Shown here: in pieces, positions 1 through 64,000 of the stretch
Layout: the number at the start of each line of letters is the position of its first letter
Numbering within the stretch: position 1 is the stretch's first letter
From: an uncultured bacterium
Lineage (GTDB): Bacteria > Verrucomicrobiota > Lentisphaeria > Victivallales > UBA1829
Assembly: GCA_902780135.1 (NCBI GenBank)
Contig: CACZEK010000016.1
Location: 1 to 64,000 of the forward strand
Length of the DNA: 64,000 nt
Reading direction: 5' to 3'
The notes under the pieces: model-generated
The model's database searches: none
What the model was told of the DNA's origin: nothing
What the model saw: only the letters and a program-made list of their open reading frames with translations
Program-made: the position numbers and the translations under genes

Positions 1-309
1 CGTCCTGCGGGCGGCGGCGGTTTCGGCGAGACCATCAACTACTCCACGGCTGAAAAGATCACCGGCCCCTGGACGTTCCGCGGACAGGTTACCGGCTCCG
101 CCGAGAACAGCTTTACGATCCATCCCGGCGTAGTCGATTTCAAGGGCCACACCTATCTCTTCTACCACAACGGCAAACTCGACCGCGACGGCCAGACGGG
201 GCAGAGCCTCCGCCGTTCCGTCTGCGTCGACGAGCTGTTCTTCAACGAAGACGGCACGATCAAGGAAGTGGTCCAGACCAAGGCCGGAATCACGGAACCC
301 TTGAAGTAA
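1..309 (+). CDS. GH43-family glycoside hydrolase, C-terminal fragment (cut by window start)
   Basis: An open frame runs from base 1 to TAA at 307-309. The roughly 100 residues are nearly identical to the C-terminus of the GH43 lipoprotein encoded at 647-1669, including INYSTAEKITGPW, SFTIHPGVVD and SLRRSVCVDELFFNEDG. This is the last blade of a five-bladed GH43 propeller, so the gene should encode an arabinofuranosidase/xylosidase-like enzyme acting on arabinoxylan or arabinan side chains. The start and catalytic residues lie outside the window. Differences from the downstream copy (for example SAEN for APRN and EVVQTKAGI for PVTQTKEAI) show a duplication that has diverged, not an assembly repeat. 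Confidence 0.85.
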   Translation, partial: RPAGGGGFGETINYSTAEKITGPWTFRGQVTGSAENSFTIHPGVVDFKGHTYLFYHNGKLDRDGQTGQSLRRSVCVDELFFNEDGTIKEVVQTKAGITEPLK

Positions 310-356
310 GGAGGACAAGTCCTCCACTGCAGTAGTGCCGTGCTTCGCGACGGCAC
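310..356 (+). repeat. 47-bp two-hairpin intergenic repeat, copy 1
   Basis: A perfect 16-bp palindrome GGAGGACAAGTCCTCC (310-325), a 9-nt spacer, then a hairpin with arms GTGCCGT/ACGGCAC around an 8-nt loop (335-356). It begins at the base after the stop codon of the first GH43 gene. Two more copies of exactly 47 bp lie at 1681-1727 and 40551-40597 in inverted orientation. Confidence 0.75.
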
Positions 357-369
357 AATAGACAAATTT

Positions 370-404
370 GCCGTGCATCGCATCAAAACGGTGCACGGCT
401 TTTT
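370..404 (+). terminator. Rho-independent terminator of the first GH43 gene
   Basis: Arms GCCGTGCA (370-377) and TGCACGGC (392-399) close a 14-nt loop and are followed by five T. The loop is almost identical to that of the terminator at 1730-1763, so the two terminators were duplicated with their genes. Confidence 0.85.
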
Positions 405-524
405 CGCGCCCGGATGCTTTCCGGTTCCGCCTCAAAGTTACAATTCTTCGCGTTAATTAACACGGCAAGCATCTTTTCCGCGGAAAAACACGGCATTCTT
501 GAACGAAAAACGCCTGAAAGACGC

Positions 525-553
525 TTGAAAAACGCCGCCGGGCGCGTTACATT
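525..553 (+). promoter_or_regulatory. Promoter of the GH43 lipoprotein gene
   Basis: TTGAAA (525-530), 17-bp spacer, TACATT (548-553), about 95 nt upstream of the chosen start. The rest of the 310-646 gap holds the 47-bp repeat and terminator; nothing else was seen there. Confidence 0.55.
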
Positions 554-646
554 ATCACAAACCGGAGCCCGTCCCTGCGGAATCCGCCTCAAAACGATGT
601 TTCCTTACCTTCACTCCACCCTCAATAACCAAAGGTGAACAAAAAC

Positions 647-1669
647 ATGAAAGCAAAACAATTCCTCCTCGCTGGAGCGGTCTCCGCTCTCGCACTCACG
701 ATGGCTGCCTGCCAGTCCTCCTCCAAAGACGTTGTCTACGAAGGCGTCGACCTGGAGCCCAGCGGGAACCCGATCTTCACGGACGCCTGGACGTGCGACC
801 CCGCCCCGCTGGTGGTCGGCGACCGTCTGTACGTCTACACCGGCGAAGACATCTACAAGGACGGCGAGAACATCGGCCTGCCCGGCAACTACAACATCGC
901 CGACTGGCGCGTCTACTCCACGACCGACATGGTCCACTGGCGCAGCCACGGCATCAAGCTCCGTCCGGAAGACTTCCCGAACGGCAAGAAGGGCATCGCC
1001 TGGGCGGCGCAGTGCATCCAGAAGGGCGACAAGTTCTACTGGTACGTGACCTATAACACGCCGGAAGGCGGCCAGTGCGTTGGCGTCGCGATCGGCGACA
1101 CCCCGGTCGGCCCGTTCGTGCCGCATCCGAAGTCGCTGGTCGTCGACAGCGACACCCCCGGCCGCGGCTGGAACGACATCGACCCGACCGTTCTGATCGA
1201 CGACGACGGCACCGCGTGGCTCGCGTGGGGACAGAATTCCTACCTCGCGAAGCTGAAAGACAACATGACCGAGATCGACGGCGAAATCATCGACCTCCAT
1301 CTCCAGAACTACATCGAAGGTCCGTGGCTCTATAAGCGCAACGGCCTCTACTACAACATCTACGCCGGTTTCGGCGGGGGCGGCGGCGAGTGCATCAACT
1401 ACTCCACGGCGGAAAAGATCACCGGCCCCTGGACGTTCCGCGGACAGGTTACCGGCGCTCCGCGCAACAGCTTCACCATTCATCCCGGCGTGGTCGACTA
1501 CAAGGGCCACACCTACCTCTTCTACCACAACGGCACGCTTGACCGCGACGGACAGAAGGGTCAGAGCCTCCGCCGTTCCGTCTGCGTCGACGAGCTCTTC
1601 TTCAACGAAGACGGCACGATCAAGCCCGTGACCCAGACCAAGGAAGCCATCACCGTCCCGCTGAACTGA
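647..1669 (+). CDS. GH43-family glycoside hydrolase, lipoprotein
   Basis: A 340-residue exported enzyme predicted to release arabinose or xylose from plant cell-wall glycans. The N-terminus is a lipoprotein signal with lipobox LTMAAC (Cys22), so it should be anchored to a membrane. GH43 catalytic positions are visible: Asp near 52 in CDPAPLV (base), Asp near 180 in DIDPTV (pKa modulator) and Glu near 223 in IEGPW (acid). The start is ATG at 647, preceded by AAAGGTG at 631-637; a GTG at 635 lies inside that ribosome-binding site and was rejected. It is the downstream member of a tandem pair with the fragment at 1-309. The precise substrate cannot be read from sequence. Confidence 0.85.
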   Translation: MKAKQFLLAGAVSALALTMAACQSSSKDVVYEGVDLEPSGNPIFTDAWTCDPAPLVVGDRLYVYTGEDIYKDGENIGLPGNYNIADWRVYSTTDMVHWRSHGIKLRPEDFPNGKKGIAWAAQCIQKGDKFYWYVTYNTPEGGQCVGVAIGDTPVGPFVPHPKSLVVDSDTPGRGWNDIDPTVLIDDDGTAWLAWGQNSYLAKLKDNMTEIDGEIIDLHLQNYIEGPWLYKRNGLYYNIYAGFGGGGGECINYSTAEKITGPWTFRGQVTGAPRNSFTIHPGVVDYKGHTYLFYHNGTLDRDGQKGQSLRRSVCVDELFFNEDGTIKPVTQTKEAITVPLN

Positions 1670-1680
1670 ATTGAATCCTC

Positions 1681-1727
1681 GTGCCGGAGCGAAGCCCGGC
1701 ACAACCGAAGTGGAGGACTTGTCCTCC
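1681..1727 (-). repeat. 47-bp two-hairpin intergenic repeat, copy 2 (inverted)
   Basis: Same architecture as copy 1 but reversed: hairpin arms GTGCCGG/CCGGCAC with an 8-nt loop (1681-1702), a 9-nt spacer, then palindrome GGAGGACTTGTCCTCC (1712-1727). The arm change T-A to G-C relative to copy 1 is compensatory. It follows the GH43 stop codon by 11 nt. Confidence 0.75.
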
Positions 1728-1729
1728 CG

Positions 1730-1763
1730 GCCGCGCATCGCATCACAACGGTGCGCGGCTTTC
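1730..1763 (+). terminator. Rho-independent terminator of the second GH43 gene
   Basis: Arms GCCGCGCA (1730-1737) and TGCGCGGC (1752-1759), followed by TTTC and later TTTTT. It has the same 14-nt loop, one base different, as the terminator at 370-404, with a paired T-A to C-G change in the stem. Confidence 0.75.
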
Positions 1764-1849
1764 TCGTGTCTTTTTGCGGGGAGAAAAAAGGATGGAGGGC
1801 GGACGCCGTCCCGGTCCGCGCGTTCCGGCCCGGCCGCCGGAACGGACCG

Positions 1850-2740
1850 TTATTTCGCGAGGGCGAGGATGACCACGCCGAGCAGGATCAGCGCGAGCGC
1901 GCACGCCTTCTTTCTGACATGGACGTCGCGGAAATACCACGCGCCCGCCGTGAACGAGACGATGCAGCTGCACCGGCGCACGAGCGAGACGACGGAGATC
2001 TGGATGTCCGGCAGGCTGACCGCGTGGAAATACAGGAAGTCGGCGAGGATGAGCAGGACGCCCGTAAGCGGGATGGTCCAGCGCCAGATGAACTTGTGTT
2101 TCTTCCCGAAGCATTTCGCGCGGACCAGGCACGCCGCGCCGAGGATGAAGACGAGGTCGACGGAGAACCAGAACTGGACGGTGCGCGGCGGGATGTGCAG
2201 TGAGTTCAGGAGGTATTTGTCGTAGAGCGCGGAGGCGGCGCCGAGGATGGTGCCGAGCAGGATCAGGTGCACTTCGCGGGCGCGCCGGAAGGAGATGCCT
2301 TCGAGCTTGCCGAGGACGGAAAAGAGGTAGTAGCCCGTGAAGATCAGGAGCATGGCGACGCCCTGCGGGAGGGTCGGGACCTCGTGGAACAGCAGCAGTC
2401 CGCCGAGGAAGGTCCAGACGGGGCTGCTGGCGCGGATGGGCGCGGCGATGGAGATCGGCAGGTCGCGCATGGCGTAGTAGACGCAGGTCCAGCTGGAGGA
2501 CACGAGCAGGGATTTCAGGACGATGAGGACGAAATCGCGTCCGGAGCAGCGCGCGTCGGCGAGCGATCCGTTCCACAGGACGGTCGCGAGCAGGTAGAAC
2601 GCCGAGCCGCAGAGGGTGGCGAAGAATAGCACGTGCATCACGGAGTTCTTGTCGACGGCGTGCTTCTTGCAGAGGTCGTAGAACCCGAGCGCGAACGCGG
2701 AACCGAGGACGGGCAGGAGCCACGCGGGGAGGGAAGGCAT
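1850..2740 (-). CDS. EamA/DMT-family permease
   Basis: A 296-residue integral membrane protein with about ten hydrophobic segments and the repeated two-half layout of EamA drug/metabolite transporters. A conserved-looking segment, ISIAAPIRASSPVWTFLGG, sits near the end of the first half. These proteins usually export metabolites or act as nucleotide-sugar or amino-acid permeases; the substrate is unknown. It begins 48 nt after the end of ptsI on the same strand and is probably co-transcribed with ptsHI. Confidence 0.75.
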   Translation of the reverse strand: MPSLPAWLLPVLGSAFALGFYDLCKKHAVDKNSVMHVLFFATLCGSAFYLLATVLWNGSLADARCSGRDFVLIVLKSLLVSSSWTCVYYAMRDLPISIAAPIRASSPVWTFLGGLLLFHEVPTLPQGVAMLLIFTGYYLFSVLGKLEGISFRRAREVHLILLGTILGAASALYDKYLLNSLHIPPRTVQFWFSVDLVFILGAACLVRAKCFGKKHKFIWRWTIPLTGVLLILADFLYFHAVSLPDIQISVVSLVRRCSCIVSFTAGAWYFRDVHVRKKACALALILLGVVILALAK

Positions 2741-2788
2741 AACCGGATCAGCTTTCTGCGTTCATCGTGCGTCGGGGCGGGGCGGCTG

Positions 2789-4633
2789 TCAGCCGAGGAT
2801 GGACGCGATTTCCGGCGCGACCGACTGGATGTGCTCTTTCGCGAGGACCATGACGTCCTCCGGGTCGGTCGCCGTGAGGGCGATCTTCGCGAGCTGTTCC
2901 GAGGCGAGCATGGAGGTCTTGCGGATGACGCCGCGGACTTCCGCGATGGCGTTCGGGCTCATGCTCAGCTCCAGCACGCCGAGCCCGAGCAGGATGGGCG
3001 TGAAACGCGGGTCGGCGGCGATCTCGCCGCAGACGCAGACGGGGATGCGGTGTTTCTTCGCGGCCGCGACCGTGAGGCGGATCAGCTCCATGACGGCGGG
3101 ATGGCTGGGACGGTAGAGATAGGCGACGCGTTCGTTCAGGCGGTCGACGGCGAGCGCGTACTGGACCAGGTCGTTCGAGCCGATGCTGAAGAAATCGACC
3201 TTCGCCGCGAGGGCGTCCGCGATGAGGCATGCGGACGGGATCTCGATCATGGCGCCGATCCTGACCTTCGGGTCGAACGGGATGTTCTCGCTCTTCAGCT
3301 CCTCTATGACCTCGTCGCGGATGGAGAGAAGCTCCTCGATCTCGGAGAGCGAGGAGACCATGGGGAACATGATGCGGAGGTCGCCCTCGACGCCGGCGCG
3401 GAGCAGGGCGCGCAGCTGGGTGCGGATGAGCTGGGGTTTCTCGTGGCAGAGGCGGATCGCGCGGAGGCCGAGGAACGGGTTCGGTTCGCGGCCGGCGGAC
3501 GCCGAGGCGAAGTCGAGCTTGTCGCCGCCGAGGTCGACGGTGCGGATGGTGACGGCGCGTCCGTGCATGGCGCGGAGAAGCTTGGAGTAGATTTTGAACT
3601 GGGTCTCCTCGTCGGGCGCGACCGGAGTGTTCATGAAGAGGTATTCGGTGCGGAAGAGGCCGACGCCCTCCGCGCCGCAGCGGAAGACTTCCTCCAGGTC
3701 GTCCGCGCCTTCGATGTTGGCGCAGAGCTTCACGCGGTATCCGTCGGTCGTTTCGGCGGCGCGCGAGCTTTCCTTCATCAGGACGCTGTAGAGTTCGTCC
3801 TTGCGGCTGATCTTCTCGCGGTAGAACGCCAGCGTCTCGCGGCTGGGGTTGCGGATGACCATGCCGAGGAAGCCGTCCACGATGACCTCGTCGCCGTTGG
3901 CGAACTTGCCCGCGATGTTCCGCATGCCGACGACCGCCGGGATGCGCAGGGAGCGCGCGAGGATGGAGGTGTGGCAGGTCTTGCTGCCGGTCTCGATCGC
4001 GAATCCGAGGATGTTCCTGCGGTCGAGCATGGCGGTGTCGGACGGGGTCAGGTCGTGCGCGATGACGACGGTGTTTTCCGGGAGGTTGTCGAGCGAGGGG
4101 CCGCCGTCCTTGTCGCCGTTGAGGTTGCGGAGGATGCGGTTCGCGATGTCGCGGATGTCGCCTGCGCGCTCGTTCAGGTAGGTGTCGTTCGTGCCGGAAA
4201 TGGCGTCGAGGTAGCGCCGGATGGTGAGCAGGAAGGAGGACTGCGCGTTGCAGAGCTGGCTGCGGATGCGGGAGAGGACTTCCTTGTGCAGGAGCTTGTC
4301 CTCCACGATCAGCAGGTGCGCGTCGAAGATCTTCGCGTCGCGTTTTTCGATGGTCCGCTTCATCCTGTCCTGGATGGTCCTGATCTCGGATTTCGTCTTT
4401 TCGATGGCGGACTGGAAACGGGCGATCTCCGCCTCGACGTCGGACGCTTCGATCGGGATCGGGTCGACTTCGCGGAAATCGGAGTGGGCCGCGCCGAAGA
4501 CCAGCACGCGGCCGCGGCAGATGCCCGGAGACGCGGGGAACCCGTGGAAGAGGACTTCCTTCTTTTCAACGGGGTGCGCGAGCGCGGCGGACGGTCCGGC
4601 GGGGAGAGGGTCTGCGGAGGCGGGGTCGATCAT
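2789..4633 (-). CDS. ptsI: Phosphoenolpyruvate--protein phosphotransferase (PTS enzyme I)
   Basis: Enzyme I transfers phosphate from PEP to HPr in the cytoplasm. The 614-residue protein has the full order: HPr-binding N-terminal domain; swivelling phosphohistidine domain with TCHTSILARSLRIPAVVG (His near 216); and TIM-barrel PEP-binding domain with FRTEYLFM, GSNDLVQYALAVDR and the catalytic Cys in VCVCGEIAADP. About 28 residues precede the usual N-terminus. The start overlaps the ptsH stop as ATGA (4630-4633), indicating translational coupling. No enzyme II gene is in the window, so sugar transport by this system cannot be shown here; a regulatory role is possible. Confidence 0.93.
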   Translation of the reverse strand: MIDPASADPLPAGPSAALAHPVEKKEVLFHGFPASPGICRGRVLVFGAAHSDFREVDPIPIEASDVEAEIARFQSAIEKTKSEIRTIQDRMKRTIEKRDAKIFDAHLLIVEDKLLHKEVLSRIRSQLCNAQSSFLLTIRRYLDAISGTNDTYLNERAGDIRDIANRILRNLNGDKDGGPSLDNLPENTVVIAHDLTPSDTAMLDRRNILGFAIETGSKTCHTSILARSLRIPAVVGMRNIAGKFANGDEVIVDGFLGMVIRNPSRETLAFYREKISRKDELYSVLMKESSRAAETTDGYRVKLCANIEGADDLEEVFRCGAEGVGLFRTEYLFMNTPVAPDEETQFKIYSKLLRAMHGRAVTIRTVDLGGDKLDFASASAGREPNPFLGLRAIRLCHEKPQLIRTQLRALLRAGVEGDLRIMFPMVSSLSEIEELLSIRDEVIEELKSENIPFDPKVRIGAMIEIPSACLIADALAAKVDFFSIGSNDLVQYALAVDRLNERVAYLYRPSHPAVMELIRLTVAAAKKHRIPVCVCGEIAADPRFTPILLGLGVLELSMSPNAIAEVRGVIRKTSMLASEQLAKIALTATDPEDVMVLAKEHIQSVAPEIASILG

Positions 4634-4911
4634 TCGTCGAAACCTCCTTCGATGAGTTTGGTCAGGGCGTCCATTGCCTTGTCCGCGTCGCGTCCGCTAA
4701 TCTCCAGGCGGATGCGCGTGCCTTTCGGCGCGGAGAGCATGAGCATGGACATGACGCTTCTGCCGTCGGCGACGTGCCCGGAATCAAGGTTCGTGACCGT
4801 GATCTCGGACTCGAACTCCGCCGCTGCCTGCACGAAGACAGACGCGGGCCGCGCATGTATCCCGAGGGGATTGCTGACGACAAAATCTTTCGTGAGGTTC
4901 TTCGGATCCAT
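4630..4911 (-). CDS. ptsH: Phosphocarrier protein HPr
   Basis: A 93-residue HPr that accepts phosphate from enzyme I. The active site is GIHARPAS with His19. Ser52 in DGRSVMSML matches the regulatory serine phosphorylated by HprK in other bacteria, but no hprK is in the window. The frame is open further upstream, but the next ATG (4975-4977) lies between the -35 and -10 of the promoter at 4957-4985 and cannot be in the mRNA, so the start is ATG at 4911. The ribosome-binding site is weak: GGAAAGG lies 14 nt upstream. First gene of ptsH-ptsI-permease. Confidence 0.92.
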   Translation of the reverse strand: MDPKNLTKDFVVSNPLGIHARPASVFVQAAAEFESEITVTNLDSGHVADGRSVMSMLMLSAPKGTRIRLEISGRDADKAMDALTKLIEGGFDE

Positions 4912-4956
4912 ATCTTTCGTGAGGCCCTTTCCAAAAACAATAAAGCCCAGTATAAT

Positions 4957-4985
4957 AATATACACCCGATTCGGCATTCATTCAA
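4957..4985 (-). promoter_or_regulatory. Promoter of ptsHI
   Basis: Minus-strand TTGAAT (4980-4985), 17-bp spacer, TATATT (4957-4962). It lies 46 nt upstream of the ptsH start. Confidence 0.7.
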
Positions 4986-5092
4986 ATCGCGCGCGCAAAA
5001 AAAGAGTAAGAAACAAAAGGAAATGACGGGAAAAGGCTTCCGCGGCGGCATGGCGGGATACGCGATCCCGGCAAAACCGCAGGGCGGCGACC

Positions 5093-6952
5093 TTAGCGCG
5101 CGGACGCGATCTTGCGTTCGATGGCGTCGAAATCCACGTCGCCGTCCAGCGTCAGCGCCTTCCCCCAGTAGGAGCGCGCGGCGGCCTTGTCGCCGAGGGC
5201 GAGAAAGATGTCCCCTGCGTGGTCCGCGATGGTGGCGTCGGCGTCGTCGCCGAGGAGTTCGAGGGCGCGCAGGATCTCCTTTTTCGCCTCTTCGTAGCGT
5301 TTCAGCTTGAAGAGGACCCACGCGTAGCTGTCGGCGATCGCGCCGCTCTTCGGGTCGAGTTCGACCGCCTTCTGAAGGTATTCCAGCGCCTCGGGGAGCT
5401 TGTAGTCGTGGTCGGCGAAGATGTAGCCGAGGGAATTGTAGATCTCGGCGTCCGGGATGTCGTCGGTGCGGCCCGCGGGGGGACGGCTGGTGAGGAGCGG
5501 CGCGAGCATCTGTTCGACGTACCGCATGTCGTTCGCCTTGTCGGCGATGTTCGCGCTGACGAGGCGGAACCGTCTGCCTTCGAGCAGGGCTGGGGTGACG
5601 CGCGCGGCGTTGCGGATGCGTTCGAGCGCCCTGTCGTAGTTGCGCAGGCGCATGTGGCAGTCGGTCTCCAGCAGGAGACGTTCGGTGTCGAGCGGCGCTT
5701 TCTGGAGCATTTCGAGCGCTTTTTTATAGTGTCCGCGGTCGAATTCGATCTGCGCGAGCTTGGTCGTGACCGCCTCCGGCGAGTTGACCAGCGTGCCGAG
5801 GATCCGGTAGGTGCGCTCGGCGTCGTCGTAGAGCTTCGCGTCCATCTGGAGCGAGACGCAGACGGCGAACATTGCCGGGGTCGGGGCCTTCACGATGGCG
5901 AAAATGCGGTCCCAGGCGCGCGCGCCGAGGAGCGGGTCGCCGAGTTCGTCGGCGAGCAGCGCGACCGTGAACAGCGCCTCGGTGTCGTCCGGGGCCTCCG
6001 CCAGGCGCGTGAGCGCGGCCGCCATGACCTGCGAACGGTATCCGAGGTCGCAGAGGACGCGGAAGGGTTCGGGGAAAACGGGGTCCTCGACCTCTTTTTT
6101 GCGGTCGAGCAGGCAGGTGAGCGAGGTGTCGGCGAGGCGGTGCATCTCGTCGCGGAGCGCCCAGGCGTTCCGGTCGAACGGGACGAGCACGGAGGTCGCG
6201 AGCGGGGATTTCGCGTCGGACGCCTCCATGTCCCCGGCGCAGGAGATGATGAGTGCGGACTGCACCTGCGGGGCGGCGTGGAAGACGCGCATGGATGCGA
6301 CTTCGGCGCGGAGGGCGCGGAGTTTGTCCAGATAGCCCTTCACGTCGTCGGCGAGCGCGGGATTCCCGCGGCGCTTCGGGTCGAACGCCTTGTCCGAGTA
6401 GACGAGGATCAGCTTGGATGCGATGTTCGCGTTGTATTCGCGGCGGCGTTCGGAGGGCGGATCCGGGTCCTTGCGGACGACTTCGAAGGCGCGTTCGAAG
6501 AACGGGATCGCGTCGTCGATGCGCTTGTCCTGCACGAGGATCTCGCCGCAAGTGAGGTTGAGTTCGCGCGAATCCGGGTTGTCCTCGGCGAGCTTCAGCA
6601 GGCGCGGCACGACCTTGTCGTGGAAGGCGGGCATGACTGCCGCCTGGACGAGCGGGGAGAAGAACGCCTCGTTGTCCGGGTGTTTCGCCGCCATCCCGAA
6701 GAACTTTTCGATGTCCTCGTCCTTGAACTGGTTCAGGAGGAGCGCGTTGCCGAATATCTTCGCCACGTCGGCGAGCGTTTCCGCTTCGTCCTGCGCCGCG
6801 GACGAGGGCAGCAGCTCCTCGAAGAACAGCGTGGTGTTCGGCTGCCAGTCCGATTCCATGTCGCCCTGCGCGTAGAGCGCGGACGCGGCGGCGAGCAATG
6901 CGGCCGCCGTCAGGGTCGGGATGCGGAGTCTGGATGCCGGAAACGGAGTCAT
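5093..6952 (-). CDS. Secreted tetratricopeptide-repeat protein
   Basis: A 619-residue protein with an N-terminal signal peptide (ending near ALYAQ) and helical repeats throughout. The clearest TPR units are at the C-terminus (LGYIFADHDYKLPEALEYLQ, SYAWVLFKLKRYEEAKKEIL). Such proteins act as periplasmic scaffolds for envelope or polysaccharide machines. The frame extends 26 codons upstream, but ATG at 6952 puts the signal peptide at the N-terminus and was chosen. A partner cannot be named from the context, which is the ptsHI block downstream and the bS22-like gene upstream. Confidence 0.75.
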   Translation of the reverse strand: MTPFPASRLRIPTLTAAALLAAASALYAQGDMESDWQPNTTLFFEELLPSSAAQDEAETLADVAKIFGNALLLNQFKDEDIEKFFGMAAKHPDNEAFFSPLVQAAVMPAFHDKVVPRLLKLAEDNPDSRELNLTCGEILVQDKRIDDAIPFFERAFEVVRKDPDPPSERRREYNANIASKLILVYSDKAFDPKRRGNPALADDVKGYLDKLRALRAEVASMRVFHAAPQVQSALIISCAGDMEASDAKSPLATSVLVPFDRNAWALRDEMHRLADTSLTCLLDRKKEVEDPVFPEPFRVLCDLGYRSQVMAAALTRLAEAPDDTEALFTVALLADELGDPLLGARAWDRIFAIVKAPTPAMFAVCVSLQMDAKLYDDAERTYRILGTLVNSPEAVTTKLAQIEFDRGHYKKALEMLQKAPLDTERLLLETDCHMRLRNYDRALERIRNAARVTPALLEGRRFRLVSANIADKANDMRYVEQMLAPLLTSRPPAGRTDDIPDAEIYNSLGYIFADHDYKLPEALEYLQKAVELDPKSGAIADSYAWVLFKLKRYEEAKKEILRALELLGDDADATIADHAGDIFLALGDKAAARSYWGKALTLDGDVDFDAIERKIASAR

Positions 6953-7090
6953 GCCGGAGCGAAAGCCTTCTGGTAATGGGAAACGGAATATGCGGAAATA
7001 AGAAACGCGCCTGAAGTGCCGGACGGGCACCGCGGGGCGCGTTCCATTCGTCCCGGACGTCTGCCGGGTTGCAAGAAGCGGGATGACCGC

Positions 7091-7180
7091 TTACTTGTTT
7101 TTATGCCGCATGGCCTTCAGCAGTTTTTTGCGTTTGTGCTGAGCGATTTTGCGGCGGCGTTTTTTTCTCAGATTGCCCAT
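7091..7180 (-). CDS. 29-residue basic protein of the AURKAIP1/COX24 (bS22-like) family
   Basis: A very short gene encoding MGNLRKKRRRKIAQ... ending in MRHKNK; about half the residues are Lys or Arg. Length and pattern match the small AURKAIP1/COX24-domain proteins found in Bacteroidota and the mycobacterial small-subunit protein bS22, which relate to mitochondrial mS38. The likely role is as a ribosome-bound small-subunit protein. ATG at 7178-7180 has AGGA about 10 nt upstream and its own promoter at 7235-7262. The family call rests on pattern recognition, because the protein is so short. Confidence 0.7.
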   Translation of the reverse strand: MGNLRKKRRRKIAQHKRKKLLKAMRHKNK

Positions 7181-7234
7181 GGTTGAAGATTCCTGGTTGA
7201 AAGATTCCTGATTTGGAAAAATATATTGCTAAGA

Positions 7235-7262
7235 ATATAGCATCAAATCCCGAAATGGCAAA
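7235..7262 (-). promoter_or_regulatory. Promoter of the bS22-like gene
   Basis: Minus-strand TTGCCA (7257-7262), 16-bp spacer, TATATT (7235-7240). Confidence 0.6.
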
Positions 7263-7315
7263 TGAAAAACGGTTTTTTCGCTAAAAAAAACGCGTTTTTC
7301 ATGCAAAACGGCGGT

Positions 7316-7873
7316 TCAGAGGCCGGGGCATCCGCGCGAAATCGCCCACATGTAGATCTTCGTGTCCACGCCGCAGCCCTCGGCTTCGGCTTTGCGGATG
7401 AAGTCGCCCAGCTCGTCCTGTCCGACGAGGAACGTCTCGATGTACTCGGATTCGTCGAAGTGCGTGGCGAGGTCCTTCTGCGCCTCCAGGTCGACCGACA
7501 TCCGCACCAGATGCACGAACTCGGAGGACAGCCCGGGCGAGGTGAAGACCTGCGGCGAGCAGTATTCCACCGTGCCGTCATAGCCGGTTTCCTCCTTCAG
7601 TTCGCGCACCGCCGTCTCCCTCGGGTCCTCGCCGGGATTGATGAGCCCGGCGGGGAACTCGTAGACGAGGCGTCCGGTCGGGGGTCGGAACTGCCGGATG
7701 ATGATGAGCTTGTCGCCGGGGCGCGTGACGGGGATCATCATGACGGCGCCCTGGGAATGAACGCGGGATGCGGATTCCCAGGTGCGCGTCTTGCCGTCGT
7801 GCCCGAGATACGTGATCTTCTGGAGCGAGATCCAGCCGCCGGAAGCGATGGTTTCGCGGTCGAGTATCTTCAT
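7316..7873 (-). CDS. NUDIX hydrolase, ADP-ribose pyrophosphatase type
   Basis: A 185-residue cytoplasmic enzyme with a complete Nudix box: GLINPGEDPRETAVRELKEE, then TGY. It should hydrolyse a nucleoside diphosphate linked to another group, most likely ADP-ribose judging by overall similarity to that subfamily (FPAGLINPGE). It starts 3 nt after the iorA stop, with GGAGAGGAGG as ribosome-binding site, and is the last gene of the iorB-paaK-aminotransferase-iorA run. Its link to aromatic metabolism is unclear. Confidence 0.85.
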   Translation of the reverse strand: MKILDRETIASGGWISLQKITYLGHDGKTRTWESASRVHSQGAVMMIPVTRPGDKLIIIRQFRPPTGRLVYEFPAGLINPGEDPRETAVRELKEETGYDGTVEYCSPQVFTSPGLSSEFVHLVRMSVDLEAQKDLATHFDESEYIETFLVGQDELGDFIRKAEAEGCGVDTKIYMWAISRGCPGL

Positions 7874-7876
7874 GCG

Positions 7877-9646
7877 TCAGCCCTCCTCTCCGGGCGCTGC
7901 GGCGGGCGCGATCGCGCCGAACTTGCAGACGGATTCGCAGAGGCGGCAGCCGGAGCACAGCTGCGGGTCGATGGCGGGCCTGCCGTCCGCGGAGACCACG
8001 ATGGCGGGGCAGCCGCATTTGAGGCACGCCTTGCAGTTTCTGCACTTGGCGGCGTCGATGGCGCGGACGGGGCCGAGACGGCGGCGTATCTGGAGCGGGC
8101 AGGGCGCCTTCGAGATGATGAGCGAGGGCTCGTCCGCGGCGATCTCCTCCGCGAGGACCTTGTGCAGGCGTTCCTGGTCGAACGGGTCGCAGACCGTGAC
8201 GCGTTTCATGCCGCAGGCGCGCGCGATGGCTTCGATGGATGCGGCGGGCGCGGGTTCGCCGGAGATGGTGCGCCCGGTGCCGGGGTGGTCCTGGTGCCCG
8301 GTCATGGCGGTGCTGGAGTTGTCGACGACGATGAGCGTGGATGTGCCCTTGTTGTAGACCACGTCGAGCAGGCCGGTGATGCCGGAGTGGAAGAACGTGG
8401 AGTCGCCGAGCACGCCGACGACCTTCTTCTTTTCGCCCGCCTTGTCGAGGCCGTGCGCGAGCGTGAAGCCGCCGCCCATGCAGATCAGCACGTCGGTGCG
8501 CTCCAGCGGCGGGAAGACAGCGAGGCTGTAGCAGCCGATGTCGCCCGTCACGATCACGTCGAACCTGGTCAGCGCGTAGAAGAGCGCGCGGTGCGGGCAG
8601 CCGGGACAGAAGACCGGGGGCCGCATCGGGAGCCCGTCGGCCTGCGGGAACGGCTTCGGAAGCTCGTTGTTCGTGCCGCGGAGCTTTTCGCGGGTTTCGA
8701 AAATGCGGTCCGGCGTCAGCTCGCCGCAGCGCGGCACGACGTCGGATTTGCCGGAACACGCGATGCCGAGCGAGCGGACGTGTTCCTCCAGGATCGGGTC
8801 GCCTTCCTCGATGACGACGACGCGTTTGACGGAGGCGGCGAATTCGCGGATCATGGCGTCGGGGAAGGGCCAGGGCCAGCCGAGCTTCAGGACCGGAGCT
8901 TCCGGCATGAGCTCGCGGCAGTAGAGCGCGGTGATGCCGCACGTGATGATGCCGAGCTCGTTCCCCGTTCCGGGGATCACATGGTTCAGCGTCGCGTGCG
9001 AAGCTGCGTCGGCGGACTGCGCGTCGAGGCGTTCCTCGACTTTCACGCGGAGCTTGCGCCCCCAGAGCGGGAGCGGCACGAAGCGGGACGGTTCCTTTTT
9101 GAACTCGGTAACGTTTTTCGGGCGCGGCTCGCCGCATTCGACCAGCGCGCGGGAATGTCCCACGCAGGTGGTGGTGCGGAGGATAACCGGGCAGCCGTAC
9201 TGTTCGGAAAGCTCGAACGCCTCCAGCATGAATGCGCGGGCGTCGACGGCGTCGGCGGGGTCGAGGATGGGCACCTTGGCGAGGCGGGCATAATGGCGCG
9301 TGTCCTGCTCCGTCTGGGAGGAATGCTGTCCGGGGTCGTCCGCCACGACGACCACGAGCCCGCCCCGGACGCCGACATACGAGAGCGTCATCAGCGGGTC
9401 GGCGGCGACGTTCAGCCCGACGAGCTTCATGGTGACGATGCAGCGCGCTCCGGCGATGGACGCCCCGGCGGCCGCCTCGAGGGCGACTTTCTCGTTCGGG
9501 CTCCACTCGCAGTAGACGCCGTCGTATTTGACGAGGTTTTCGAGGATCTCGGTGGACGGGGTGCCGGGGTAGCCGAACGCCGCCGTCACGCCGCCTTCCC
9601 ACGCGCCGCGCGCGATCGCCTCGTTTCCGGTGAGGAGCAGACGCAT
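7877..9646 (-). CDS. iorA: Indolepyruvate:ferredoxin oxidoreductase, alpha subunit
   Basis: A 589-residue large subunit of the enzyme that oxidatively decarboxylates aryl-pyruvates to aryl-acetyl-CoA and reduces ferredoxin. Order: N-terminal PFOR-type domain (FGYPGTPSTEILENL); TPP-binding domain with MGGGFTLAHGL and GDSTFFHSGITGL; and a C-terminal bi-cluster ferredoxin domain near 535-575 with CRNCKACLKCGCP and CSGCRLCESVC. The partner iorB is the first gene of the same run. It begins 6 nt after the aminotransferase stop. Confidence 0.93.
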   Translation of the reverse strand: MRLLLTGNEAIARGAWEGGVTAAFGYPGTPSTEILENLVKYDGVYCEWSPNEKVALEAAAGASIAGARCIVTMKLVGLNVAADPLMTLSYVGVRGGLVVVVADDPGQHSSQTEQDTRHYARLAKVPILDPADAVDARAFMLEAFELSEQYGCPVILRTTTCVGHSRALVECGEPRPKNVTEFKKEPSRFVPLPLWGRKLRVKVEERLDAQSADAASHATLNHVIPGTGNELGIITCGITALYCRELMPEAPVLKLGWPWPFPDAMIREFAASVKRVVVIEEGDPILEEHVRSLGIACSGKSDVVPRCGELTPDRIFETREKLRGTNNELPKPFPQADGLPMRPPVFCPGCPHRALFYALTRFDVIVTGDIGCYSLAVFPPLERTDVLICMGGGFTLAHGLDKAGEKKKVVGVLGDSTFFHSGITGLLDVVYNKGTSTLIVVDNSSTAMTGHQDHPGTGRTISGEPAPAASIEAIARACGMKRVTVCDPFDQERLHKVLAEEIAADEPSLIISKAPCPLQIRRRLGPVRAIDAAKCRNCKACLKCGCPAIVVSADGRPAIDPQLCSGCRLCESVCKFGAIAPAAAPGEEG

Positions 9647-9652
9647 GGGGGA

Positions 9653-10852
9653 TTACCTCCGGGCCGCCGCCATGGCGCGTTTGAAGGACGGAAGCGACTC
9701 GGTGATGGTGCGTTCGGGCACGCAGAAGGCGAGGCGGATGAAGCCCGCCATGCCGAATCCGACGCCGGGGACCGCGAGGATGCGTTCGCTCTGCAGGATG
9801 CGCACGAATTCGACGTCGTCCGCGATGGGGGTCTTCGGGAAGAAATAGAACGCTCCGGGCGGCAGGTAGAACTCGAATCCCGCTTCGCGCAGGACGTCCG
9901 CCATCATGTCGCGGCGGCGTCCGTAGAGGACCGGGTCCACCTCGCAGTCGATGCAGCGGTTCAGGACGCGCTGGCCGATCGCGGGGGCGTTCACGAATCC
10001 GAGGATGCGGTTCGTCATGGTGACGGCGGCGATGAACTCCTTCACGCCGTGGAAGTCCGGGGCGGCGGCGACGTAGCCGACGCGTTCGCCCGCGAGCGAG
10101 AGGTTTTTCGAGAAGGAGCCGACCACGATGGAGTCGTCGTAGAGCGAGAAGAGCGACGGGATCTCCATGCGCTCGAAATTGAGGAAGCGGTACGGCTCGT
10201 CGGAGATCAGCAGGATCGGGCGTCCGTTCTTCTCGGACTGTTCGCGGAGCAGGTCGGCGAGCGCGGCGAGCTCTTCGCGGTTGTAGATGCGGCCGGTCGG
10301 GTTGTTCGGGGAGTTGATGATGACGGCGCGCGTCTTGTCGCTCAGTGCGGCGCGGAATCCCTCGATGTCGAGCGAGAAATCCTCCGGGTGCGACGGGACG
10401 GGGCGGAGCTTGCCGCCGAAATTCGAGACGTAGAAGCCGTATTCGACGAAGTAGGGCGCCGGGCAGAGGACTTCGCAGCCGGGCTCGAGCGTGGCGCGGA
10501 ACACGGCGTTCAGGCCGCCCGCCGCGCCGCAGGTGACGACGACGTGCGAGGCGTCGATCTCCGCGGACTGTTCCTGCGAGACCTTGCGCGCGAGCGCGGC
10601 GCGGGTGTCCGGGAATCCGGCGTTCGGCATGTAGCCGATGGCGTAGGGTTGGTCGGCGGTCTGCGCGAAGTCGAGGAGCGCGGACTTCACTTCGGGCGGC
10701 GGGGGCATGTCGGGGTTGCCGAGGCTGAAATCGTAGACCTGGTCGTCGCCGTATTTCTTCTTGAGTTCGATTCCTGCTTCGAACATCCTGCGGATCCAGG
10801 AGGAATGCTCCATGTAGCCGAGGATTTCGCCGGTCACGATGCTGTTCATCAT
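9653..10852 (-). CDS. PLP-dependent class I/II aminotransferase (aromatic/aspartate type)
   Basis: A 399-residue fold-type I aminotransferase. Visible signatures are NSPNNPTG (cofactor and substrate site), SDEPYR and SFSKNLSLAGERVGY with the Schiff-base lysine. Between paaK and iorA it most likely converts aromatic amino acids to the aryl-pyruvates used by IorAB; this is inferred from position. The start overlaps the paaK stop (ATGA). A second ATG three bases later has better spacing from GGAGG (6 nt against 3) and may be the true start. Confidence 0.88.
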   Translation of the reverse strand: MMNSIVTGEILGYMEHSSWIRRMFEAGIELKKKYGDDQVYDFSLGNPDMPPPPEVKSALLDFAQTADQPYAIGYMPNAGFPDTRAALARKVSQEQSAEIDASHVVVTCGAAGGLNAVFRATLEPGCEVLCPAPYFVEYGFYVSNFGGKLRPVPSHPEDFSLDIEGFRAALSDKTRAVIINSPNNPTGRIYNREELAALADLLREQSEKNGRPILLISDEPYRFLNFERMEIPSLFSLYDDSIVVGSFSKNLSLAGERVGYVAAAPDFHGVKEFIAAVTMTNRILGFVNAPAIGQRVLNRCIDCEVDPVLYGRRRDMMADVLREAGFEFYLPPGAFYFFPKTPIADDVEFVRILQSERILAVPGVGFGMAGFIRLAFCVPERTITESLPSFKRAMAAARR

Positions 10853-12147
10853 TTGCCTCCTTCGTTATTCTTGTCTTCGCCGACGGTCTCGTAGAAAATA
10901 CGCTTCGCCTTGCCTTCGGTGCGCGGGAGTTCGCCGGGCTTGTAGATGTCGCCCTCGGGGGAGAACCCGAGGTCTTCCTTGAGCTGTTTTTCGACCATGT
11001 ATCCGGTCACGCCGGGCTCCGCCTCGACGTTCACGCGGAGGCTCTTGATGCCGTGGTCGTCGCGGATGATGATCTGGTAGTTCGGGAGCACGCCCGGGAC
11101 CTTCAGCAGGGACTGTTCCACCTGGTTCGGGAAGAAGTTCACGCCGGAGATGATGAGCATGTCGTCGAGGCGTCCGCTGATCGTGTCGAGGCGCAGGTGG
11201 GTGCGTCCGCAGACGCATTTCTCGCGGGTCAGGATGCGGCCGCGGTCGCCGGTGCGGAAGCGGATCACGGGGAGCGCTTCGCGGGTGAGGCTGGTGATCG
11301 TGATCTCGCCGAACTCCCCGTCGGACACGGGCTCGCCGGTGTCGTGGTCGACGACCTCGACGATGTACTGGTCCTCCCACATGTGGATGCCTTCGTGGGC
11401 GGGGCAGTCCATGCCGCTGCCGATGCCGCCGGTCTCGGTCATGCCGTAGATGTCGAAGGCGTCGATGCCGAGCCCGTCGCGGATGCGCTTCTTCATGCCG
11501 GGGGAGAACGACTCCGCGCCGAAGATGCCGATCTTCAGGTCGGGCAGGGACTGGCTGGTCTCGGCGAGGATCTCCATGATGCGGATGGAGTAGGACACGA
11601 CGGCGACCATCACGCGGGTCTGGAAGTCGCGCGCGAGCTTGATCTGGCGGACGGTGTTGCCCGCGCCGGTCGGGACGATGAAGAGCCCCGCCTCGCGCGC
11701 GCCGTGGTAGCAGCCGAAACCGCCGTTGAAGAGCCCGAAGCCGGGCGTGATCTGGCAGGTGTCGCCGGGATTCGCGCCCGCCATGACGTAGCAGCGGCCC
11801 ATGCAGGTCGCCCACTGCTTCAGGTCGGCGAGCGTGTAGGGCATCACGACCGGGGTGCCGGTGGAGCCGCTGGACATGTGCATCTCGGCGAGCTTGTTGC
11901 GCGGGACGCAGGACATTCCGAGCGGGTACTGTTCGCGGAAATCCTTTTTGGAGCAGAAGGGGAGCTTGTGCAGATCGGCGAGGCCGCGGAAGTTCGCGGG
12001 ATCGATCCCGGCGGCCTTGTAGCGTGCCGCGGACCAGGGGGAGTTCTTCGCGGTGTGGGCGACGATCTCCTTCAGGCGTTTGTTCTGGAGTTCGGTGATC
12101 TGGGCGCGGGAGAGCGTCTCGGCTTCTTCGTTCAAATATCGGAACAT
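10849..12147 (-). CDS. paaK: Phenylacetate--CoA ligase
   Basis: A 432-residue adenylate-forming ligase that interconverts aryl-acetate, ATP and CoA with aryl-acetyl-CoA. It has the AMP-binding motif SSGSTGTPVVMPYT, YGMTETGG, and the C-terminal RTEGKAKRI segment with catalytic Lys. ATG at 12147 gives the standard PaaK N-terminus (YLNEEAETLSRAQI). The start lies inside the iorB end (16-nt overlap) and the stop overlaps the aminotransferase. With IorAB it can produce or activate phenylacetate or indoleacetate, possibly conserving ATP by running in the acid-forming direction. Confidence 0.9.
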   Translation of the reverse strand: MFRYLNEEAETLSRAQITELQNKRLKEIVAHTAKNSPWSAARYKAAGIDPANFRGLADLHKLPFCSKKDFREQYPLGMSCVPRNKLAEMHMSSGSTGTPVVMPYTLADLKQWATCMGRCYVMAGANPGDTCQITPGFGLFNGGFGCYHGAREAGLFIVPTGAGNTVRQIKLARDFQTRVMVAVVSYSIRIMEILAETSQSLPDLKIGIFGAESFSPGMKKRIRDGLGIDAFDIYGMTETGGIGSGMDCPAHEGIHMWEDQYIVEVVDHDTGEPVSDGEFGEITITSLTREALPVIRFRTGDRGRILTREKCVCGRTHLRLDTISGRLDDMLIISGVNFFPNQVEQSLLKVPGVLPNYQIIIRDDHGIKSLRVNVEAEPGVTGYMVEKQLKEDLGFSPEGDIYKPGELPRTEGKAKRIFYETVGEDKNNEGGK

Positions 12148-12716
12148 AGCATTCTTCCTTTCGTGAATGCGGTTAGATTTGCTTCTTCGAATCCCTTTTT
12201 GACGCGGGCGAGCAGCCCGGCGCGCCAGTGGTCCCCGGAGATCTCCGGGAGACCCTTGGAAAGCGCGCCCGTGAGGATGGTGTTCGCGAGGCGGGCGTTG
12301 CCCAGTTCCAGCGCGAGCGCGGCGCAGTCCAGGTAGACGAGGCGCGGGAAGACGGCGCGGAGGCGGTCCTCCACGTCGGCGGGGTAGGTGCAGGCGCCGT
12401 TGGTCACGGTAACCGGGATCACGCTCGATTTTGCGACGACGGCGAGCCCGCCGGGCTTCAGCCAGTGTGCGTAGCGGACCGCCTCGATGTGCTCCATGGC
12501 GGCGATCACGTCGATGCTGCCGGAGACGGCGAGCGGGGCGAACGAACCTTCGCCGTAGCGGACCTGGGCGGTCACGCTGCCGCCGCGCTGCGCCATGCCG
12601 TGGATCTCGTTGGTCGTGACGTTGAATCCGGCGGCTTCGGCGGCGGACGCGATGATGCCCGCCGCGAACAGGATGCCCTGTCCGCCCACGCCGGTCAGCA
12701 GGATGCTTTTGATCAT
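12132..12716 (-). CDS. iorB: Indolepyruvate:ferredoxin oxidoreductase, beta subunit
   Basis: A 194-residue small subunit of the 2-oxoacid:ferredoxin oxidoreductase, with the gamma-domain opening ILLTGVGGQGILFAAG and HGMAQRGGSV. The frame is open 37 codons further up, but that region spans the promoter -10 element (12799-12804), so the start is ATG at 12716, with GGAG 13 nt upstream. It is the first gene of the five-gene run. IorA and IorB are separated by two genes, whereas iorA and iorB are usually adjacent. Confidence 0.9.
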   Translation of the reverse strand: MIKSILLTGVGGQGILFAAGIIASAAEAAGFNVTTNEIHGMAQRGGSVTAQVRYGEGSFAPLAVSGSIDVIAAMEHIEAVRYAHWLKPGGLAVVAKSSVIPVTVTNGACTYPADVEDRLRAVFPRLVYLDCAALALELGNARLANTILTGALSKGLPEISGDHWRAGLLARVKKGFEEANLTAFTKGRMLCSDI

Positions 12717-12798
12717 GATTGCTGTGCAGCTCCTTATTGCGGAATGCGGAAAAAAAGGGTGTCCGCATCGAGTCAGTATTCTTTCAAAACAAAACTCT

Positions 12799-12827
12799 AA
12801 TATAGCATAAAAGGTCTTAAAAATCAA
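12799..12827 (-). promoter_or_regulatory. Promoter of the iorB-paaK-aminotransferase-iorA-NUDIX operon
   Basis: Minus-strand TTGATT (12822-12827), 17-bp spacer, TATATT (12799-12804), with an AT-rich stretch around it. About 80 nt separates the -10 from the iorB start. Confidence 0.7.
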
Positions 12828-12847
12828 GCAGTATGCGCGCGCGAAGA

Positions 12848-12886
12848 CAAAAAAAGACGGAGACGGTCTGCGGAAACCGTCTCCGT
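12848..12886 (-). terminator. Rho-independent terminator of the GH43-like lipoprotein gene
   Basis: On the minus strand, 11-bp arms ACGGAGACGGT and ACCGTCTCCGT (12876-12886 and 12857-12867) close an 8-nt loop and are followed by C and seven T. Confidence 0.9.
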
Positions 12887-12915
12887 GCGGAAATCTGCTG
12901 TTTCCTGTACGGCGA

Positions 12916-14016
12916 TTAATACTTTTCGATGCCGCAGTATTTGGCGAAGGCTTCGGCTTCGTCTTTGGTCAGCATGATGACCGCGCCGTGCTTGGCGCCG
13001 GAGAAGTTCGTGGTCTTCATGACGCCCTGGTTGAAGCGGCCGAGGTTCGTGAACTCGCGGAAGTCGGTCGTCTCACTGAACGCCATTTCGTTGGGGAACG
13101 AGTAGTTGTCGAACATGAGGACGTATTTGTCGGTGCCGATGCGCCGCCAGACGTTCGGGGCCTCGACCGCGCCGCCTGTTTTCGCGCAGTTCTCGTCGTT
13201 GACGTACTTGTAGCCGTAGAGCAGATGGTCGGATTCGGCGTGCTTGATGCCGCTGTCGTAGTCGAAGAGATGGTACTTGCCGTTGGCGTAGGAGAGGTCG
13301 CCGTCGATGTAGGAGTGGTCGCCCAGGTCGGGATCGAACCCGAGGAGCTTCGGCACGGTCACGAGGCGCGTGAAGTCCTTGTCCGTGTAGGCGTAGTAGA
13401 GCTGCTTCACTTCGCCGCCCTTGAGCCCGAGCGTGAAATACACGAAGATCTTGTCCTCCTCCGGGTCGTAGGCGGTCTCCGGCGCCCACGCCTGGCTGAT
13501 GTCGCCGAGCTCGGGGAACGCCGCCGCGACGTCGAAGTGGGTGCTGGTCCAGTTGATGAGGTCCTTCGACTTCATGAGGACGAGGCTGCGGTTGTTGCCC
13601 CAGCCGTATTTCTGGGCGTCGCGCTGCCACTGGGTGGCGCGCAGGCCCTGCCGCTGGGCGTGGATGTGCAGGTCGGTCGCCGCCATGTAGAACCCGTCGG
13701 GCCCGCGGAAGATGTGCGGATCGCGGATGCCCTTCTGTTCGGCGAGGTCGATGCCGAGGAGCACGGGCTTGTTCCCGTTCACGTCGGTGAACGTGTAGCC
13801 GTCGCTGCTGAGCGCGAAGAAGATGTCGTGGTACTGCTCGCGGAACGAGACCATCAGATACGCGCCGAAGTTGTCCTCCGTGACTTCGGGGATGAGGTCG
13901 GAGTCGGAGGAGGAGCAGCAGGCGCAGGAGGATGCGGAGACGGAGAGGAACACTGCCGCGGACGCGACTGCGAGCGAGGCGAGGATGCGGCGGAAAACGG
14001 GGGAGAAGGTTTTCAT
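12916..14016 (-). CDS. GH43-like glycoside hydrolase, lipoprotein
   Basis: A 366-residue exported protein. The signal peptide ends in SASSC (Cys31), with further cysteines and a serine-rich linker, so it is probably a lipoprotein. The body is a GH43-type five-bladed propeller: GIRDPHIFRGPDGFYMAATD carries the base Asp, QAWAPETAYDPEEDKIFVYF follows, and VEAPNVWRR fits the acid Glu position. It resembles uncharacterised family 43 beta-xylosidase or arabinosidase homologues and is only distantly like the GH43 pair at the window start. It begins 73 nt after the TM1266-family gene, past a terminator hairpin, with no clear promoter between. Confidence 0.75.
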   Translation of the reverse strand: MKTFSPVFRRILASLAVASAAVFLSVSASSCACCSSSDSDLIPEVTEDNFGAYLMVSFREQYHDIFFALSSDGYTFTDVNGNKPVLLGIDLAEQKGIRDPHIFRGPDGFYMAATDLHIHAQRQGLRATQWQRDAQKYGWGNNRSLVLMKSKDLINWTSTHFDVAAAFPELGDISQAWAPETAYDPEEDKIFVYFTLGLKGGEVKQLYYAYTDKDFTRLVTVPKLLGFDPDLGDHSYIDGDLSYANGKYHLFDYDSGIKHAESDHLLYGYKYVNDENCAKTGGAVEAPNVWRRIGTDKYVLMFDNYSFPNEMAFSETTDFREFTNLGRFNQGVMKTTNFSGAKHGAVIMLTKDEAEAFAKYCGIEKY

Positions 14017-14047
14017 GGCTGGGGTCCTGAGTTCGGGGGATGGTGCG

Positions 14048-14076
14048 GAAAAAACGGGCGGCCGTGCGGACCGCCC
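14048..14076 (-). terminator. Rho-independent terminator of the TM1266-family gene
   Basis: On the minus strand, GGGCGG and CCGCCC (14071-14076 and 14056-14061) close a short loop, followed by G and six T. It lies only 31 nt upstream of the next gene start, so partial read-through may drive that gene. Confidence 0.8.
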
Positions 14077-14089
14077 GGAGAAGATCAGG

Positions 14090-14341
14090 TCAGTTTTTCG
14101 CGGAGACGATGTTGCAGGAGACGCCCGCGATCTTGCCGAGTTCGGCTGCGAGCGCGGAGGCGGTTTCCGGGGTGGCGTCCAGGACGACGCTGATGATGCT
14201 CACGCCGCGGGAATGGTACGGGATGCCCATGCGTCCCACGATGAACTCGCTGTAGGCGTGGAGGATCCTGTTGATCTGGTCGGAGGCGGCGTTGTCCTCG
14301 ACGATGACGCCGAGCAGGGAAATGCGTTTGGTGTCGCTCAT
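14090..14341 (-). CDS. TM1266-family iron-only hydrogenase system putative regulator
   Basis: An 83-residue ACT-like protein. The layout matches the TM1266 family: N-terminal strand (ISLLGVIVEDN), helix (INRILHAYSEFIVGRMGIPY), strand (GVSIISVVLDA), helix (TASALAAELGKIAGVSCN). These proteins accompany [FeFe]-hydrogenase maturation genes and are thought to regulate them; no hydrogenase gene is in this window. ATG at 14341 has AAAGGA 9 nt upstream. The frame continues upstream as low-complexity Pro/Arg sequence, which is rejected. Confidence 0.85.
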   Translation of the reverse strand: MSDTKRISLLGVIVEDNAASDQINRILHAYSEFIVGRMGIPYHSRGVSIISVVLDATPETASALAAELGKIAGVSCNIVSAKN

Positions 14342-14408
14342 GGCGGAAGTCCTTTCATGCTGGTTGACCGTTGTCCGTTTCGTGCCGGGATTGTAGCTTC
14401 TTCGGGAT

Positions 14409-14436
14409 AATATACACGCGGAAGCGGAAAGTGCAA
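14409..14436 (-). promoter_or_regulatory. Promoter of the TM1266-family gene
   Basis: Minus-strand TTGCAC (14431-14436), 16-bp spacer, TATATT (14409-14414), about 68 nt upstream of the start. Confidence 0.65.
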
Positions 14437-14459
14437 GCGGGAAATGGCGCGTCGGGAGA

Positions 14460-14495
14460 TAAAAAATCCGCGCCTGCCGGGAAAGGCAGACGCGG
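14460..14495 (-). terminator. Rho-independent terminator of the DUF805 gene
   Basis: On the minus strand, CCGCGTCTGCC and GGCAGGCGCGG (14485-14495 and 14468-14478) pair with one G-T wobble around a 6-nt loop, followed by A and six T. Confidence 0.85.
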
Positions 14496-14528
14496 AGGGA
14501 TCTACTCGGATGAGTATGGAGCCGGTGC

Positions 14529-14888
14529 TTATTCGGCGGGAGCGGCCGGAGCTTCGCCGTAGGCGTTGGCGGCGGCATCGCCGTCCTTGATGCAGAGGAC
14601 GATCAGCACGATCGGTCCGATCGGGGGGCAGATGATCCAGAGGATGTTCAGCCAGCCGGTCTTGCCGATGTCGTGGAGGCGACGGGCGGTGGCGCCGAGG
14701 GTCGGGCAGAGGAGGGCGAGGGAGATGACCCAGCCGACGAACGGGATGATGCCGAGGATGAAGGCCGGGATGAAGTACATCCAGTATTCGCGCTTGCCCA
14801 TTCTGCCGTCGAAGCAGAAGTACTTGTTGGTGACGACGCTTTTGAAGTTCTCGACGACTTCGTTGAAGTCAAAGGATTTTTCCGCCAT
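14529..14888 (-). CDS. DUF805 family membrane protein
   Basis: A 119-residue protein. After a soluble N-terminus it shows the family signature FDGRMGKREYWMYF, followed by transmembrane segments (IPAFILGIIPFVGWVISLAL and LNILWIICPPIGPIVLIVLC) and LGATARRLHDIGKTGW between them. The C-terminal tail is short and Ala/Pro-rich. DUF805 proteins are inner-membrane proteins of unknown function. It is a single-gene unit with its own promoter and terminator. Confidence 0.9.
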   Translation of the reverse strand: MAEKSFDFNEVVENFKSVVTNKYFCFDGRMGKREYWMYFIPAFILGIIPFVGWVISLALLCPTLGATARRLHDIGKTGWLNILWIICPPIGPIVLIVLCIKDGDAAANAYGEAPAAPAE

Positions 14889-14999
14889 GGTGTGATACCT
14901 TATGTTGGGGTTTATGTGAATAGGTTTAGAGGTCGTTTTCCGGGATCATCCGGCGTTTCCGTGCTCGCGGGAGCATTTCTCCGCCGTATGGTCGAAGAT

Positions 15000-15027
15000 A
15001 ATATAACATTCATCCGGTAAAAAACAA
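15000..15027 (-). promoter_or_regulatory. Promoter of the DUF805 gene
   Basis: Minus-strand TTGTTT (15022-15027), 16-bp spacer, TATATT (15000-15005). The leader to the ATG is about 105 nt. Confidence 0.6.
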
Positions 15028-15111
15028 GGCATAAAAAGCATTTTCGTTATTATTTTCCGGCAAATTCCGGCTATCGTTTAGAAAGTTACATTTCGCGGGG
15101 CGGTTCCGGGC

Positions 15112-15150
15112 GAAAAAAAAACGCGGCGCCCCGGAATCGGGAGAGCCGCG
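15112..15150 (-). terminator. Rho-independent terminator after the 718-residue membrane protein gene
   Basis: On the minus strand, CGCGGC and GCCGCG (15145-15150 and 15122-15127) with an inner CCCG/CGGG pairing, followed by nine T. Confidence 0.85.
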
Positions 15151-15176
15151 TCCATGCCGGAAGGTGAGATTGCTGC

Positions 15177-17333
15177 TCAGTTGAGGAAGAATTTGAACCA
15201 GACGAGCAGGATGACCTGGACGATCAGGACGACGATGAGGAGCTTGTAGACGATGTTCAGGAGCGGGGACCTGACCGCGTCGGGATCGTCGCCCGCGGAA
15301 GCGGTGTTCAGCGTGTAGAGCGAGAACTTGCCGGGGATGCGCGGGACGTAGGTGAAGATGCGTCCGAGCGCGAGCGTGAGGCGCATTTCGCGGTTGAGGG
15401 CGCAGCCGTTGGCTTCGAGGAAGCGCGTGAGGCTGCGGCGGAAGAGCTTCAGGAGCGAGAGGATCACGAACGGCGCGCAGATGATGATGAAGATGCCGAG
15501 GAGGACGGCGAGGATGCGCCAGACGGAGACGCCCTGGAGGCTCTTCGCCATGAACGCGAAGCTGCTGCCCAAGGCGGCGATGCCGACGCCGCCGCCCATA
15601 ATGAGCATGGGCATGTTGAGTCCGCCTTCCTTTTTCGGCTGGTCGCCGCCCGCGAGCTTGGAGTCGACGTTTTTCGTGACGTCCGCCTCGAACGCGTTGG
15701 TCTTTGCGGCGAAGTGCTTTTCCGCCTGGCTCGAGATGATGTCGCCGATGCGGTAGAACGGCATGAGGATGGCTTCCTTCAGGGAGACCGGCTGCTGGAT
15801 GAGGTCGGTGATGACGGCGTCCCAGATGAGCCCGTCCGGGGTGTAGAAGACGCCGGACTTGCCGACGAAGAGGCGGCGCATGGTGCCCGCGGTGACCGCG
15901 ACGGCGAGCGTCATGGACTTGACGGCGGGGGCGGTGCCTGTGGTGGCGTTGATGTACATCACGCAGACGTTGCTGGTGGCGGCGATCTTCTTGTGCGCGG
16001 CGACGTCGTGGACGATCATGCACATGTGGAAGTTGTAGCCGTTCATGACGAGCTTGCCGGCGAGGATGAAGGAGCGTTTGGCGGGGGAGAAGAGCGCCTC
16101 CATGTTGATGAAGTTGTTCAGGAACTCGCGGAGGTTGGTCTGGCAGATGATGACCTTGCGGACGAGGTCGCAGCAGGTGACGTTGTTCGAGACCACGGCG
16201 TCCTCGGCGATCATGGCGCGGATGTTCTCGAACGCCTTGGACGCGGCGACCGCGCGGAGACGGGCGATGTCGAGGCCGTCGAGCTTGTCGGTGTTCTTGC
16301 GGCCGGTCCACTCGCCGTAGGGCGCGATGGCGGCTTTGAACGCGGTCCACTCGGACTCGCTGATGGCGTCGGCTTCGCCGGGGATCGCGGCGCGGAACGC
16401 CTCGAAGAACGCGGCGAGCACGCCCGCGCGGTTCGGGTTCACGCGTTCGTTCAGGTGCAGGACGCACGCCGGGTCGGCGGGCGCGAGCGGCGCCTTCTTG
16501 AAGAAGTCCTTGACGGAGGAGGAATCGTTGGAGTCGAAGGTGTTCTTCGGGACGCGGGAGCCGGAATCGGGCGCGCCCGCGAAGACGAGGGCGTGGCAGC
16601 TCTCGAAATAGTCGTCGACGTCCGCGGCGACCGCGAGGTATTTGCCCCAGAGTCCGGCGGTGGCGGCCGCGTAGGGGAAGAGCTCCTTCTCGCGGGCGAT
16701 GCCCTCGTCGGTCCAGGCGAGGAAGCCTTTCAGCATGGTCTCGAAGGCGTCGAGCTCGGCGGAGCCGACGCCGTCCGCGCCGGAGATGTCCTTCTGCGAG
16801 CCGACTGCGGCGATGGCGAACTTGATGCATTCGGCAGTGATCTCGTCCTCGACCGGGCCGGGCGGGATGATGCCGTCGCCGTTCTGCAGGGCGTTGGAGA
16901 CGAGCGTCTTGAACTCGTTGATCTGGTCGAGCGTGATGGCGGACGTGTTCTTCGAGCCGATGCGCTTCAGCGCGAGTTCGGCGGTCTCCTTCGCGCGGAG
17001 CCCGTCGGCGTCCTCGGCGTTCAGCGCGGCGAGGCGCAGCGCGGGCGCGGCGGTGATGAAGTCGGAGAGGTCGGAGACGGCGGAGATGACCCACTTGAGG
17101 AGGCCGCGGACGTCCTTCACGTGGATGCGCCCGGAGGCGTCCTGCGGGATCAGGGCGAGGAACTCGGCGGGGCAGAGCAGGTTTTTCGCGGGGATGCTGG
17201 TGAGCGTCCAGTGCGCCGGATCGAGCTCGTAGGCGTTGCGGAAGTCGTTCGCGGATTCGATGACGAGCTGGGAGGAGCCGCCGATGCGGCGGAATTTCAT
17301 GCTGGTCTCGTTGACGGTTTCAGGATCGTTCAT
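15177..17333 (-). CDS. Large membrane protein of unknown function
   Basis: A 718-residue protein with no family I recognise. The first roughly 530 residues are mostly soluble and helical, without a signal peptide. Three hydrophobic segments follow: about 545-575 (LNMPMLIMGGGVGIAALGSS), 580-605 (WRILAVLLGIFIIICAPFVI) and the extreme C-terminus (LLIVVLIVQVILLVWFKFFL). The start overlaps the end of the WecA-like gene by 14 nt, so the two are probably translated together; a role in envelope glycan assembly or secretion is a guess from that coupling alone. A second in-frame Met (MKFRRIGG) 11 codons in is an alternative start. Confidence 0.7.
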   Translation of the reverse strand: MNDPETVNETSMKFRRIGGSSQLVIESANDFRNAYELDPAHWTLTSIPAKNLLCPAEFLALIPQDASGRIHVKDVRGLLKWVISAVSDLSDFITAAPALRLAALNAEDADGLRAKETAELALKRIGSKNTSAITLDQINEFKTLVSNALQNGDGIIPPGPVEDEITAECIKFAIAAVGSQKDISGADGVGSAELDAFETMLKGFLAWTDEGIAREKELFPYAAATAGLWGKYLAVAADVDDYFESCHALVFAGAPDSGSRVPKNTFDSNDSSSVKDFFKKAPLAPADPACVLHLNERVNPNRAGVLAAFFEAFRAAIPGEADAISESEWTAFKAAIAPYGEWTGRKNTDKLDGLDIARLRAVAASKAFENIRAMIAEDAVVSNNVTCCDLVRKVIICQTNLREFLNNFINMEALFSPAKRSFILAGKLVMNGYNFHMCMIVHDVAAHKKIAATSNVCVMYINATTGTAPAVKSMTLAVAVTAGTMRRLFVGKSGVFYTPDGLIWDAVITDLIQQPVSLKEAILMPFYRIGDIISSQAEKHFAAKTNAFEADVTKNVDSKLAGGDQPKKEGGLNMPMLIMGGGVGIAALGSSFAFMAKSLQGVSVWRILAVLLGIFIIICAPFVILSLLKLFRRSLTRFLEANGCALNREMRLTLALGRIFTYVPRIPGKFSLYTLNTASAGDDPDAVRSPLLNIVYKLLIVVLIVQVILLVWFKFFLN

Positions 17334-18438
17334 GGTGGGTTGTCTCCTGGTTGTCGTTGGGTTTCTGTATCGTTTGAAATTGAAGCAATGTCAGGATCAG
17401 CAGGATCACCACGCCCTGCGCCAGCAGCACGAAGCACGTGCGGGCGTCGCCCCAGAGCAGGGGGATCGCGCCCAGCCCCGCCACGACGGACAGCAGGTGG
17501 ATGATCCGGACGGCCTGCGGACGGGTGAGGCCCATCCGCACGAACCGGTGCGAGATGTGGTTGTGGTCGCCGACGTAGAACGGCTTGTGATCGTGCAGGC
17601 GGATGAGCACGACCGCGAAGGCGTCGAAGATCGGGACGGCGAGGATGAAAAGCGGGATCAGGACGGAGTATTTCGCCGCGGCGACCTCGGGGTTGTAGTA
17701 GGTCACACGCGCGCTGACGACCGCCAGCAGGAATCCGACCAGATGGCTGCCCGCGTCGCCCATGAAGATCGACGCCGGGGCTTTGTTGAAGAGCCAGAAT
17801 CCGCAGCACGCGCCCGCCGAACACGCCGAGAGCGCCGCCACGAAGAACTGGCCGCCGCTCCACGCCGCGACCGCGAAAAAGACGAAGGCGATCGCCGCCG
17901 TGCCGACGGACAGCCCGTCCATGTTGTCGAAAAAGTTCATGGCGTTCATGATGAAGACGATCCAGAAGACGGAGACCGGGACCGTGAGGAGCGGCGTCGG
18001 GATGAAGAGCGTGATGTGCAGGCCGCCGAAGAAGACCATGGCGAACGCGATGAGGAACTGTCCGGCGAACTTGAACGAGGCGCGCATGGCGTGCTTGTCG
18101 TCGATCACGCCCAGCACGACCGCCGCGACCGCGCAGACGCAGATCATCGCGAGTTCGCCTGAAATGTTATGGAAGCCGCCGACGATCTCCTCCGGGAACC
18201 TCCCCGGCGCGACGAGAAGCGCAACCGCGCCCGCCAGCACGGGGACCAGCCACGCGACCAGGATCGCCACGCCCCCCAGAAGAGGCGTCGCCTTCCCGTG
18301 CAGCTTGTGCCCCTCGGATTTCGGCACGTCCATGATCCCGGTGCGGCGCGCGAGGATCCGGCAGAGCGGCACGGCCGGCAGCGAGATCAGGAACGACGCC
18401 GCGAATGCCGCGGCGTACAGCCAGAGATAACGGTTCAC
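17320..18438 (-). CDS. Undecaprenyl-phosphate sugar-1-phosphate transferase (MraY/WecA family)
   Basis: A 372-residue polytopic membrane enzyme that would transfer a HexNAc-1-phosphate from a UDP-sugar to undecaprenyl phosphate, the first step of O-antigen, enterobacterial-common-antigen-like or teichoic-type glycan synthesis. Family signatures: VIDDKHAMRA (metal-binding Asp pair), NAMNFFDNMDGLS, FMGDAGSHLVGF and HNHISHRFVRMG. The WecA-like HIS loop argues against MraY itself. GTG at 18438 is chosen because GAGG sits 8 nt upstream; an ATG at 18486 would leave a leader of about 10 nt and no ribosome-binding site. Confidence 0.85.
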   Translation of the reverse strand: MNRYLWLYAAAFAASFLISLPAVPLCRILARRTGIMDVPKSEGHKLHGKATPLLGGVAILVAWLVPVLAGAVALLVAPGRFPEEIVGGFHNISGELAMICVCAVAAVVLGVIDDKHAMRASFKFAGQFLIAFAMVFFGGLHITLFIPTPLLTVPVSVFWIVFIMNAMNFFDNMDGLSVGTAAIAFVFFAVAAWSGGQFFVAALSACSAGACCGFWLFNKAPASIFMGDAGSHLVGFLLAVVSARVTYYNPEVAAAKYSVLIPLFILAVPIFDAFAVVLIRLHDHKPFYVGDHNHISHRFVRMGLTRPQAVRIIHLLSVVAGLGAIPLLWGDARTCFVLLAQGVVILLILTLLQFQTIQKPNDNQETTHHERS

Positions 18439-18502
18439 GAAAAAAGCCTCATGTTTGAAAACGGAAAGGAGCGGTCCGCGCTCCATCTATCTATAATGTG
18501 AT

Positions 18503-18531
18503 AATATATCGTAGCGGAAACGGAAAGTCAA
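18503..18531 (-). promoter_or_regulatory. Promoter of the WecA-like gene
   Basis: Minus-strand TTGACT (18526-18531), 17-bp spacer, TATATT (18503-18508). Confidence 0.7.
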
Positions 18532-18570
18532 GAAAAAAGGCGGAAATTTGTTTTGCGTGAACGCCTCGGT

Positions 18571-19728
18571 TCAGGATTCGGTTCCGGATTCGGCTCCGGA
18601 TTCTTCCGCTTCCCGCCGAAGCGTTTCTTCCTCCGCCCGTTCCTGTTCTTCAAGCGCGCGGCGGCGTTGTTCCGCGCGTTCCATATCCTCGTATTCGCGG
18701 AGGCGGCGTTCCTCGATCCTGTCCAGAACGTGTTCGCGGTAACGGTCGTAATGATTCGAATGATGGTCGTTGACGAACGAGATCGCGGAGATGTCGAGAT
18801 TCTTGTCTGGGTAGAGCAGGGCGTCCGTGAACGGGATGCCGAAGAGGAGCCAGATGCCGAGTCCGACTGCGAGGAAGGGGCCGAACGCGAATCCGCGGCG
18901 GCGGAATTTCGGGTTTTTGAGCGTGTAGACCGGCATGAAGACGAGCGCGATGGCGGAACCGGAAAGCATGATCCAAAGTGTCGGGAGCGCGCCGAGCGCG
19001 GCGGCGAATCCGGCGATCAGCTTCACGTCGCCCAGCCCGAACGCCTCGCGTTTCATGACTTTTTCGCCGAGCCACGCGAAGAGCGTCAGGAGCGTGCCGA
19101 ACAGCCCGGCGGTCACGACGGAGATCAGGAATCCGCGCCAGTCGAGCAGATGAGGCGGGAGCCCGACCCCGTGGACCAGGTGGTACAGCGGCGCGATGAC
19201 CAGCAGCGAGTACGTCAGCTCGTTCGGGATCAGGCGCACCTTCATGTCGATCAGCGCGGCGGGGTACGCCACGGAGACGGTCAGGAAGTACACGAACATC
19301 GCCGGGAGCGGGAGGCGGAAGCGCAGGACGTACACGAACGACGCCATGTACATGAGCCCGACGAGCATTTCCCCAATCAGGTAGCGCGGCGAGATCGGCG
19401 CGCGGCACCAGCAGCATTTCCCGCGCAGGCACAGATAGCTGAAGATCGGGATGTTCTCCCAGACCGATATTTTGTGATTGCAGACCGTGCAGTGCGAGGG
19501 CGGCGAGACCAGGCTCATGCCGAGCGGCAGACGGTACACGCAGACATTCAGGAACGACCCGATGCAGCACCCGAACCAGAACGCGACGAACGCGAAGAAG
19601 ACCGGGTATTCGCGGATGGCTTCGGAGAAGACATACGGATCGAAGACCGCGATGCCGGGGGCGTCCGAGAAGAGGTCGCCGAACAGTTCCCGGAGAAAGG
19701 TCAGGATGTTGTAGGATGAGGATTGCAT
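18571..19728 (-). CDS. pilD: Prepilin peptidase (A24 aspartic peptidase) with charged C-terminal extension
   Basis: A 385-residue inner-membrane enzyme that cleaves type IV prepilin-like leader peptides and methylates the new N-terminus. It contains GSFLNVCVYRLPLG, a zinc-binding four-Cys region (CTVC and CCWC) and the two catalytic Asp: ALIDMKVRLIPN and AFGLGDVKLIAGF. After the last membrane segment there is a roughly 70-residue Glu/Arg-rich predicted coiled coil (EERRLREYEDMERAEQRRRA) that typical PilD proteins lack. It is the last gene of the oppD-mutL-nadE run, 40 nt after nadE. Confidence 0.9.
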   Translation of the reverse strand: MQSSSYNILTFLRELFGDLFSDAPGIAVFDPYVFSEAIREYPVFFAFVAFWFGCCIGSFLNVCVYRLPLGMSLVSPPSHCTVCNHKISVWENIPIFSYLCLRGKCCWCRAPISPRYLIGEMLVGLMYMASFVYVLRFRLPLPAMFVYFLTVSVAYPAALIDMKVRLIPNELTYSLLVIAPLYHLVHGVGLPPHLLDWRGFLISVVTAGLFGTLLTLFAWLGEKVMKREAFGLGDVKLIAGFAAALGALPTLWIMLSGSAIALVFMPVYTLKNPKFRRRGFAFGPFLAVGLGIWLLFGIPFTDALLYPDKNLDISAISFVNDHHSNHYDRYREHVLDRIEERRLREYEDMERAEQRRRALEEQERAEEETLRREAEESGAESGTES

Positions 19729-19768
19729 GTCCGTGTTTTTTGTTCCGTTCGGTTCAGTCGATGTCCGT

Positions 19769-21538
19769 TCATTTCAGGTCGTCGAGCCAGAGCGCCGGAG
19801 AGGCGTCGGACGGGACGCGCCAGCCCGCGCGCGGCGAGAGGGAGAGCGGGGAGACCGCGGGGCCGTCGGGCGAACACGAGCGCTTGAACTGCTGGGTGAA
19901 GAACCTGCGGAGGAAAAGCTCGAGCGTGCGGCGGATCTCGTCGGGGGCGTATTTCCCGTCGAAGACCTTCTTTGCCCTGCGGAGGATCACGCGCGGGGAT
20001 TCGTTGAGGCGGACGAGGTGGAAGAGGTAGAAGTCGTGCAGTTCGTACGCGCCGAGGATCTGTTCGGTCTTGTGCCCGGACTCGCCGGATTCGGAGGCGG
20101 GGACGAGCTCCGGCGAAACGGGCGTGTCGAGGATGTCCTGAAGCACCGGCGCGATCTTCCCGCCGTGTTCGCCCGCGTAGAACGCGACGAGGTGGCGGAC
20201 GAGCGTCTTCGGGACGCCGGAATTGACCGCGTACATGCTCATGTGGTCGCCGTTGTAGGTGCACCATCCGAGCGCGATCTCGGAAAGGTCGCCCGTGCCG
20301 ACGACCAGCGCGTTCGAGCCGTTCGCCACGTCCATCAGGATCTGGGTGCGTTCGCGCGCCTGGGCGTTTTCGAACACCACGTCGGCGACCTTCGGATCGT
20401 GTCCGATGTCGGCGAAGTGCTGGAGGCAGGCGGGCCGGATGTCGACGGTGCGGCAGTCGCAGCCGAGGAGCTCGGCAAGGCGCGCGGCGTTGTTCTTCGT
20501 GCGCGCCGTGGTGCCGAATCCGGGCATGGAGATCGCGATGACCGAGCTTGCGGGGAGATTGCGCGCGGCGACCGCCTCGTGCGCCACGAGGAGCGCGAGC
20601 GTGGAGTCGAGGCCGCCGGAGACGCCGATCACGAGCTTGTCCGCGTGCGCGGACGCCATGCGGTGCGCCAGGGCGGATTCGAGCGCGGCGGCGATCCAGA
20701 TGGTGCCGGCGCGGTCCTTCGGCAGGAACGGCAGCGGGTCGCGTCCGAGCGCGGCGAGGCGTTTCGGGTCTTCCTCAAAGGAAAGAAGATACTGTTTTTT
20801 CGCGGGCTCGAATTCGGAGGCGAACTCCAGCGAGGGGCACGGGTCGGAGAGGTCGGCGAGCACCGGTTCGCCGTCATGGACCATCACGCTGCAGCAGACC
20901 GGCATGCCGTAGAAGCCGTCGGTCACGGATTCGCCGGACTTCGGCGCGGCGAGGATGAAATCCGCCTGATGCTCCTTTGCCGCCGCGAGCGCGAACGAAC
21001 GGAAATCGGCGGGCGCCATGAGTGCGGACGGGACCGCGGACGGACAGAGGATGAGGCGTTCGGGGTTGCGTTTGCGCGCGGAGACGAGTTCGATGGGGGC
21101 GAAGACCGTGGCGGGGGCGTCGAGCGGCTTTTTGTTGCGCGCAATGACCTTTCCGGCGCGGATGCAGAGCGTGACGGCGTACAGGACGCCGGACTTGGAG
21201 CGTTCGGGGACGCCGACGACGAACGTGACGGGGAGCTTCGCGGTCTCCTTCAGGAGGAACCTGACCGCCTTCTGCGCGGCGTCGAGCAGGATGTCCTGCC
21301 GGAAGAGGTCGCCGCAGGACGCGCCGGTGACGCAGAGTTCGGGGAAGACGACGGCGCCGACGCCGAACGAGGCGTACATTTCGAGCGCGGCGAGGATCTC
21401 GTGCGCGTTCCACATCGGGTCGGCGAGGCGGAATCCCGCGCCGGAGACGTCCGCGGCGGCTTTGATGCGTCTGGTTTTCGGGGTGGAGAGGACGGCGGGA
21501 GTTTTCGTGTTTTTTCTCGCGGTCTTTTTTGCAGGCAT
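19769..21538 (-). CDS. nadE: NAD+ synthetase with an atypical glutaminase-like N-terminal domain
   Basis: A 589-residue enzyme forming NAD+ from deamido-NAD+. The C-terminal half has the ATP pyrophosphatase loop VSGGLDSTLAL (near 308), VGTGDLSEIALGWCTYNGDHM and the subfamily ending (LELFLRRFFTQQFKRSCSPDGP). The N-terminal half is nitrilase-like, with FPELCVTG (Glu) and a candidate Lys in ARNKKPLDA. The CED(L/I)W nucleophile motif of glutamine-dependent NadE is not visible, and the region between the Lys and the SGES segment looks shortened. The enzyme may therefore use ammonia directly. It begins 18 nt after mutL. Confidence 0.85.
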   Translation of the reverse strand: MPAKKTARKNTKTPAVLSTPKTRRIKAAADVSGAGFRLADPMWNAHEILAALEMYASFGVGAVVFPELCVTGASCGDLFRQDILLDAAQKAVRFLLKETAKLPVTFVVGVPERSKSGVLYAVTLCIRAGKVIARNKKPLDAPATVFAPIELVSARKRNPERLILCPSAVPSALMAPADFRSFALAAAKEHQADFILAAPKSGESVTDGFYGMPVCCSVMVHDGEPVLADLSDPCPSLEFASEFEPAKKQYLLSFEEDPKRLAALGRDPLPFLPKDRAGTIWIAAALESALAHRMASAHADKLVIGVSGGLDSTLALLVAHEAVAARNLPASSVIAISMPGFGTTARTKNNAARLAELLGCDCRTVDIRPACLQHFADIGHDPKVADVVFENAQARERTQILMDVANGSNALVVGTGDLSEIALGWCTYNGDHMSMYAVNSGVPKTLVRHLVAFYAGEHGGKIAPVLQDILDTPVSPELVPASESGESGHKTEQILGAYELHDFYLFHLVRLNESPRVILRRAKKVFDGKYAPDEIRRTLELFLRRFFTQQFKRSCSPDGPAVSPLSLSPRAGWRVPSDASPALWLDDLK

Positions 21539-21556
21539 GGTATGGAGTTCCTATGG

Positions 21557-23509
21557 TTATTTCCGTCCGAAACGTCGTTCGATTTCGGAGAGGGAGATGT
21601 TGAGCATGGTGGGGCGTCCGTGCGGACAGGAATAGGGCAGGGCGCAGTGGGACATCTGTTCGATGAGCGCGGCGGCCTCCTGAAGCGAGAGCCTGTCGTG
21701 CGCCTTGACGGCGGCCTTGCAGGCGGCGCGGGCGAGGGTGTCGGTGGCGAGGCGTTGTCCCGCGCCGAATTCGCCGATGCGGGCGAGCATGTCGTGGAAG
21801 AACCCGCCGACGTTCTCCTGTTTGATGGCGGCGGGGATCGAGTTCAGCTTGATCGTGTTGCGTCCGAACGGTTCGATCTCGAACCCGATGTTTTCGAATT
21901 CGTGGAGGTTGCGGGCGACGTACGCCATGTCCGCGGGCGACAGCTCGATGGTGATCGGCATCAGGAGTTTCTGCGAGAGCGTGCCGTCGATGCCGTTCAG
22001 GATGCGTTCGAAGAGGACGCGTTCGTGCGCGGCATGCTGGTCGATCAGCACGAGGCCGCCGGGGATCGCCGCCACGATGTAGGAGTTTTCCAGCACGCCG
22101 AGCAGCCTGAGCCCGGTGCCGCCGAAATCGGTCGCCGGGGCGTCCTCCGCCACGAGGCGGAAATCGGGACGCGGCTCGTTTTCGGGCGGAGCATGCTGCG
22201 GCTCGGGCGGGATCGGAAGCTCGCCGTCTTCCTGCTGCGGCGCGGCGCCGCAACCGGCGTTCTGCGCGGACGGAGCGTTCCCGAACGGCGCATGGAGCAC
22301 GGGCCCGAGGACGCGGTATCCGACGCGGGCGGATTCGAGCAGGGAATCGACGCTTGTGACGATGCCGGACGCGGGGACCGGGGCGTCGCCGGACGCGTCT
22401 TCCGTCCGCTCCCGCGGGTCGAACTCCCGCGCCTGCATGTCCGGGGCGAAGTCGGGGAAGAGCCGCGCGGAAGTCTCCGCCGGGTCGTTCACGCCCTCCG
22501 CCGTGACCGGGATGACGGCGTCGTTGGTGCGGAGCGCGGCGGACACCGCCGTGCGGACCGCTGCGATCACGTCGAATTCGTTGCGGAAGCGCACCTCGCG
22601 TTTGGTCGGATGCACGTTCACGTCGACGGATCCCGGCGGCATGGAGAGGTAGATCAGCGCGGGCTGGAATCGTCCGCGTTCGAGCATGGGGCCGCACGCC
22701 TCCTTGATGGCGCGGTAGACGGGGGCGGATTCGACCGGGCGGGCGTTCACGAAAATGCGCTGTTCGGCGCGGGAATTGCGCGTGAAGCCGCGCCGCGCGA
22801 TGAAGCCGTTCACCGTGATGCCGCGTTCGGTGCGCGAGAACGGGAGCAGCGCGCCCGCGTATTCGCGTCCGAAGAACTCGCTGATGCGGGGGAGGATGGA
22901 CGGCGCGGCGGGCGTGGAGAGCAGGATGCGCCCGTCGGCTTTCAGGATGAACGCGACGTCGTGGTGCGCCAGCGCGATGTTCGAGAGGATCTCGACGATG
23001 TGGCGTTCCTCGGTCGCGACGGTGCGGAGGAAGTTCTTGCGCGCCGGGACGTTGAAGAAGAGGTCGCGGGCGCAGACCTCGGTGCCGGGCGGGCATCCGG
23101 CTGGCTTCTCCGAGACGGCTTTGCCGCCCGCGATGAAGACCTCGACGCCCTCGGGCGTTTCGCGGCGGCGCGTGCGGATGGTCAGGCGCGTGACGGCGGC
23201 GATGCTGGGGATCGCCTCGCCCCGGAACCCGAAGGAGGCGATGTCGAAGATGTCGGCCTCGGAGGATATTTTGCTGGTGGAGTGCGGATCGAGGCAGAGC
23301 AGGGCGTCGTCGGCGTCCATGCCCTCGCCGTCGTCGGCGACCGAGATGGAGCGGCGTCCGCCGTCCTCGATCGTGACGGTGATCTTCCGCGCGCCCGCGT
23401 CGAGCGAGTTTTCCACAAGCTCCTTCACGATGGACGCGGGGCGTTCGACGACTTCGCCCGCCGCGATCTTGTTGCAGACCTCGTCGCTCAGCTGCCGGAT
23501 CTTGCTCAT
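21557..23509 (-). CDS. mutL: DNA mismatch repair protein MutL
   Basis: A 650-residue GHKL ATPase of mismatch repair. N-terminal motifs: IAAGEVVERPASIVKELVEN, DDGEGM and the TSKI/FGFRGEA loop. A variable linker is followed by the C-terminal dimerisation domain, which carries the endonuclease motif DQHAAHERVLFE (near 488) and the CPHGRPT zinc-site motif, so this is an endonuclease-type MutL as in bacteria without MutH. The start overlaps the upstream gene stop (ATGA). Confidence 0.95.
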   Translation of the reverse strand: MSKIRQLSDEVCNKIAAGEVVERPASIVKELVENSLDAGARKITVTIEDGGRRSISVADDGEGMDADDALLCLDPHSTSKISSEADIFDIASFGFRGEAIPSIAAVTRLTIRTRRRETPEGVEVFIAGGKAVSEKPAGCPPGTEVCARDLFFNVPARKNFLRTVATEERHIVEILSNIALAHHDVAFILKADGRILLSTPAAPSILPRISEFFGREYAGALLPFSRTERGITVNGFIARRGFTRNSRAEQRIFVNARPVESAPVYRAIKEACGPMLERGRFQPALIYLSMPPGSVDVNVHPTKREVRFRNEFDVIAAVRTAVSAALRTNDAVIPVTAEGVNDPAETSARLFPDFAPDMQAREFDPRERTEDASGDAPVPASGIVTSVDSLLESARVGYRVLGPVLHAPFGNAPSAQNAGCGAAPQQEDGELPIPPEPQHAPPENEPRPDFRLVAEDAPATDFGGTGLRLLGVLENSYIVAAIPGGLVLIDQHAAHERVLFERILNGIDGTLSQKLLMPITIELSPADMAYVARNLHEFENIGFEIEPFGRNTIKLNSIPAAIKQENVGGFFHDMLARIGEFGAGQRLATDTLARAACKAAVKAHDRLSLQEAAALIEQMSHCALPYSCPHGRPTMLNISLSEIERRFGRK

Positions 23510-24045
23510 GACGCGGCCCCTTCCTCCGACTCCGGGGCGTCGTCGCCCGCGCCGGACGGGATGGTGTCGGGCATGGGCGACGGCAGCAGGAAGAACATGC
23601 GTTCGTCGTAGTAATCCGCCTCGCCGTGGCGTCCGGACGCGTGGAGGACGCTGGAGAGCAGGTAGAGGATCTCGATGTCGTCGGGATAGAAAAGGAAGAG
23701 CGTGCGGAGCATGTCCTCTGCGCGTTCGTATTCGCCGTCGGTCAGCAGACGCCGCACCTCCGCCACGTCCCGCTGGATCACCGGGCGCGAGGACTGCCCG
23801 GGGTCGCGGGCGACGGGCTGGAATCCGGGAAACAGGAAATCGCCGGAGAAGACGACCGGATCGCGGGCGTTCAGCGTGACGGTGAAGCCGGATTCGTCCG
23901 GGTCGGGCGAAGCGTCCTCCTCGGTGCTGATCCTGTAGAGGGAGATGATGATGACGGTCGTGAGGATGACGAACGCCATGAAGATGATGAACGGGGCCAT
24001 GTCGCCGGCGGGGCTGTCTTTCGCCGATGCGGAAACGGAAGGCAC
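23506..24045 (-). CDS. Small membrane-anchored TPR-like protein
   Basis: A 179-residue protein with one N-terminal transmembrane segment (PFIIFMAFVILTTVIIISLY, about 18-37), an extracytoplasmic Pro/Asp-rich linker, and a helical hairpin pair resembling a TPR (VRRLLTDGEYERAEDMLRTL and EILYLLSSVLHASGRHGEAD). The C-terminus is acidic and low-complexity. Function unknown. It sits between oppD (1-nt gap) and mutL (4-nt overlap), so it is co-transcribed with both. Confidence 0.65.
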   Translation of the reverse strand: MPSVSASAKDSPAGDMAPFIIFMAFVILTTVIIISLYRISTEEDASPDPDESGFTVTLNARDPVVFSGDFLFPGFQPVARDPGQSSRPVIQRDVAEVRRLLTDGEYERAEDMLRTLFLFYPDDIEILYLLSSVLHASGRHGEADYYDERMFFLLPSPMPDTIPSGAGDDAPESEEGAAS

Positions 24046-24046
24046 G

Positions 24047-25069
24047 TCAGGCCTCCTTCCCCGCCGTCATGCAGGGTGGATAATGGCAGGCGCAGGCGTG
24101 GCCGGGGACGAGCTCGCGGAGAACGGGCGGCTCCTCCTGGCAGCGGCGGCGCTGTTCCGGCGTGAGCGTGTCGGCGTGTTCGCAGCGGTCGCAGAAACGG
24201 CATCCGCGCCCGAACTTGTCGGGGGACGGCACGGTGCCCCGGATGGTGTTCAGGCGGTTGTGTTCGCCGCCGAGCACGGGGACTGCGCGGATGAGCGCGG
24301 AGGTGTACGGATGCTTCGGATGCGCGATGAGCTCGGCGACGGGCGCGGTCTCGATGATGCGTCCGGCGTACATGACGGCGACGCGGTCGGCGAGCTCGGC
24401 GACGATGCCGAGGTTGTGCGTGACCAGGATCACCGCCATGCCGCGGTCCTTCTTGAGCGAGAGCAGCAGGTCGAGGATCTGCGCCTGGATCGTCACGTCC
24501 AGCGCGGTGGTCGGCTCGTCCGCCACCAGGATGCTCGGCGCGCATCCGAGCGCCATGGCGATCATCACGCGCTGCTGCATGCCGCCGGACATCTCGTGCG
24601 GATACTGTTTCGCGCGGTTCGCGGGGTCCGGGATGCCGACCTGCCGCAGCAGCTCCACGGCTTCCTCGAACGGGTCGGAGACGTCCTTCCGGTGCAGACG
24701 GACCGCCTCGGCGATCTGGTCGCCCACGCGGAAGACCGGGTTCAGCGACACGGACGGTTCCTGGAAAATATAGGAGATGCAGCCGCCGCGCACCTGGCGC
24801 AGACTGCGTTCGTTGAGCTTGAGCACGTCCGCCACGCCGCCGAGTTCCGGGCCGCGGTCGAGCAGGACTTCGCCGGAGAGCACGACCGGGGGTTCCGGCA
24901 GCAGGCGCGCGAGCGACATGCAGGTCACGCTTTTGCCGCAGCCGCTTTCCCCGACCAGCGCGAGCATCTCGCCCTTTTCGAGCGAGAACGAGATGTCGGT
25001 GACAGTGGGCAGGAGTCCGCCGTCGGTGCGGAACTGAACAGAAAGGTTTTTGACGTCGAGCAAAGGCAT
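24047..25069 (-). CDS. oppD: Oligopeptide/dipeptide ABC transporter ATP-binding protein
   Basis: A 340-residue ATPase of a peptide or nickel importer. Walker A is GESGCGKS, signature MSGGMQQR, Walker B ILVADEPTTALD and the H-loop VTHN. The C-terminal oligopeptide-transporter domain binds a cluster through Cys residues (GRGCRFCDRCEHAD). ATG at 25069 follows GGAGA at good spacing; 19 further codons upstream reach into the promoter region. Unusually, no permease, binding protein or OppF gene adjoins it. Confidence 0.88.
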   Translation of the reverse strand: MPLLDVKNLSVQFRTDGGLLPTVTDISFSLEKGEMLALVGESGCGKSVTCMSLARLLPEPPVVLSGEVLLDRGPELGGVADVLKLNERSLRQVRGGCISYIFQEPSVSLNPVFRVGDQIAEAVRLHRKDVSDPFEEAVELLRQVGIPDPANRAKQYPHEMSGGMQQRVMIAMALGCAPSILVADEPTTALDVTIQAQILDLLLSLKKDRGMAVILVTHNLGIVAELADRVAVMYAGRIIETAPVAELIAHPKHPYTSALIRAVPVLGGEHNRLNTIRGTVPSPDKFGRGCRFCDRCEHADTLTPEQRRRCQEEPPVLRELVPGHACACHYPPCMTAGKEA

Positions 25070-25089
25070 GGCAGGTCTCCGGAAATATA

Positions 25090-25107
25090 CTGTATAATAA
25101 CATACAG
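25090..25107. promoter_or_regulatory. Inverted repeat upstream of oppD
   Basis: CTGTAT-6 nt-ATACAG, perfect 6-bp arms, 20 nt upstream of the oppD start in an AT-rich stretch that probably holds its promoter (minus-strand TTGATT, 16 bp, TATGTT). A possible operator. Confidence 0.35.
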
Positions 25108-25157
25108 CGGGAACGCCGGAAATCAATCACGAAACCCGAAGAAACGCCGAAAAAAAC

Positions 25158-25186
25158 TTGACTTTCCGCCGGAATCATGCTATATT
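25158..25186 (+). promoter_or_regulatory. Promoter of the rhamnogalacturonan lyase gene
   Basis: TTGACT (25158-25163), 17-bp spacer, TATATT (25181-25186), 42 nt before the ATG. Divergent from oppD. Confidence 0.75.
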
Positions 25187-25228
25187 TGCCCCGTCCCCGG
25201 ATGAACCGTACCCCAAGGAGACTGACCG

Positions 25229-27151
25229 ATGCCGAACCGATTCCTGTTCATTGCCGTCGCGGCCGCCGCGCTGGCGGCCCCCGCGCGGAGCCTTTTCGCC
25301 CAGCGCGAGCCGCTGGAGATCCAGCCGCCGACCAAATACGATTTCACGAAGCTCAAACGCGAAAAGCTCGGACGCGGCGTGATCGCGGTCCGCATGAACC
25401 CGGACGAGGTGTTCGTGACGTGGCGCTATCTTTCGAAGGACGCGCAGTTTGCGGCATTCGATGTGTACCGCGACGGGAAGAAGCTCAATGAATACCCCGT
25501 CAACGAGGCGACGTATTTCATTGATAAGAACAAGGGCGGCGGCGTGTACACGGTGAAGCCGGTCGCCGAAGGGAAGGAGCTGGACGAGCAGTCCGCGTCT
25601 TATACTCTGCCGGAAAACGCGCCGGTTGGATACGTGGACATCCCGCTGGACAAGCCCGCGGACGGGAAAGCGCCGGACGGCGAGGCGTATACGTATGCGC
25701 CGAACGACGCGTCCGTGGGCGACGTGGACGGCGACGGCGAGTTCGAGATCATCCTGAAATGGGATCCCTCGAACGCGCGCGACAACGCGCACGACGGGTA
25801 CACGGGGAACGTGTATCTGGACTGCTACAAGCTCGGACGCCCTGAAAAACTCTGGCGCATCGACCTCGGCAGAAATATCCGCGCCGGGGCGCATTACACG
25901 CAGTTCATGGTCTACGACCTCGACTGCGATGGCATCGCGGAGGTCGTCTGCAAGACCGCAGACGGCACGGTCGACGGCACGGGCAAGGCCATCGGCGACC
26001 CCGATGCCGACTACCGCACCCCGGCGGGACGCATCCTGACCGGGCCGGAGTATTTAACGGTGTTTTCCGGCAGGACCGGCGCCGCGCTCGAGACGATCCC
26101 GTACGACGTGCCGCGCGGCAGCGTGCGCGACTGGGGCGACAACTACGGGAACCGCTGCGACAGGTTTCTGGCGGCGGTCGGGTATCTGGACGGCGAACGC
26201 CCGAGCGTGATCATGTGCCGCGGGTACTATACGCGGGCTTATCTGGCGGCGTACGACTGGGACGGACAGCACCTCAAAAAACGCTGGACGTTCGATTCCA
26301 ACGCGCCGGAAAACCGGGGCTACGCGGGGCAGGGCAACCACAATCTGCGCGTGGGCGACGTGGACGGCGACGGAAAGGACGAAATCGTGTACGGGTCCTG
26401 CACGATCGACCACGACGGCAGGGGGCTCTGCACCACCGGGCTCGGGCACGGCGACGCCATGCACCTCACGCAGTTCGCGTGGGATATGCCCGGCCTGCAG
26501 GTGTGGTGCTGCCACGAGAACAAGCGCGACGGCGCGACCCTGCGCGACGCCGCCACCGGGAAGATCCTGCACCAGGTCCTCCGCGACAGGGACGTCGGGC
26601 GCTGCATGGCGGCGGACATCGACCCCGCCAATCCCGGCGTCGAGATGTGGGCGTCGGGCATCCCGCCGCAGACCGTGAAGGGCGAGCCGCTGGGCGGCAA
26701 TCCGCGCGGGCTCTCCGCGAACATGGCGGTGTGGTGGGACGACGACCTGTGCCGCGAACTGCTCGACGGCAACACGGTCACGAAGTACAACGCGGCGCAG
26801 GGGACGTGCGCGCCGATCATGCGCTTCGAGGGATGCTCGTCCAACAACGGCACGAAGTCCACGCCGTGCCTCCAGGGCGACGTCTTCGGCGACTGGCGCG
26901 AGGAAGTCCTCATGCGCACCAACGACAACCGCCGTCTCCGCCTGTACGTGTCGACCATACCGACCGCGTACCGGTTCCACACGTTCCTGGAGGACCCGGT
27001 GTACCGCATCAGCCTCGCAACCGAAAACGTGGCGTACAACCAGCCGACGCAGCCGGGGTTCTACTTCGGCCCCGACCTCATCTTCAAGGCGGCGAAACCC
27101 GACCGCGGGGCGCTGTTCCGCGGGACCGTGCTCCGGGTGTACGTGCGCTGA
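25229..27151 (+). CDS. Rhamnogalacturonan lyase, polysaccharide lyase family 11
   Basis: A 640-residue secreted enzyme (signal peptide ending near SLFAQ) that cleaves the rhamnogalacturonan-I backbone of pectin by beta-elimination. It has the PL11 arrangement: an N-terminal beta domain (RGVIAVRMNPDEVFVTWRYL), then an eight-bladed propeller with calcium-binding loops SVGDVDGDGEFEI, VYDLDCDGIAE and RVGDVDGDGKDEI, and the C-terminal GDWREEVLMRT blade typical of YesW/YesX. GGAG precedes the ATG. It is a single-gene unit. Confidence 0.92.
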   Translation: MPNRFLFIAVAAAALAAPARSLFAQREPLEIQPPTKYDFTKLKREKLGRGVIAVRMNPDEVFVTWRYLSKDAQFAAFDVYRDGKKLNEYPVNEATYFIDKNKGGGVYTVKPVAEGKELDEQSASYTLPENAPVGYVDIPLDKPADGKAPDGEAYTYAPNDASVGDVDGDGEFEIILKWDPSNARDNAHDGYTGNVYLDCYKLGRPEKLWRIDLGRNIRAGAHYTQFMVYDLDCDGIAEVVCKTADGTVDGTGKAIGDPDADYRTPAGRILTGPEYLTVFSGRTGAALETIPYDVPRGSVRDWGDNYGNRCDRFLAAVGYLDGERPSVIMCRGYYTRAYLAAYDWDGQHLKKRWTFDSNAPENRGYAGQGNHNLRVGDVDGDGKDEIVYGSCTIDHDGRGLCTTGLGHGDAMHLTQFAWDMPGLQVWCCHENKRDGATLRDAATGKILHQVLRDRDVGRCMAADIDPANPGVEMWASGIPPQTVKGEPLGGNPRGLSANMAVWWDDDLCRELLDGNTVTKYNAAQGTCAPIMRFEGCSSNNGTKSTPCLQGDVFGDWREEVLMRTNDNRRLRLYVSTIPTAYRFHTFLEDPVYRISLATENVAYNQPTQPGFYFGPDLIFKAAKPDRGALFRGTVLRVYVR

Positions 27152-27164
27152 GCGCGAACAGGTG

Positions 27165-27216
27165 GTTTTAAAAAAACGATCCCCTTTGGGCTGAACTGGT
27201 CCGAAGGGGATTTCCT
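27165..27216. terminator. Bidirectional terminator between the PL11 lyase and cca genes
   Basis: Arms ATCCCCTT (27179-27186) and AAGGGGAT (27204-27211). On the minus strand the stem is followed by CG and seven T, a strong terminator for cca; on the plus strand by TTCCTT, a weaker one for the lyase gene. Confidence 0.8.
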
Positions 27217-27236
27217 TATGACTGGATTCTTTGCTT

Positions 27237-28592
27237 TCAGAGGCCGAGGTGTTCGATCCGGGCGCGGAGCCATTCGAGCGACTGTTCGCGCGATGTGAGC
27301 GCGCCTTCCAGCCGGAGGTCTTCCGCCTCGCGGAGGATGCGGCTGAAGACCGCGCCGGGCTTCACGCCGAGCGCGATGATGTCGTTGCCGTTCAGGAACG
27401 GCTTGCGCGGGGCGGGGAGCCTGGCGTATTCGCGCATGCGGTCGAGCATGAGGACGTAGTTTTCGAGCAGTCCGTGGCACGCGATGCAGTCGAGGCGGTG
27501 GAGTTCGAGTTCGAGCGGGAAATTCGGATCGGCGATCATCCGCATCCATTTCGCCTTCTTCATCTCGTGGACGGACGCGAACCGCATGTGGTGCCGGATG
27601 GCGGCGGTGACCGTGCCGGACAGGGCGGACGAAAAATGCAGGCGCGCGAGGATGCCGGCGGCGATGTCCGCGCCGAGGACCTCGTGCCCGTAGAAATGCG
27701 GCACGCCGTCCTTGAACGTCTGCGTGCCGGGCTTGCCGACGTCGTGGAGCAGGGCGGCCCACATGATGCCGGGCGTGCGCCATGCGGCGTGGCGGAGCAG
27801 GAGCATGGTGTGGACGAAGACGTCGCCTTCCGGGTGGTACCGCTTCGGCTGTTCCACCCCGCGCAGAGCGTCGACCTCCGGCAGGACGACCCGCAGGATG
27901 CCGAGGTCCGCGAGCATTTCGAAGCCTTCCGCGGGACGCGGCCCGGTCAGGATCTTTTCGAGTTCGGCGCGGATGCGTTCGGCGGCGATCAGACGGAGTT
28001 TTTCCGCCGCGTCCGCCGCCGCCCGTTTCGAGGCGGGATCGACCGTGAAACCGAGCTTTGCCGCGAACCGGACGAGGCGCAGGATGCGGAGGTGGTCCTC
28101 GCCGAACCTCACCGCGGGATCGCCGATGGTGCGGAGGACGCCCGCGCGGAGGTCGTCGAGCCCGCCCACGCAGTCGATTACGGTGCGTTCCGCCGGGTCG
28201 AACAGCAGGCCGTTGACCGTGAAGTCGCGCCGCGTGACGTCCAGGACCTCGTCGTCCGTGTAGACCACATGGTCGGGGCGGCGTCCGTCGCTGTAGCCGC
28301 GTTCCGCCCGGAACGTCGCGACCTCGATGGGGATGTCGTCGACGACGACCGTGATGATGCCGAACGCCGCGCCGATGGGGATCGCCCTGTCGAACAGCGA
28401 TTCGATCTGCTCCGGGCGCGCGGACGTGGCGACGTCGACGTCGTCCGGGGTGTGTCCGAGCAGGAGGTCGCGGACGGCTCCGCCCACGAAATACGCCTTG
28501 TGCCCGGCGGCGCGCAGCACGGCGCAGGCTTTCGCGGCGGCGGCGAAGACCGGGGTTTGCGGGATGTCTCCGGAAAAAGAAGAGATTTTCAT
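27237..28592 (-). CDS. cca: CCA tRNA nucleotidyltransferase with HD domain
   Basis: A 451-residue polymerase that builds or repairs the 3' CCA of tRNAs. The N-terminal head has FVGGAVRDLLLG and catalytic DDVDVAT (near 52), then DFTVNGLLFD and the RNA-binding RILRLVRFAAKLGF. The C-terminal HD domain has HPEGDVFVHTM and LLHDVGKP (near 282), so phosphatase or phosphodiesterase activity is likely. A related poly(A) polymerase is possible, but the HD domain and single-copy context favour a CCA enzyme. Confidence 0.9.
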   Translation of the reverse strand: MKISSFSGDIPQTPVFAAAAKACAVLRAAGHKAYFVGGAVRDLLLGHTPDDVDVATSARPEQIESLFDRAIPIGAAFGIITVVVDDIPIEVATFRAERGYSDGRRPDHVVYTDDEVLDVTRRDFTVNGLLFDPAERTVIDCVGGLDDLRAGVLRTIGDPAVRFGEDHLRILRLVRFAAKLGFTVDPASKRAAADAAEKLRLIAAERIRAELEKILTGPRPAEGFEMLADLGILRVVLPEVDALRGVEQPKRYHPEGDVFVHTMLLLRHAAWRTPGIMWAALLHDVGKPGTQTFKDGVPHFYGHEVLGADIAAGILARLHFSSALSGTVTAAIRHHMRFASVHEMKKAKWMRMIADPNFPLELELHRLDCIACHGLLENYVLMLDRMREYARLPAPRKPFLNGNDIIALGVKPGAVFSRILREAEDLRLEGALTSREQSLEWLRARIEHLGL

Positions 28593-28610
28593 GAAAAAAC
28601 GGATTGCGGC

Positions 28611-28638
28611 TTGTCTTTTTGGCAGAATCTGCTATGTT
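28611..28638 (+). promoter_or_regulatory. Promoter of the nadD-rsfS operon
   Basis: TTGTCT (28611-28616), 16-bp spacer, TATGTT (28633-28638), about 100 nt before nadD. Nothing else was recognised in the leader. Confidence 0.55.
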
Positions 28639-28737
28639 TAAATGATGTCTTTACAATAAACAATAGCGCGGGTTTGCCCGAATGCAAGCGCGCATGCGCC
28701 ATTTCCGCAAAAAAGAACCACGAAAACCTGAGTCCGA

Positions 28738-29385
28738 ATGCCTGAAGAAAACCTGACAGCCGTCTTCGGCGGCACGTTCGATCCCGTCCACCTCGGGCAC
28801 CTCGGACTCGCGGATTATCTGCTGAAGACCGGCCGCGTGAGCCGCGTCGTCTTCCTCCCCGCTCCGCATCCGCCCCACAAGCCCGGAAACGAGCCTGCGC
28901 CGTTCGCGGACCGCGCGGCGATGCTCCGTGCGGCGGTCGCCGGGCATCCGGGGATGAGCGTGAGCGAGATGGAGGCGGAACGCCCCGGGCCGTCCTACAC
29001 GGTCGATACGCTGGACATCCTGAAGAAACGGTATCCGGCGGAGCGTTTCGTGTGGCTGATCGGGACGGATTCGCTGAACCAGCTGCATCTGTGGTACGAG
29101 GCGGAACGTCTGGTGCGCGAGAACCGGTTTCTGGCGTATCCGAGGCCGGGCGCGGAGGCGGACCCGGACCTGCTGCGGTCCGTCTGGCCGCCGGAGCTTT
29201 TCGAGAGGCTGTCCGCCGGGATCCTGACCGGCGCGCCGGAATTCGACCCGAGCTCGACCGCCGTGCGGCAGCGTCTGTCCGGACAGGGCGCGGACGCCTG
29301 CCGGGACATGCTGCCGGGCCCCGTGCTGAAGTACATCAAAGAACATAACCTCTACAACCGGAGAAACGGAGATACGACCACATGA
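28738..29385 (+). CDS. nadD: Nicotinate-nucleotide adenylyltransferase
   Basis: A 215-residue enzyme converting nicotinate mononucleotide to deamido-NAD+, the substrate of the NadE encoded at 19769-21538. Motifs: GGTFDPVHLGHLGLA (nucleotide-binding HxGH), FLPAPHPPHK, WLIGTDSLNQLHLW and the C-terminal SSTAVRQRL. The stop overlaps the rsfS start by 4 nt, the common bacterial nadD-rsfS pair. Confidence 0.95.
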   Translation: MPEENLTAVFGGTFDPVHLGHLGLADYLLKTGRVSRVVFLPAPHPPHKPGNEPAPFADRAAMLRAAVAGHPGMSVSEMEAERPGPSYTVDTLDILKKRYPAERFVWLIGTDSLNQLHLWYEAERLVRENRFLAYPRPGAEADPDLLRSVWPPELFERLSAGILTGAPEFDPSSTAVRQRLSGQGADACRDMLPGPVLKYIKEHNLYNRRNGDTTT

Positions 29386-29852
29386 ACGACGAACAGGAAA
29401 CGAAGAAACCGAAAATGAACTTCAAGGTGATGGACGTGATCGAACTGTGCGAAAAGGAAGCCTACGATCACAAGGCGGAACACATCCTCCGGCTCGACAT
29501 GACCAAACAGGACGGCGCGATCGGGGACTACTACCTGATCTGCACGGGCCTCTCCGAACCGCATATCGGCGCCATCGCGGAGCGCATCCAGCGCGCGGTG
29601 CGCGAGGAATACGGCATCCATCCGATCACGCTCGACGGCACCCCGCAGAGCCAGTGGATCATCGTGGATTTCGGATTCCTGCTGATCCACATCATGACCA
29701 ACGAGACGCGCGACCGCTACCAGCTGGAACAGCTCTGGGGCGACGTGCCGAGCTACGACGCCATGGCGAAGCTGGACGCGGAGCATGAAAAGCTCGCCGC
29801 CGCCCGCCGGAAACAGGCCGAAAAGGGCATCGGCGCCGGAGCGGACGAATGA
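29382..29852 (+). CDS. rsfS: Ribosomal silencing factor RsfS
   Basis: A 156-residue protein that binds uL14 and blocks subunit joining in poor growth. It shows the family core: DYYLICTGLSEPHIGAIAER, EYGIHPITLDGTPQSQWIIV, DFGFLLIHIM and YQLEQLWGDVP. N- and C-terminal extensions are Lys/Glu-rich. Overlaps nadD and the next gene by 4 nt each. Confidence 0.95.
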   Translation: MNDEQETKKPKMNFKVMDVIELCEKEAYDHKAEHILRLDMTKQDGAIGDYYLICTGLSEPHIGAIAERIQRAVREEYGIHPITLDGTPQSQWIIVDFGFLLIHIMTNETRDRYQLEQLWGDVPSYDAMAKLDAEHEKLAAARRKQAEKGIGAGADE

Positions 29853-30454
29853 CCGACCCCTTCCGCGACGGCGACTACCGCGACGAATTCGAATGGGAGA
29901 AGGAGATCCGCAAGGACGACGACCGGGTGCACGACTACCTCGCCGAGCTCCCGCGCTACATCGACCTCCCGGACGAGGACAAGGTCATCTCGAAGCGCAT
30001 CCGCAGGCGCGGGTCCGCGTGGGACGACGATTTCGACGCGCCGCCCGACGACGATTACGACGACGATTACGACGACGTGCCGGAGGAGGATTTCGTGCGG
30101 CATCGCGACGGCAGCGACGTGTACACGGCGGCGTCGAAGATGGCGATCGACCTGACCGAGTATTTCGCCGTGGAGAAGGACCAGTCCGCCGCCCGCGCCA
30201 TGATGCGCGCCCTGACGCTCCTCGGAAAACTCATGGCGCGTTCGCTGGACATCCTCCGCCTGGAGGACGGCGACCTCGTCACGTTCCGGATCGCGCTCGC
30301 CAAGCGTTTCCTCGCCGACCTCAACGAGCTGATCGGCGAATACGAGAAGTTCCCGGAGACGATCCGGGACGGCTTCCTGAAGGACGCGTTCACGATGCGG
30401 GACGACGTGCTGGCGAAAGTCCGCCAGTACCGCCGGGACATGAAACGGAGATGA
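29849..30454 (+). CDS. Hypothetical protein with acidic linker
   Basis: A 201-residue soluble protein I do not recognise. The first half is charged, with a run of Asp (DDDYDDDYDDVPEEDF, about 65-80). The second half is predicted all-helical (MAIDLTEYFAVEKDQSAARA, MMRALTLLGKLMARSLDIL). It starts by a 4-nt overlap with rsfS, so it is made with NadD and RsfS; a ribosome-related role is only a guess from position. Confidence 0.7.
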   Translation: MTDPFRDGDYRDEFEWEKEIRKDDDRVHDYLAELPRYIDLPDEDKVISKRIRRRGSAWDDDFDAPPDDDYDDDYDDVPEEDFVRHRDGSDVYTAASKMAIDLTEYFAVEKDQSAARAMMRALTLLGKLMARSLDILRLEDGDLVTFRIALAKRFLADLNELIGEYEKFPETIRDGFLKDAFTMRDDVLAKVRQYRRDMKRR

Positions 30455-30550
30455 ACGGGGGAAGCGGATTCCGCCGGAAAAATGCGGAAAAAATGCAGGA
30501 ACCCCGGAACAAAACGCAAAACGGTTTGTCTGTGAACAGTAAGGACAGCG

Positions 30551-31177
30551 ATGGAACAGGAACAAAAGACTCGTGAAGAGGCGCTCCTGAAGGCGTTCCG
30601 GAGCGGCGACGACGCCGCGTTCGACGGCCTGATCGAGATGTACTCCGCGAAGCTGTACAAGGTGGCCTACGCGCTGCTCGGGTCCCGCCAGGACGCCGAG
30701 GAGGTCGTGCAGGACACCTTCCTGCGGGCGTACCGCGCCCTGCAGGCGTTCCGCGGCGAATCGAGCCTGGAGACCTGGCTCCACCGCATCACCCTGAACC
30801 TGGCCCGGAACAAGTACCAGTGGAACCACCGGCGCGGAAGCGGCGTGAACGTGAGCCTGACAGTCGGCGACGACGCGGGCGGCGAATCCGGGTCTGAAAA
30901 CGAACAGGACGTGCCGGACCGGCGGATGGAGCCGGACCTGGTCCTGGAACAGGACGAAATCGGAACGAACATCATGAAAGCGTTGAACAGCCTGCCGGAC
31001 AACCTCCGCGAGACCATGCTGCTGCGGCACGTGAACGACATGCCGTACGAGCAGATCGCGCAGAAGCTGGACTGCAAGGTCGGGACCGTGAAATCCCGTC
31101 TGTCCCGCGGCCGCGAAATGCTCCGCGACTACCTCGCCGCCGCCGGGATTCTCCCGTCCTCGGGCGGCGCGCAATAG
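30551..31177 (+). CDS. ECF RNA polymerase sigma factor (RpoE type)
   Basis: A 208-residue group 4 sigma factor. Region 2: LIEMYSAKLYKVAYALLGSR, then DAEEVVQDTFLRAYRAL and FRGESSLETWLHRITLNLARN. Region 4: LPDNLRETMLLRHVNDMPYE, then QIAQKLDCKVGTVKSRLSRG. The two are joined by an acidic linker of about 45 residues. It lies 34 nt upstream of a membrane anti-sigma factor gene, the usual pair for envelope-stress control. No own-regulon promoter could be picked out upstream (30455-30550). Confidence 0.93.
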   Translation: MEQEQKTREEALLKAFRSGDDAAFDGLIEMYSAKLYKVAYALLGSRQDAEEVVQDTFLRAYRALQAFRGESSLETWLHRITLNLARNKYQWNHRRGSGVNVSLTVGDDAGGESGSENEQDVPDRRMEPDLVLEQDEIGTNIMKALNSLPDNLRETMLLRHVNDMPYEQIAQKLDCKVGTVKSRLSRGREMLRDYLAAAGILPSSGGAQ

Positions 31178-31211
31178 GAACCACACAACCTTATTCTGAG
31201 GCGAAAACAAT

Positions 31212-32117
31212 ATGAACGACCAGGCGACTTCCCCCGGCTGCCCGGACTTGGAAACGATATCGGCGGTCTTCGACGGCGAACTTGCGCCGGACGAGAGCGT
31301 CCGCGCGCATCTCGGCTCGTGCCCGGACTGCTCGAAACGCCTCACGGACTATGAAGCGATCCGCGGCGCGCTGTCGCGCGCTCTGGCGTCCGAGCCGGAT
31401 CCCGGGATGAACGCCCGGATCGCGGCGTTTGTCCGTGCCGAATCCGCCGGATTCGCCCCGCTGGCGCCGCGCGAACGCGATTTCTCCAACTCCCGCACCG
31501 CCTGGATGTTCCGAATCGCCGCGCTGTTCCTGCTGGGCTGTTTCTTCGTGTATCTCCTGACGGACCAGATTCATGCGAACCGCGCGAAGAGCGCGCGTCC
31601 GTCCGTCGCCGCCGTCGCCGGGACCGTGCGTCCTTCGGGACGGCCGGCAGGCACGTTGTCCGCGGAACCCGGTGCGGGCGACTATGTCCGGGCGCGCCTG
31701 GTTTCCAATTCTCCCTCCGAACGCCAGTATGCGATCGACATCGACCCCGCGCTGATCCCCGCGGAGCTCGACGGGATTCCCGGCGACGGACGCATCCCGC
31801 TTCCGCTTTCCTCGTTTTCCGCGCAGGACGACGGCTCGATGCGGCGGATCCCGCTGCACCTGGATCCGGCGTTCGACGCCATGAGGATGCTTGAGTCGAT
31901 CCGCCGCGACCTGACCGCCCTGGATGTGCCGGGCCTCTCCGTCGATACGGAAAGCCGCGGGAATTCTCTGTTCACCACCATCCGGCTGGAATCCGCCGGG
32001 ATGTTCGACATGAGCATGGCGCGTACGGACGACGCCTTCATGCTTTTCCTGATGAGCGGGGACAGCCCGGAGAACGACGGGCCGGTCGTCTTCCATATTG
32101 AGTTTTTCTGTGAATGA
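31212..32117 (+). CDS. Membrane anti-sigma factor
   Basis: A 301-residue partner of the ECF sigma factor. The N-terminal cytoplasmic part has the zinc-binding anti-sigma pattern: His33, Cys37 and Cys40 in RAHLGSCPDC. One transmembrane segment follows near 97-117 (MFRIAALFLLGCFFVYLLTD), then an extracytoplasmic domain of about 180 residues with no recognised fold. The sigma factor is expected to be held at the membrane until the outer domain is cleaved or triggered. Confidence 0.85.
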   Translation: MNDQATSPGCPDLETISAVFDGELAPDESVRAHLGSCPDCSKRLTDYEAIRGALSRALASEPDPGMNARIAAFVRAESAGFAPLAPRERDFSNSRTAWMFRIAALFLLGCFFVYLLTDQIHANRAKSARPSVAAVAGTVRPSGRPAGTLSAEPGAGDYVRARLVSNSPSERQYAIDIDPALIPAELDGIPGDGRIPLPLSSFSAQDDGSMRRIPLHLDPAFDAMRMLESIRRDLTALDVPGLSVDTESRGNSLFTTIRLESAGMFDMSMARTDDAFMLFLMSGDSPENDGPVVFHIEFFCE

Positions 32118-32172
32118 CCTGTTTCCCGGAGCGGACGGTTTTTCGTTTTTTCCGTTTTTTTAAAAAAAAGAC

Positions 32173-32200
32173 TTGAAAAGATGAAAAAACGGACTACAGT
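32173..32200 (+). promoter_or_regulatory. Promoter of the PEP-CTERM-like/TPR operon
   Basis: TTGAAA (32173-32178), 16-bp spacer, TACAGT (32195-32200), in an AT-rich gap after the anti-sigma gene. Confidence 0.5.
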
Positions 32201-32304
32201 ATATTTATTTTCTTTTATTTAAATAACGCCTGTTCTTCAGCCGGTTTGCATTGATCTGTCCCGTTCTCCGGCTGATATCCGGCAAACAAACTAGAGGAGA
32301 AAAA

Positions 32305-32913
32305 ATGAAAAAATCGTTTTTTACGGCCGCTCTCGCATGTGCGCTTGCCTTTGGCGGAACCGCGCTTGTCGCGCAGGACAGTCTTTTTTCCTTCAACAAT
32401 GAAACGGGCGCGCTGTCCGTCAACGGAGCAAGCGAAGTCCTGAACATCGTGAACAAGAATTCCGGCAAGCTCAGCCTGAAAGAGTGCCTTGCCTCGCGTG
32501 GGAAGGACGGGGCGAGCTTCGGGTATCTTCTCGTCCGCAACGGCAGCAAGGAATTCGTTTCGCTTTCGTCTCTCATCGACAGCATTAAGACCAACGGCGA
32601 TACCGAATCCGTTTCCCTCGGGTCCTTCAATCGGGACGACACCGTCCAGTTCGGCTATGCCGCAGCGGACGGGAGCGGGTTCTCCGGCGTCAGCATCGCC
32701 AGCGACGCCGGTTTCTACACCGGGATGGATACGGACAGTTTCTTCAAGCTTGATTTCTCGGAGAATCCGTTCGACGGCGAGATCGAGGTCATCCTCACCG
32801 GCGAGCCTCTTCCGCCCTCGACCGTGACTCTTCTGATCGCATTGGCGGCGGGCGCAGGATTCATTTTCCTCAACAACCGCAAAAAACAGGCGCGCTGCGC
32901 CGAACAGGCATGA
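32305..32913 (+). CDS. Secreted protein with PEP-CTERM-like C-terminal anchor
   Basis: A 202-residue protein with an N-terminal signal peptide (MKKSFFTAALACALAFGG, cleavage near ALVAQ), a beta-rich middle of unknown function, and a C-terminal tripartite sorting signal: PLPPSTVTLL, a hydrophobic helix, then NNRKK. That layout matches PEP-CTERM signals processed by exosortases. ATG at 32305 follows AGAGGAGA; an in-frame ATG at 32251 is rejected because it puts the signal peptide inside the protein. It overlaps the next gene by 4 nt (ATGA). Confidence 0.75.
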   Translation: MKKSFFTAALACALAFGGTALVAQDSLFSFNNETGALSVNGASEVLNIVNKNSGKLSLKECLASRGKDGASFGYLLVRNGSKEFVSLSSLIDSIKTNGDTESVSLGSFNRDDTVQFGYAAADGSGFSGVSIASDAGFYTGMDTDSFFKLDFSENPFDGEIEVILTGEPLPPSTVTLLIALAAGAGFIFLNNRKKQARCAEQA

Positions 32914-35519
32914 GCGCGGAAAACGACCGGAACAAGGATGCCGGCATGGCGGAACCCGTTTCCGCCGGATCGCCGGAAGAGCGCCGCGAGGGGGAACGGC
33001 GCTCTCCGTCGTTTTCACCGGCAAGCGCAAAGGAGGAGGAAAAAGAGGGGGACGGCGATGCCGCCGGGGCCGCGTCGCCGCGCAGCGAACGCCGGACGCG
33101 CGAGGAGCTCGAAACCCAGTTCAGGAACGATCCCCGGCTGTCCATGCTGTTCGACCATGCGGACGACGCGGTGAAGAAAACGCCATCCGAATGGTGTGTC
33201 CATTTCGGCGGCCTTCGCCTGACGATGAAGCGCCTCCTGATCCTTTTCGCGTTTCTTCTCGTCTTTCTTCTCTGCCTGGGCGGAAGCCTGTTTTACGCGC
33301 TCAGGGATTTCAGCAAATACAGGAACTTCTCCCGGGCGTCGGCTCTGTTTGAAGCGGGAGATTATGACGCCGCGAGGGAAGTGTATATCAAGGTCCTTAA
33401 GAGCGACCCGAACAACGAAGCCGCCGTGGCGGCGATGGCTCAGATCTACCATTTCTTCGGGGACTGGAACAACGAGACATTCCTCCGCCATCGCCTCGTG
33501 CGCCTGAACCCGCTGTCCAAAGAGTATTACCGCGAGTTCCTGGAAAGCGCGTTCCGGGCGAGAAATTTCGGGTCCATCTATTCCCAGCTCAACCTGAAGG
33601 TCCTGGAAGGCATTGATCTCCCCCCGGACGAAGGTGCGCTCTATCTGATCTCCGCCCTGAATTCCGGGCACGCGTCAAATGCGAAAAGCTTCTATTCCGG
33701 CAAAACGAAATCGGATCCCGAGTATTTTTCCGGGACGGAACGGGGACGCATCGCCGATATCCTGTTCCATGCCTCCGAAATGAACTACGAACAGGCGCAG
33801 AACTGTTTCGCGTCCCGGAACGAGATCCAGGATATGCTCTCGCGGTTCGAGCTGAACGACGTGCTTGTGCAGTTCTATTCGAAACGAGGCGACCGGGAAT
33901 CGGAGGAGAAAGTGGAGACGCTGCTCCTCGAATGTCTGGAAATGAACAACTATACGGGCGCGCCGAAGCTTGCGAAGCATTACTACTCCAACTACCGGTT
34001 TGAGGACGCGATCAAGATCTGCGACGAATTCCTCAAGACGAAGATCAATGCCGTCATGCCCGTCCTTTACGGAGAAAGCTGTCTCCTGAGCGGAAACGCC
34101 GAATTGATCCCCCCGATGGCGGAAAAGATCCGTCAGCTTCATGCCGGACGCCAGTCGAAGATCATCACGTCCTACCTGGACGCGCTGACCGCATTCCACA
34201 ATGGCGACGATGCCCGTTTGCCGCTTCTGCTTCAGACCACCTCCTCCACGATCGAAACGCCTCTTTCTTCCCTCATGCAGCTCCATCTGGCATTGAAGAA
34301 CGATTCCCCGACCGAGATCATTACGCTTCTTGAAAGGATCATGAAGGGGCATCCCTTTATGGATTTCCAGCAGCGCGCCCGGTCTGCCGCGCTTCAGTAT
34401 CTGATGGAAAAGAACGATGAGGACCTTGATTCCAATCCGGATCTGCTTTCGCTGTGCGCCGGGATCGCCGTGCTGATCCAGACGAAGGACGACGATGTGC
34501 CCTTCCTCCAGCGCATTATCCTGACCGATCACTTCAGGCGGAGCGTCATGACGGAGGAGGAGATCAAGTCCGCGCTTCAGCTCTTCCCCGACGATCCCGT
34601 CCTGCTTGAACTTGCCGTGAAATTCTATCTGACGAACGCAAAGCCCGAGCGCGCCATGGAATACATCGCGGAATACAAAGAGCTGAAGGACATCCCCGAA
34701 AAGACCCGGCCCGTCATTGCCGCGCTGCATATGCTGGCGCTGGATCAGCTCGACCGCAAAGGCGAGGCGGAAAAAGAGTTCCGGAAGCTTGTCGAACAAA
34801 ACGGCGACGAAAACCTGCTGGCGCTCTATTTCAACTTCTGCGCGGAAAACGATTTCGTCGATTCCCTGAAATCCCTTTCCGGGTGGATCGAATCCCTGCC
34901 CGCCGATTCCCCGAACCGCGCCGCGCTGCCGTTCGTCCGCGCCGAGCTCCTTTTCTCCGAAGGAAAACAGACGGAGGCGCTCGACCTTTTCGAAAGAACC
35001 CCCGCGGCTCTTCCCAGGTTCGTCTTCCATGCCGCCGCCCGACTGGCGGAGGCCGGCCGGACCGACGCGGCGATCAAACGGTATTCCTCCATCAGGGACA
35101 CGTATCCCGACAGGAGTCTTCTGGAGCTCCGTCTCTCCGAACTGTATACGGCGGCGGGCGACAAGGATGCCGCGCTCGACAGCGCCCGGATCGCATGGGA
35201 GAAGAAACGGAACAGCCTGATGACGCGGTATGTGTACGCCAAATGCCTTTTCGGGAACGGGCAGTACGCGGATGCGCTCGGCATCCTCAATTTCCCGCAG
35301 TACAAGGCGAGTTTCCCGAAGGAGATGCTCGAACTCTGGTCTAAAGCCATTCGCGAGCAGATCAAGGCCGACTTCAAGGCCGAACGCTACACCCCGGCGA
35401 TGGAGGCCACGAAGTTCCTCCTGATCTATTTCCCCGACGACAAGGAAGGCCGGGATTATTTTGAACAGCTTGAAAGGATCCGCCGTCACGAGACGGTCGG
35501 CGGCAGCGGCACGAGGTAA
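32910..35519 (+). CDS. Membrane-anchored TPR superhelix protein
   Basis: An 869-residue protein. The first roughly 100 residues are charged, low-complexity and cytoplasmic. One transmembrane segment follows at about 107-130 (LLILFAFLLVFLLCLGGSLF), then about 740 residues of helical repeats, including FEAGDYDAAREVYIKVLKSD, FYLTNAKPERAMEYIAEYKE and LYTAAGDKDAALDSARIAWE. It resembles the large TPR proteins seen near exosortase and polysaccharide-export loci. Translationally coupled to the PEP-CTERM-like gene, so the two may work together at the outer face of the inner membrane. Confidence 0.8.
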   Translation: MSAENDRNKDAGMAEPVSAGSPEERREGERRSPSFSPASAKEEEKEGDGDAAGAASPRSERRTREELETQFRNDPRLSMLFDHADDAVKKTPSEWCVHFGGLRLTMKRLLILFAFLLVFLLCLGGSLFYALRDFSKYRNFSRASALFEAGDYDAAREVYIKVLKSDPNNEAAVAAMAQIYHFFGDWNNETFLRHRLVRLNPLSKEYYREFLESAFRARNFGSIYSQLNLKVLEGIDLPPDEGALYLISALNSGHASNAKSFYSGKTKSDPEYFSGTERGRIADILFHASEMNYEQAQNCFASRNEIQDMLSRFELNDVLVQFYSKRGDRESEEKVETLLLECLEMNNYTGAPKLAKHYYSNYRFEDAIKICDEFLKTKINAVMPVLYGESCLLSGNAELIPPMAEKIRQLHAGRQSKIITSYLDALTAFHNGDDARLPLLLQTTSSTIETPLSSLMQLHLALKNDSPTEIITLLERIMKGHPFMDFQQRARSAALQYLMEKNDEDLDSNPDLLSLCAGIAVLIQTKDDDVPFLQRIILTDHFRRSVMTEEEIKSALQLFPDDPVLLELAVKFYLTNAKPERAMEYIAEYKELKDIPEKTRPVIAALHMLALDQLDRKGEAEKEFRKLVEQNGDENLLALYFNFCAENDFVDSLKSLSGWIESLPADSPNRAALPFVRAELLFSEGKQTEALDLFERTPAALPRFVFHAAARLAEAGRTDAAIKRYSSIRDTYPDRSLLELRLSELYTAAGDKDAALDSARIAWEKKRNSLMTRYVYAKCLFGNGQYADALGILNFPQYKASFPKEMLELWSKAIREQIKADFKAERYTPAMEATKFLLIYFPDDKEGRDYFEQLERIRRHETVGGSGTR

Positions 35520-35560
35520 GGGAAGCGCCCCGGACACGCGAAAGGAACAAGCCGTCAAGT

Positions 35561-35594
35561 CGCATCCGTCCTCCGCCGGGCGGGTGCGTTTTTT
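35561..35594 (+). terminator. Rho-independent terminator of the TPR protein gene
   Basis: CGCATCC (35561-35567) pairs with GGGTGCG (35582-35588) with one wobble, followed by six T. Confidence 0.8.
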
Positions 35595-35633
35595 GCCCCG
35601 CAACCCCGTCGGCGTCGACCCCGCCGGCGGGGA

Positions 35634-35667
35634 TAAAAAACGGCCGCCCGGATGGACCGGACGGCCG
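35634..35667 (-). terminator. Rho-independent terminator of the GH31 gene
   Basis: On the minus strand, CGGCCGTCC and GGGCGGCCG (35659-35667 and 35641-35649) pair with one wobble, followed by six T. Confidence 0.85.
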
Positions 35668-35696
35668 GAGTTCGCCGGAAAGGCGATGGAAGCGGA

Positions 35697-38123
35697 TCAG
35701 AGCTTGAGGGAGACGGTTTTGCCGGAGTATTTGACCGTCTTGCATTTTTCGGGAGCGGTGCGGGTCTCCCCGACGCCGACGCCTTCCTTCACGAGGACCA
35801 CGCGGAACGTGCGGTCCTTCAGCATGCCGGGGAAGGAGCCCTGCGCGTCGCCGATGGTGAGCGTGCCGTCCTTGTAGGTGAACTCGATGGTGCCGAACGC
35901 GCCCTTCTCGTAGTTGTAGTTGTCGAACTCGTCCTCGTAGAGCGTGAAGGAGCCGTTCGCGCCCGGATAGACGCGGATCTCGAGGTCGTCCCACTTCTTC
36001 TGTTCGGCGTATTCGACCGGCTCGGCGATCGGGACGATGCTGCCCGCCTTCACGAAGAGCGGCACGAGGTCGAGCGGGGCGGCGACGGAAACGGTCTGTC
36101 CGCCCTCGTAGGACTTGCCGGTGTGGAAGTCGATGAACTTGGATCCGGCGGGGAGGTAGACGTCCCAGTTTTTCGTCTGCGAGACGTCGATGCGGTTGTT
36201 CGCGAGGTACATGGACTTCACGACCGGGGCGACGAGCAGGGAGTTGCCGAAGAGGAACTCGGTGTCGAGCTTGTGCGTCTTCTTGTCGGCGGGGAAGTCT
36301 GCGAAGAGCGGGCGCATCATGGAGCCGCGGTTGGCGGAGACGTCGTGCATCATGGCGTAGATGTACGGGAGGAACGCGTAGCGGGTCCTGATGGCGCGGA
36401 CCATGGCGTCGTACACGGGGGCGCCTTCCTTGCCGAAGAAGTAGAGCTCGCGCGGGCCGTCGGTGCCGTGGCTGCGCATCATGGGCGTGAACGCGCCGAA
36501 CTGCATCCAGCGGGCGTAGAGCTCGAAGAAGGCGATGTTGCGGCTGCGGTTCGGATAGTTCCAGAGGAAGAAGCCGCCGATGTCGGCGTTCCAGTACGGC
36601 AGGCCGACGAGGCTCATGTTCAGTCCGCACGCGATCTGGTCCTTCAGGGAATCCCAGCTGGTGACGGTGTCGCCGGACCAAGTGTTCGTGCCGAACCGCT
36701 GCTGGCCGGCGTAGGCGCAGCGCGTGAGGATGAAGACGCGCTTGCCGTCGGGATTCTCGGCGCGCTGGTGCTCGTAGACGCTGCCGGTGGTCATGAAGGG
36801 ATAGAGGTTGCGGACGCGGCGGAACGTGCCCTGTCCGGTCATGAGGTCGAAGTCGGCGTCCTTGATGTTGTGGTGGTCCGGCTCGGTGGAGTCCATCCAC
36901 CAGGCGTCGGGTCCGTAGTCCAGGAGCTTTCTTGCGTAGCTCCAGTAGATCTCGCGGGCTTCCTTGCTGTAGGGGTCGTAGGGGCGCGCGCCGCCGGAGC
37001 CGCCGACGGAGGTGCTGTTCGGCCAGGTGTCGATGTCGAGGAGATGGCCTTTTTCCTTCAGGATCTTGAACTGCTCTGTCTTCTGCCCGAAGTCGGGCCA
37101 GATCACGAGCATGGCGTGGGCGTTCAGCTCATGCACGCGGTCGAACATCTTTTTCGGCTCGGGGAAGCCCGGGTTCAGGAACTGCATGGCGTTCCAGTAG
37201 TCGTTGTCCTCGCCCCAGTACTGCCAGTCCTGGATGATGCCGTCGAGCGGGATGTGGAGCTGGCGGTATTTTTCGACGACTTCGAGCAGTTCCGCCTGCG
37301 TCTTGTAGCGTTCGCGGCTCTGCCAGAACCCGAGCGTCCAGAGCGCCTGCATCGGGCTGTCGCCGGTGAGCTTGCGCATCTGCGCGACGACGCCGTCCGT
37401 GGAGCCGCCGAACATGAAGTAGTAGTCGAGGTTTTCGCCGTCCTTGAACATGAAGTTCAGCACGTTGTCCTTCTCCTCGAACTCGCCGCTGGCGGGGTTG
37501 TCGAGGAAGACGCCGTAGCCTTTGACCGTCTGGAACATCGGGACGGAGACGAAGCGGTAGCCCTGGTGGATCGGGAACTTGCTGCCGCGCTGGGAGAACT
37601 TGTCGTTCTGCGGCTGCCCGAACCCGTAGATCTCCTCGTCGGCGTCCACGCGGAACCGCGCCGTGACGGTGTTCGTCCTGCCGCTGGGATACTCCACGGG
37701 AGCCATCTTGAACGGCTGGGCGGCGTCTTCGGCGAGCAGGCGCGTGCCGTCCGGCTTCGCGAACGAGACCGCGCCGGTCTTGCGGTCCAGGACCACGCTC
37801 AGCGCGGAGGATTCCGCCGTGTACGCGGCGTCGGTCTTGTTGACTTTGACCTGAACCTTTTCCGGCTTGAGGATGACGGTGGGCGTGACGAACGGCGTTG
37901 CCGTGCTGCCGGACGGGGTCTTGGTGACGCGGACGATTTCAGGCGAATAGAAGACGACGGACGTGACGACGCCGTTTTCTTCGAGCCGGAATCCGTTCTT
38001 TTCTTCGAATTTGCTCATGTTGATCTTCTGCGGTTCAAGCATTGATTGTGATTCGTTCGCACAGGACCCCGCGGCGGCTGCGACCGCGAGAGCCGTGCAA
38101 AATGGGAGGATGAAATGTTTCAT
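35697..38123 (-). CDS. GH31 alpha-glycosidase (alpha-xylosidase-like), lipoprotein
   Basis: An 808-residue exported retaining glycosidase. The lipobox AAAAGSC puts the lipidated Cys at 21. GH31 features in order: an N-terminal beta domain with IYGFGQPQND; the TIM barrel with GIIQDWQYWG; the nucleophile Asp near 409 in WWMDSTEPD; the acid/base Asp near 482 in TWSGDT; GLPYWNADIGGF; and C-terminal beta domains. The WWMDSTEPD and IIQDWQYWG forms favour alpha-xylosidase over alpha-glucosidase, suggesting xyloglucan side-chain removal, but this is not certain. ATG at 38123 is chosen; 68 upstream codons cross a consensus promoter. Confidence 0.9.
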   Translation of the reverse strand: MKHFILPFCTALAVAAAAGSCANESQSMLEPQKINMSKFEEKNGFRLEENGVVTSVVFYSPEIVRVTKTPSGSTATPFVTPTVILKPEKVQVKVNKTDAAYTAESSALSVVLDRKTGAVSFAKPDGTRLLAEDAAQPFKMAPVEYPSGRTNTVTARFRVDADEEIYGFGQPQNDKFSQRGSKFPIHQGYRFVSVPMFQTVKGYGVFLDNPASGEFEEKDNVLNFMFKDGENLDYYFMFGGSTDGVVAQMRKLTGDSPMQALWTLGFWQSRERYKTQAELLEVVEKYRQLHIPLDGIIQDWQYWGEDNDYWNAMQFLNPGFPEPKKMFDRVHELNAHAMLVIWPDFGQKTEQFKILKEKGHLLDIDTWPNSTSVGGSGGARPYDPYSKEAREIYWSYARKLLDYGPDAWWMDSTEPDHHNIKDADFDLMTGQGTFRRVRNLYPFMTTGSVYEHQRAENPDGKRVFILTRCAYAGQQRFGTNTWSGDTVTSWDSLKDQIACGLNMSLVGLPYWNADIGGFFLWNYPNRSRNIAFFELYARWMQFGAFTPMMRSHGTDGPRELYFFGKEGAPVYDAMVRAIRTRYAFLPYIYAMMHDVSANRGSMMRPLFADFPADKKTHKLDTEFLFGNSLLVAPVVKSMYLANNRIDVSQTKNWDVYLPAGSKFIDFHTGKSYEGGQTVSVAAPLDLVPLFVKAGSIVPIAEPVEYAEQKKWDDLEIRVYPGANGSFTLYEDEFDNYNYEKGAFGTIEFTYKDGTLTIGDAQGSFPGMLKDRTFRVVLVKEGVGVGETRTAPEKCKTVKYSGKTVSLKL

Positions 38124-38172
38124 GCGATAGCTCCGATGGTTCGGGGTGGATGAAAATGAAACGGTACGCAAT

Positions 38173-38201
38173 ATTATAACGCGGGAAACGAAGAATGTCA
38201 A
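38173..38201 (-). promoter_or_regulatory. Consensus promoter of the GH31 gene
   Basis: Minus-strand TTGACA (38196-38201), 17-bp spacer, TATAAT (38173-38178): a perfect sigma-70 consensus and the strongest-looking promoter of the window. Confidence 0.85.
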
Positions 38202-38315
38202 CTTCAAAAAATAAAAAAGAGAAAGATTCCGAAAAAGTCCTGAAAAGTCCGTGATCGTCCGCGGGCGATGGAACCGCCGGAGAATCGCGTCCTGCGTCCC
38301 GCAGCCGTGCGAAAC

Positions 38316-38353
38316 GAAAAGCCTCACGGTCTCCGGGGAGGGGACCGTGAGGC
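38316..38353 (-). terminator. Rho-independent terminator of the GH51 gene
   Basis: On the minus strand, GCCTCACGGTC and GACCGTGAGGC (38343-38353 and 38321-38331), 11 perfect pairs, followed by four T. Confidence 0.88.
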
Positions 38354-38381
38354 GGGATGTTTGTCTGCCGGTTTCAGCGGG

Positions 38382-40379
38382 TCATTTCTTGACCGGGACG
38401 CGGTAGACCATGAAGCTGAACGGAGCCTGTTTTGCTTCGAGGATCTCCGCACTGATCTTCAGCGTGGATTCCTCCAGCTTGATGAGTTCGGGATTCGCGA
38501 GGTCGTTCTTGTCGGCGAGGTCCTTGCCCTTGATCCCGACCACGGCGACTTCCGTGCCGTCGGCCGCGCCGGGGATGTTGATGGAGATCGGCACGGTGTT
38601 TTTGCCGAGGTTGACGAACTTCACGATGACGCTGCTGCCGTCGTCGGATTTGTCGAGGACCGCGCCTGCGTAGCAGTCGGCGGGGAGCGCGCCGAGCCCG
38701 GAGAGGTCGAGCGTGTGGGTGCCCGCGTTGGTGCTGTAGAGTTTCTGCACGAGGTAGCTCGGCGTCTTCACGACCGAGGTGTTGTTGAACCAGATCATGT
38801 CGTGCGCCCACTGCCACGCGTTGTAATTTGCGAGGAGCGGGGCGTAGGAGGACATGCGGACGACGTCGGCGTTGCGTTCGATGCCGGTCAGGAACGCGGC
38901 TTCGCAGAGGGCGGCGCGCAGGGAGTTTGCCGGGTCGTCGTGGCAGGCGTATTCGCCGGCGAAGACCTTCGGGCCGCTGCGGTCGTACTTGTCGTAGCGG
39001 TCGATGTGGCTGAGGAACCATTCGGGATCGCGGTAGTAGTGCTCGTCGACGAGGTCCGCCTTGAACTCGCGCATCTTCGGCCAGAGGTACTCGAATTCCG
39101 CGCCGTCGGGGTAGGGGCCGGACCCGCCGATGATTTTGATGTCGGGATACTTCTCGCGGATCGCCTTGAGGAAGGACGGCAGGCGGTCGGTGTAGAGCCT
39201 GCCCCACTGTTCGTTGCCGACGCCGATGAACTTCATGTTGAAGGGCTCGGGATGGCCCATGTCGGCGCGGAGCTTGCCCCAGGTCGAGGTGACGGGGCCG
39301 TTTGCGAACTCGATGAGGTCAAGGCAGTCCTGGATGTAGGGGCCGAGCTGATCGACCGGGACCTGCGCGGAAAGGTCGTTCGCGTCGTTCTGGAACTGGC
39401 AGGCGAGGCCCATGTTCAGCACGGGCAGGGGCTCCGCGCCGACGTCTTCGCAGAACTGGAAGAACTCGAAGAAGCCGAGGCCGTAGCTCTGGAAATAGTC
39501 CGGGGTCAGGTGGTCGATGAACGTGTTGTTCCAGCGGTTGCCGTTCAGCGGACGGTTGCCGACCGGGCCGACGGAATTCTTCCAGTTGTAGCGTTCGTCG
39601 AGCGTGGTGCCCTCGATGATGCAGCCGCCGGGGAAACGGAAGACTTTCGGCTTGAGGTCGGCGATCGCCTGCGCGAGGTCGTTGCGGAGGCCGTTCGCGC
39701 GGCCCTTCCAGGTGTCTTCCGGGAAGAGCGAAATGTGGTCCAGGTCGACCGTGCCCCTGTGGCCGTTGAGGAGCAGGCGGAACTTGCCGCGCGTCTGCGT
39801 GCTCGCCGCCTTTATGTCGACCTTGTATTCCTTCCATTCGTGGCTGTTCACCGTGAACGGCGTGCGCGCCTCCATCGTGCCGTCCTCCCGGACGAACGCG
39901 GCGTCGAACCCGACCGGCTCTGCCGTGCCGGGGGCGAGGCGCGCCATGACCGAAAGATGATAGGTCTTGTCCTTCTCGAACGCGAGGCCGCGGAAACCGC
40001 CGTTGTCAAGCGCGGACCAGCGGTCGCGGTGCGGTTCGGCGGTGATGCGCGCGAAATGCGGATTGCGCGGGAACGGCACGTCGCCCTCCGCGCCCTTGAC
40101 GACCTGCACCGTGCCATCCGTCTCCCAGCCGGAAAGAGCGTTCGGGAACTCGAAGGAGCGGTTCTTGATGAGCTCGGCGTAGAGTCCGCCGTCCGCCGCG
40201 AAGTTGATGTCCTCGAAGAAGACGCCGTACATCGTGGGGCTGATGTCGAACTTCGTCTTTGCCGGGTCGAGCGTGCCGGTCATGGTCTTGGGCGCGTCCT
40301 TGGTCTGCGCGTCCAGCGCGGCGGCCCCGGAGAGGATGGCTGCCGCGGCCGCGATGCCGATGAGAGCCTGGTGTTTCAT
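38382..40379 (-). CDS. GH51 alpha-L-arabinofuranosidase with N-terminal carbohydrate-binding-like domain
   Basis: A 665-residue secreted enzyme (signal peptide ending near AALDAQ) that removes alpha-L-arabinofuranosyl groups from arabinoxylan or arabinan. Residues about 45-230 are a beta-sandwich like CBM4/9 domains of large GH51 proteins (FEDINFAADGGLYAELIKNR opens the catalytic fold). In the barrel, the acid/base Glu is in GVGNEQWG (near 385) and the nucleophile Glu in FAGEYACH (near 475). ATG at 40379 has AGAAAGG upstream; the frame is open for 101 more codons of non-protein-like sequence. A weak promoter may lie near 40450-40480. Confidence 0.9.
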   Translation of the reverse strand: MKHQALIGIAAAAAILSGAAALDAQTKDAPKTMTGTLDPAKTKFDISPTMYGVFFEDINFAADGGLYAELIKNRSFEFPNALSGWETDGTVQVVKGAEGDVPFPRNPHFARITAEPHRDRWSALDNGGFRGLAFEKDKTYHLSVMARLAPGTAEPVGFDAAFVREDGTMEARTPFTVNSHEWKEYKVDIKAASTQTRGKFRLLLNGHRGTVDLDHISLFPEDTWKGRANGLRNDLAQAIADLKPKVFRFPGGCIIEGTTLDERYNWKNSVGPVGNRPLNGNRWNNTFIDHLTPDYFQSYGLGFFEFFQFCEDVGAEPLPVLNMGLACQFQNDANDLSAQVPVDQLGPYIQDCLDLIEFANGPVTSTWGKLRADMGHPEPFNMKFIGVGNEQWGRLYTDRLPSFLKAIREKYPDIKIIGGSGPYPDGAEFEYLWPKMREFKADLVDEHYYRDPEWFLSHIDRYDKYDRSGPKVFAGEYACHDDPANSLRAALCEAAFLTGIERNADVVRMSSYAPLLANYNAWQWAHDMIWFNNTSVVKTPSYLVQKLYSTNAGTHTLDLSGLGALPADCYAGAVLDKSDDGSSVIVKFVNLGKNTVPISINIPGAADGTEVAVVGIKGKDLADKNDLANPELIKLEESTLKISAEILEAKQAPFSFMVYRVPVKK

Positions 40380-40550
40380 GGAAAAAACCTTTCTTTTGTG
40401 AATGGAAAAAGGCTGAATGACGCCCCGTTCAAAAGGGGGAACAGTGTTTTCTGTCCGATAATGTAACAGCGTTTTCCGCAAAAATCCAGTAAAACCGGAA
40501 AAGAAAACGGAAAAAACCGGTTTTTCGCTTTTTCCAAATATACTCCGTGT

Positions 40551-40597
40551 GTGCCGTTGCGGCGCACGGCACTGCCCACGTGGAGGGCTTGCCCTCC
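40551..40597 (-). repeat. 47-bp two-hairpin intergenic repeat, copy 3 (inverted)
   Basis: Arms GTGCCGT/ACGGCAC with an 8-nt loop (40551-40572), a 9-nt spacer, then palindrome GGAGGGCTTGCCCTCC (40582-40597). Relative to copies 1 and 2 the palindrome has a paired A-T to G-C change. It lies between the divergent GH51 gene and the prs promoter, 39 kb from the other copies. Confidence 0.75.
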
Positions 40598-40645
40598 CTT
40601 TTTGCGAAAAATGCACGAAATGAGCGAAAAATGACGGATTCGGAC

Positions 40646-40673
40646 TTGAATTTCCGGAAATACGGTCTATATT
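40646..40673 (+). promoter_or_regulatory. Promoter of the prs-rplY-pth ribosomal operon
   Basis: TTGAAT (40646-40651), 16-bp spacer, TATATT (40668-40673), giving a leader of roughly 430 nt before prs. Confidence 0.7.
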
Positions 40674-40699
40674 ATAAGACACGTTGAAACAGAAACCTT

Positions 40700-40757
40700 A
40701 ATCCGTACGTCCGGATTCGGTGGGTCGCAAGACCCGCATGACCGCGGGGTTTTCTTT
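40700..40757 (+). promoter_or_regulatory. Candidate attenuator in the prs leader
   Basis: Hairpin AATCCG-6 nt-CGGATT (40700-40717), then GGGTC-GCAA-GACCC with a GNRA tetraloop (722-735 of this kilobase). The 3' arm of the second can instead form CCCGC (40733-40737) with GCGGG (40744-40748), which is followed by G and TTTTCTTT. The two folds are mutually exclusive. The terminator stem is short, so this is tentative. Confidence 0.35.
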
Positions 40758-40945
40758 CATGCGCAGGGATTTCCGGCGATTTGCCGCCTCGTTTTCCGAT
40801 TCCCGGCATGGCGCAGCGGAGGAAGCAGGCGCTTCCCGTTGCGAAAAAAGGACTCGCGTTCGGCCGATTTCCGTACCGCGGACAGGGGATTTGTTCGACA
40901 CCAACCCTCAACCACGAACAGAAAGGCACCTCAATTCATTAGATT

Positions 40946-41053
40946 GCGGCGGCTTTTCGCATCCGGGCAAAGTCCAACTGGTAAGATTTTCGGTGGTTAC
41001 CGTTCAGGTAGCCACGCTCAAATCTTCCTGCATTGTCTTGTTTGCCCGGCCGC
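40946..41053 (+). ncRNA. Candidate structured leader RNA upstream of prs
   Basis: About 108 nt fold as one long interrupted hairpin: outer GCGG/CCGC (40946-40949/41050-41053); CCGGGCAAA/TTTGCCCGG (40963-40971/41041-41049), 9 perfect pairs; AAGATTT/AAATCTT (40983-40989/41020-41026); and apical GTGGTTACC/GGTAGCCAC (40993-41001/41007-41015), 9 pairs with one wobble around a 5-nt loop. It ends 53 nt before the prs ATG in a long untranslated leader. I do not recognise it as a known riboswitch or ribosomal-protein leader. It could act in cis on prs or be a separate small RNA. Confidence 0.5.
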
Positions 41054-41106
41054 TGAAAAACCATCCGCTCGAATGAATTGATGTACCCGGAAAGAAACAG
41101 GACACC

Positions 41107-42051
41107 ATGGAAGGAAACGCGAGAGACATCCGACTCTACAGCGGGACATCACATCCGAAGCTCGCCGAATCGATCGCACAGTGTCTGGGGCAGCAGCTCG
41201 GCCACGTGACCGTGCAGAGATTCCCGGACGGCGAAATTTTTGTCCAGTACAAGGATACCCTGAGGAACGCGGACGCATTCATCATCCAGTCCACGTCCAA
41301 TCCGACGAACGAAAACCTGATGGAGCTCCTGATCATGCTGGACGCCGCCCGCCGCGCGTCCGCCGCCAGGATCACCGCCGTCATCCCGTTCTTCGGATAC
41401 GCCCGCCAGGATCGCAAGGACAAGCCGCGCGTGCCGATCACCGCCAAGCTCGTCGCGAACCTTCTGACGACCGCCGGCGCGAACCGCATCCTCGCCATGG
41501 ACCTCCATTCCCAGCAGATCCAGGGATTCTTCGACATTCCGGTGGACCACCTGTACGCGGCGTCCGTGCTGATCCCGTATCTGCGCGGCAAGACCGACGC
41601 GGAATCCGTGATCGTCTCCCCCGACTCCGGCAGCGTGAAGATGGCGCAGTCGTTCGCCGACCGCCTGGGCTGCGGATTCGCCGTGGTGGCGAAACGCCGC
41701 CTCGACGCGAACCACGTGGCGTCCTCGCACCTGGTGGGCGACGTGAAGGGGCGCACCTGCGTCCTGGTCGACGACATGACCAGCACGGCGGGCACGCTCT
41801 GCGCCGCGGCCGAGCTCCTGAAGCGCGAAGGCGCCGCCCATGTGGTGGCCGCCGTGTCGCACTTCCTGGCGCGCGAAGAGGCGTTCGAGAAGCTCCAGGC
41901 GAGCTGCATCGAGGAGCTGATCACGACGAACTCCGTTCCGACCAACCTGACGGGCAAATCCGTCCACACGCTGGACATCGCCCCGCTCCTCTCCGAAGCG
42001 ATCAGCCGCATCCACAACGGCGATTCCCTTAATTCACTTTTCCAGCGCTGA
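41107..42051 (+). CDS. prs: Ribose-phosphate pyrophosphokinase
   Basis: A 314-residue enzyme making PRPP from ribose 5-phosphate and ATP, feeding purine, pyrimidine, His, Trp and NAD synthesis. Class I features: RFPDGEIFVQ, PFFGYARQDRKD (flexible loop), MDLHSQQIQGFF, SPDSGSVKMA and the PRPP loop VLVDDMTSTAGTL. First gene of the operon, preceded by a long structured leader. Confidence 0.96.
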   Translation: MEGNARDIRLYSGTSHPKLAESIAQCLGQQLGHVTVQRFPDGEIFVQYKDTLRNADAFIIQSTSNPTNENLMELLIMLDAARRASAARITAVIPFFGYARQDRKDKPRVPITAKLVANLLTTAGANRILAMDLHSQQIQGFFDIPVDHLYAASVLIPYLRGKTDAESVIVSPDSGSVKMAQSFADRLGCGFAVVAKRRLDANHVASSHLVGDVKGRTCVLVDDMTSTAGTLCAAAELLKREGAAHVVAAVSHFLAREEAFEKLQASCIEELITTNSVPTNLTGKSVHTLDIAPLLSEAISRIHNGDSLNSLFQR

Positions 42052-42119
42052 GCTGGAAGCACCTGAAACGAAAACGAACAACCCACACATAACCGACACA
42101 TTACACGAAAGGACCAAAA

Positions 42120-42800
42120 ATGGCAAAAGTCAAACATGTGTTGAACGTGCAGGCGCGCACGGCCGGCGGTACCGGCGACGCACGCCGCCTGAGAAAGACC
42201 GGACTGATCCCCGCGATCGTCTACGGCAAGGGCGTTGAGCCGAAGTGCATCTCCGTGAACGCCACGGAATGGCAGCTGCTCTCCCGCAACGAGCTGAACA
42301 TCCTCTCCCTCGTCGAGGACGGCAAGGAAACGCTCGTCCTGCTGAAGGAAGTCCAGCACGACCCGATCCGCAACCGCACCCGCCATCTGGATTTCCAGGC
42401 GATCCGCATGGACCAGAAGATCAAGGCGCACGTCGCGGTCCGTCCCGGCCACGCTCTGCCCGCCGGCGCCTCCGCAGGCGGCCTGCTTGAACAGAACCTC
42501 CACGAGATCGAAGTGGAAAGCCTCCCGCAGGACCTCCCCGAAGAGATCATCGTGGACGTCTCCGCCATGAATCTCGGCGACATGATCCACGTGGGCGACA
42601 TCCCGATGCCCGAAGGCGTCACCGCCGTGACCCATGCCGACATCGTCGTCTTCACCGAGGTCGATGAATCCGCTGCCGAGGCCGAGGAAGAAGCCGCCGA
42701 ACCCGCCGAAGGCGAGGAAGCCGCCGAACCCGAAGTCATCGCGGAAAAGAAGACCGAGGAACGCGCCGCGGCCCGCGACGAACGCAAGAAAGCGGAGTAA
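42120..42800 (+). CDS. rplY: 50S ribosomal protein bL25 (Ctc type)
   Basis: A 226-residue long-form bL25 that binds 5S rRNA. The N-terminal bL25 domain (LNVQARTAGGTGDARRLRKT, LIPAIVYGKG) is followed by the TL5/Ctc C-terminal beta domain (LPQDLPEEIIVDVSAMNLGD, HVGDIPMPEGV) and an acidic Glu/Ala-rich tail of about 50 residues. It follows prs by 68 nt, the common prs-ctc-pth order. Confidence 0.95.
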   Translation: MAKVKHVLNVQARTAGGTGDARRLRKTGLIPAIVYGKGVEPKCISVNATEWQLLSRNELNILSLVEDGKETLVLLKEVQHDPIRNRTRHLDFQAIRMDQKIKAHVAVRPGHALPAGASAGGLLEQNLHEIEVESLPQDLPEEIIVDVSAMNLGDMIHVGDIPMPEGVTAVTHADIVVFTEVDESAAEAEEEAAEPAEGEEAAEPEVIAEKKTEERAAARDERKKAE

Positions 42801-42869
42801 TCTTCCTGCTTTGTTTGCGATGCGGAAGAGCCTCCGGACGGAAGAACACGGAAAGGACAGCGCAGAAGA

Positions 42870-43523
42870 ATGGCGGACGGAGCACATCGGATCCGGCTCA
42901 TCGTCGGTCTGGGAAATCCGGAAAGCAAATACGAAGGCACGCGCCACAACGCCGGATTCATGTTTGCCGAACGCCTGCTGACCAAACTCCCGCGTTCCTT
43001 CCAGAGGATCCACGGGTTCCAGTCCTACTACTGGAAGGGGACCTACGCCGGGGCCCCGCTGCTGGTTCAGACGCCGTTGACGTACATGAACCTGAGCGGA
43101 GAAGCCGTGGCGCCGCTGATGCGGAGCGAAGGGATCTCGCCGGACGAGGTGCTGGCGGTCCATGACGACATGGACATCCCCCTCGGGCGGATCCGGATCC
43201 GCAAAGGCGGCGGCAGCGCCGGGCACAACGGGATCAAGTCGCTGATCGAAGAGATCGGCTCGGAAGGATTCCACCGGATGCGGATCGGCGTCGGACACGC
43301 GGAAAGCCGCGGGGACGTGATCGACTACGTCCTTTCGGAGTTCAGCGAGGAAGAACGCACGGTCTTCGACCGGGTGCTCGCCGGAGCGGCGGAAGCCGCG
43401 GTCCTGATCCTGAGGCGAGGCATCGCAATGGCGATGAATCAGTACAATCCGCGCGACTTCAGCGCGGACGAAGACAGCCAACCGAACAAAACAACAACAG
43501 AAACGTCTGTAAACAACAAATAA
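42870..43523 (+). CDS. pth: Peptidyl-tRNA hydrolase
   Basis: A 217-residue enzyme that recycles tRNA from dropped-off peptidyl-tRNA. Motifs: IVGLGNPESKYEGTRHNAGF with the catalytic His, QTPLTYMNLSGEAV, VHDDMDIPLGRIRI and GGSAGHNGIKSL. The C-terminus has a roughly 20-residue Asn/Thr-rich tail. Confidence 0.96.
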   Translation: MADGAHRIRLIVGLGNPESKYEGTRHNAGFMFAERLLTKLPRSFQRIHGFQSYYWKGTYAGAPLLVQTPLTYMNLSGEAVAPLMRSEGISPDEVLAVHDDMDIPLGRIRIRKGGGSAGHNGIKSLIEEIGSEGFHRMRIGVGHAESRGDVIDYVLSEFSEEERTVFDRVLAGAAEAAVLILRRGIAMAMNQYNPRDFSADEDSQPNKTTTETSVNNK

Positions 43524-43544
43524 GCAACACCTGGAGGTGCAGTC

Positions 43545-43913
43545 TTGAAAAAGTATGAAGCAGTATTCATCCTCGACCCGCGTAAAGTCGACGATGAGGG
43601 CAAGGCCTTTGCCGGTCAGTTCGAACAGCTGATCAACGGCTGGGGCGGGACGATGGTCGAGAACGTCGCGATGGGCCGCAAGACCTTTGCGCGTGAGATC
43701 AAGAAACGCAAAGCCGGCTACTATTTCGATTTCGTGTTCGAAGTCGATCCTGCCAAGGAAGCGATGCTCCGCGACGAGTTCCGCCTGGACGAACGCGTCC
43801 TGCGGTTCCTCTCCATCGTCTACGACCGCCCGGAACACGTCCGCTCCAAGCTGGCGATCCCGGAACCGGTGACGACGGCTGCCGCGGCTCCCGCCGCTGC
43901 CGATGCCGAGTAA
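43545..43913 (+). CDS. rpsF: 30S ribosomal protein bS6
   Basis: A 122-residue bS6 (KKYEAVFILDP, YYFDFVFEVDPAK, RFLSIVYDRP), which binds bS18 on the platform. The start codon is TTG at 43545, with a strong ribosome-binding site GGAGGTG 5 nt upstream. It heads the classical rpsF-ssb-rpsR-rplI-dnaB order. Confidence 0.95.
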   Translation: MKKYEAVFILDPRKVDDEGKAFAGQFEQLINGWGGTMVENVAMGRKTFAREIKKRKAGYYFDFVFEVDPAKEAMLRDEFRLDERVLRFLSIVYDRPEHVRSKLAIPEPVTTAAAAPAAADAE

Positions 43914-43944
43914 CCAATCAGATTGAAGAAAGGAGGCGAGTCAC

Positions 43945-44538
43945 ATGGCTTCTCTGAACAAAGTGCTTTTGATCGGGAATCTGACCCGGGATCCGGAGCT
44001 CCGGTATCTGACGGGCGGCAATTCCGCCGTTTGCGAGTTCGGAATTGCGATCAACCGCCGCTTCATGCAGGCGAGCGGCCAGGAGAAAGACGAAACATGT
44101 TTCCTGGAGATCGTTGTTTGGGGCAAACAGGCCGAGACTTGCTCCCGCTTTCTCCAGAAGGGCAGCACGGTCTTCATCGAAGGGCGTCTGGTCTACGATC
44201 AGTGGACGGAAAAGGACACCCAGAAGAAGCGCTCCCGCGTCCGCGTGACCGCGGAACGCGTGCAGTTCCTCTCCGCCCGCCGCGACGAGCAGGGCATGCC
44301 GGGCGAAATGCAGCCGGAAGACGACGGCTACCAGTCCCAGCAGCGCGCCCCGCGCCAGGGCGGCTACCAGCCGCAGGGCGGCGGCTATCAGAACCGCGCT
44401 CCGCAGGGGCAGCCGTACCGCCGCCAGCAGTTCGAGGAACCGCCGTACAACCCGGCCCCGAACATGCAGCCGAACCACGGCGGCATGGCGGACTCCGGCC
44501 CGGACCCGCTCGAAAACGTGGACGACATCCCCTTCTGA
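43945..44538 (+). CDS. ssb: Single-stranded DNA-binding protein
   Basis: A 197-residue SSB. The OB fold occupies about 1-105 (LNKVLLIGNLTRDPELRYLT, FLEIVVWGKQAETC, VFIEGRLVYDQW). A long Gln/Gly/Pro/Tyr-rich linker follows, then the acidic tip DDIPF that recruits DNA-metabolism proteins. Lies between rpsF and rpsR as in many bacteria. Confidence 0.96.
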   Translation: MASLNKVLLIGNLTRDPELRYLTGGNSAVCEFGIAINRRFMQASGQEKDETCFLEIVVWGKQAETCSRFLQKGSTVFIEGRLVYDQWTEKDTQKKRSRVRVTAERVQFLSARRDEQGMPGEMQPEDDGYQSQQRAPRQGGYQPQGGGYQNRAPQGQPYRRQQFEEPPYNPAPNMQPNHGGMADSGPDPLENVDDIPF

Positions 44539-44572
44539 TCCAAACACAACCATTTAACAAACGAGACCCAAT

Positions 44573-44809
44573 ATGGCAATGCAACAGAAAAGACGCCACG
44601 CAAAGCGTCGCACCAACAAAGCGAAGATCTGCAGATTCTGCGAGAATCACGTGAACTACATCGACTTCAAGGACGGGGAACAGCTCCGCCGTTTCCAGAC
44701 CGAAAAAGGCCGCATCCTCCCCCGCCGCATCACCGGCACCTGCCTGAACCATCAGAAGATGCTCAGCACGGCCCTGAAGCGCGCCCGTATCATCAGCGTG
44801 GCTCTCTGA
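44573..44809 (+). CDS. rpsR: 30S ribosomal protein bS18
   Basis: A 78-residue bS18. After a basic N-terminus it has CRFCENHVNYIDFKD with a zinc-type Cys pair, GRILPRRITGTCLNHQK with a further Cys, and the terminal LKRARIISVAL. Confidence 0.96.
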   Translation: MAMQQKRRHAKRRTNKAKICRFCENHVNYIDFKDGEQLRRFQTEKGRILPRRITGTCLNHQKMLSTALKRARIISVAL

Positions 44810-44841
44810 GCCGGGAACCCATCAGCAAAGGAATTCAAATC

Positions 44842-45297
44842 ATGGCACATGTCAAACTGATCCTCCTGCAGGACGTCGAAGACCTCGGCCTGGCGGGTGA
44901 AGAAGTTCACGTCGCGGCCGGTTATGCCCGCAATTACCTGATCCCCCGCGGATTCGCGACCGTCGCGTCCACCGGCGTGCTCCGTCAGCTCGAAGCCCGC
45001 AAGGAAAAGATCGAAGCGAAGCGCAAAGCCGATTTCGAGGCCGCGCAGGCTCTCTCCGCCAAGATCGCCTCCCTCGACATCACGATCCCGATGCAGGCCT
45101 CCGAAGACGGACACCTCTTCGGCTCCGTCTCCGAACGCACCATCTTCGAGAAGCTCGCTTCCATGGACGTGAAGGTCAACATCAACAAGATCCGTCTGGA
45201 TGCTCCCATCCGCACGATCGGCGAATTCAAGGTCGACATCAAGCTCCACCAGACCGTCACCGCCGTCGCGACCATCAAGGTCGTCGGCGCCGCCTGA
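44842..45297 (+). CDS. rplI: 50S ribosomal protein bL9
   Basis: A 151-residue bL9 with N-terminal domain MAHVKLILLQDVEDLGLAGE and GYARNYLIPRGFA, a long connecting helix, and the C-terminal rRNA-binding domain (LFGSVSERTIFEKL, IRTIGEFKVDIKLH). Confidence 0.96.
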   Translation: MAHVKLILLQDVEDLGLAGEEVHVAAGYARNYLIPRGFATVASTGVLRQLEARKEKIEAKRKADFEAAQALSAKIASLDITIPMQASEDGHLFGSVSERTIFEKLASMDVKVNINKIRLDAPIRTIGEFKVDIKLHQTVTAVATIKVVGAA

Positions 45298-45314
45298 TGC
45301 GCCGGGAGTGATTC

Positions 45315-46907
45315 ATGCCTGATCGTTACGATCATGCACAAGGCGCCGGGGCGGCGGGTTCCGGGGAGACTTCTTCCCGGAACGCCGTTTCGGCCGCTTC
45401 CCCCTCAAGCTCCATCCCGCAGACCGCGGACTACGCGGACTACGAGATGGAACGCTCCGTTCTCGCCTGCATCCTTGCCGATCCGGGGTGCATCAACACC
45501 GTTTCGTCCATGCTCGGCGTGCGGATCCGTCCCTCCGCGCAGGGAAAGAACGCCGCCGAAGGCGACCTGACCGGATTCGCCCGGAACGCGAAGATCATGT
45601 TCCGCGATCCGAAGCACGCCGCGATCTACCAGAGCATGCTTGAGGTCAATAGCCGGACGGGCAATCCGCCCGACCTGCTTTCCATCGAGGACAACCTGCG
45701 CCGTTCCGGCAAGCTCGAAATGGTCGGCGGCGAGGCCGCGCTGCTGGACATTCAGGCGTCCATCGGCAGCGTGGCGAACGTGGAAACCTGGTGCGGCATC
45801 CTGCGCCAGTGGGCGATGCTGCGCGAGATGATCGGCGCCTGCACGTCCGCGCTCCAGGTCTGCCGGGAGCCCGGCGGAAAGGACATCCACCAGCTTCTGG
45901 ACGGCATCGAGCAGACCTTCTTCGCCGTCCGCAACGATTTCGTCCGCTCCGAGATCAAATCCATCGCCGAGCTCGTCGAAGAGGCGTTCACGCACTTCGT
46001 CGACCTCATGAACAAGAAGATCGAGCCGGGCATCCCGACCGGGTTCCCCGACCTCGACAAGCTGCTCGGCGGCGGCCTGAAAAAACAGGAAATGGTCGTG
46101 CTTGCCGCACGTCCGTCCATCGGCAAGACGGCGCTGGCGCTGAACATCGCGCGCAACATCGCGATGAAGCAGGTGCCAGGCCAGAAACGCAAGAGCGTGG
46201 CGTTCTTCTCGCTCGAAATGAGCGCGGAGCAGGTGGCGCAGCGACTCCTCTGCACCGAATCCAAAGTGTCGCTCTCGTCCATTTCGGACGGGTCCTTCAA
46301 CATCGAAGAAACGCAGAAGCTCGGGCGCGGCGTGAGCGCGCTGAGCGACGCGAACCTTTTCGTCGACCCGACCGGCGGCCTCTCCATCTTCGAACTCCGC
46401 GCGAAAGCCCGGAAGCTGAAGGAAGCCGACGCCGGCCTGGACCTGATCATCATCGACTACCTCCAGCTGATGCGCGCGGGCGACGTGTCGTCCCGCGACG
46501 GCCGCCAGGTGGAAGTGTCCGCCATTTCGGGCGGCATCAAGAAACTCGCGAAGGACCTGGACATCCCGGTCCTCGTGCTGTCCCAGCTGAACCGCGAAGT
46601 CGAAAAGACGCCGAACAACAAGACCGTGCGTCCCAAACTGAGCAATCTGCGCGAATCCGGCTCCATCGAGCAGGATGCGGACGTGGTGATCTTCCTGCAC
46701 CGCGACCGCGACGAAGCCAAGGAAAACAACCGCGAGGCCGCCCGCAACGGTGTGGAATCGCTGCTTTTAGTCGAAAAAAACCGCAACGGAAAGACGGGCG
46801 AGGTGAAGGTGAACTTCTTCCCGAGCCTCATGGAATTCCGTACGATCACCCATAAATACGGCGAACAGGACATCCCGGCGTCCATGAAGCAGAAACCGGA
46901 ATCCTGA
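45315..46907 (+). CDS. dnaB: Replicative DNA helicase
   Basis: A 530-residue hexameric 5'-3' helicase. After a Ser/Ala-rich extension of about 40 residues comes the primase-interacting N-terminal domain (YEMERSVLACILADPGCINT). The RecA-like motor has Walker A in AARPSIGKTALALNIARN, FFSLEMSAEQVAQRL, Walker B LIIIDYLQLM and SNLRESGSIEQDADVVIFLH. An insertion of about 25 residues after SSMLGV is longer than usual. Last replication gene of the rpsF cluster; bamA follows 30 nt later. Confidence 0.96.
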   Translation: MPDRYDHAQGAGAAGSGETSSRNAVSAASPSSSIPQTADYADYEMERSVLACILADPGCINTVSSMLGVRIRPSAQGKNAAEGDLTGFARNAKIMFRDPKHAAIYQSMLEVNSRTGNPPDLLSIEDNLRRSGKLEMVGGEAALLDIQASIGSVANVETWCGILRQWAMLREMIGACTSALQVCREPGGKDIHQLLDGIEQTFFAVRNDFVRSEIKSIAELVEEAFTHFVDLMNKKIEPGIPTGFPDLDKLLGGGLKKQEMVVLAARPSIGKTALALNIARNIAMKQVPGQKRKSVAFFSLEMSAEQVAQRLLCTESKVSLSSISDGSFNIEETQKLGRGVSALSDANLFVDPTGGLSIFELRAKARKLKEADAGLDLIIIDYLQLMRAGDVSSRDGRQVEVSAISGGIKKLAKDLDIPVLVLSQLNREVEKTPNNKTVRPKLSNLRESGSIEQDADVVIFLHRDRDEAKENNREAARNGVESLLLVEKNRNGKTGEVKVNFFPSLMEFRTITHKYGEQDIPASMKQKPES

Positions 46908-46937
46908 AGCGTTGCATAGATACCCGGAGAACGTAAC

Positions 46938-49298
46938 ATGAAGTACAAACGGCTTGTGACAGTGCTGGCAATCCTGATTGCCGCATCCGCGTTCGGTCAG
47001 AGCATCGACCGGGTCGAATTCCGTCAGAACGGCGCGTATCCTTTCTCCGAAGACATCTTCGAGATGAACACGCAGACGAAGGCGGGCATGCCGTACTCCG
47101 AGCGCATGATCAACGAGGACGTGCGCCGCCTGTTCTCGCTGGGAATGTTCGAGGACGTTCTTTCCGAGGTGAAGGACCTCCCCGGCGGGAACAAGGAAGT
47201 CATCTTCCACATCACGCCGAAGAAAAACGTGTCCGAGATCTCGTTCAAGGGCAACCGCAAGTTCAGCGACAGCGAGCTGAAGAAGCTTGTGAAGTTCAGC
47301 ACGGACATGCCTCTGAACGACGCCCTTCTGATCGAGTCCACCCGCGAGCTGCGGAAGTTCTACGAGGAAAAAGGCTACACCGAGGCGCAGATCGACACCT
47401 CGCTCGCCGCCGACGGCGACAGCAGCGTGAAGGTGATCTTCAACATCGCGGAGCATCTGCGCGTGCGGATCGACAACGTCGAGTTCGAGGGCATGAGCGT
47501 CTACAAGCCGTCCGATGTGAAGGACCTGCTCGAGACGCGGTATTTCCTGGGCAGCGTGAAATGGCTTTCGTTCATGCCGTGGGGCTGGATGGGGCTTCCG
47601 CCGAACTTCGGGCTCTACGACAAGGATTTCGTCACGCGCGACAAGCTGCGCCTGCGCGAGCTCTACTGGCAGAAAGGCTACCTCGACTTCAAGGTTACCG
47701 ACGTGGTCGTGACCGAGCATCCGGACGACCCTGAATTCGTCGACGTGAAATTCGTGGTGGAGGAGGGCGAGCCCTACTTCATCAACAGCATCCGCATCGT
47801 CGGCGCGCACGAGTTCCCCGAAGAGGAGCTGATGCCCCTGCTGTCCGCCCGCGAGGAGAGCGTGTACAGCAGTTCCCGCGAAGACAACGACCTGAAGATG
47901 CTGGAGTCGAAGTATTCTCCGCTCGGGTTCGCGGATTTCCAGGCGAGGGCGGTGCGCTATCCCGACTACAGCACGCACTCCGTGGACATCGAGTACCAGA
48001 TCCAGGAGGGCACGCAGTATACGATCGGCGAGGTCTACATCTCCGGCAACCGCTGGACCAAGGACTACGTGATCCGCCGCGAACTGCCGTTCACCACCGA
48101 CGACCTGCTCGACAAGGAGCTGCTCGAAATCGGCAAGAGCCGCCTGATGGGCATGGGTTATTTCCAGGACGCGACGGGGGAGGGCGACGGCGTGGAGATC
48201 CTGTCCATGGATTCGCCCGAGCCGGGCAAGAAGGACGTCTACGTGAACGTCGAGGAAAAGCAGTTCCTCGGCGGCAACATCGGCTTCGGATGGAGCGATT
48301 CCGACGGACTCGCCGGGTCTCTCCAGCTGTGGCACTCGAACATGGACATCACGGACCCGAAGAACTGGTTCACCGGCGGCGGCCAGCGCCTCAGGATCGG
48401 CGCGCTCGTCGGCGTCGAGCACATCGACATCCAGACGGACTTCACGGAGCCTTATCTCTTCGGCATCCCGCTGCGCCTGGACCTCTCCGGCTACTGGCGC
48501 GAGGTGCTGTACGAAAACTGGAACGAAATGCGGCTCGGGTTCACCGTGTCGCTCACGAAGCGCATCTTCGACGAATTCACGTCCGTCACCGCGGGCTACA
48601 CGTTCGAATACGTCCGCATCATGGACATGAAGAAGAAGATGGGCCCGATCTTCCAGGACGCCAAGGGCGGCGACCTGGTCGGACGCGTCTTCCTCGGCCT
48701 GAACCGCGACACGCGCAACAGTGCCACGAACCCGACATCCGGCTACGACATCGGCGCGTTCACGTATCTCACCTCGCGCGGGCTCGGCGCCACCAACGAC
48801 TACTACAAATTCGAACTCCGCGCCGTCAATTACTTCCCGTTCTTCCACGACTGGTTCGTGCTGACCACCGGCGCGAAGATCGGCACCATGGGCACGTTCA
48901 GCGGCGACCGCGTGCCGCTGTACGACCGGTATTTCCTCGGCGGCGGCGATTCCGTGCGCGGCTTCCCGTACCGCAGCATCGGCCCGGTGGACAACAACGA
49001 CGACAACTACGGCGGCGAGTTCATGTACCTCTTCACGGCGGAACTCTCCCACCCGATCTACAAGATCCTGCGCGGCGCGTTCTTCTGCGACGTCGGCGAC
49101 GCCACCAGCGCCCGCTTCGGCCCGATCACCCAGCCGAACGTCGGCGTCGGCTACGGCCTGCGCATCATGGTGCCCGGGATCGACATGCCGATCCGCCTGG
49201 ACCTGGCGTACCCGATCGTCTGCAACCAGGAAGGCGTTTCCAGGCGCCTGCGCTTCCACTTCAACATGGGCTTCTCCTTCTCGCCGCTCGGCCGGTGA
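46938..49298 (+). CDS. bamA: Outer membrane protein assembly factor BamA (Omp85)
   Basis: A 786-residue outer-membrane protein with a signal peptide ending near ASAFG, then five POTRA-type repeats (for example ISFKGNRKFSDSELKKLVKF and YISGNRWTKDYVIRRELPFT) and a C-terminal 16-strand beta barrel. The barrel carries VRGFPYRSIGPVDNNDD, the conserved RGF loop motif. It inserts outer-membrane proteins and proves a diderm envelope. The C-terminus ends in PLGR rather than an aromatic residue. It follows dnaB closely, without the skp/lpxD genes usual elsewhere. Confidence 0.94.
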   Translation: MKYKRLVTVLAILIAASAFGQSIDRVEFRQNGAYPFSEDIFEMNTQTKAGMPYSERMINEDVRRLFSLGMFEDVLSEVKDLPGGNKEVIFHITPKKNVSEISFKGNRKFSDSELKKLVKFSTDMPLNDALLIESTRELRKFYEEKGYTEAQIDTSLAADGDSSVKVIFNIAEHLRVRIDNVEFEGMSVYKPSDVKDLLETRYFLGSVKWLSFMPWGWMGLPPNFGLYDKDFVTRDKLRLRELYWQKGYLDFKVTDVVVTEHPDDPEFVDVKFVVEEGEPYFINSIRIVGAHEFPEEELMPLLSAREESVYSSSREDNDLKMLESKYSPLGFADFQARAVRYPDYSTHSVDIEYQIQEGTQYTIGEVYISGNRWTKDYVIRRELPFTTDDLLDKELLEIGKSRLMGMGYFQDATGEGDGVEILSMDSPEPGKKDVYVNVEEKQFLGGNIGFGWSDSDGLAGSLQLWHSNMDITDPKNWFTGGGQRLRIGALVGVEHIDIQTDFTEPYLFGIPLRLDLSGYWREVLYENWNEMRLGFTVSLTKRIFDEFTSVTAGYTFEYVRIMDMKKKMGPIFQDAKGGDLVGRVFLGLNRDTRNSATNPTSGYDIGAFTYLTSRGLGATNDYYKFELRAVNYFPFFHDWFVLTTGAKIGTMGTFSGDRVPLYDRYFLGGGDSVRGFPYRSIGPVDNNDDNYGGEFMYLFTAELSHPIYKILRGAFFCDVGDATSARFGPITQPNVGVGYGLRIMVPGIDMPIRLDLAYPIVCNQEGVSRRLRFHFNMGFSFSPLGR

Positions 49299-49409
49299 CG
49301 CAAACGGAGAAAAGGCGCATCGCGGCGGTTCCGGGGCCTCCCGGGCCGCCGCATCCGTTTTTCGTGCGCGGAAAAGCACAAAGTTTTCCGTTCTTTTTCC
49401 TTTTTTTCC

Positions 49410-49437
49410 TTGCAGGATAAAAAAAAGAGGTTATATT
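49410..49437 (+). promoter_or_regulatory. Promoter of the lipoprotein-yicC-cysE genes
   Basis: TTGCAG (49410-49415), 16-bp spacer, TATATT (49432-49437), 110 nt before the next start. The gap 49299-49546 otherwise shows only a GC-rich inverted repeat (CGGGGCCTCCCGG region near 49335) that could end the bamA transcript. Confidence 0.6.
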
Positions 49438-49546
49438 ATTCTATTCAAGATAAAAGACCGGATTTCCGCACGGGGATCCGGGCGGAGCCTCCGGCGCCGG
49501 ATCCCGGCTGCCCGGCGCACGCCAAACGACACGGGAAGAACACTTC

Positions 49547-50464
49547 ATGAAACGCATTCTGCCGATAATATTCGCGATGACGGCCGCGCTTGCCGTTCTG
49601 ACGGGCTGCCAGACGGATTACACGAAATCCGCCGTGGAGCGCGCGCGCACCTATGCCCTGAAGAACCTGAAGGGGCTGTCGGACAATCAGCGGAATTTCA
49701 TCCGGTACACCCAGCCGGAGATCTATGAAAACATCGTCTATCCGCGCTACGTGACCCCGCTGGACGCGGGCGCCAGCCATATCGAGATCGACGACGTGCG
49801 GCATTTCCCCGTCGCGCCCCGGCACGACCTGATGCACAGCTGCGTCGTGTGGACCCCGCCCGACCTCGGCGCGAAAGTCGTGGTCGCGGGCGACGGCGAA
49901 CGCTCCATGATGTTCTGGGAGCCTCACCGCGTGATCGTGAAACGCTACGATCCGGGCGACACCGGACTGAAGAGCGCGACGGACGCCGCATCCGCGTTCG
50001 TGCGGAACAACATGCAGTATCTCTCCACAGCCGAACTCAACCGGGTGCGCTTCGACAAGCCGGAGACCGTCTACACGCGTCTCCCGGTCGACCCGGAGGA
50101 GCCGGAGCAGACCGGGCTTTCCTCCTGGGAGGAATACCTGAACGAGAAGGAAGGCAAAAAGCCTGAAACCTCGCCGTACACCCAGCTTTCCCTTATGTGG
50201 CCCGCCGACGATCCGCTTCAGTGCATCGTGGTCACCGGTTTCTCCAGAAGCGGCACGTTCGACGGCTGGAAACTCCGCACGGGCGAGCTGATGGACGTGA
50301 ACAAGCTGAACGGCGCGCGCCTGACCCGCGAGGAGATCGACGCGATCCCGAAGACGGTCCGCGCCCGCGGCCTCGTGTTCCCCTCGGAGAACGACCCGGT
50401 CCGCAACCCGTTCGATTCGCCCGATTATGACAAAGCGCCGCACAGCGGCTCGATCCGCTACTGA
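49547..50464 (+). CDS. Lipoprotein of unknown function
   Basis: A 305-residue exported protein with lipobox AVLTGC (Cys21). The body has no domain I recognise. It contains a Pro/Glu-rich stretch (YTRLPVDPEEPEQTGLSSWE), a beta-strand-rich segment (LIQCIVV-like PLQCIVVTGFSRSGTFDGWK) and an Asp/Pro-rich C-terminus. It may sit in the periplasm attached to either membrane. It is followed 15 nt later by yicC. Confidence 0.7.
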   Translation: MKRILPIIFAMTAALAVLTGCQTDYTKSAVERARTYALKNLKGLSDNQRNFIRYTQPEIYENIVYPRYVTPLDAGASHIEIDDVRHFPVAPRHDLMHSCVVWTPPDLGAKVVVAGDGERSMMFWEPHRVIVKRYDPGDTGLKSATDAASAFVRNNMQYLSTAELNRVRFDKPETVYTRLPVDPEEPEQTGLSSWEEYLNEKEGKKPETSPYTQLSLMWPADDPLQCIVVTGFSRSGTFDGWKLRTGELMDVNKLNGARLTREEIDAIPKTVRARGLVFPSENDPVRNPFDSPDYDKAPHSGSIRY

Positions 50465-50479
50465 GAGGTCTGTCCGCAC

Positions 50480-51355
50480 ATGATGAACAGCATGACAGGA
50501 TTCGGCCGCGCCGAAGGCGTCGACCACGGCGTGGCGCTCCGTTTCGAAATATCGTCCGTGAACCGCAAGCAGTTCGACGCGAAGTTTTCGCTGCCGAAGG
50601 AGCTCGCCATCCACGAGGGCGTCCTGCGGGCGCACCTCGCGAAACGCCTGACGCGCGGCTCCATCATGGTCCGCGCCGAGCTGAACTATCTGGACGACGC
50701 CCCGGCCGCCTCCCGCATCGACCACGCATTCCTGAACACCGTGATCCGGGAAGCCCGCGCGGCGGCGGAAAAGAACGGTCTGGACGCCGCTCTGAACATC
50801 GGCCAGATCCTCGCCGTCCCCGGCGTCGTGGTCCCCGTTTCCGTGCTCGGCTCGGACCCGGAATTCGAGACGTTCCTGCTCCGCGTGTTCGACGAAGCCC
50901 TGGCGCGCCACATCGAAATGCGCCGGACCGAGGGCGCCGCGCTCGAACGCGACATCCTCGCCCGCATCGGCGAATTCGAAGCCATCGTCGCGAAGATCAA
51001 AACGCTCACGCCCGGGCTGCCCGAACAGCAGGCGGCGCGCATGCGCGAACGCCTGAAGGACGCCGGATTCAACGCCGAGGCCGACGACGAACGCATGCTC
51101 CGCGAATTCGTGATCTTCGCCGACCGTCTGGACGTGACCGAGGAGCTGACGCGCCTCGACGCCCATTTCAGCCATTTCCGCTCGCTCGCCGCAGGCGACT
51201 CCCCCGGCCGCTCCCTCGATTTTCTGATGCAGGAGATGTTCCGGGAGATCAACACGCTCGGCAACAAGGCGGGGACCGCCGAGATCTCCCCGCTCGTGGT
51301 GGCGATGAAGACCGGACTGGAAAAAGTCCGCGAACAGATCCAGAACATCGAATAA
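50480..51355 (+). CDS. yicC: YicC-family endoribonuclease
   Basis: A 291-residue YicC/YloC protein, a family of RNases and stationary-phase factors. It opens with NSMTGFGRAEG and SSVNRKQFDAKF. The C-terminal domain carries EELTRLDAHFSHFRSL, LDFLMQEMFREINTLGNKAG and the ending MKTGLEKVREQIQNIE. A second Met follows the first, so the start may be one codon later. Confidence 0.93.
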   Translation: MMNSMTGFGRAEGVDHGVALRFEISSVNRKQFDAKFSLPKELAIHEGVLRAHLAKRLTRGSIMVRAELNYLDDAPAASRIDHAFLNTVIREARAAAEKNGLDAALNIGQILAVPGVVVPVSVLGSDPEFETFLLRVFDEALARHIEMRRTEGAALERDILARIGEFEAIVAKIKTLTPGLPEQQAARMRERLKDAGFNAEADDERMLREFVIFADRLDVTEELTRLDAHFSHFRSLAAGDSPGRSLDFLMQEMFREINTLGNKAGTAEISPLVVAMKTGLEKVREQIQNIE

Positions 51356-51415
51356 GTACGGTTCCGCCCCGCATCCGCCTCTGAAACACGTAAAGAATCA
51401 GAAAGGAACACCCTC

Positions 51416-52351
51416 ATGAACACGTGCCCGAAAAAACAGCCGCAGTCGCCCGACCGCGCTCAGATCGACGATCTGGTCGAACGCCTGTGCGCGTCGTATG
51501 CCGACGGGATCGGGGTGAACCATTCCGAAGGCTTGAACCTGCCCCGCGAGGCCGAGATCCTGGAGCTCCTGCATGACCTGGTCGAACTGATCTTCCCCGG
51601 ATTCGCCGAACGCGAGGCGGAGTCCGCCGACACCATCCGGTTCTCCGTCGGAGACCTGCTCATCCGCTCCCACCACAGGCTGACCGACCTGCTCTGCCGC
51701 GTGTTCCGCTACACCTGCAAGACGATTTCGGAAAACTGCGACTGCAAGGCGAAAGCCGCGACCGTGGCGGGCGAAGTCCTCGCCGAACTGCCCGTGATCC
51801 GCGACGTGATGAAGACCGACGTGCAGGCCGCCTACGAGGGCGACCCCGCCGCGCGCAACAAGCAGGAAGTCATCATGAGCTATCCCGGGCTGCGCGCGAT
51901 CACCATCCACCGCATCGCCCACGCGCTCTTCACGCGCAAAGTGCCCATGATCCCGCGCATGATGAGCGAATACGCCCACCGCATCACCGGGATCGACATC
52001 CACCCCGGCGCGAAGATCGGACGCGCGTTCTTCATCGACCACGGCACCGGCGTCGTGATCGGCGAGACCGCCGAGATCGGCGACAACGTGAAGCTCTACC
52101 AGGGCGTCACGCTCGGCGCGCTGTCGTTCCCGAAGGACGCCTGCGGCATGATCATCAAGGGCGCGAAACGCCACCCGACGATCGAGGACGACGTCACGAT
52201 CTACGCAGGCGCCACCATCCTCGGCGCGGTCGTGATCGGAAAAGGCTCCGTGATCGGCGGCAACGTGTGGCTCACGCATTCGACCGAGCCGGGCACGCGC
52301 ATCACCATCGCGAAGCCCGACCTGACCAGCGAGAAGAAGCCGCGCCCCTGA
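51416..52351 (+). CDS. cysE: Serine O-acetyltransferase (EpsC type)
   Basis: A 311-residue enzyme acetylating serine for cysteine synthesis. The N-terminal helical part (about 1-170) ends with MSYPGLRAITIHRIAHALFT. The left-handed beta-helix has GIDIHPGAKIGRAFFIDHGT with the active His, VVIGETAEIGDN, YQGVTLGALSF and the C-terminal GSVIGGNVWLT. This is the plasmid/Gram-negative 'EpsC' subtype. Confidence 0.92.
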   Translation: MNTCPKKQPQSPDRAQIDDLVERLCASYADGIGVNHSEGLNLPREAEILELLHDLVELIFPGFAEREAESADTIRFSVGDLLIRSHHRLTDLLCRVFRYTCKTISENCDCKAKAATVAGEVLAELPVIRDVMKTDVQAAYEGDPAARNKQEVIMSYPGLRAITIHRIAHALFTRKVPMIPRMMSEYAHRITGIDIHPGAKIGRAFFIDHGTGVVIGETAEIGDNVKLYQGVTLGALSFPKDACGMIIKGAKRHPTIEDDVTIYAGATILGAVVIGKGSVIGGNVWLTHSTEPGTRITIAKPDLTSEKKPRP

Positions 52352-52376
52352 GCCGGATTCGCAAAAAGACAAAAAA

Positions 52377-52420
52377 ACGGGCCGTTTGCCTCACCGGGCT
52401 TGCGGCTCGCTTCTTTTTTG
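52377..52420 (+). terminator. Rho-independent terminator of cysE
   Basis: CGGGCCG (52378-52384) pairs with CGGCTCG (52403-52409) with one wobble, followed by CTTCTTTTTT. An upstream run of seven A could let it also end the convergent PHP transcript. Confidence 0.7.
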
Positions 52421-52438
52421 GGGAAAGGGGAGAGCGGG

Positions 52439-53269
52439 TCAGAGGGGGAGTTCGACGGCTTCGCCGCGGACGAACGCCGTGTGCGCGGTCCAGCCGATAG
52501 ACCGCGCGAGTTCGGCGGCGCGGTCGAATCCGTAGGCGACGTGTTCCGGTTTGTGCGCGTCGGACCCGAGCGTGATCTTCATCCCGGCGCGGAAGGCGGC
52601 GCGCAGGAGCTCTGCGGAGGGGTAGATCTCGTCCGCGGCCACGCGAAGCCCCGCCGTGTTAAGCTCCAGGCAAATGCCCTTTGCGGCGGCGCATTCGTAG
52701 ATGTCCGTCATGCGGCGCACGACGCTTTCGTAGTTCGAGGGGCGGAACCCGAATTTCTTCGGCAGGTCGGAATGCGCCATGACGTTGAACCCGCCGAGTT
52801 CGACAAAAGCCTTCAGGCCGGTCAGATAGCCGTCCCAGACCGCGTCCACGCCGTAGCGCGGCCATTCCGCGAGCTTGTCCGGGTCGTCGAACGCGAAGTC
52901 GCCGACGTAATGCACGGAGCCGATCAGATAGTCGAATTTCGGGCGGAGCGGGTCGAGCGCGGCGAAGACCTCGTCCATGCGGCCCGGCACATAGTCGAAT
53001 TCGACGGCGGCGAGCACCTGCAGGCCGGAGCCTTCCGCGGCGTCGCGGAGCGAGTCGAGGATGCCGAAATAGCGCGGCAGGTCGCCCGGCGCCATGCGGA
53101 ATTCGGCGTCGTACCCCGCGGGCGCGGGGAAATGGTCGGAGACGCCCCAGTACGCCAGCCCCGCATTCTGCGCGGCGGCGAGGTATTCCTCCGGCGTGCC
53201 GGAGGCGTGCTTGCAGAGTGCGGTGTGCGTGTGGAGGTCCGCCCGGGGCGTCGCGGCCTGCGTGCTCAT
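52439..53269 (-). CDS. PHP-domain phosphatase, histidinol-phosphatase type
   Basis: A 276-residue metal-dependent phosphoesterase. PHP motifs: DLHTHTALCKHASGTPEEYL (HxH), WGVSDHFPAP, EFDYVPG, LIGSVHYVGDF, NVMAHSDLPKKFG and a C-terminal LGSDAHKPEHVA. It fits the HisK family that dephosphorylates histidinol phosphate, but related PHP phosphatases with other substrates cannot be excluded. ATG at 53269 overlaps the stop of the upstream gene (ATGA). Confidence 0.87.
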   Translation of the reverse strand: MSTQAATPRADLHTHTALCKHASGTPEEYLAAAQNAGLAYWGVSDHFPAPAGYDAEFRMAPGDLPRYFGILDSLRDAAEGSGLQVLAAVEFDYVPGRMDEVFAALDPLRPKFDYLIGSVHYVGDFAFDDPDKLAEWPRYGVDAVWDGYLTGLKAFVELGGFNVMAHSDLPKKFGFRPSNYESVVRRMTDIYECAAAKGICLELNTAGLRVAADEIYPSAELLRAAFRAGMKITLGSDAHKPEHVAYGFDRAAELARSIGWTAHTAFVRGEAVELPL

Positions 53270-54129
53270 CTCTTCTGCCCGCCGGACGGATCGTCCCCGG
53301 TTTCGCCGGAGCCGTTGCCGTAGGGGTAGGGGAGGAACGACAGGTCTTTCTCCCCGATGGCGGCGGCGAGCGGCGCGCCGATCGTGTAGAGGTAGCGGAA
53401 TCCGTCGGACGCGACGGCGGAGACGAACAGCACGGAGGAGACGTAGCGCAGGATGGTCTGGGTGTCCCATACGACCGGGGGCTCCTCGCCCTCGGCGACG
53501 CCTCCGTAGAGCTGCCAGTTGTCGACCGGGAAGACGAGGCAGCCGGAACGGTCCGCGATCGCGGTGTCGACGCCGACGCGGACCACGCTGAAACGGTTCT
53601 GCGTAGACGAGGAGAGGATGGCGGCGATGCAGGCGAAAATGAGGTCGGAGCCGATCTTGTCCTCCAGGACCGCGCCGATGCAGAAGGAATCGGGGTGGAA
53701 ATCGCGGTTTTCGGGGCGGTCGGGGAACATCTTCCGCATGAAATCCGCCATGCCGGCGAGGTCGGACGGATGCGCCTTGCGGTACTCCGCCTCAAGCTCG
53801 CGCCACTGCTTCTCCACGAACGACTGGCGGTCGTTGTCGAACCAGCACAGATGCAGCCGGATCAGCCCGGTGAGCAGGGAAATGGGGCGTTCGGGCGGCT
53901 GCATGAAGATGCGGCGGCGGGAACGCGCCATGAGGGCGTGCTGAAGCTGGCGGGTGCGTTTGCGGATGCGCGGATTGTCGGACTTCTGCATGTCGCGGAG
54001 GACCGGCTCCAGCGCGGTGCTGCCCTTCGTGAGGAGTTCCGCCATCGCCATGCTCGCGGACTGCTCGTTTTCGTCATCGAGCAGTTCGACCAGGTATTTC
54101 ATGTCGTTTTTGTCGTCGGGCTTGTTCAT
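53266..54129 (-). CDS. SirB1-like protein (HEAT-like repeat plus transglutaminase-like domain)
   Basis: A 287-residue protein. Residues about 8-65 form a HEAT-like helical repeat (LVELLDDENEQSASMAMAEL, LEPVLRDMQKSDNPRIRKRT). The rest resembles the SirB1/transglut_core2 family: AVLEDKIGSDLIFACIAAIL aligns with the conserved segment before the ligand site. The family is annotated with peptide or regulatory functions without clear proof. Coupled to the PHP gene; the call is by distant resemblance. Confidence 0.5.
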   Translation of the reverse strand: MNKPDDKNDMKYLVELLDDENEQSASMAMAELLTKGSTALEPVLRDMQKSDNPRIRKRTRQLQHALMARSRRRIFMQPPERPISLLTGLIRLHLCWFDNDRQSFVEKQWRELEAEYRKAHPSDLAGMADFMRKMFPDRPENRDFHPDSFCIGAVLEDKIGSDLIFACIAAILSSSTQNRFSVVRVGVDTAIADRSGCLVFPVDNWQLYGGVAEGEEPPVVWDTQTILRYVSSVLFVSAVASDGFRYLYTIGAPLAAAIGEKDLSFLPYPYGNGSGETGDDPSGGQKR

Positions 54130-54172
54130 ATCGAGGTAAACGGCGTTGTCGCGTGCCGAATGGTTTCTGAGG

Positions 54173-54985
54173 TTACGGATGGACGGGGAACTTGCCGCGG
54201 AGGGCGTTCTGCGCGATCTTCTTCACGTCTTCGTCGAAGTCGGACCGGATGATCCACTGGAGGAAATCCGGCGCGTTCGCGGCGACCTCGCGGAGCGTTT
54301 CGCCGTTGTGCCGCCCGAACGAAACGACCGCCTCGCCGTTGCGCCATTTGAATCTGCCGCTTTTGTCGACGTTGGCGGGGTTGACCGGATTGCAGAACGC
54401 GTGGAGTTCGTCGAGGGTCTGCGGGAACGAGGTAATCGTTTCCGGGAACTGGTCGGGCGACATCGCGGAGTAGCGTTCGAGCTGGGCCTCCAGGACTTCG
54501 AGCGAAGCCTGGGCGTCGGCGGCTGCCCCGTGCGCGCCTTCGAGCTTCTTTCCGCAGAAGAACTTGTAGGCGGCGGTGAGGTTGCGCGGCTCCATCTGGC
54601 AGAAGATCGTGTAGGAGTCGAAGATGCGGCGGCCCGCGGCGGAGAACTGGATGCCGCAGCGGGCGAACTCGCGCGTGAGCATCGGGATGTCGAACTTGCC
54701 GATGTTGTAGCCGCCGAGGTCGCACCCCTCGAAATAGATCGCGAGGCTGTGGGCAATCTGCCGGAACGTCGGGGCGTCCTTCACGTCCTCGTCGGAAATG
54801 TGGTGCACCGCGGTCGCTTCGGGCGGGATGGGCATTTCGGGGTTGATGAGGCGTGTCTTGGTCTCGCGGGAGCCGTCGGGCATGATCTTGATCACGGACA
54901 GCTCCACGATGCGGTCGACGAAAAGATTGACGCCGGTCGTTTCCAGGTCGAAAAAGATCAGCGGGACATTATCGGTAAGTTTCAT
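54173..54985 (-). CDS. DEDDh 3'-5' exonuclease (DnaQ-like) with ExoX-type C-terminal domain
   Basis: A 270-residue exonuclease. Exo I: FFDLETTG; Exo II: GGYNIGKFDIPML; Exo III: HGAAADAQASLEVL, giving the D-E-D-h-D set. The last roughly 60 residues (FKWRNGEAVVSFGRHNGETL, then REVAANAPDFLQWII) form the small C-terminal domain found in ExoX-like exonucleases. This suggests DNA repair or proofreading rather than the polymerase III epsilon subunit. The gene lies 43 nt upstream, in the transcribed direction, of the SirB1-like gene. Confidence 0.88.
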   Translation of the reverse strand: MKLTDNVPLIFFDLETTGVNLFVDRIVELSVIKIMPDGSRETKTRLINPEMPIPPEATAVHHISDEDVKDAPTFRQIAHSLAIYFEGCDLGGYNIGKFDIPMLTREFARCGIQFSAAGRRIFDSYTIFCQMEPRNLTAAYKFFCGKKLEGAHGAAADAQASLEVLEAQLERYSAMSPDQFPETITSFPQTLDELHAFCNPVNPANVDKSGRFKWRNGEAVVSFGRHNGETLREVAANAPDFLQWIIRSDFDEDVKKIAQNALRGKFPVHP

Positions 54986-55010
54986 GGACGGGCCTCTTTT
55001 TGAAAAAACA

Positions 55011-55028
55011 TGGTATAATACTATACCA
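55011..55028. promoter_or_regulatory. Palindrome over the exonuclease promoter
   Basis: TGGTATA-4 nt-TATACCA, perfect 7-bp arms. A minus-strand -10 (TATAGT) lies inside it, with a weak TTTCTT 16 bp upstream. A repressor bound here would block the exonuclease gene. Confidence 0.45.
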
Positions 55029-55097
55029 CAAAAAGCGGAAAAAGAAAATGAAGACGCGCGAAAAAACGGAAAAAGGGGATGAAAAGAAAGGAAAGAC

Positions 55098-55112
55098 GTA
55101 AGAATTTCTTAC
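55098..55112. promoter_or_regulatory. Operator O1 of the AbrB/PIN cassette
   Basis: Perfect palindrome GTAAGAATTTCTTAC, just upstream of the -35 of the cassette promoter. The same half-sites (GTAAGA/TCTTAC) recur at 55151-55165. Confidence 0.65.
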
Positions 55113-55119
55113 CTCTGAT

Positions 55120-55147
55120 TTGATTTTTCCGAAAAGCCGTGTATAGT
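55120..55147 (+). promoter_or_regulatory. Promoter of the AbrB/PIN cassette
   Basis: TTGATT (55120-55125), 16-bp spacer, TATAGT (55142-55147), bracketed by two copies of the GTAAGA palindrome. Confidence 0.7.
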
Positions 55148-55150
55148 ATG

Positions 55151-55165
55151 GTAAGAAAATCTTAC
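55151..55165. promoter_or_regulatory. Operator O2 of the AbrB/PIN cassette
   Basis: Palindrome GTAAGAAAATCTTAC directly after the -10, at the expected transcription start. Its centre is 53 bp from that of O1, about five helical turns, so both lie on one DNA face. Confidence 0.65.
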
Positions 55166-55187
55166 ATCCGCCGAAAGGAGGCACACT

Positions 55188-55454
55188 ATGCCGATGATCA
55201 CCGCTATGTCGACCAAGGGGCAGATCGTTCTGCCGAAGCAAATCCGCACCGAAATGAACCTGGGCGCGGGAACGAAGTTTGTTGTCGTTTCCGAGAATAA
55301 CACGATTCTTCTGAAACCGATCTCAGATTCCAAAATCGCTGAATTCAATGCTGTGCTTGCCAGCTTCCAGAGCTGGGCAAAGGAAGTCGGAATCACCGAG
55401 GCGGATATTGATGAGGCGATTAAGACCGTCCGTAAAAACAAACGGAAAGCATGA
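55188..55454 (+). CDS. AbrB/MazE-type antitoxin
   Basis: An 88-residue protein. The N-terminal swapped-hairpin DNA-binding domain is clear: MSTKGQIVLPKQIRTEMNLG, then TKFVVVSENNTILLKP. The C-terminal half (FQSWAKEVGITEADIDEAIK) is helical and should wrap the toxin. ATG at 55188 has AAAGGAGG 6 nt upstream. The stop overlaps the toxin start by ATGA (55451-55454). The cassette looks visibly more AT-rich than its neighbours, suggesting transfer. Autoregulation through O1 and O2 is inferred from position. Confidence 0.9.
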   Translation: MPMITAMSTKGQIVLPKQIRTEMNLGAGTKFVVVSENNTILLKPISDSKIAEFNAVLASFQSWAKEVGITEADIDEAIKTVRKNKRKA

Positions 55455-55855
55455 TGCGTATCGTAATTGATACAAACGTTGTTGCATCCGCTATCGTCTT
55501 TGGAGGAAAACCGGCGGAGTTGATGCAGCTCGTCCTTATGCAATCCGTTTCAGCCGTGGCCACACAGGAAATCATGGCGGAATACCGGTTGATAATTGAT
55601 TCTCTTCTAAAAAAATATGCCAGTCGCGTAGGTCCTCGCTCCGCTGAACCTGTGCTTTCCGTAATAGAGATTATTCCTGCTCAAACGCGGGTCGATGTCT
55701 GCCGGGATCCCGATGACAACAAGTTCATTTCATGTGCCATTGACGGTCAATGCTATTATGTTGTCAGCGGGGACAAGGATCTGCTGACGCTGAAAGAATA
55801 CAGCGACGTGAAAATCGTGACGGTCGCCGAATTTTTTGAGCTGATGAACGCTTAA
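55451..55855 (+). CDS. PIN-domain ribonuclease toxin
   Basis: A 134-residue PIN toxin. Acidic active-site positions: Asp in RIVIDTNVVASAIVFGGKP, Glu in QEIMAEYRLI, and the cluster DPDDNKFISCAIDG, with SGDKDLLTL near the end. It is of the 'putative toxin-antitoxin system toxin component, PIN family' type (COG1569-like), expected to cleave RNA. Translation is coupled to the antitoxin. A second ATG at 55454 is an alternative start. Confidence 0.9.
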   Translation: MMRIVIDTNVVASAIVFGGKPAELMQLVLMQSVSAVATQEIMAEYRLIIDSLLKKYASRVGPRSAEPVLSVIEIIPAQTRVDVCRDPDDNKFISCAIDGQCYYVVSGDKDLLTLKEYSDVKIVTVAEFFELMNA

Positions 55856-55868
55856 GGGAGAAGGACTT

Positions 55869-56156
55869 TTAACAGCCGATTCCCCGGAGGCTCATCAGGA
55901 TCAGAAGATCGTGAAGGAAACACAGGGCAAGATAGAAAAAACAATTCATCAGGGCGCGGAAGAAAACGGGCTGCCTGCGGAACTGGTATTCGAAAAGGTT
56001 CCCCAGCACGAAACTGAACCATGTGATCTCGAACGCCAGATAGAGGAAAAAGCCGAGCTCCGCTCCGACATGGATCATGTCCAAAAGGAGAAAAATCCAT
56101 GGGAGCATGAGCACATGAAGGACGATCAGAATGCACAGTGCCGACAAATGCCGCAC
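55869..56156 (-). CDS. Small membrane protein, possibly N-terminally truncated paralogue
   Basis: A 95-residue protein with about three hydrophobic segments (ALCILIVLHVLMLPWIFLLL, FFLYLAFEITWFSFVLG, ALMNCFFYLALCFLHDLLI). The only normal in-frame start is GTG at 56156. The frame stays open to 56264 and encodes another membrane helix (GFGLVGVGCAIALLRLLL) like that of the neighbour gene at 56335-56724; including it needs a non-standard start such as ATC. The pattern of a helix, a short basic loop and then a LxxLxLPW helix is shared by both. It may be a decaying copy. Function unknown. Confidence 0.5.
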   Translation of the reverse strand: MRHLSALCILIVLHVLMLPWIFLLLDMIHVGAELGFFLYLAFEITWFSFVLGNLFEYQFRRQPVFFRALMNCFFYLALCFLHDLLILMSLRGIGC

Positions 56157-56278
56157 GATGTTCTCTTTCCGGCGCGGCCATTTGCGGACGCGGAGCAGGA
56201 GTCTCAGCAGGGCGATGGCGCATCCGACGCCGACGAGACCGAATCCCGGTTCCTTCCCGTTGATTTATGATTTTTAGA

Positions 56279-56307
56279 AATATAGCACGTCGTTTCCCGA
56301 AAGTCAA
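56279..56307 (-). promoter_or_regulatory. Promoter of the small membrane protein gene
   Basis: Minus-strand TTGACT (56302-56307), 17-bp spacer, TATATT (56279-56284). It would start a transcript near 56272, just above the open frame that reaches 56264, which supports translation from near the frame's beginning. Confidence 0.65.
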
Positions 56308-56334
56308 ACGGGCGATCATGCGGAAAAACGGGGA

Positions 56335-56724
56335 TCAGCCGAAAAGGTAGGGGAACCAATGGATCAGCAGATAGATGATGCCGAGGATCCTGGCGCTCAG
56401 CAAAATGCCGCGGTCTCTGTCGGGCGCGACATGCCGGCAGGTCATAAAGCAGATGATCATGGCGGGCGTCCACACGACGCTGAACGGTATGCCGAGCATG
56501 AGTGCGCCCGCCAAGCCGTATGTGTAAGCCCATGGCAGGAGAAGCGCGCGGAGCAGGATCAGGACGAAGATCGCCAGCAGAGGCTTTTTCATTTCGGGGA
56601 AGCGTTTCAGAATGCACAGCAGGACGGCGACGGCGGCGATGTCCGGGATCGTCGTAAAGATGAAGATATCCGGGGATTCCCTAAACCAGTATGTCAGCCT
56701 GAGCCACAGCTGATATGAGTTCAT
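56335..56724 (-). CDS. Small four-helix membrane protein of unknown function
   Basis: A 129-residue protein with about four hydrophobic segments (FTTIPDIAAVAVLLCIL, LAIFVLILLRALLLPWAYTY, LMLGIPFSVVWTPAMIICFM, ARILGIIYLLIHWFPYLFG). AAAGGA stands 9 nt before the ATG. It shares a motif and topology with the neighbour at 55869-56156, suggesting an old tandem duplication. No family recognised. Confidence 0.6.
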   Translation of the reverse strand: MNSYQLWLRLTYWFRESPDIFIFTTIPDIAAVAVLLCILKRFPEMKKPLLAIFVLILLRALLLPWAYTYGLAGALMLGIPFSVVWTPAMIICFMTCRHVAPDRDRGILLSARILGIIYLLIHWFPYLFG

Positions 56725-56748
56725 GTCCCGTTATCCTTTCCGGTTAGT

Positions 56749-57243
56749 TTACTGGAGTGGGATGACGTCGATGCCGGGCGACGGCTTTTCCTGTTTGTCT
56801 GGGTTCAGCAGATTGTCCAGGAATTCGTCGCCGGAACGGAGCAGGATGACGTTCGTGCCGGCGTCCTCGCGGAGTTCGTCCTCGGCGCGGGGCAGGGGGA
56901 CGGTCCGCAGGCCGAGTTTTTTCGCCTCGGCGGCGGTGAATCCGACCGCGACATCGCCCCAGCCCTTGCGGATCGCCTCCGGGATCACGGAGGATTCGGC
57001 GATCTTGAAAATGACCTGGAATCCGGCTTCGTTGGCGGTGCTTTTCACGTAGAGCAGATCGACCGGGTTCGCGCCCTCGCGGTAGAGGCAGATGAAGCCG
57101 CCGGTGGCGGCGATGAGCTGGGAACGCGTCGGGGAAACGGTGTCGGGTTCCGGTTCGGCATCGCCGAACATGGCGCAGGACTGCACGAAAAGGGAAAGGA
57201 CCGCAGCCGCGAACGCAACGAAAGCCGTGGCCGCGCGGCTCAT
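56749..57243 (-). CDS. Lipoprotein with periplasmic-binding-protein-like segment
   Basis: A 164-residue lipoprotein with lipobox FVQSC (Cys23). A central stretch (VIFKIAESSVIPEAIRKGWG, DVAVGFTAAEAKKLGLRTVP) resembles part of a type 2 periplasmic binding fold, but the protein is too short for a complete one. Function unknown. ATG at 57243 overlaps the stop of the upstream propeller gene (ATGA). The frame is open 26 codons further up, but that would bury the signal peptide. Confidence 0.65.
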   Translation of the reverse strand: MSRAATAFVAFAAAVLSLFVQSCAMFGDAEPEPDTVSPTRSQLIAATGGFICLYREGANPVDLLYVKSTANEAGFQVIFKIAESSVIPEAIRKGWGDVAVGFTAAEAKKLGLRTVPLPRAEDELREDAGTNVILLRSGDEFLDNLLNPDKQEKPSPGIDVIPLQ

Positions 57244-58700
57244 TTCTTCGCGGCTCCGCCGTTCCAGATGATGCGCTTCTGCCAGCGTTTTTCGCCCTCG
57301 GGCTTCCCGGCGGCGAAACAATTGCCGTTGGTGTCGATCACGCAGAACGCGCGGATGGCGTCGAGGTAGAAGACGAACGCGGTGTCGCCGGCCGTGGCGG
57401 GTCGGAGCTGTTCGAGGATCACGCTGTCGGCGGCCTCCAGCGTGGCGGGGTCGACCGCGTCGATGCGGCCTTTGACCTTGAACGCGACGCCGATCTGTCC
57501 GGTCTGCCCCATGGGGATGGCGAACCCGGCGCTGCGTCCGTCGAGCGATTCCTTCGCGGAGGAATGCACGAAAACCGGGGGCGAGTCGTCCCTGTAGGCG
57601 GGGCAGAGGAGGAAATCGGTCTGCGCGCCGTTGAGGAAATGGATGTCGACGGGCTTCCAGCCGAGGTCAAGCGAGGTGATGGATTTGCGCCTGTATTTTG
57701 CGGCGGGATTGAGGTCGAAGTATTCGATCGCCTTCAGCGAGGCGGCGGCGAGGGTCTTCCCGTCCGGGGTGACCGCGAGCGCCGAAGCGGGCGAGACGGT
57801 CTCGAACGTGTGGAACGGGACCTCGGCGTCCTTTGCGACGGGGAGATGGATGCAGAACACGGTCGAGCCGAAGAAGCCGGAGCAGACGATCCGTTCCCGC
57901 ATGGCGAGCAGCGCGACGTCCTCCGGCGCGATCTTCTCGTTGAACGGGAACGAGAGCGGGAGGAACTCCTGTTCCTTTCCCGCCGCGAGGTCGAATGTGG
58001 CGAGCCCGAAGTCCTGTTTGAGCGCGAGCTGCGGGAACGCGATCGCCGCCAGCGTGGCGCTTCCGGGGACGAACGCGAGCTTCTTCAGCATGCGGCCGGT
58101 CGTGAAGACGCGGATGACCTGCCAGTTCGAGGTGTTGACCAGCACGATGCGCGTGCCGTTCGGCCCGTTGAACGTGCCGGTGCGCTCGGCGATGGCGAGC
58201 ACGGACTGGTCCGGCGAGACGGCGAACGCGTCGAGGCGCGCGCCGCGGAATCCCTGCGAGGCGAACGCCGGACGCCAGACCGGGACCGTTTCCGATTCGG
58301 CGTCCGTGAGCTTTTCCGCGAGGGAATCCGCGGGGAGGTCCGAGGTAAGCTTGAGCTCGCGTCTGGAATTGCGGATGGGCTGGACGGAGGTCTTCGGGAT
58401 CGAACGGACGTTGGAGGAATCCACCTCGATTTCGGGGAGCTTCTCTTCCTTGACCGTGCCGGGGTTCGTCTTTGGCGTCGCCGAAATGGAGAGCGAGCCG
58501 GAGCGGAAACTGTCGCGCTCGTTCCCTTCGGACGCCCCGGAGCCGTCGGCCCCGGCAGACTGCCGCGACCGAGCATGAGACGCGGCGGGGGAGGCTGCCG
58601 GCGCCCCCTGATCCTTCTGCGCGAAGGCGGAAACGGCGACCGCCGCGGAAACGGCGAGACCGAGCGTCAGAGCGAGAGCGGATGAGATGGAGCGTTTCAC
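57240..58700 (-). CDS. Secreted beta-propeller-like protein
   Basis: A 486-residue exported protein. The signal peptide ends near VSAFAQ and is followed by a Ser/Ala/Gly-rich linker of about 90 residues. The body has repeated WD40/YVTN-like strands: AVSPDQSVLAIAERTGTF, TNWQVIRVFTTGRMLKKLAF and AVTPDGKTLAAASLKAIEYF. GTG at 58700 is the start, with GGAGG 5 nt upstream. It is coupled to the lipoprotein gene; the two may form an envelope complex. Function unknown. Confidence 0.7.
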   Translation of the reverse strand: MKRSISSALALTLGLAVSAAVAVSAFAQKDQGAPAASPAASHARSRQSAGADGSGASEGNERDSFRSGSLSISATPKTNPGTVKEEKLPEIEVDSSNVRSIPKTSVQPIRNSRRELKLTSDLPADSLAEKLTDAESETVPVWRPAFASQGFRGARLDAFAVSPDQSVLAIAERTGTFNGPNGTRIVLVNTSNWQVIRVFTTGRMLKKLAFVPGSATLAAIAFPQLALKQDFGLATFDLAAGKEQEFLPLSFPFNEKIAPEDVALLAMRERIVCSGFFGSTVFCIHLPVAKDAEVPFHTFETVSPASALAVTPDGKTLAAASLKAIEYFDLNPAAKYRRKSITSLDLGWKPVDIHFLNGAQTDFLLCPAYRDDSPPVFVHSSAKESLDGRSAGFAIPMGQTGQIGVAFKVKGRIDAVDPATLEAADSVILEQLRPATAGDTAFVFYLDAIRAFCVIDTNGNCFAAGKPEGEKRWQKRIIWNGGAAKK

Positions 58701-58733
58701 GTGCGCCTCCCCGTGCCGGGTTTGTGTTCAGAT

Positions 58734-59765
58734 TCAGATGGTGTAGAGCCAGCCGTGCGTGTCTTCCAGTTCGCCTCTCTGGATGCCGGTCAGGCGGTCG
58801 TAGAGCTTCTGGGAGACGGGGCCGCATTCGTGGCCGTATTCGATGACCTTGCCGTGGATGGTGACGGAGGAGATCGGGGTGATGACGACGGCGGTGCCGC
58901 AGGCGTCGACTTCGGCGAAGGTCGGGAGTTCCTCTTCGGCGACGATCGGGCGCTTCTCGACGGTGATGCCGAGGTCGCGCGCGACCTGCATGAGGGACAT
59001 GTTGGTCACGCTCGGGAGGATGGACGGGGAGTCGCTGGTGACGTACTTGCCGTCCTTCGTGATGGCGAGGAAGTTGCTGGTGCCGAATTCGTCGATGTAC
59101 TTGTGCTCGCGCGGGTCGAGGAAGAGCGGAATCGGGAATCCCGCCTTCTTGGCGAGCTTGGCGGGCATGAGGGACGCGCCGTAGTTGCCGGCGACCTTGA
59201 ACTGGCCCATGCCCTTCGGGGCGGCGCGGTCGAAGTCCTCGATGACGAGCGCGGGAACGCCCTTCAGTCCTTCCTTGTAGTACGCGCCGACGGGCATGAC
59301 CATGATGAGGAAGTCGTATTCCGTGGCGGGGGAGACGCCGATCTGCGGGCCGGTGCCGATGAAGAGCGGACGGATGTACATGGAGCCGCCGGATTCGCAG
59401 GGCGGGACGTAGTCGATGTTGTCGAGCACGACGCGATGGATCGCCTCGAGGTACATCTCCTCGGGGATCTCGGGGTGGAGCAGCTGGTGGCCGGTGCGGT
59501 TCATGCGCTTGATGTTTTCCCAGGGGCGGAAGACGCGGACCTTGCCGTCCTTGCAGCGGAACGCCTTCATGCCTTCGAAGCACGCCTGGCCGTAGTGGAG
59601 GCAGGTGGCGGCGATGCTCATGGAGATGTGCGGATCGGTCCTGAGTTCGCCTTTGTCCCAGGCGCCGTCTTTCCAGTGGAAGGCGATGTGGGAGCGGGTG
59701 GGCATGAAACCGAAAGAGAGAGCCGACCAGTCGATGTCGGTGCGGATGGGACGGGGATAGTCCAT
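58734..59765 (-). CDS. ilvE: Branched-chain amino acid aminotransferase
   Basis: A 343-residue fold-type IV PLP enzyme, for the last step of Val, Leu and Ile synthesis. Class II BCAT features: LHYGQACFEGMKAFR, NIKRMNRTGHQLLHP, IRPLFIGTGP, the Schiff-base Lys in FKVAGNYGASL, EFGTSNFLAI and GTAVVITPISSV. The start is placed at ATG 59765, because GGAG lies 6 nt before it; an ATG four codons earlier contains that site. No other ilv genes are nearby. Confidence 0.93.
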   Translation of the reverse strand: MDYPRPIRTDIDWSALSFGFMPTRSHIAFHWKDGAWDKGELRTDPHISMSIAATCLHYGQACFEGMKAFRCKDGKVRVFRPWENIKRMNRTGHQLLHPEIPEEMYLEAIHRVVLDNIDYVPPCESGGSMYIRPLFIGTGPQIGVSPATEYDFLIMVMPVGAYYKEGLKGVPALVIEDFDRAAPKGMGQFKVAGNYGASLMPAKLAKKAGFPIPLFLDPREHKYIDEFGTSNFLAITKDGKYVTSDSPSILPSVTNMSLMQVARDLGITVEKRPIVAEEELPTFAEVDACGTAVVITPISSVTIHGKVIEYGHECGPVSQKLYDRLTGIQRGELEDTHGWLYTI

Positions 59766-59878
59766 AAAAAACTCCATTTGTTAGACAGTGCGGCGGCAAA
59801 AAAGCCGTCAAAGAGAAATGAACATAAAGAAATTTACACGTTTTTCCGCGATAGTCAATGTTTTTTTCGGAATTCATA

Positions 59879-59906
59879 TTGATTTTTTTTGTTTTTGGGC
59901 TAATTT
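59879..59906 (+). promoter_or_regulatory. Promoter of pal
   Basis: TTGATT (59879-59884), 16-bp spacer, TAATTT (59901-59906). A weak -10, but in a very AT-rich gap of 59766-59953. Confidence 0.45.
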
Positions 59907-59953
59907 AATGGATGTAATATTATGCCAGCAACCAAACATGAAGGAATCTGAAC

Positions 59954-60634
59954 ATGAAATTTTCCCGTCTCTCCATTCTCGCCGTTGCGGCGCTGACCTG
60001 CGCCGCGTTCGCTGTCTCCTGTGAATCCGACGATCCCCGCAACGCCATCGCTCCGTTCTGGACGGACGGCGACGTCGACGGCGCCGGCCTGAACGGCGGC
60101 AACGGCGGCGGCAGCGGCGACGGCTTCGACCTGAACGGCGGCGACGCCGGACTCCGCGGCGGCGACGGCTTCGGCCTGAACGGCGGCAACGGCGACGGCT
60201 TCGGCGACGACTCCGGCCCGGGCGCCTACGGCGAAGACCTGAGCAAGGCTCCGTACATCGACGGCTTCGGCGCGCGGATCGAAGGCGTCGAGTTCCAGCC
60301 GCTGTACTTCCCCTACGACGCGAACACCATTTCCTCCTCCGAGGAATCCAAGGTCTCCGCGGTCGCCCAGTACCTGCTCGGCCATCCCGAGGCGGGCGTC
60401 GTGGTGGAAGGCTACTGCGACGAACGCGGCACCGAGGAATACAACCGCGCGCTCGGCGAACGCCGCGCCCTCGCCGCCAGCGAAATGCTCATCGACATCT
60501 ACGGCATCGAGTCCGCCCGCATCAAGACGGTCAGCTACGGCGAAGAACGTCCGGCAGTGACCGGGACCGGCGACGCCGTCTGGTCCAAGAACCGCCGCGA
60601 CGAATTCGTGCCCGTGTATCTGAAGAACAACTGA
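59954..60634 (+). CDS. pal: Peptidoglycan-associated lipoprotein (OmpA family) with Gly/Asn/Asp repeats
   Basis: A 226-residue outer-membrane lipoprotein (lipobox FAVSC, Cys23). Residues about 36-90 are three imperfect repeats of roughly 14-15 residues rich in Gly, Asn and Asp (GFDLNGGDAGLRGGD, GFGLNGGNGDGFGDD). The C-terminal OmpA-like domain binds peptidoglycan: LYFPYDANTISS, VVVEGYCDERGTEEYNRALG, ERRALAASEML and SYGEERP. It tethers the outer membrane to the wall; tolB is not in the window. AAGGA precedes the ATG by 9 nt. Confidence 0.9.
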   Translation: MKFSRLSILAVAALTCAAFAVSCESDDPRNAIAPFWTDGDVDGAGLNGGNGGGSGDGFDLNGGDAGLRGGDGFGLNGGNGDGFGDDSGPGAYGEDLSKAPYIDGFGARIEGVEFQPLYFPYDANTISSSEESKVSAVAQYLLGHPEAGVVVEGYCDERGTEEYNRALGERRALAASEMLIDIYGIESARIKTVSYGEERPAVTGTGDAVWSKNRRDEFVPVYLKNN

Positions 60635-60661
60635 TCTTTCGGACGGTTTTGAATCGAACGT

Positions 60662-60700
60662 AAATCCGGGTACAGGCGACTGCGCCCGGATTTCATTTTT
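60662..60700 (+). terminator. Rho-independent terminator of pal
   Basis: AAATCCGGG (60662-60670) pairs with CCCGGATTT (60685-60693), followed by CATTTTT. Confidence 0.85.
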
Positions 60701-60720
60701 CATGCAGGAACGGACCCCCC

Positions 60721-61656
60721 ATGACGCCACAGCAGGAAGACATCGCATCCGCCGGAACGGAAAACGCCGGCGTAGTCCGGGATGCTGCCGTTCCCGCGCC
60801 CGAACTCACGGCGGAATCAGCGCCTGAGTCCGAGCCCGTTTCTCCCGTCTCCGCGCCCCGGACGACGTTCAAGATGGAGCTGTCGTTCGACGGCACGGCG
60901 TACCACGGCTGGCAGCGCCAGCCGAACGGGATCACGGTGCAGGAAGTCGTCGAGGAGAAGCTGTACCGCCTCTTCGGCGAACGCGAGCACATCCGGATCC
61001 AGGGCAGCAGCCGCACGGACGCCGGAGTCCACGCGCTCGGCATGGTGTGTTCCTTCTCCGCGCCGCCGTCGCCGTATATCCCGGACTGGAAGCTCAAGAA
61101 GGCGATGAACCGCCTGCTGCCGGACGACATCCGCATCCGCACCGCGGAGGTCGCGAAGGACGGCTTCAACGCCCGGTTCGACGCGCTCGCCAAGTCCTAT
61201 GTCTACGTGGTCAATACGGGCGACATCAACCCGTTCAGCGGGCGGTATTCGTGGCACATGGAGGACATGACGGAGATCGGCGCCCTGCGCGAGGCGGTCA
61301 AGCACGTCGAGGGGCGGCACGATTTCTCCACATTCACGGTCGAACGCGGCAAGATCGACGATCCGGTCCGCACGATCCTCCGCAGCGAGATCGTCACGTT
61401 CGGCCCGCTCGTCTGCATGTATTTTCTCGGCACGGGATTCCTCTACAAGATGGTCCGCAGCATGGTCGGCGCGCTGATGTTCGTGGGGCGCGGCCGCATG
61501 ACCCCGGACGAGTTCCGCGGCATCCTGCTGGCGTGCGACCGCGCGAAATGCAAGGACACCGCGCCCGCCCGCGGGCTTTTCCTCAAACAGGTCTTTTACG
61601 AACCCGACGCCTGGCTGGACGACCTGCCGTCGCGTCCGCCGTTCTGGATCGCGTGA
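60721..61656 (+). CDS. truA: tRNA pseudouridine(38-40) synthase
   Basis: A 311-residue TruA. Motifs: FKMELSFDGTAYHGWQRQPN, the catalytic Asp (near 100) in GSSRTDAGVHALG, and C-terminal FLYKMVRSMVGALMFVGRGR. About 50 residues of Ala/Pro/Glu-rich sequence precede the conserved core; no internal ATG or obvious ribosome-binding site replaces the annotated start, so it looks like a true extension. Confidence 0.93.
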   Translation: MTPQQEDIASAGTENAGVVRDAAVPAPELTAESAPESEPVSPVSAPRTTFKMELSFDGTAYHGWQRQPNGITVQEVVEEKLYRLFGEREHIRIQGSSRTDAGVHALGMVCSFSAPPSPYIPDWKLKKAMNRLLPDDIRIRTAEVAKDGFNARFDALAKSYVYVVNTGDINPFSGRYSWHMEDMTEIGALREAVKHVEGRHDFSTFTVERGKIDDPVRTILRSEIVTFGPLVCMYFLGTGFLYKMVRSMVGALMFVGRGRMTPDEFRGILLACDRAKCKDTAPARGLFLKQVFYEPDAWLDDLPSRPPFWIA

Positions 61657-61710
61657 TCCGGGCTTCTCCCATCCGCTTAACCGCACCCTTCAGCATAAGG
61701 AAAACATGGT

Positions 61711-62853
61711 ATGAACACAGCAGAAACCACTTCCGAAACCGGCGCCGCCGAACGCGGTGCGCCTATCCTTGCCGCGCGCAGGGTCAGCATGCAGGACCGT
61801 TACAGCATTGAACGCCTCCGCGACCTTACCCTTGAGGTCTACAAAGGCGACGTCATCGCCCTGATCGGCGCGTCCGAGCCCGGCAAACGCCTTCTGCTCC
61901 GCTGCCTGGACCTTCTGGACCGGCCGGAAGGCGGGGACGTGGAAGTCAACGGGGAGCCTGTGCAGTGGCGTCACGTCGGCGCGGAGCGCGCCCGCAGAGC
62001 CATCGGGATCGCGTTCTCCCGCGAGTCGCTTTTCCCCAACCTGACCGCCATGGAGAACATGATGCTGGCGCCCCTCGACGGTACGGAGGAGGAGGAAGAT
62101 TCGATCCGGGACCATGCGAAATCCCTGCTGAAGTTCGCCGGGCTTTCCGGCATAGAGGATACGATGCCCGCCAATCTGACCGCGGGACAGCGGAGGCGCC
62201 TTGCCGTTGTGCGGGCTTTGATGCTCCGGCCGCAGGTCCTGCTGGTCGAGGATCCCGGCGCAAAACTGCTCCCGGAGGAGCGGTCCGAGGTGTACGCCCT
62301 GATCCGCGCCGTGACGAAAACCGGCATGACCGTCGTGTTTTCGACGCGCGACCTGGATTTCGTGCGCGAGATCGCCACGCGGGTGGTGTTCATGGCGGAC
62401 GGCATGATCCGGGAAGACGGCCCGGTCGAAGCGGTGCTGGACCATCCGCAGTATGAACGGACCCAGTCGTTCGTGTCGAAGAACACCGGATTCTACTGCG
62501 AGATCAACGCCCATGCCTTCGACAGCTTTGAGCTGGAGGGCAGGATCGAAGTGTTCGCCGCGAAGAAGCTGATCCCCCACGAAAGACGGCGCGTCCTGTG
62601 CGACGCCCTGAAGATCGTGCTTGTCAGGATGATCTTCCCCCACGTCTCCAAAGTCGTCCTGACGCTTGATGTGAAGCCGGAGACCGGAGAGGTGGCCGCG
62701 GTCGTGCATTATCCGGGAAGCGGATTCGATCCGCTGACCCAGTGCAGCGGGGCGGACGAGGATGCCGCGAAGGCGGCGCTTCTCGCCTGCGTCAAGTCCG
62801 CGAAATACCGTCTGCCCGTATCCGGGAAAAATGAGTTCGTCCTGGTCTTCTGA
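61711..62853 (+). CDS. Catalytically degenerate ABC ATPase-like protein with C-terminal extension
   Basis: A 380-residue protein. Residues about 20-260 align along their length with polar amino-acid importer ATPases of the GlnQ type, but the active-site motifs are changed: Walker A GPSGSGKS to GASEPGKR, Q-loop Gln to Ser (IAFSRESLFPNLT), signature LSGGQ to LTAGQ, Walker B DEP to EDP, D-loop SALD to AKLL, H-loop His to Arg (FSTRDLDF). ATP hydrolysis is unlikely. The last roughly 115 residues are not ABC-like; VVHYPGSGFDPL faintly resembles the G box of GHKL ATPases. AAGGA precedes the ATG. The frame is intact, so the protein is probably made. No permease gene is adjacent. Confidence 0.8.
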   Translation: MNTAETTSETGAAERGAPILAARRVSMQDRYSIERLRDLTLEVYKGDVIALIGASEPGKRLLLRCLDLLDRPEGGDVEVNGEPVQWRHVGAERARRAIGIAFSRESLFPNLTAMENMMLAPLDGTEEEEDSIRDHAKSLLKFAGLSGIEDTMPANLTAGQRRRLAVVRALMLRPQVLLVEDPGAKLLPEERSEVYALIRAVTKTGMTVVFSTRDLDFVREIATRVVFMADGMIREDGPVEAVLDHPQYERTQSFVSKNTGFYCEINAHAFDSFELEGRIEVFAAKKLIPHERRRVLCDALKIVLVRMIFPHVSKVVLTLDVKPETGEVAAVVHYPGSGFDPLTQCSGADEDAAKAALLACVKSAKYRLPVSGKNEFVLVF

Positions 62854-62942
62854 CCGGGATCCTTCTTTCCGTCGCGGATGAAAGGAAAGGGGAACGGCCC
62901 GGTCGCACGTTTCCGGCCGTCCGCCGTCCGGAAAAAATGACG

Positions 62943-62977
62943 CCGCCGTTTCGGAACCGGTCGGAACGGCGGTTTTT
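62943..62977. terminator. Bidirectional terminator
   Basis: CCGCCGTT (62943-62950) pairs with AACGGCGG (62965-62972), followed by five T on the plus strand. On the minus strand the stem is followed by CGTCATTTTTT, serving the nitroreductase gene. Confidence 0.8.
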
Positions 62978-63786
62978 CACGGCATGACGACCGTGTACGG
63001 TTCGGGGTCGGTCGCGCGCGGATACTCCACGGCGGGCGGGCCGAACAGCATCACCGCGCCGACCTTGTATCCCTTCGGGAGACGCAGCAGGGAGCGCATG
63101 CCCCGGTTCAGCGTGAACGCGTAGTAGGCGAATCCGCACCAGCACGTGCCGACGCCGAGGCTCTGCGCGTAGAGGTCGAACTGCGTGAGCGCGATGGAGG
63201 CGTCGAACCTGCCGCACGGGGCGTCCTTCGGGGAGGCGACGACGATCATGTGCGGGGCGTTGCGGAACACGAAATCCCTGCCGCCGAGCATGGAGTCCTT
63301 GAAGCGTTTGTAGCCGGGATACACGATCCGCATGATGCCGGACCTGATGAGGAAGCGCGTGATCTTCAGCATGCGCGCGCGGAACGGCTCCATCTTCGCG
63401 CGGTCGTCGATGACCGTGAAGACCAGCCGGTGGTCGTTGCATCCGGTCGGAATCCAGCGCAGGGACGCGAGCAGCTTCTCCATGACCTCGGGCGGGAGGT
63501 TCTCCTGTTTGTAGAGGCGGATGCTGCGGCGCTGCCGGATCAGGTTCATCATGCGCGCTTCGTCGGGCAGGGGACCGGACGGGACGCATTGGTCCGGGGC
63601 GTGTCCGTCGCAGACGAGCGCGCCCGCCGGGCAGACCGCGAGGCAGTGCTGGCAGTGCATGCAGTAGCGTTCGGCGTGTTCCGGGACGGCGGGGAGGCCG
63701 CCGGAGGTGCGGCGGATGACCTGGACCACGCAGTCGGCGATACAGCGGCCGCAGCGCGTGCATTTGGATGCGTCGACGGAAATCAT
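62977..63786 (-). CDS. Ferredoxin-domain nitroreductase-family protein
   Basis: A 269-residue flavoprotein with an N-terminal 2[4Fe-4S] domain (CTRCGRCIADC and CMHCQHCLAVCP) fused to an FMN nitroreductase domain (RQRRSIRLYKQENLPPEVME, WIPTGCNDHRLVF, LYAQSLGVGTCWCGF). Proteins of this type in anaerobes reduce unknown electron-poor substrates with ferredoxin. It lies 104 nt upstream, in the transcribed direction, of the terminator that separates it from the sigma of plus-strand genes; no functional neighbour is apparent. Confidence 0.88.
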   Translation of the reverse strand: MISVDASKCTRCGRCIADCVVQVIRRTSGGLPAVPEHAERYCMHCQHCLAVCPAGALVCDGHAPDQCVPSGPLPDEARMMNLIRQRRSIRLYKQENLPPEVMEKLLASLRWIPTGCNDHRLVFTVIDDRAKMEPFRARMLKITRFLIRSGIMRIVYPGYKRFKDSMLGGRDFVFRNAPHMIVVASPKDAPCGRFDASIALTQFDLYAQSLGVGTCWCGFAYYAFTLNRGMRSLLRLPKGYKVGAVMLFGPPAVEYPRATDPEPYTVVMP

Positions 63787-63819
63787 GTCGGACCGTTTCA
63801 GAAAAAAAGGTTGAGGCTG

Positions 63820-63855
63820 AAAAGGCTCCGCACCGGGTTGTTGCGGTACGGAGCC
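63820..63855 (-). terminator. Rho-independent terminator of the ATPase K-subunit gene
   Basis: On the minus strand, GGCTCCG and CGGAGCC (63849-63855 and 63824-63830) with an inner ACC/GGT pairing, followed by TTTT. Confidence 0.75.
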
Positions 63856-63889
63856 TGTGTCTTCTGCCGGGAAAAGAGCCTGCCTTCGG

Positions 63890-64000
63890 TCAGGCGGCGC
63901 CCAGGGAGCTGAGCAGGACGATCGAGAAGGCGAGGACGAAGATGGCGACGGTCTCGACGATGCCGAGCGCCATCAGCTGGTTGGCGAAGCCCTTGCCGGT
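63890..64000 (-). CDS. Rotary (probably V-type) ATPase proteolipid subunit K, C-terminal fragment
   Basis: The last 36 residues of a membrane protein cut by the window end: KGFANQLMALGIVETVAIFV then LAFSIVLLSSLGAA. The Glu in GIVETVAIF is the ion-binding carboxylate of c/K rings, and the wording matches V/A-type subunit K of anaerobes more than F-type c. It would form the membrane rotor of a sodium- or proton-coupled ATPase. The rest of the operon lies outside the window. Confidence 0.8.
   Translation of the reverse strand, partial: TGKGFANQLMALGIVETVAIFVLAFSIVLLSSLGAA

Follow-up and report, generated by a model that had tools for sequence, protein, structure and literature searches.

Importers of the GlnPQ type combine tandem substrate-binding domains fused to a permease with a separate GlnQ ATPase (PMC8025302). 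In the MlaFB complex, the STAS protein MlaB controls the ABC nucleotide-binding domain (NBD) MlaF, which carries a functional C-terminal tail (PMC7367683), and the degenerate nucleotide-binding sites of type I ABC exporters have been reviewed (PMC7756269). The locus analyzed here lies in a 64,000-nucleotide stretch of DNA (the window) and encodes an NBD closest to GlnQ/ArtP, with a probable partner made of tandem SBP_bac_3 domains fused to BPD_transp_1. It differs from GlnPQ in that the NBD motifs are destroyed, the carboxylate-binding Arg is lost in all three complete substrate-binding domains (SBPs), an extra RsbW-like tail is present, and the ATPase and permease genes are unlinked. MlaFB is a precedent for control of an NBD by the STAS family and for a C-terminal NBD tail, but MlaF is an active ATPase whose tail is short, and it lacks an RsbW-like domain. 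Type I ABC exporters likewise show NBD catalytic residues lost in a conserved manner; in those with a degenerate site one of the two sites stays active, whereas here the sole candidate NBD gene is affected, which in a homodimer would mean both sites. The tail shares its fold, and a chain of profile matches, with the anti-sigma kinases RsbW, SpoIIAB and UsfX but is without the N-box E-x3-N, the G1 Asp and the glycine-rich G2, and is fused to an ABC domain. The components are of known kinds, a GlnPQ-like importer (PMC8025302) and an RsbW domain; a limited search of open-access literature returned no description of their combination, of such a concerted importer conversion or of an ancestor wired to partner switching.

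With a probability of about 0.55, the two genes are read here as an entire ABC importer that was turned, on a single ancestral branch, into a conserved and probably non-transporting receptor or scaffold. A pseudoenzyme is usually one protein; in this case two importer genes that are not linked appear to have jointly lost the residues that define their functions, yet both are maintained. This offers a case in which to test how a nutrient transporter may become a sensor or scaffold, and which of its surfaces persist once catalysis is lost.

The gene, its neighbors and its orthologues

Positions 61711–62853 of the forward strand (the strand of all features below unless stated) hold a single intact frame with an ATG start, assigned by ORF, Pfam and orthologues to a 380 aa pseudo-ABC ATPase with an RsbW-like tail. 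An AAGGA ribosome-binding site is visible in the sequence 9 nt upstream of the ATG (61697–61701), in agreement with a sequence-only reading of the window that had described an intact frame with a good ribosome-binding site. The flanking genes encode an OmpA-family lipoprotein, TruA (60721–61656, ending 54 bp before the pseudo-ATPase gene) and a nitroreductase. No permease or binding-protein gene was linked to the locus between truA and the nitroreductase gene, so that the absence of an adjacent transporter gene, also reported in that reading, holds locally but does not extend to the genome, where a probable permease partner lies elsewhere. In the window, as in 10/10 extended orthologue loci, truA lies directly 5' of the pseudo-ATPase gene; it is probably context only, with an unrelated function. 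An aminotransferase-like gene (58734–59777, reverse strand) followed by the OmpA-family lipoprotein gene and truA was an order common to the orthologous loci inspected.

The family search covered 36 genomes, of which 13, the window's own included, belong to its genus. Of the 12 other genomes of the genus, 11 have a full-length orthologue (61–72% aa identity), and none was found in the remaining family genomes searched; those related loci that carry public names derive from rumen MAGs. The sole same-genus genome without an orthologue, G020, has other genes in place of the pseudo-ATPase in its truA region, and shows the same aminotransferase-like/OmpA-family lipoprotein/truA order.

Frames were open in all 12 species and the altered motifs were common to all 12 orthologues, with a median Nei–Gojobori dN/dS of 0.233 at dS ~0.7. 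By part, dN/dS over the 12 sequences was 0.185 for the NBD and 0.303 for the tail, indicating purifying selection on both, compared with 0.144 for truA in the same genus as control; the higher values allow some relaxation. Since the orthologues share both the altered motifs and the purifying selection, the protein is a conserved pseudo-ATPase and not a product of decay, as the sequence-only reading had suspected from the retained fold. Chance and random decay of one copy are ruled out by the 12-species conservation and a dN/dS of ~0.23, and no orthologue with intact motifs appeared in that comparison.

The altered ATPase domain

Residues 36–182 matched ABC_tran in Pfam (E 1e-19, above cut-off). 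The closest NCBIfam model was GlnQ (E 9e-52), with a score of 175.8 bits that is below the equivalog cut-off of 379; GlnQ, TcyN and ArtP were the nearest curated models, and among solved structures 4yms, an amino-acid ABC ATPase, came closest. In the full-length AlphaFold2 model the NBD showed pLDDT values mostly ~90 and aligned with 4yms_A at a TM score of 0.94 by target length (Foldseek), bearing out the earlier proposal that a GlnQ-type fold is kept.

To compare motifs, the 12 orthologues were set beside 22 fused relatives that keep intact motifs and 15 plain GlnQ proteins. The degenerate Walker A (GASEPGKR, residues 53–60; 61867–61890) extends to GASEPGKRL in the window where GPSGSGKST is expected, and reads G(A/S/P)SE(P/S/D)(A/G/T)KRL across the orthologues in place of GPSGTGKST, with S55, E56, K59 and R60 invariant in all 12. 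In the former Q-loop (FSRE, residues 102–105; 62014–62025), FQ has become FS in the window and the orthologues alike, and the segment is invariant in the 12, compared with FQxF in intact relatives. The signature, located by alignment (LTAGQRRR, residues 156–163; 62176–62199), has LTAGQ for LSGGQ, or L(S/T)xGQ among orthologues. The aligned Walker B and D-loop (LLVEDPGAKLLP, residues 177–188; 62239–62274) changed from FDEPTSALDPE to VEDPGAKLLPE in the window, and from DEPTSALDP to E(D/E/A)P(G/A)xxLxP in the orthologues. At the H-loop (62347–62349) TH is replaced by TR, and Arg213, the residue at the His position, is R, N or C among orthologues.

The sequence-only reading had held every catalytic motif to be lost. 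All five are indeed altered, but the loss is not complete: S55, K59 (the lysine of Walker A) and G159 and Q160 of the signature were kept in 12/12 orthologues, and the Walker B acids were swapped (D to E and E to D) rather than removed in 10/12. Among key residues only K59 and G159-Q160 are retained. In all 12 orthologues Arg replaces the Mg-binding Ser/Thr of Walker A, Ser replaces the Q-loop Gln, and the H-loop His is absent. With the Mg-binding residue replaced and the Q-loop and H-loop residues gone, the sequences argue for a pseudo-ATPase without ATP hydrolysis; with K59 kept and the Walker B acids only exchanged, weak ATP binding and, less probably, slow hydrolysis could persist.

Of the 134 positions invariant over the 12 orthologues, 131 fall in the NBD and tail, and 105 in the NBD. 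They include the replacement residues E56, R60, S103, R104 and E105, which indicates that the altered site is itself constrained, and the catalytic-acid and H-loop positions (181 and 213) vary. A constrained altered site with variable positions 181 and 213 is the pattern of a repurposed protein and not of an eroding one.

ABC NBDs dock the coupling helix of the permease at the segment just after the Q-loop. This segment (residues 106–121; 62026–62073) still resembles that of intact relatives, with the consensus SLFPNLSVMGNMMLAP versus NLFPHLTVLENITLAP.

The C-terminal tail and its intact relatives

Residues 259–380 (62485–62850) form a tail of 122 residues, assigned from profiles and a tail-only model to a degenerate RsbW/SpoIIAB-type domain (HATPase_c_2, GHKL). 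A direct Pfam search of the tail gave no match, and HATPase_c_2 was reached only at E 0.02 in the tail of one intact relative; homology was therefore shown by a chain of profiles together with the fold. In profile–profile alignments the 12 tails matched those of the fused relatives (99.2%, E 1.4e-18), and these in turn matched RsbW-like proteins (99.0%, E 2.8e-17), with reversed controls <1%; the 12 tails compared with RsbW directly gave a weak match (25%). In the full-length model the tail had a pLDDT of ~50 and the fold search gave ABC NBDs alone among the matches listed. Tail-only prediction from four sequences gave a model with a pLDDT of 84.6, the best of five, three of which scored 53–58. 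The top Foldseek matches of this model were SpoIIAB, UsfX and RsbW (best E 5.9e-5, SpoIIAB), and in VIA-align it matched UsfX 8ih8 with Z 13.1 (113 residues aligned, 3.1 Å), RsbW 6m37 with Z 11.8 and SpoIIAB with Z 11.4, compared with ~7 for ordinary histidine kinases. The earlier guess of a GHKL-like tail is supported by both the profile chain and the predicted fold, on which the tail is a degenerate domain of the anti-sigma-kinase GHKL type.

The stretch VVHYPGSGFDPL, previously likened to a GHKL G box, aligns with the G1-box region of RsbW; the former G1-box region (YPGSGFDPL, residues 334–342; 62710–62736) has Y334, G336, D340, P341 and L342 invariant. In the former N-box helix (residues 294–313; 62590–62649) the E-x3-N motif, EELxxN in intact relatives, is absent. 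The N-box E-x3-N, the G1 Asp (DxG) and the G2 glycines were all absent from 12/12 orthologue tails, and none of the 10 extended orthologue loci has a STAS gene beside the pseudo-ATPase gene. The tail has probably lost nucleotide binding, and the protein would then join two folds that no longer hydrolyze ATP, as first suggested from the sequence.

Three intact relatives supplied the tail queries for searches of 137 genomes of the order and a phylum sample of 388, which found GlnQ-type ATPases fused to an RsbW-like tail across many genera of the order and phylum. The 22 aligned fused relatives have intact NBD motifs and the same tail type. A homologue of the SBP-permease fusion was directly upstream in eight of the nine neighborhoods called for upstream genes, the match in the ninth (L124) being fragmentary, and STAS, RsbW and PP2C genes were often downstream; one intact operon contained, by Pfam, three SBP_bac_3 domains with BPD_transp_1, along with STAS, HATPase_c_2 and SpoIIE. 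Operons with the order SBP-permease, tailed ATPase, STAS, usually RsbW, and PP2C were seen at L117:403-7038 and L122:4869-11762, and also at L118, L120, L121 and L126; the PP2C protein of L118 itself matches an RsbW profile. Such operons, present in Victivallales and elsewhere in the phylum, apparently encode an amino-acid importer wired to a partner-switching module. An ATPase with an anti-sigma-kinase-like tail beside STAS, RsbW and PP2C suggests a direct coupling of transport to partner-switching control in these relatives.

The E-x3-N of the N-box was kept in 15/24 fusion relatives, most of which are also without the G1 Asp. An adjacent STAS gene was found for 11/15 fusions with the N-box (one of the 15 at a contig end) versus 0/9 without it (Fisher p 6e-4, uncorrected for kinship). 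This co-occurrence suggests that the tail originally served to bind the STAS protein, by analogy with the binding of MlaB to MlaF (PMC7367683) but with a domain dedicated to it. Fused ATPases with intact NBD motifs, the N-box lost and no STAS gene nearby were also seen (L119:8027-9133 in G020, L125:7521-8603 in G118, L098 and L100); their tail decay is apparently independent, as they form a lineage separate from the pseudo-ATPase clade in the tree.

Fusions of the L117/L122 type share with the window protein the order of its two domains and a homologous permease partner, but differ in keeping all ABC motifs, in mostly keeping the N-box and in being linked to the permease gene. The pseudo-ATPase clade has a long stem (1.83 changes per column) and the tree leaves its joining point unfixed; its descent from the fusion type is supported by the shared tail. 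Judged from these sequences, an intact ABC ATPase with an RsbW-like tail is the likely ancestral form, surviving in the family and phylum.

The probable permease partner and readings of the pair

At E <= 1e-40, the 12 genomes that carry the pseudo-ATPase gave no second GlnQ-type ATPase, while G020, which is without it, gave three such matches. Each of the 12 has exactly one HEQRo-type permease, except G022 (69% complete), and this permease sits inside a 1000–1100 aa SBP-permease fusion with three complete SBP_bac_3 domains and BPD_transp_1. In the window's own genome the fusion is encoded on contig C1 (L212:8087-11140). The neighborhood of the fusion contained no ATPase gene, and RsbW, STAS or PP2C genes were found beside neither the fusion nor the pseudo-ATPase. 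The fusion emerges as the candidate partner from the genomic context of intact relatives, its single-copy status and the rate correlation given below. A nearby ABC/SBP pair on contig C10 was rejected, being a MacB-like system that adjoins an unrelated SBP protein.

The genus fusions form their own clade, with a stem of 2.3 changes per column compared with 1.83 for the pseudo-ATPase. In HisJ-type proteins the Arg of T-x-E-R binds the carboxylate of the ligand. None of the three complete binding domains retains this Arg in 11/11 genus fusions, yet 5/5 intact relatives have it, as do two dual-SBP paralogues encoded in the same genome. In the permease, 41/106 columns conserved in intact relatives were switched to another conserved residue, and the EAA helix that docks the NBD was largely kept (consensus EAALALGFSRYQAFRKVVLPQ in intact relatives versus DAARALCLRKFTFFRKVILPQ in genus fusions). 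The fusion (1000 aa) was intact in 11 genomes with a dN/dS of 0.24. Classical amino-acid transport by the pair is presumably absent.

Pairwise protein distances of the pseudo-ATPase and the unlinked fusion were correlated with r 0.947 over 10 related genomes, whose pairs are not independent, and the partial r was 0.915 given the distance of truA, a slow control with few changes. Such co-divergence could instead reflect equal relaxation of both genes; taken with the sequence comparisons, it supports the view that the two products may still work as one complex.

The pair would derive from a polar-amino-acid ABC importer in which an RsbW-like regulatory domain was fused to the cytoplasmic subunit. 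On the branch from which most members of this rumen Victivallales genus descend, the operon would have split, leaving the ATPase gene beside truA, the SBP-permease fusion elsewhere and STAS, RsbW and PP2C beside neither. On the same branch, the NBD would have lost residues for ATP hydrolysis, the tail those for nucleotide binding and the three SBPs those for carboxylate binding, after which both proteins were conserved again. Assembly was most likely retained through the kept coupling helix and the NBD docking surface, and the resulting non-transporting membrane complex may answer a new ligand or interaction and pass this on by way of the dead NBD and its tail; alternatively it may act as a scaffold. 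That the whole is a "pseudo-transporter" receptor derived from an undescribed importer class wired to an RsbU/V/W partner-switching module is put forward more tentatively, at slightly less than even odds.

The persistence of three binding domains and a permease fold, together with K59, G159-Q160 and the ED of Walker B in 10/12 orthologues, could also mean that the pair is still a transporter, in which the unusual residues (ED for DE, R for H) or ATP binding alone drive slow cycling for a substrate that has no alpha-carboxylate. This is judged unlikely, given the change of the Walker A Ser/Thr to Arg, the change of the Q-loop Gln to Ser and the missing H-loop His, each in 12/12; with these residues replaced and position 181 occupied by D, E or A, hydrolysis does not look selected. 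A somewhat lower probability is given to a cytosolic regulator that does without a permease and acts through its tail, for example on a STAS protein or sigma factor, the permease fusion evolving independently. The anti-sigma-kinase fold, the N-box/STAS adjacency of intact relatives (11/15 versus 0/9, p 6e-4 with kinship uncorrected) and the lack of a permease beside the gene fit this account, but the pseudo-ATPase tail has lost its N-box and has no STAS gene near, the STAS protein encoded elsewhere in the genome (contig C9) was not found in 3/12 genomes, the permease-docking segment after the Q-loop is still like that of intact relatives, and the gene co-diverges with the permease.

Less probable again is a slow relict, in which the transporter has been useless since the genus ancestor and both genes are weakly selected remnants with no present function. 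Rates of the pseudo-ATPase and partner do exceed those of truA (dN/dS 0.23–0.27 versus 0.14), catalytic positions such as 181 and 213 vary, and G020 is without the pseudo-ATPase. Against this, frames are open in 12/12 species at a median dS of ~0.7, the NBD has a dN/dS of 0.185 and 105 invariant residues, among them the replacements S103, R104, E105 and R60, and the 1000 aa partner remains intact in 11 genomes with its dN/dS of 0.24. Conversion of the importer into a maintained receptor or scaffold remains the preferred reading.

Other SBP_bac_3 proteins were also seen. In the window's own genome (C5), L159:694-2178 and L173:682-2178 are stand-alone, lipoprotein-like proteins with two SBP_bac_3 domains each and the T-x-E-R Arg kept. 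Several further SBP_bac_3 matches occur in frames of ~500 aa across the genus, and others in frames of ~1400 aa in several same-genus genomes (for example G000:C13:96825-97727), which are possibly large receptor proteins.
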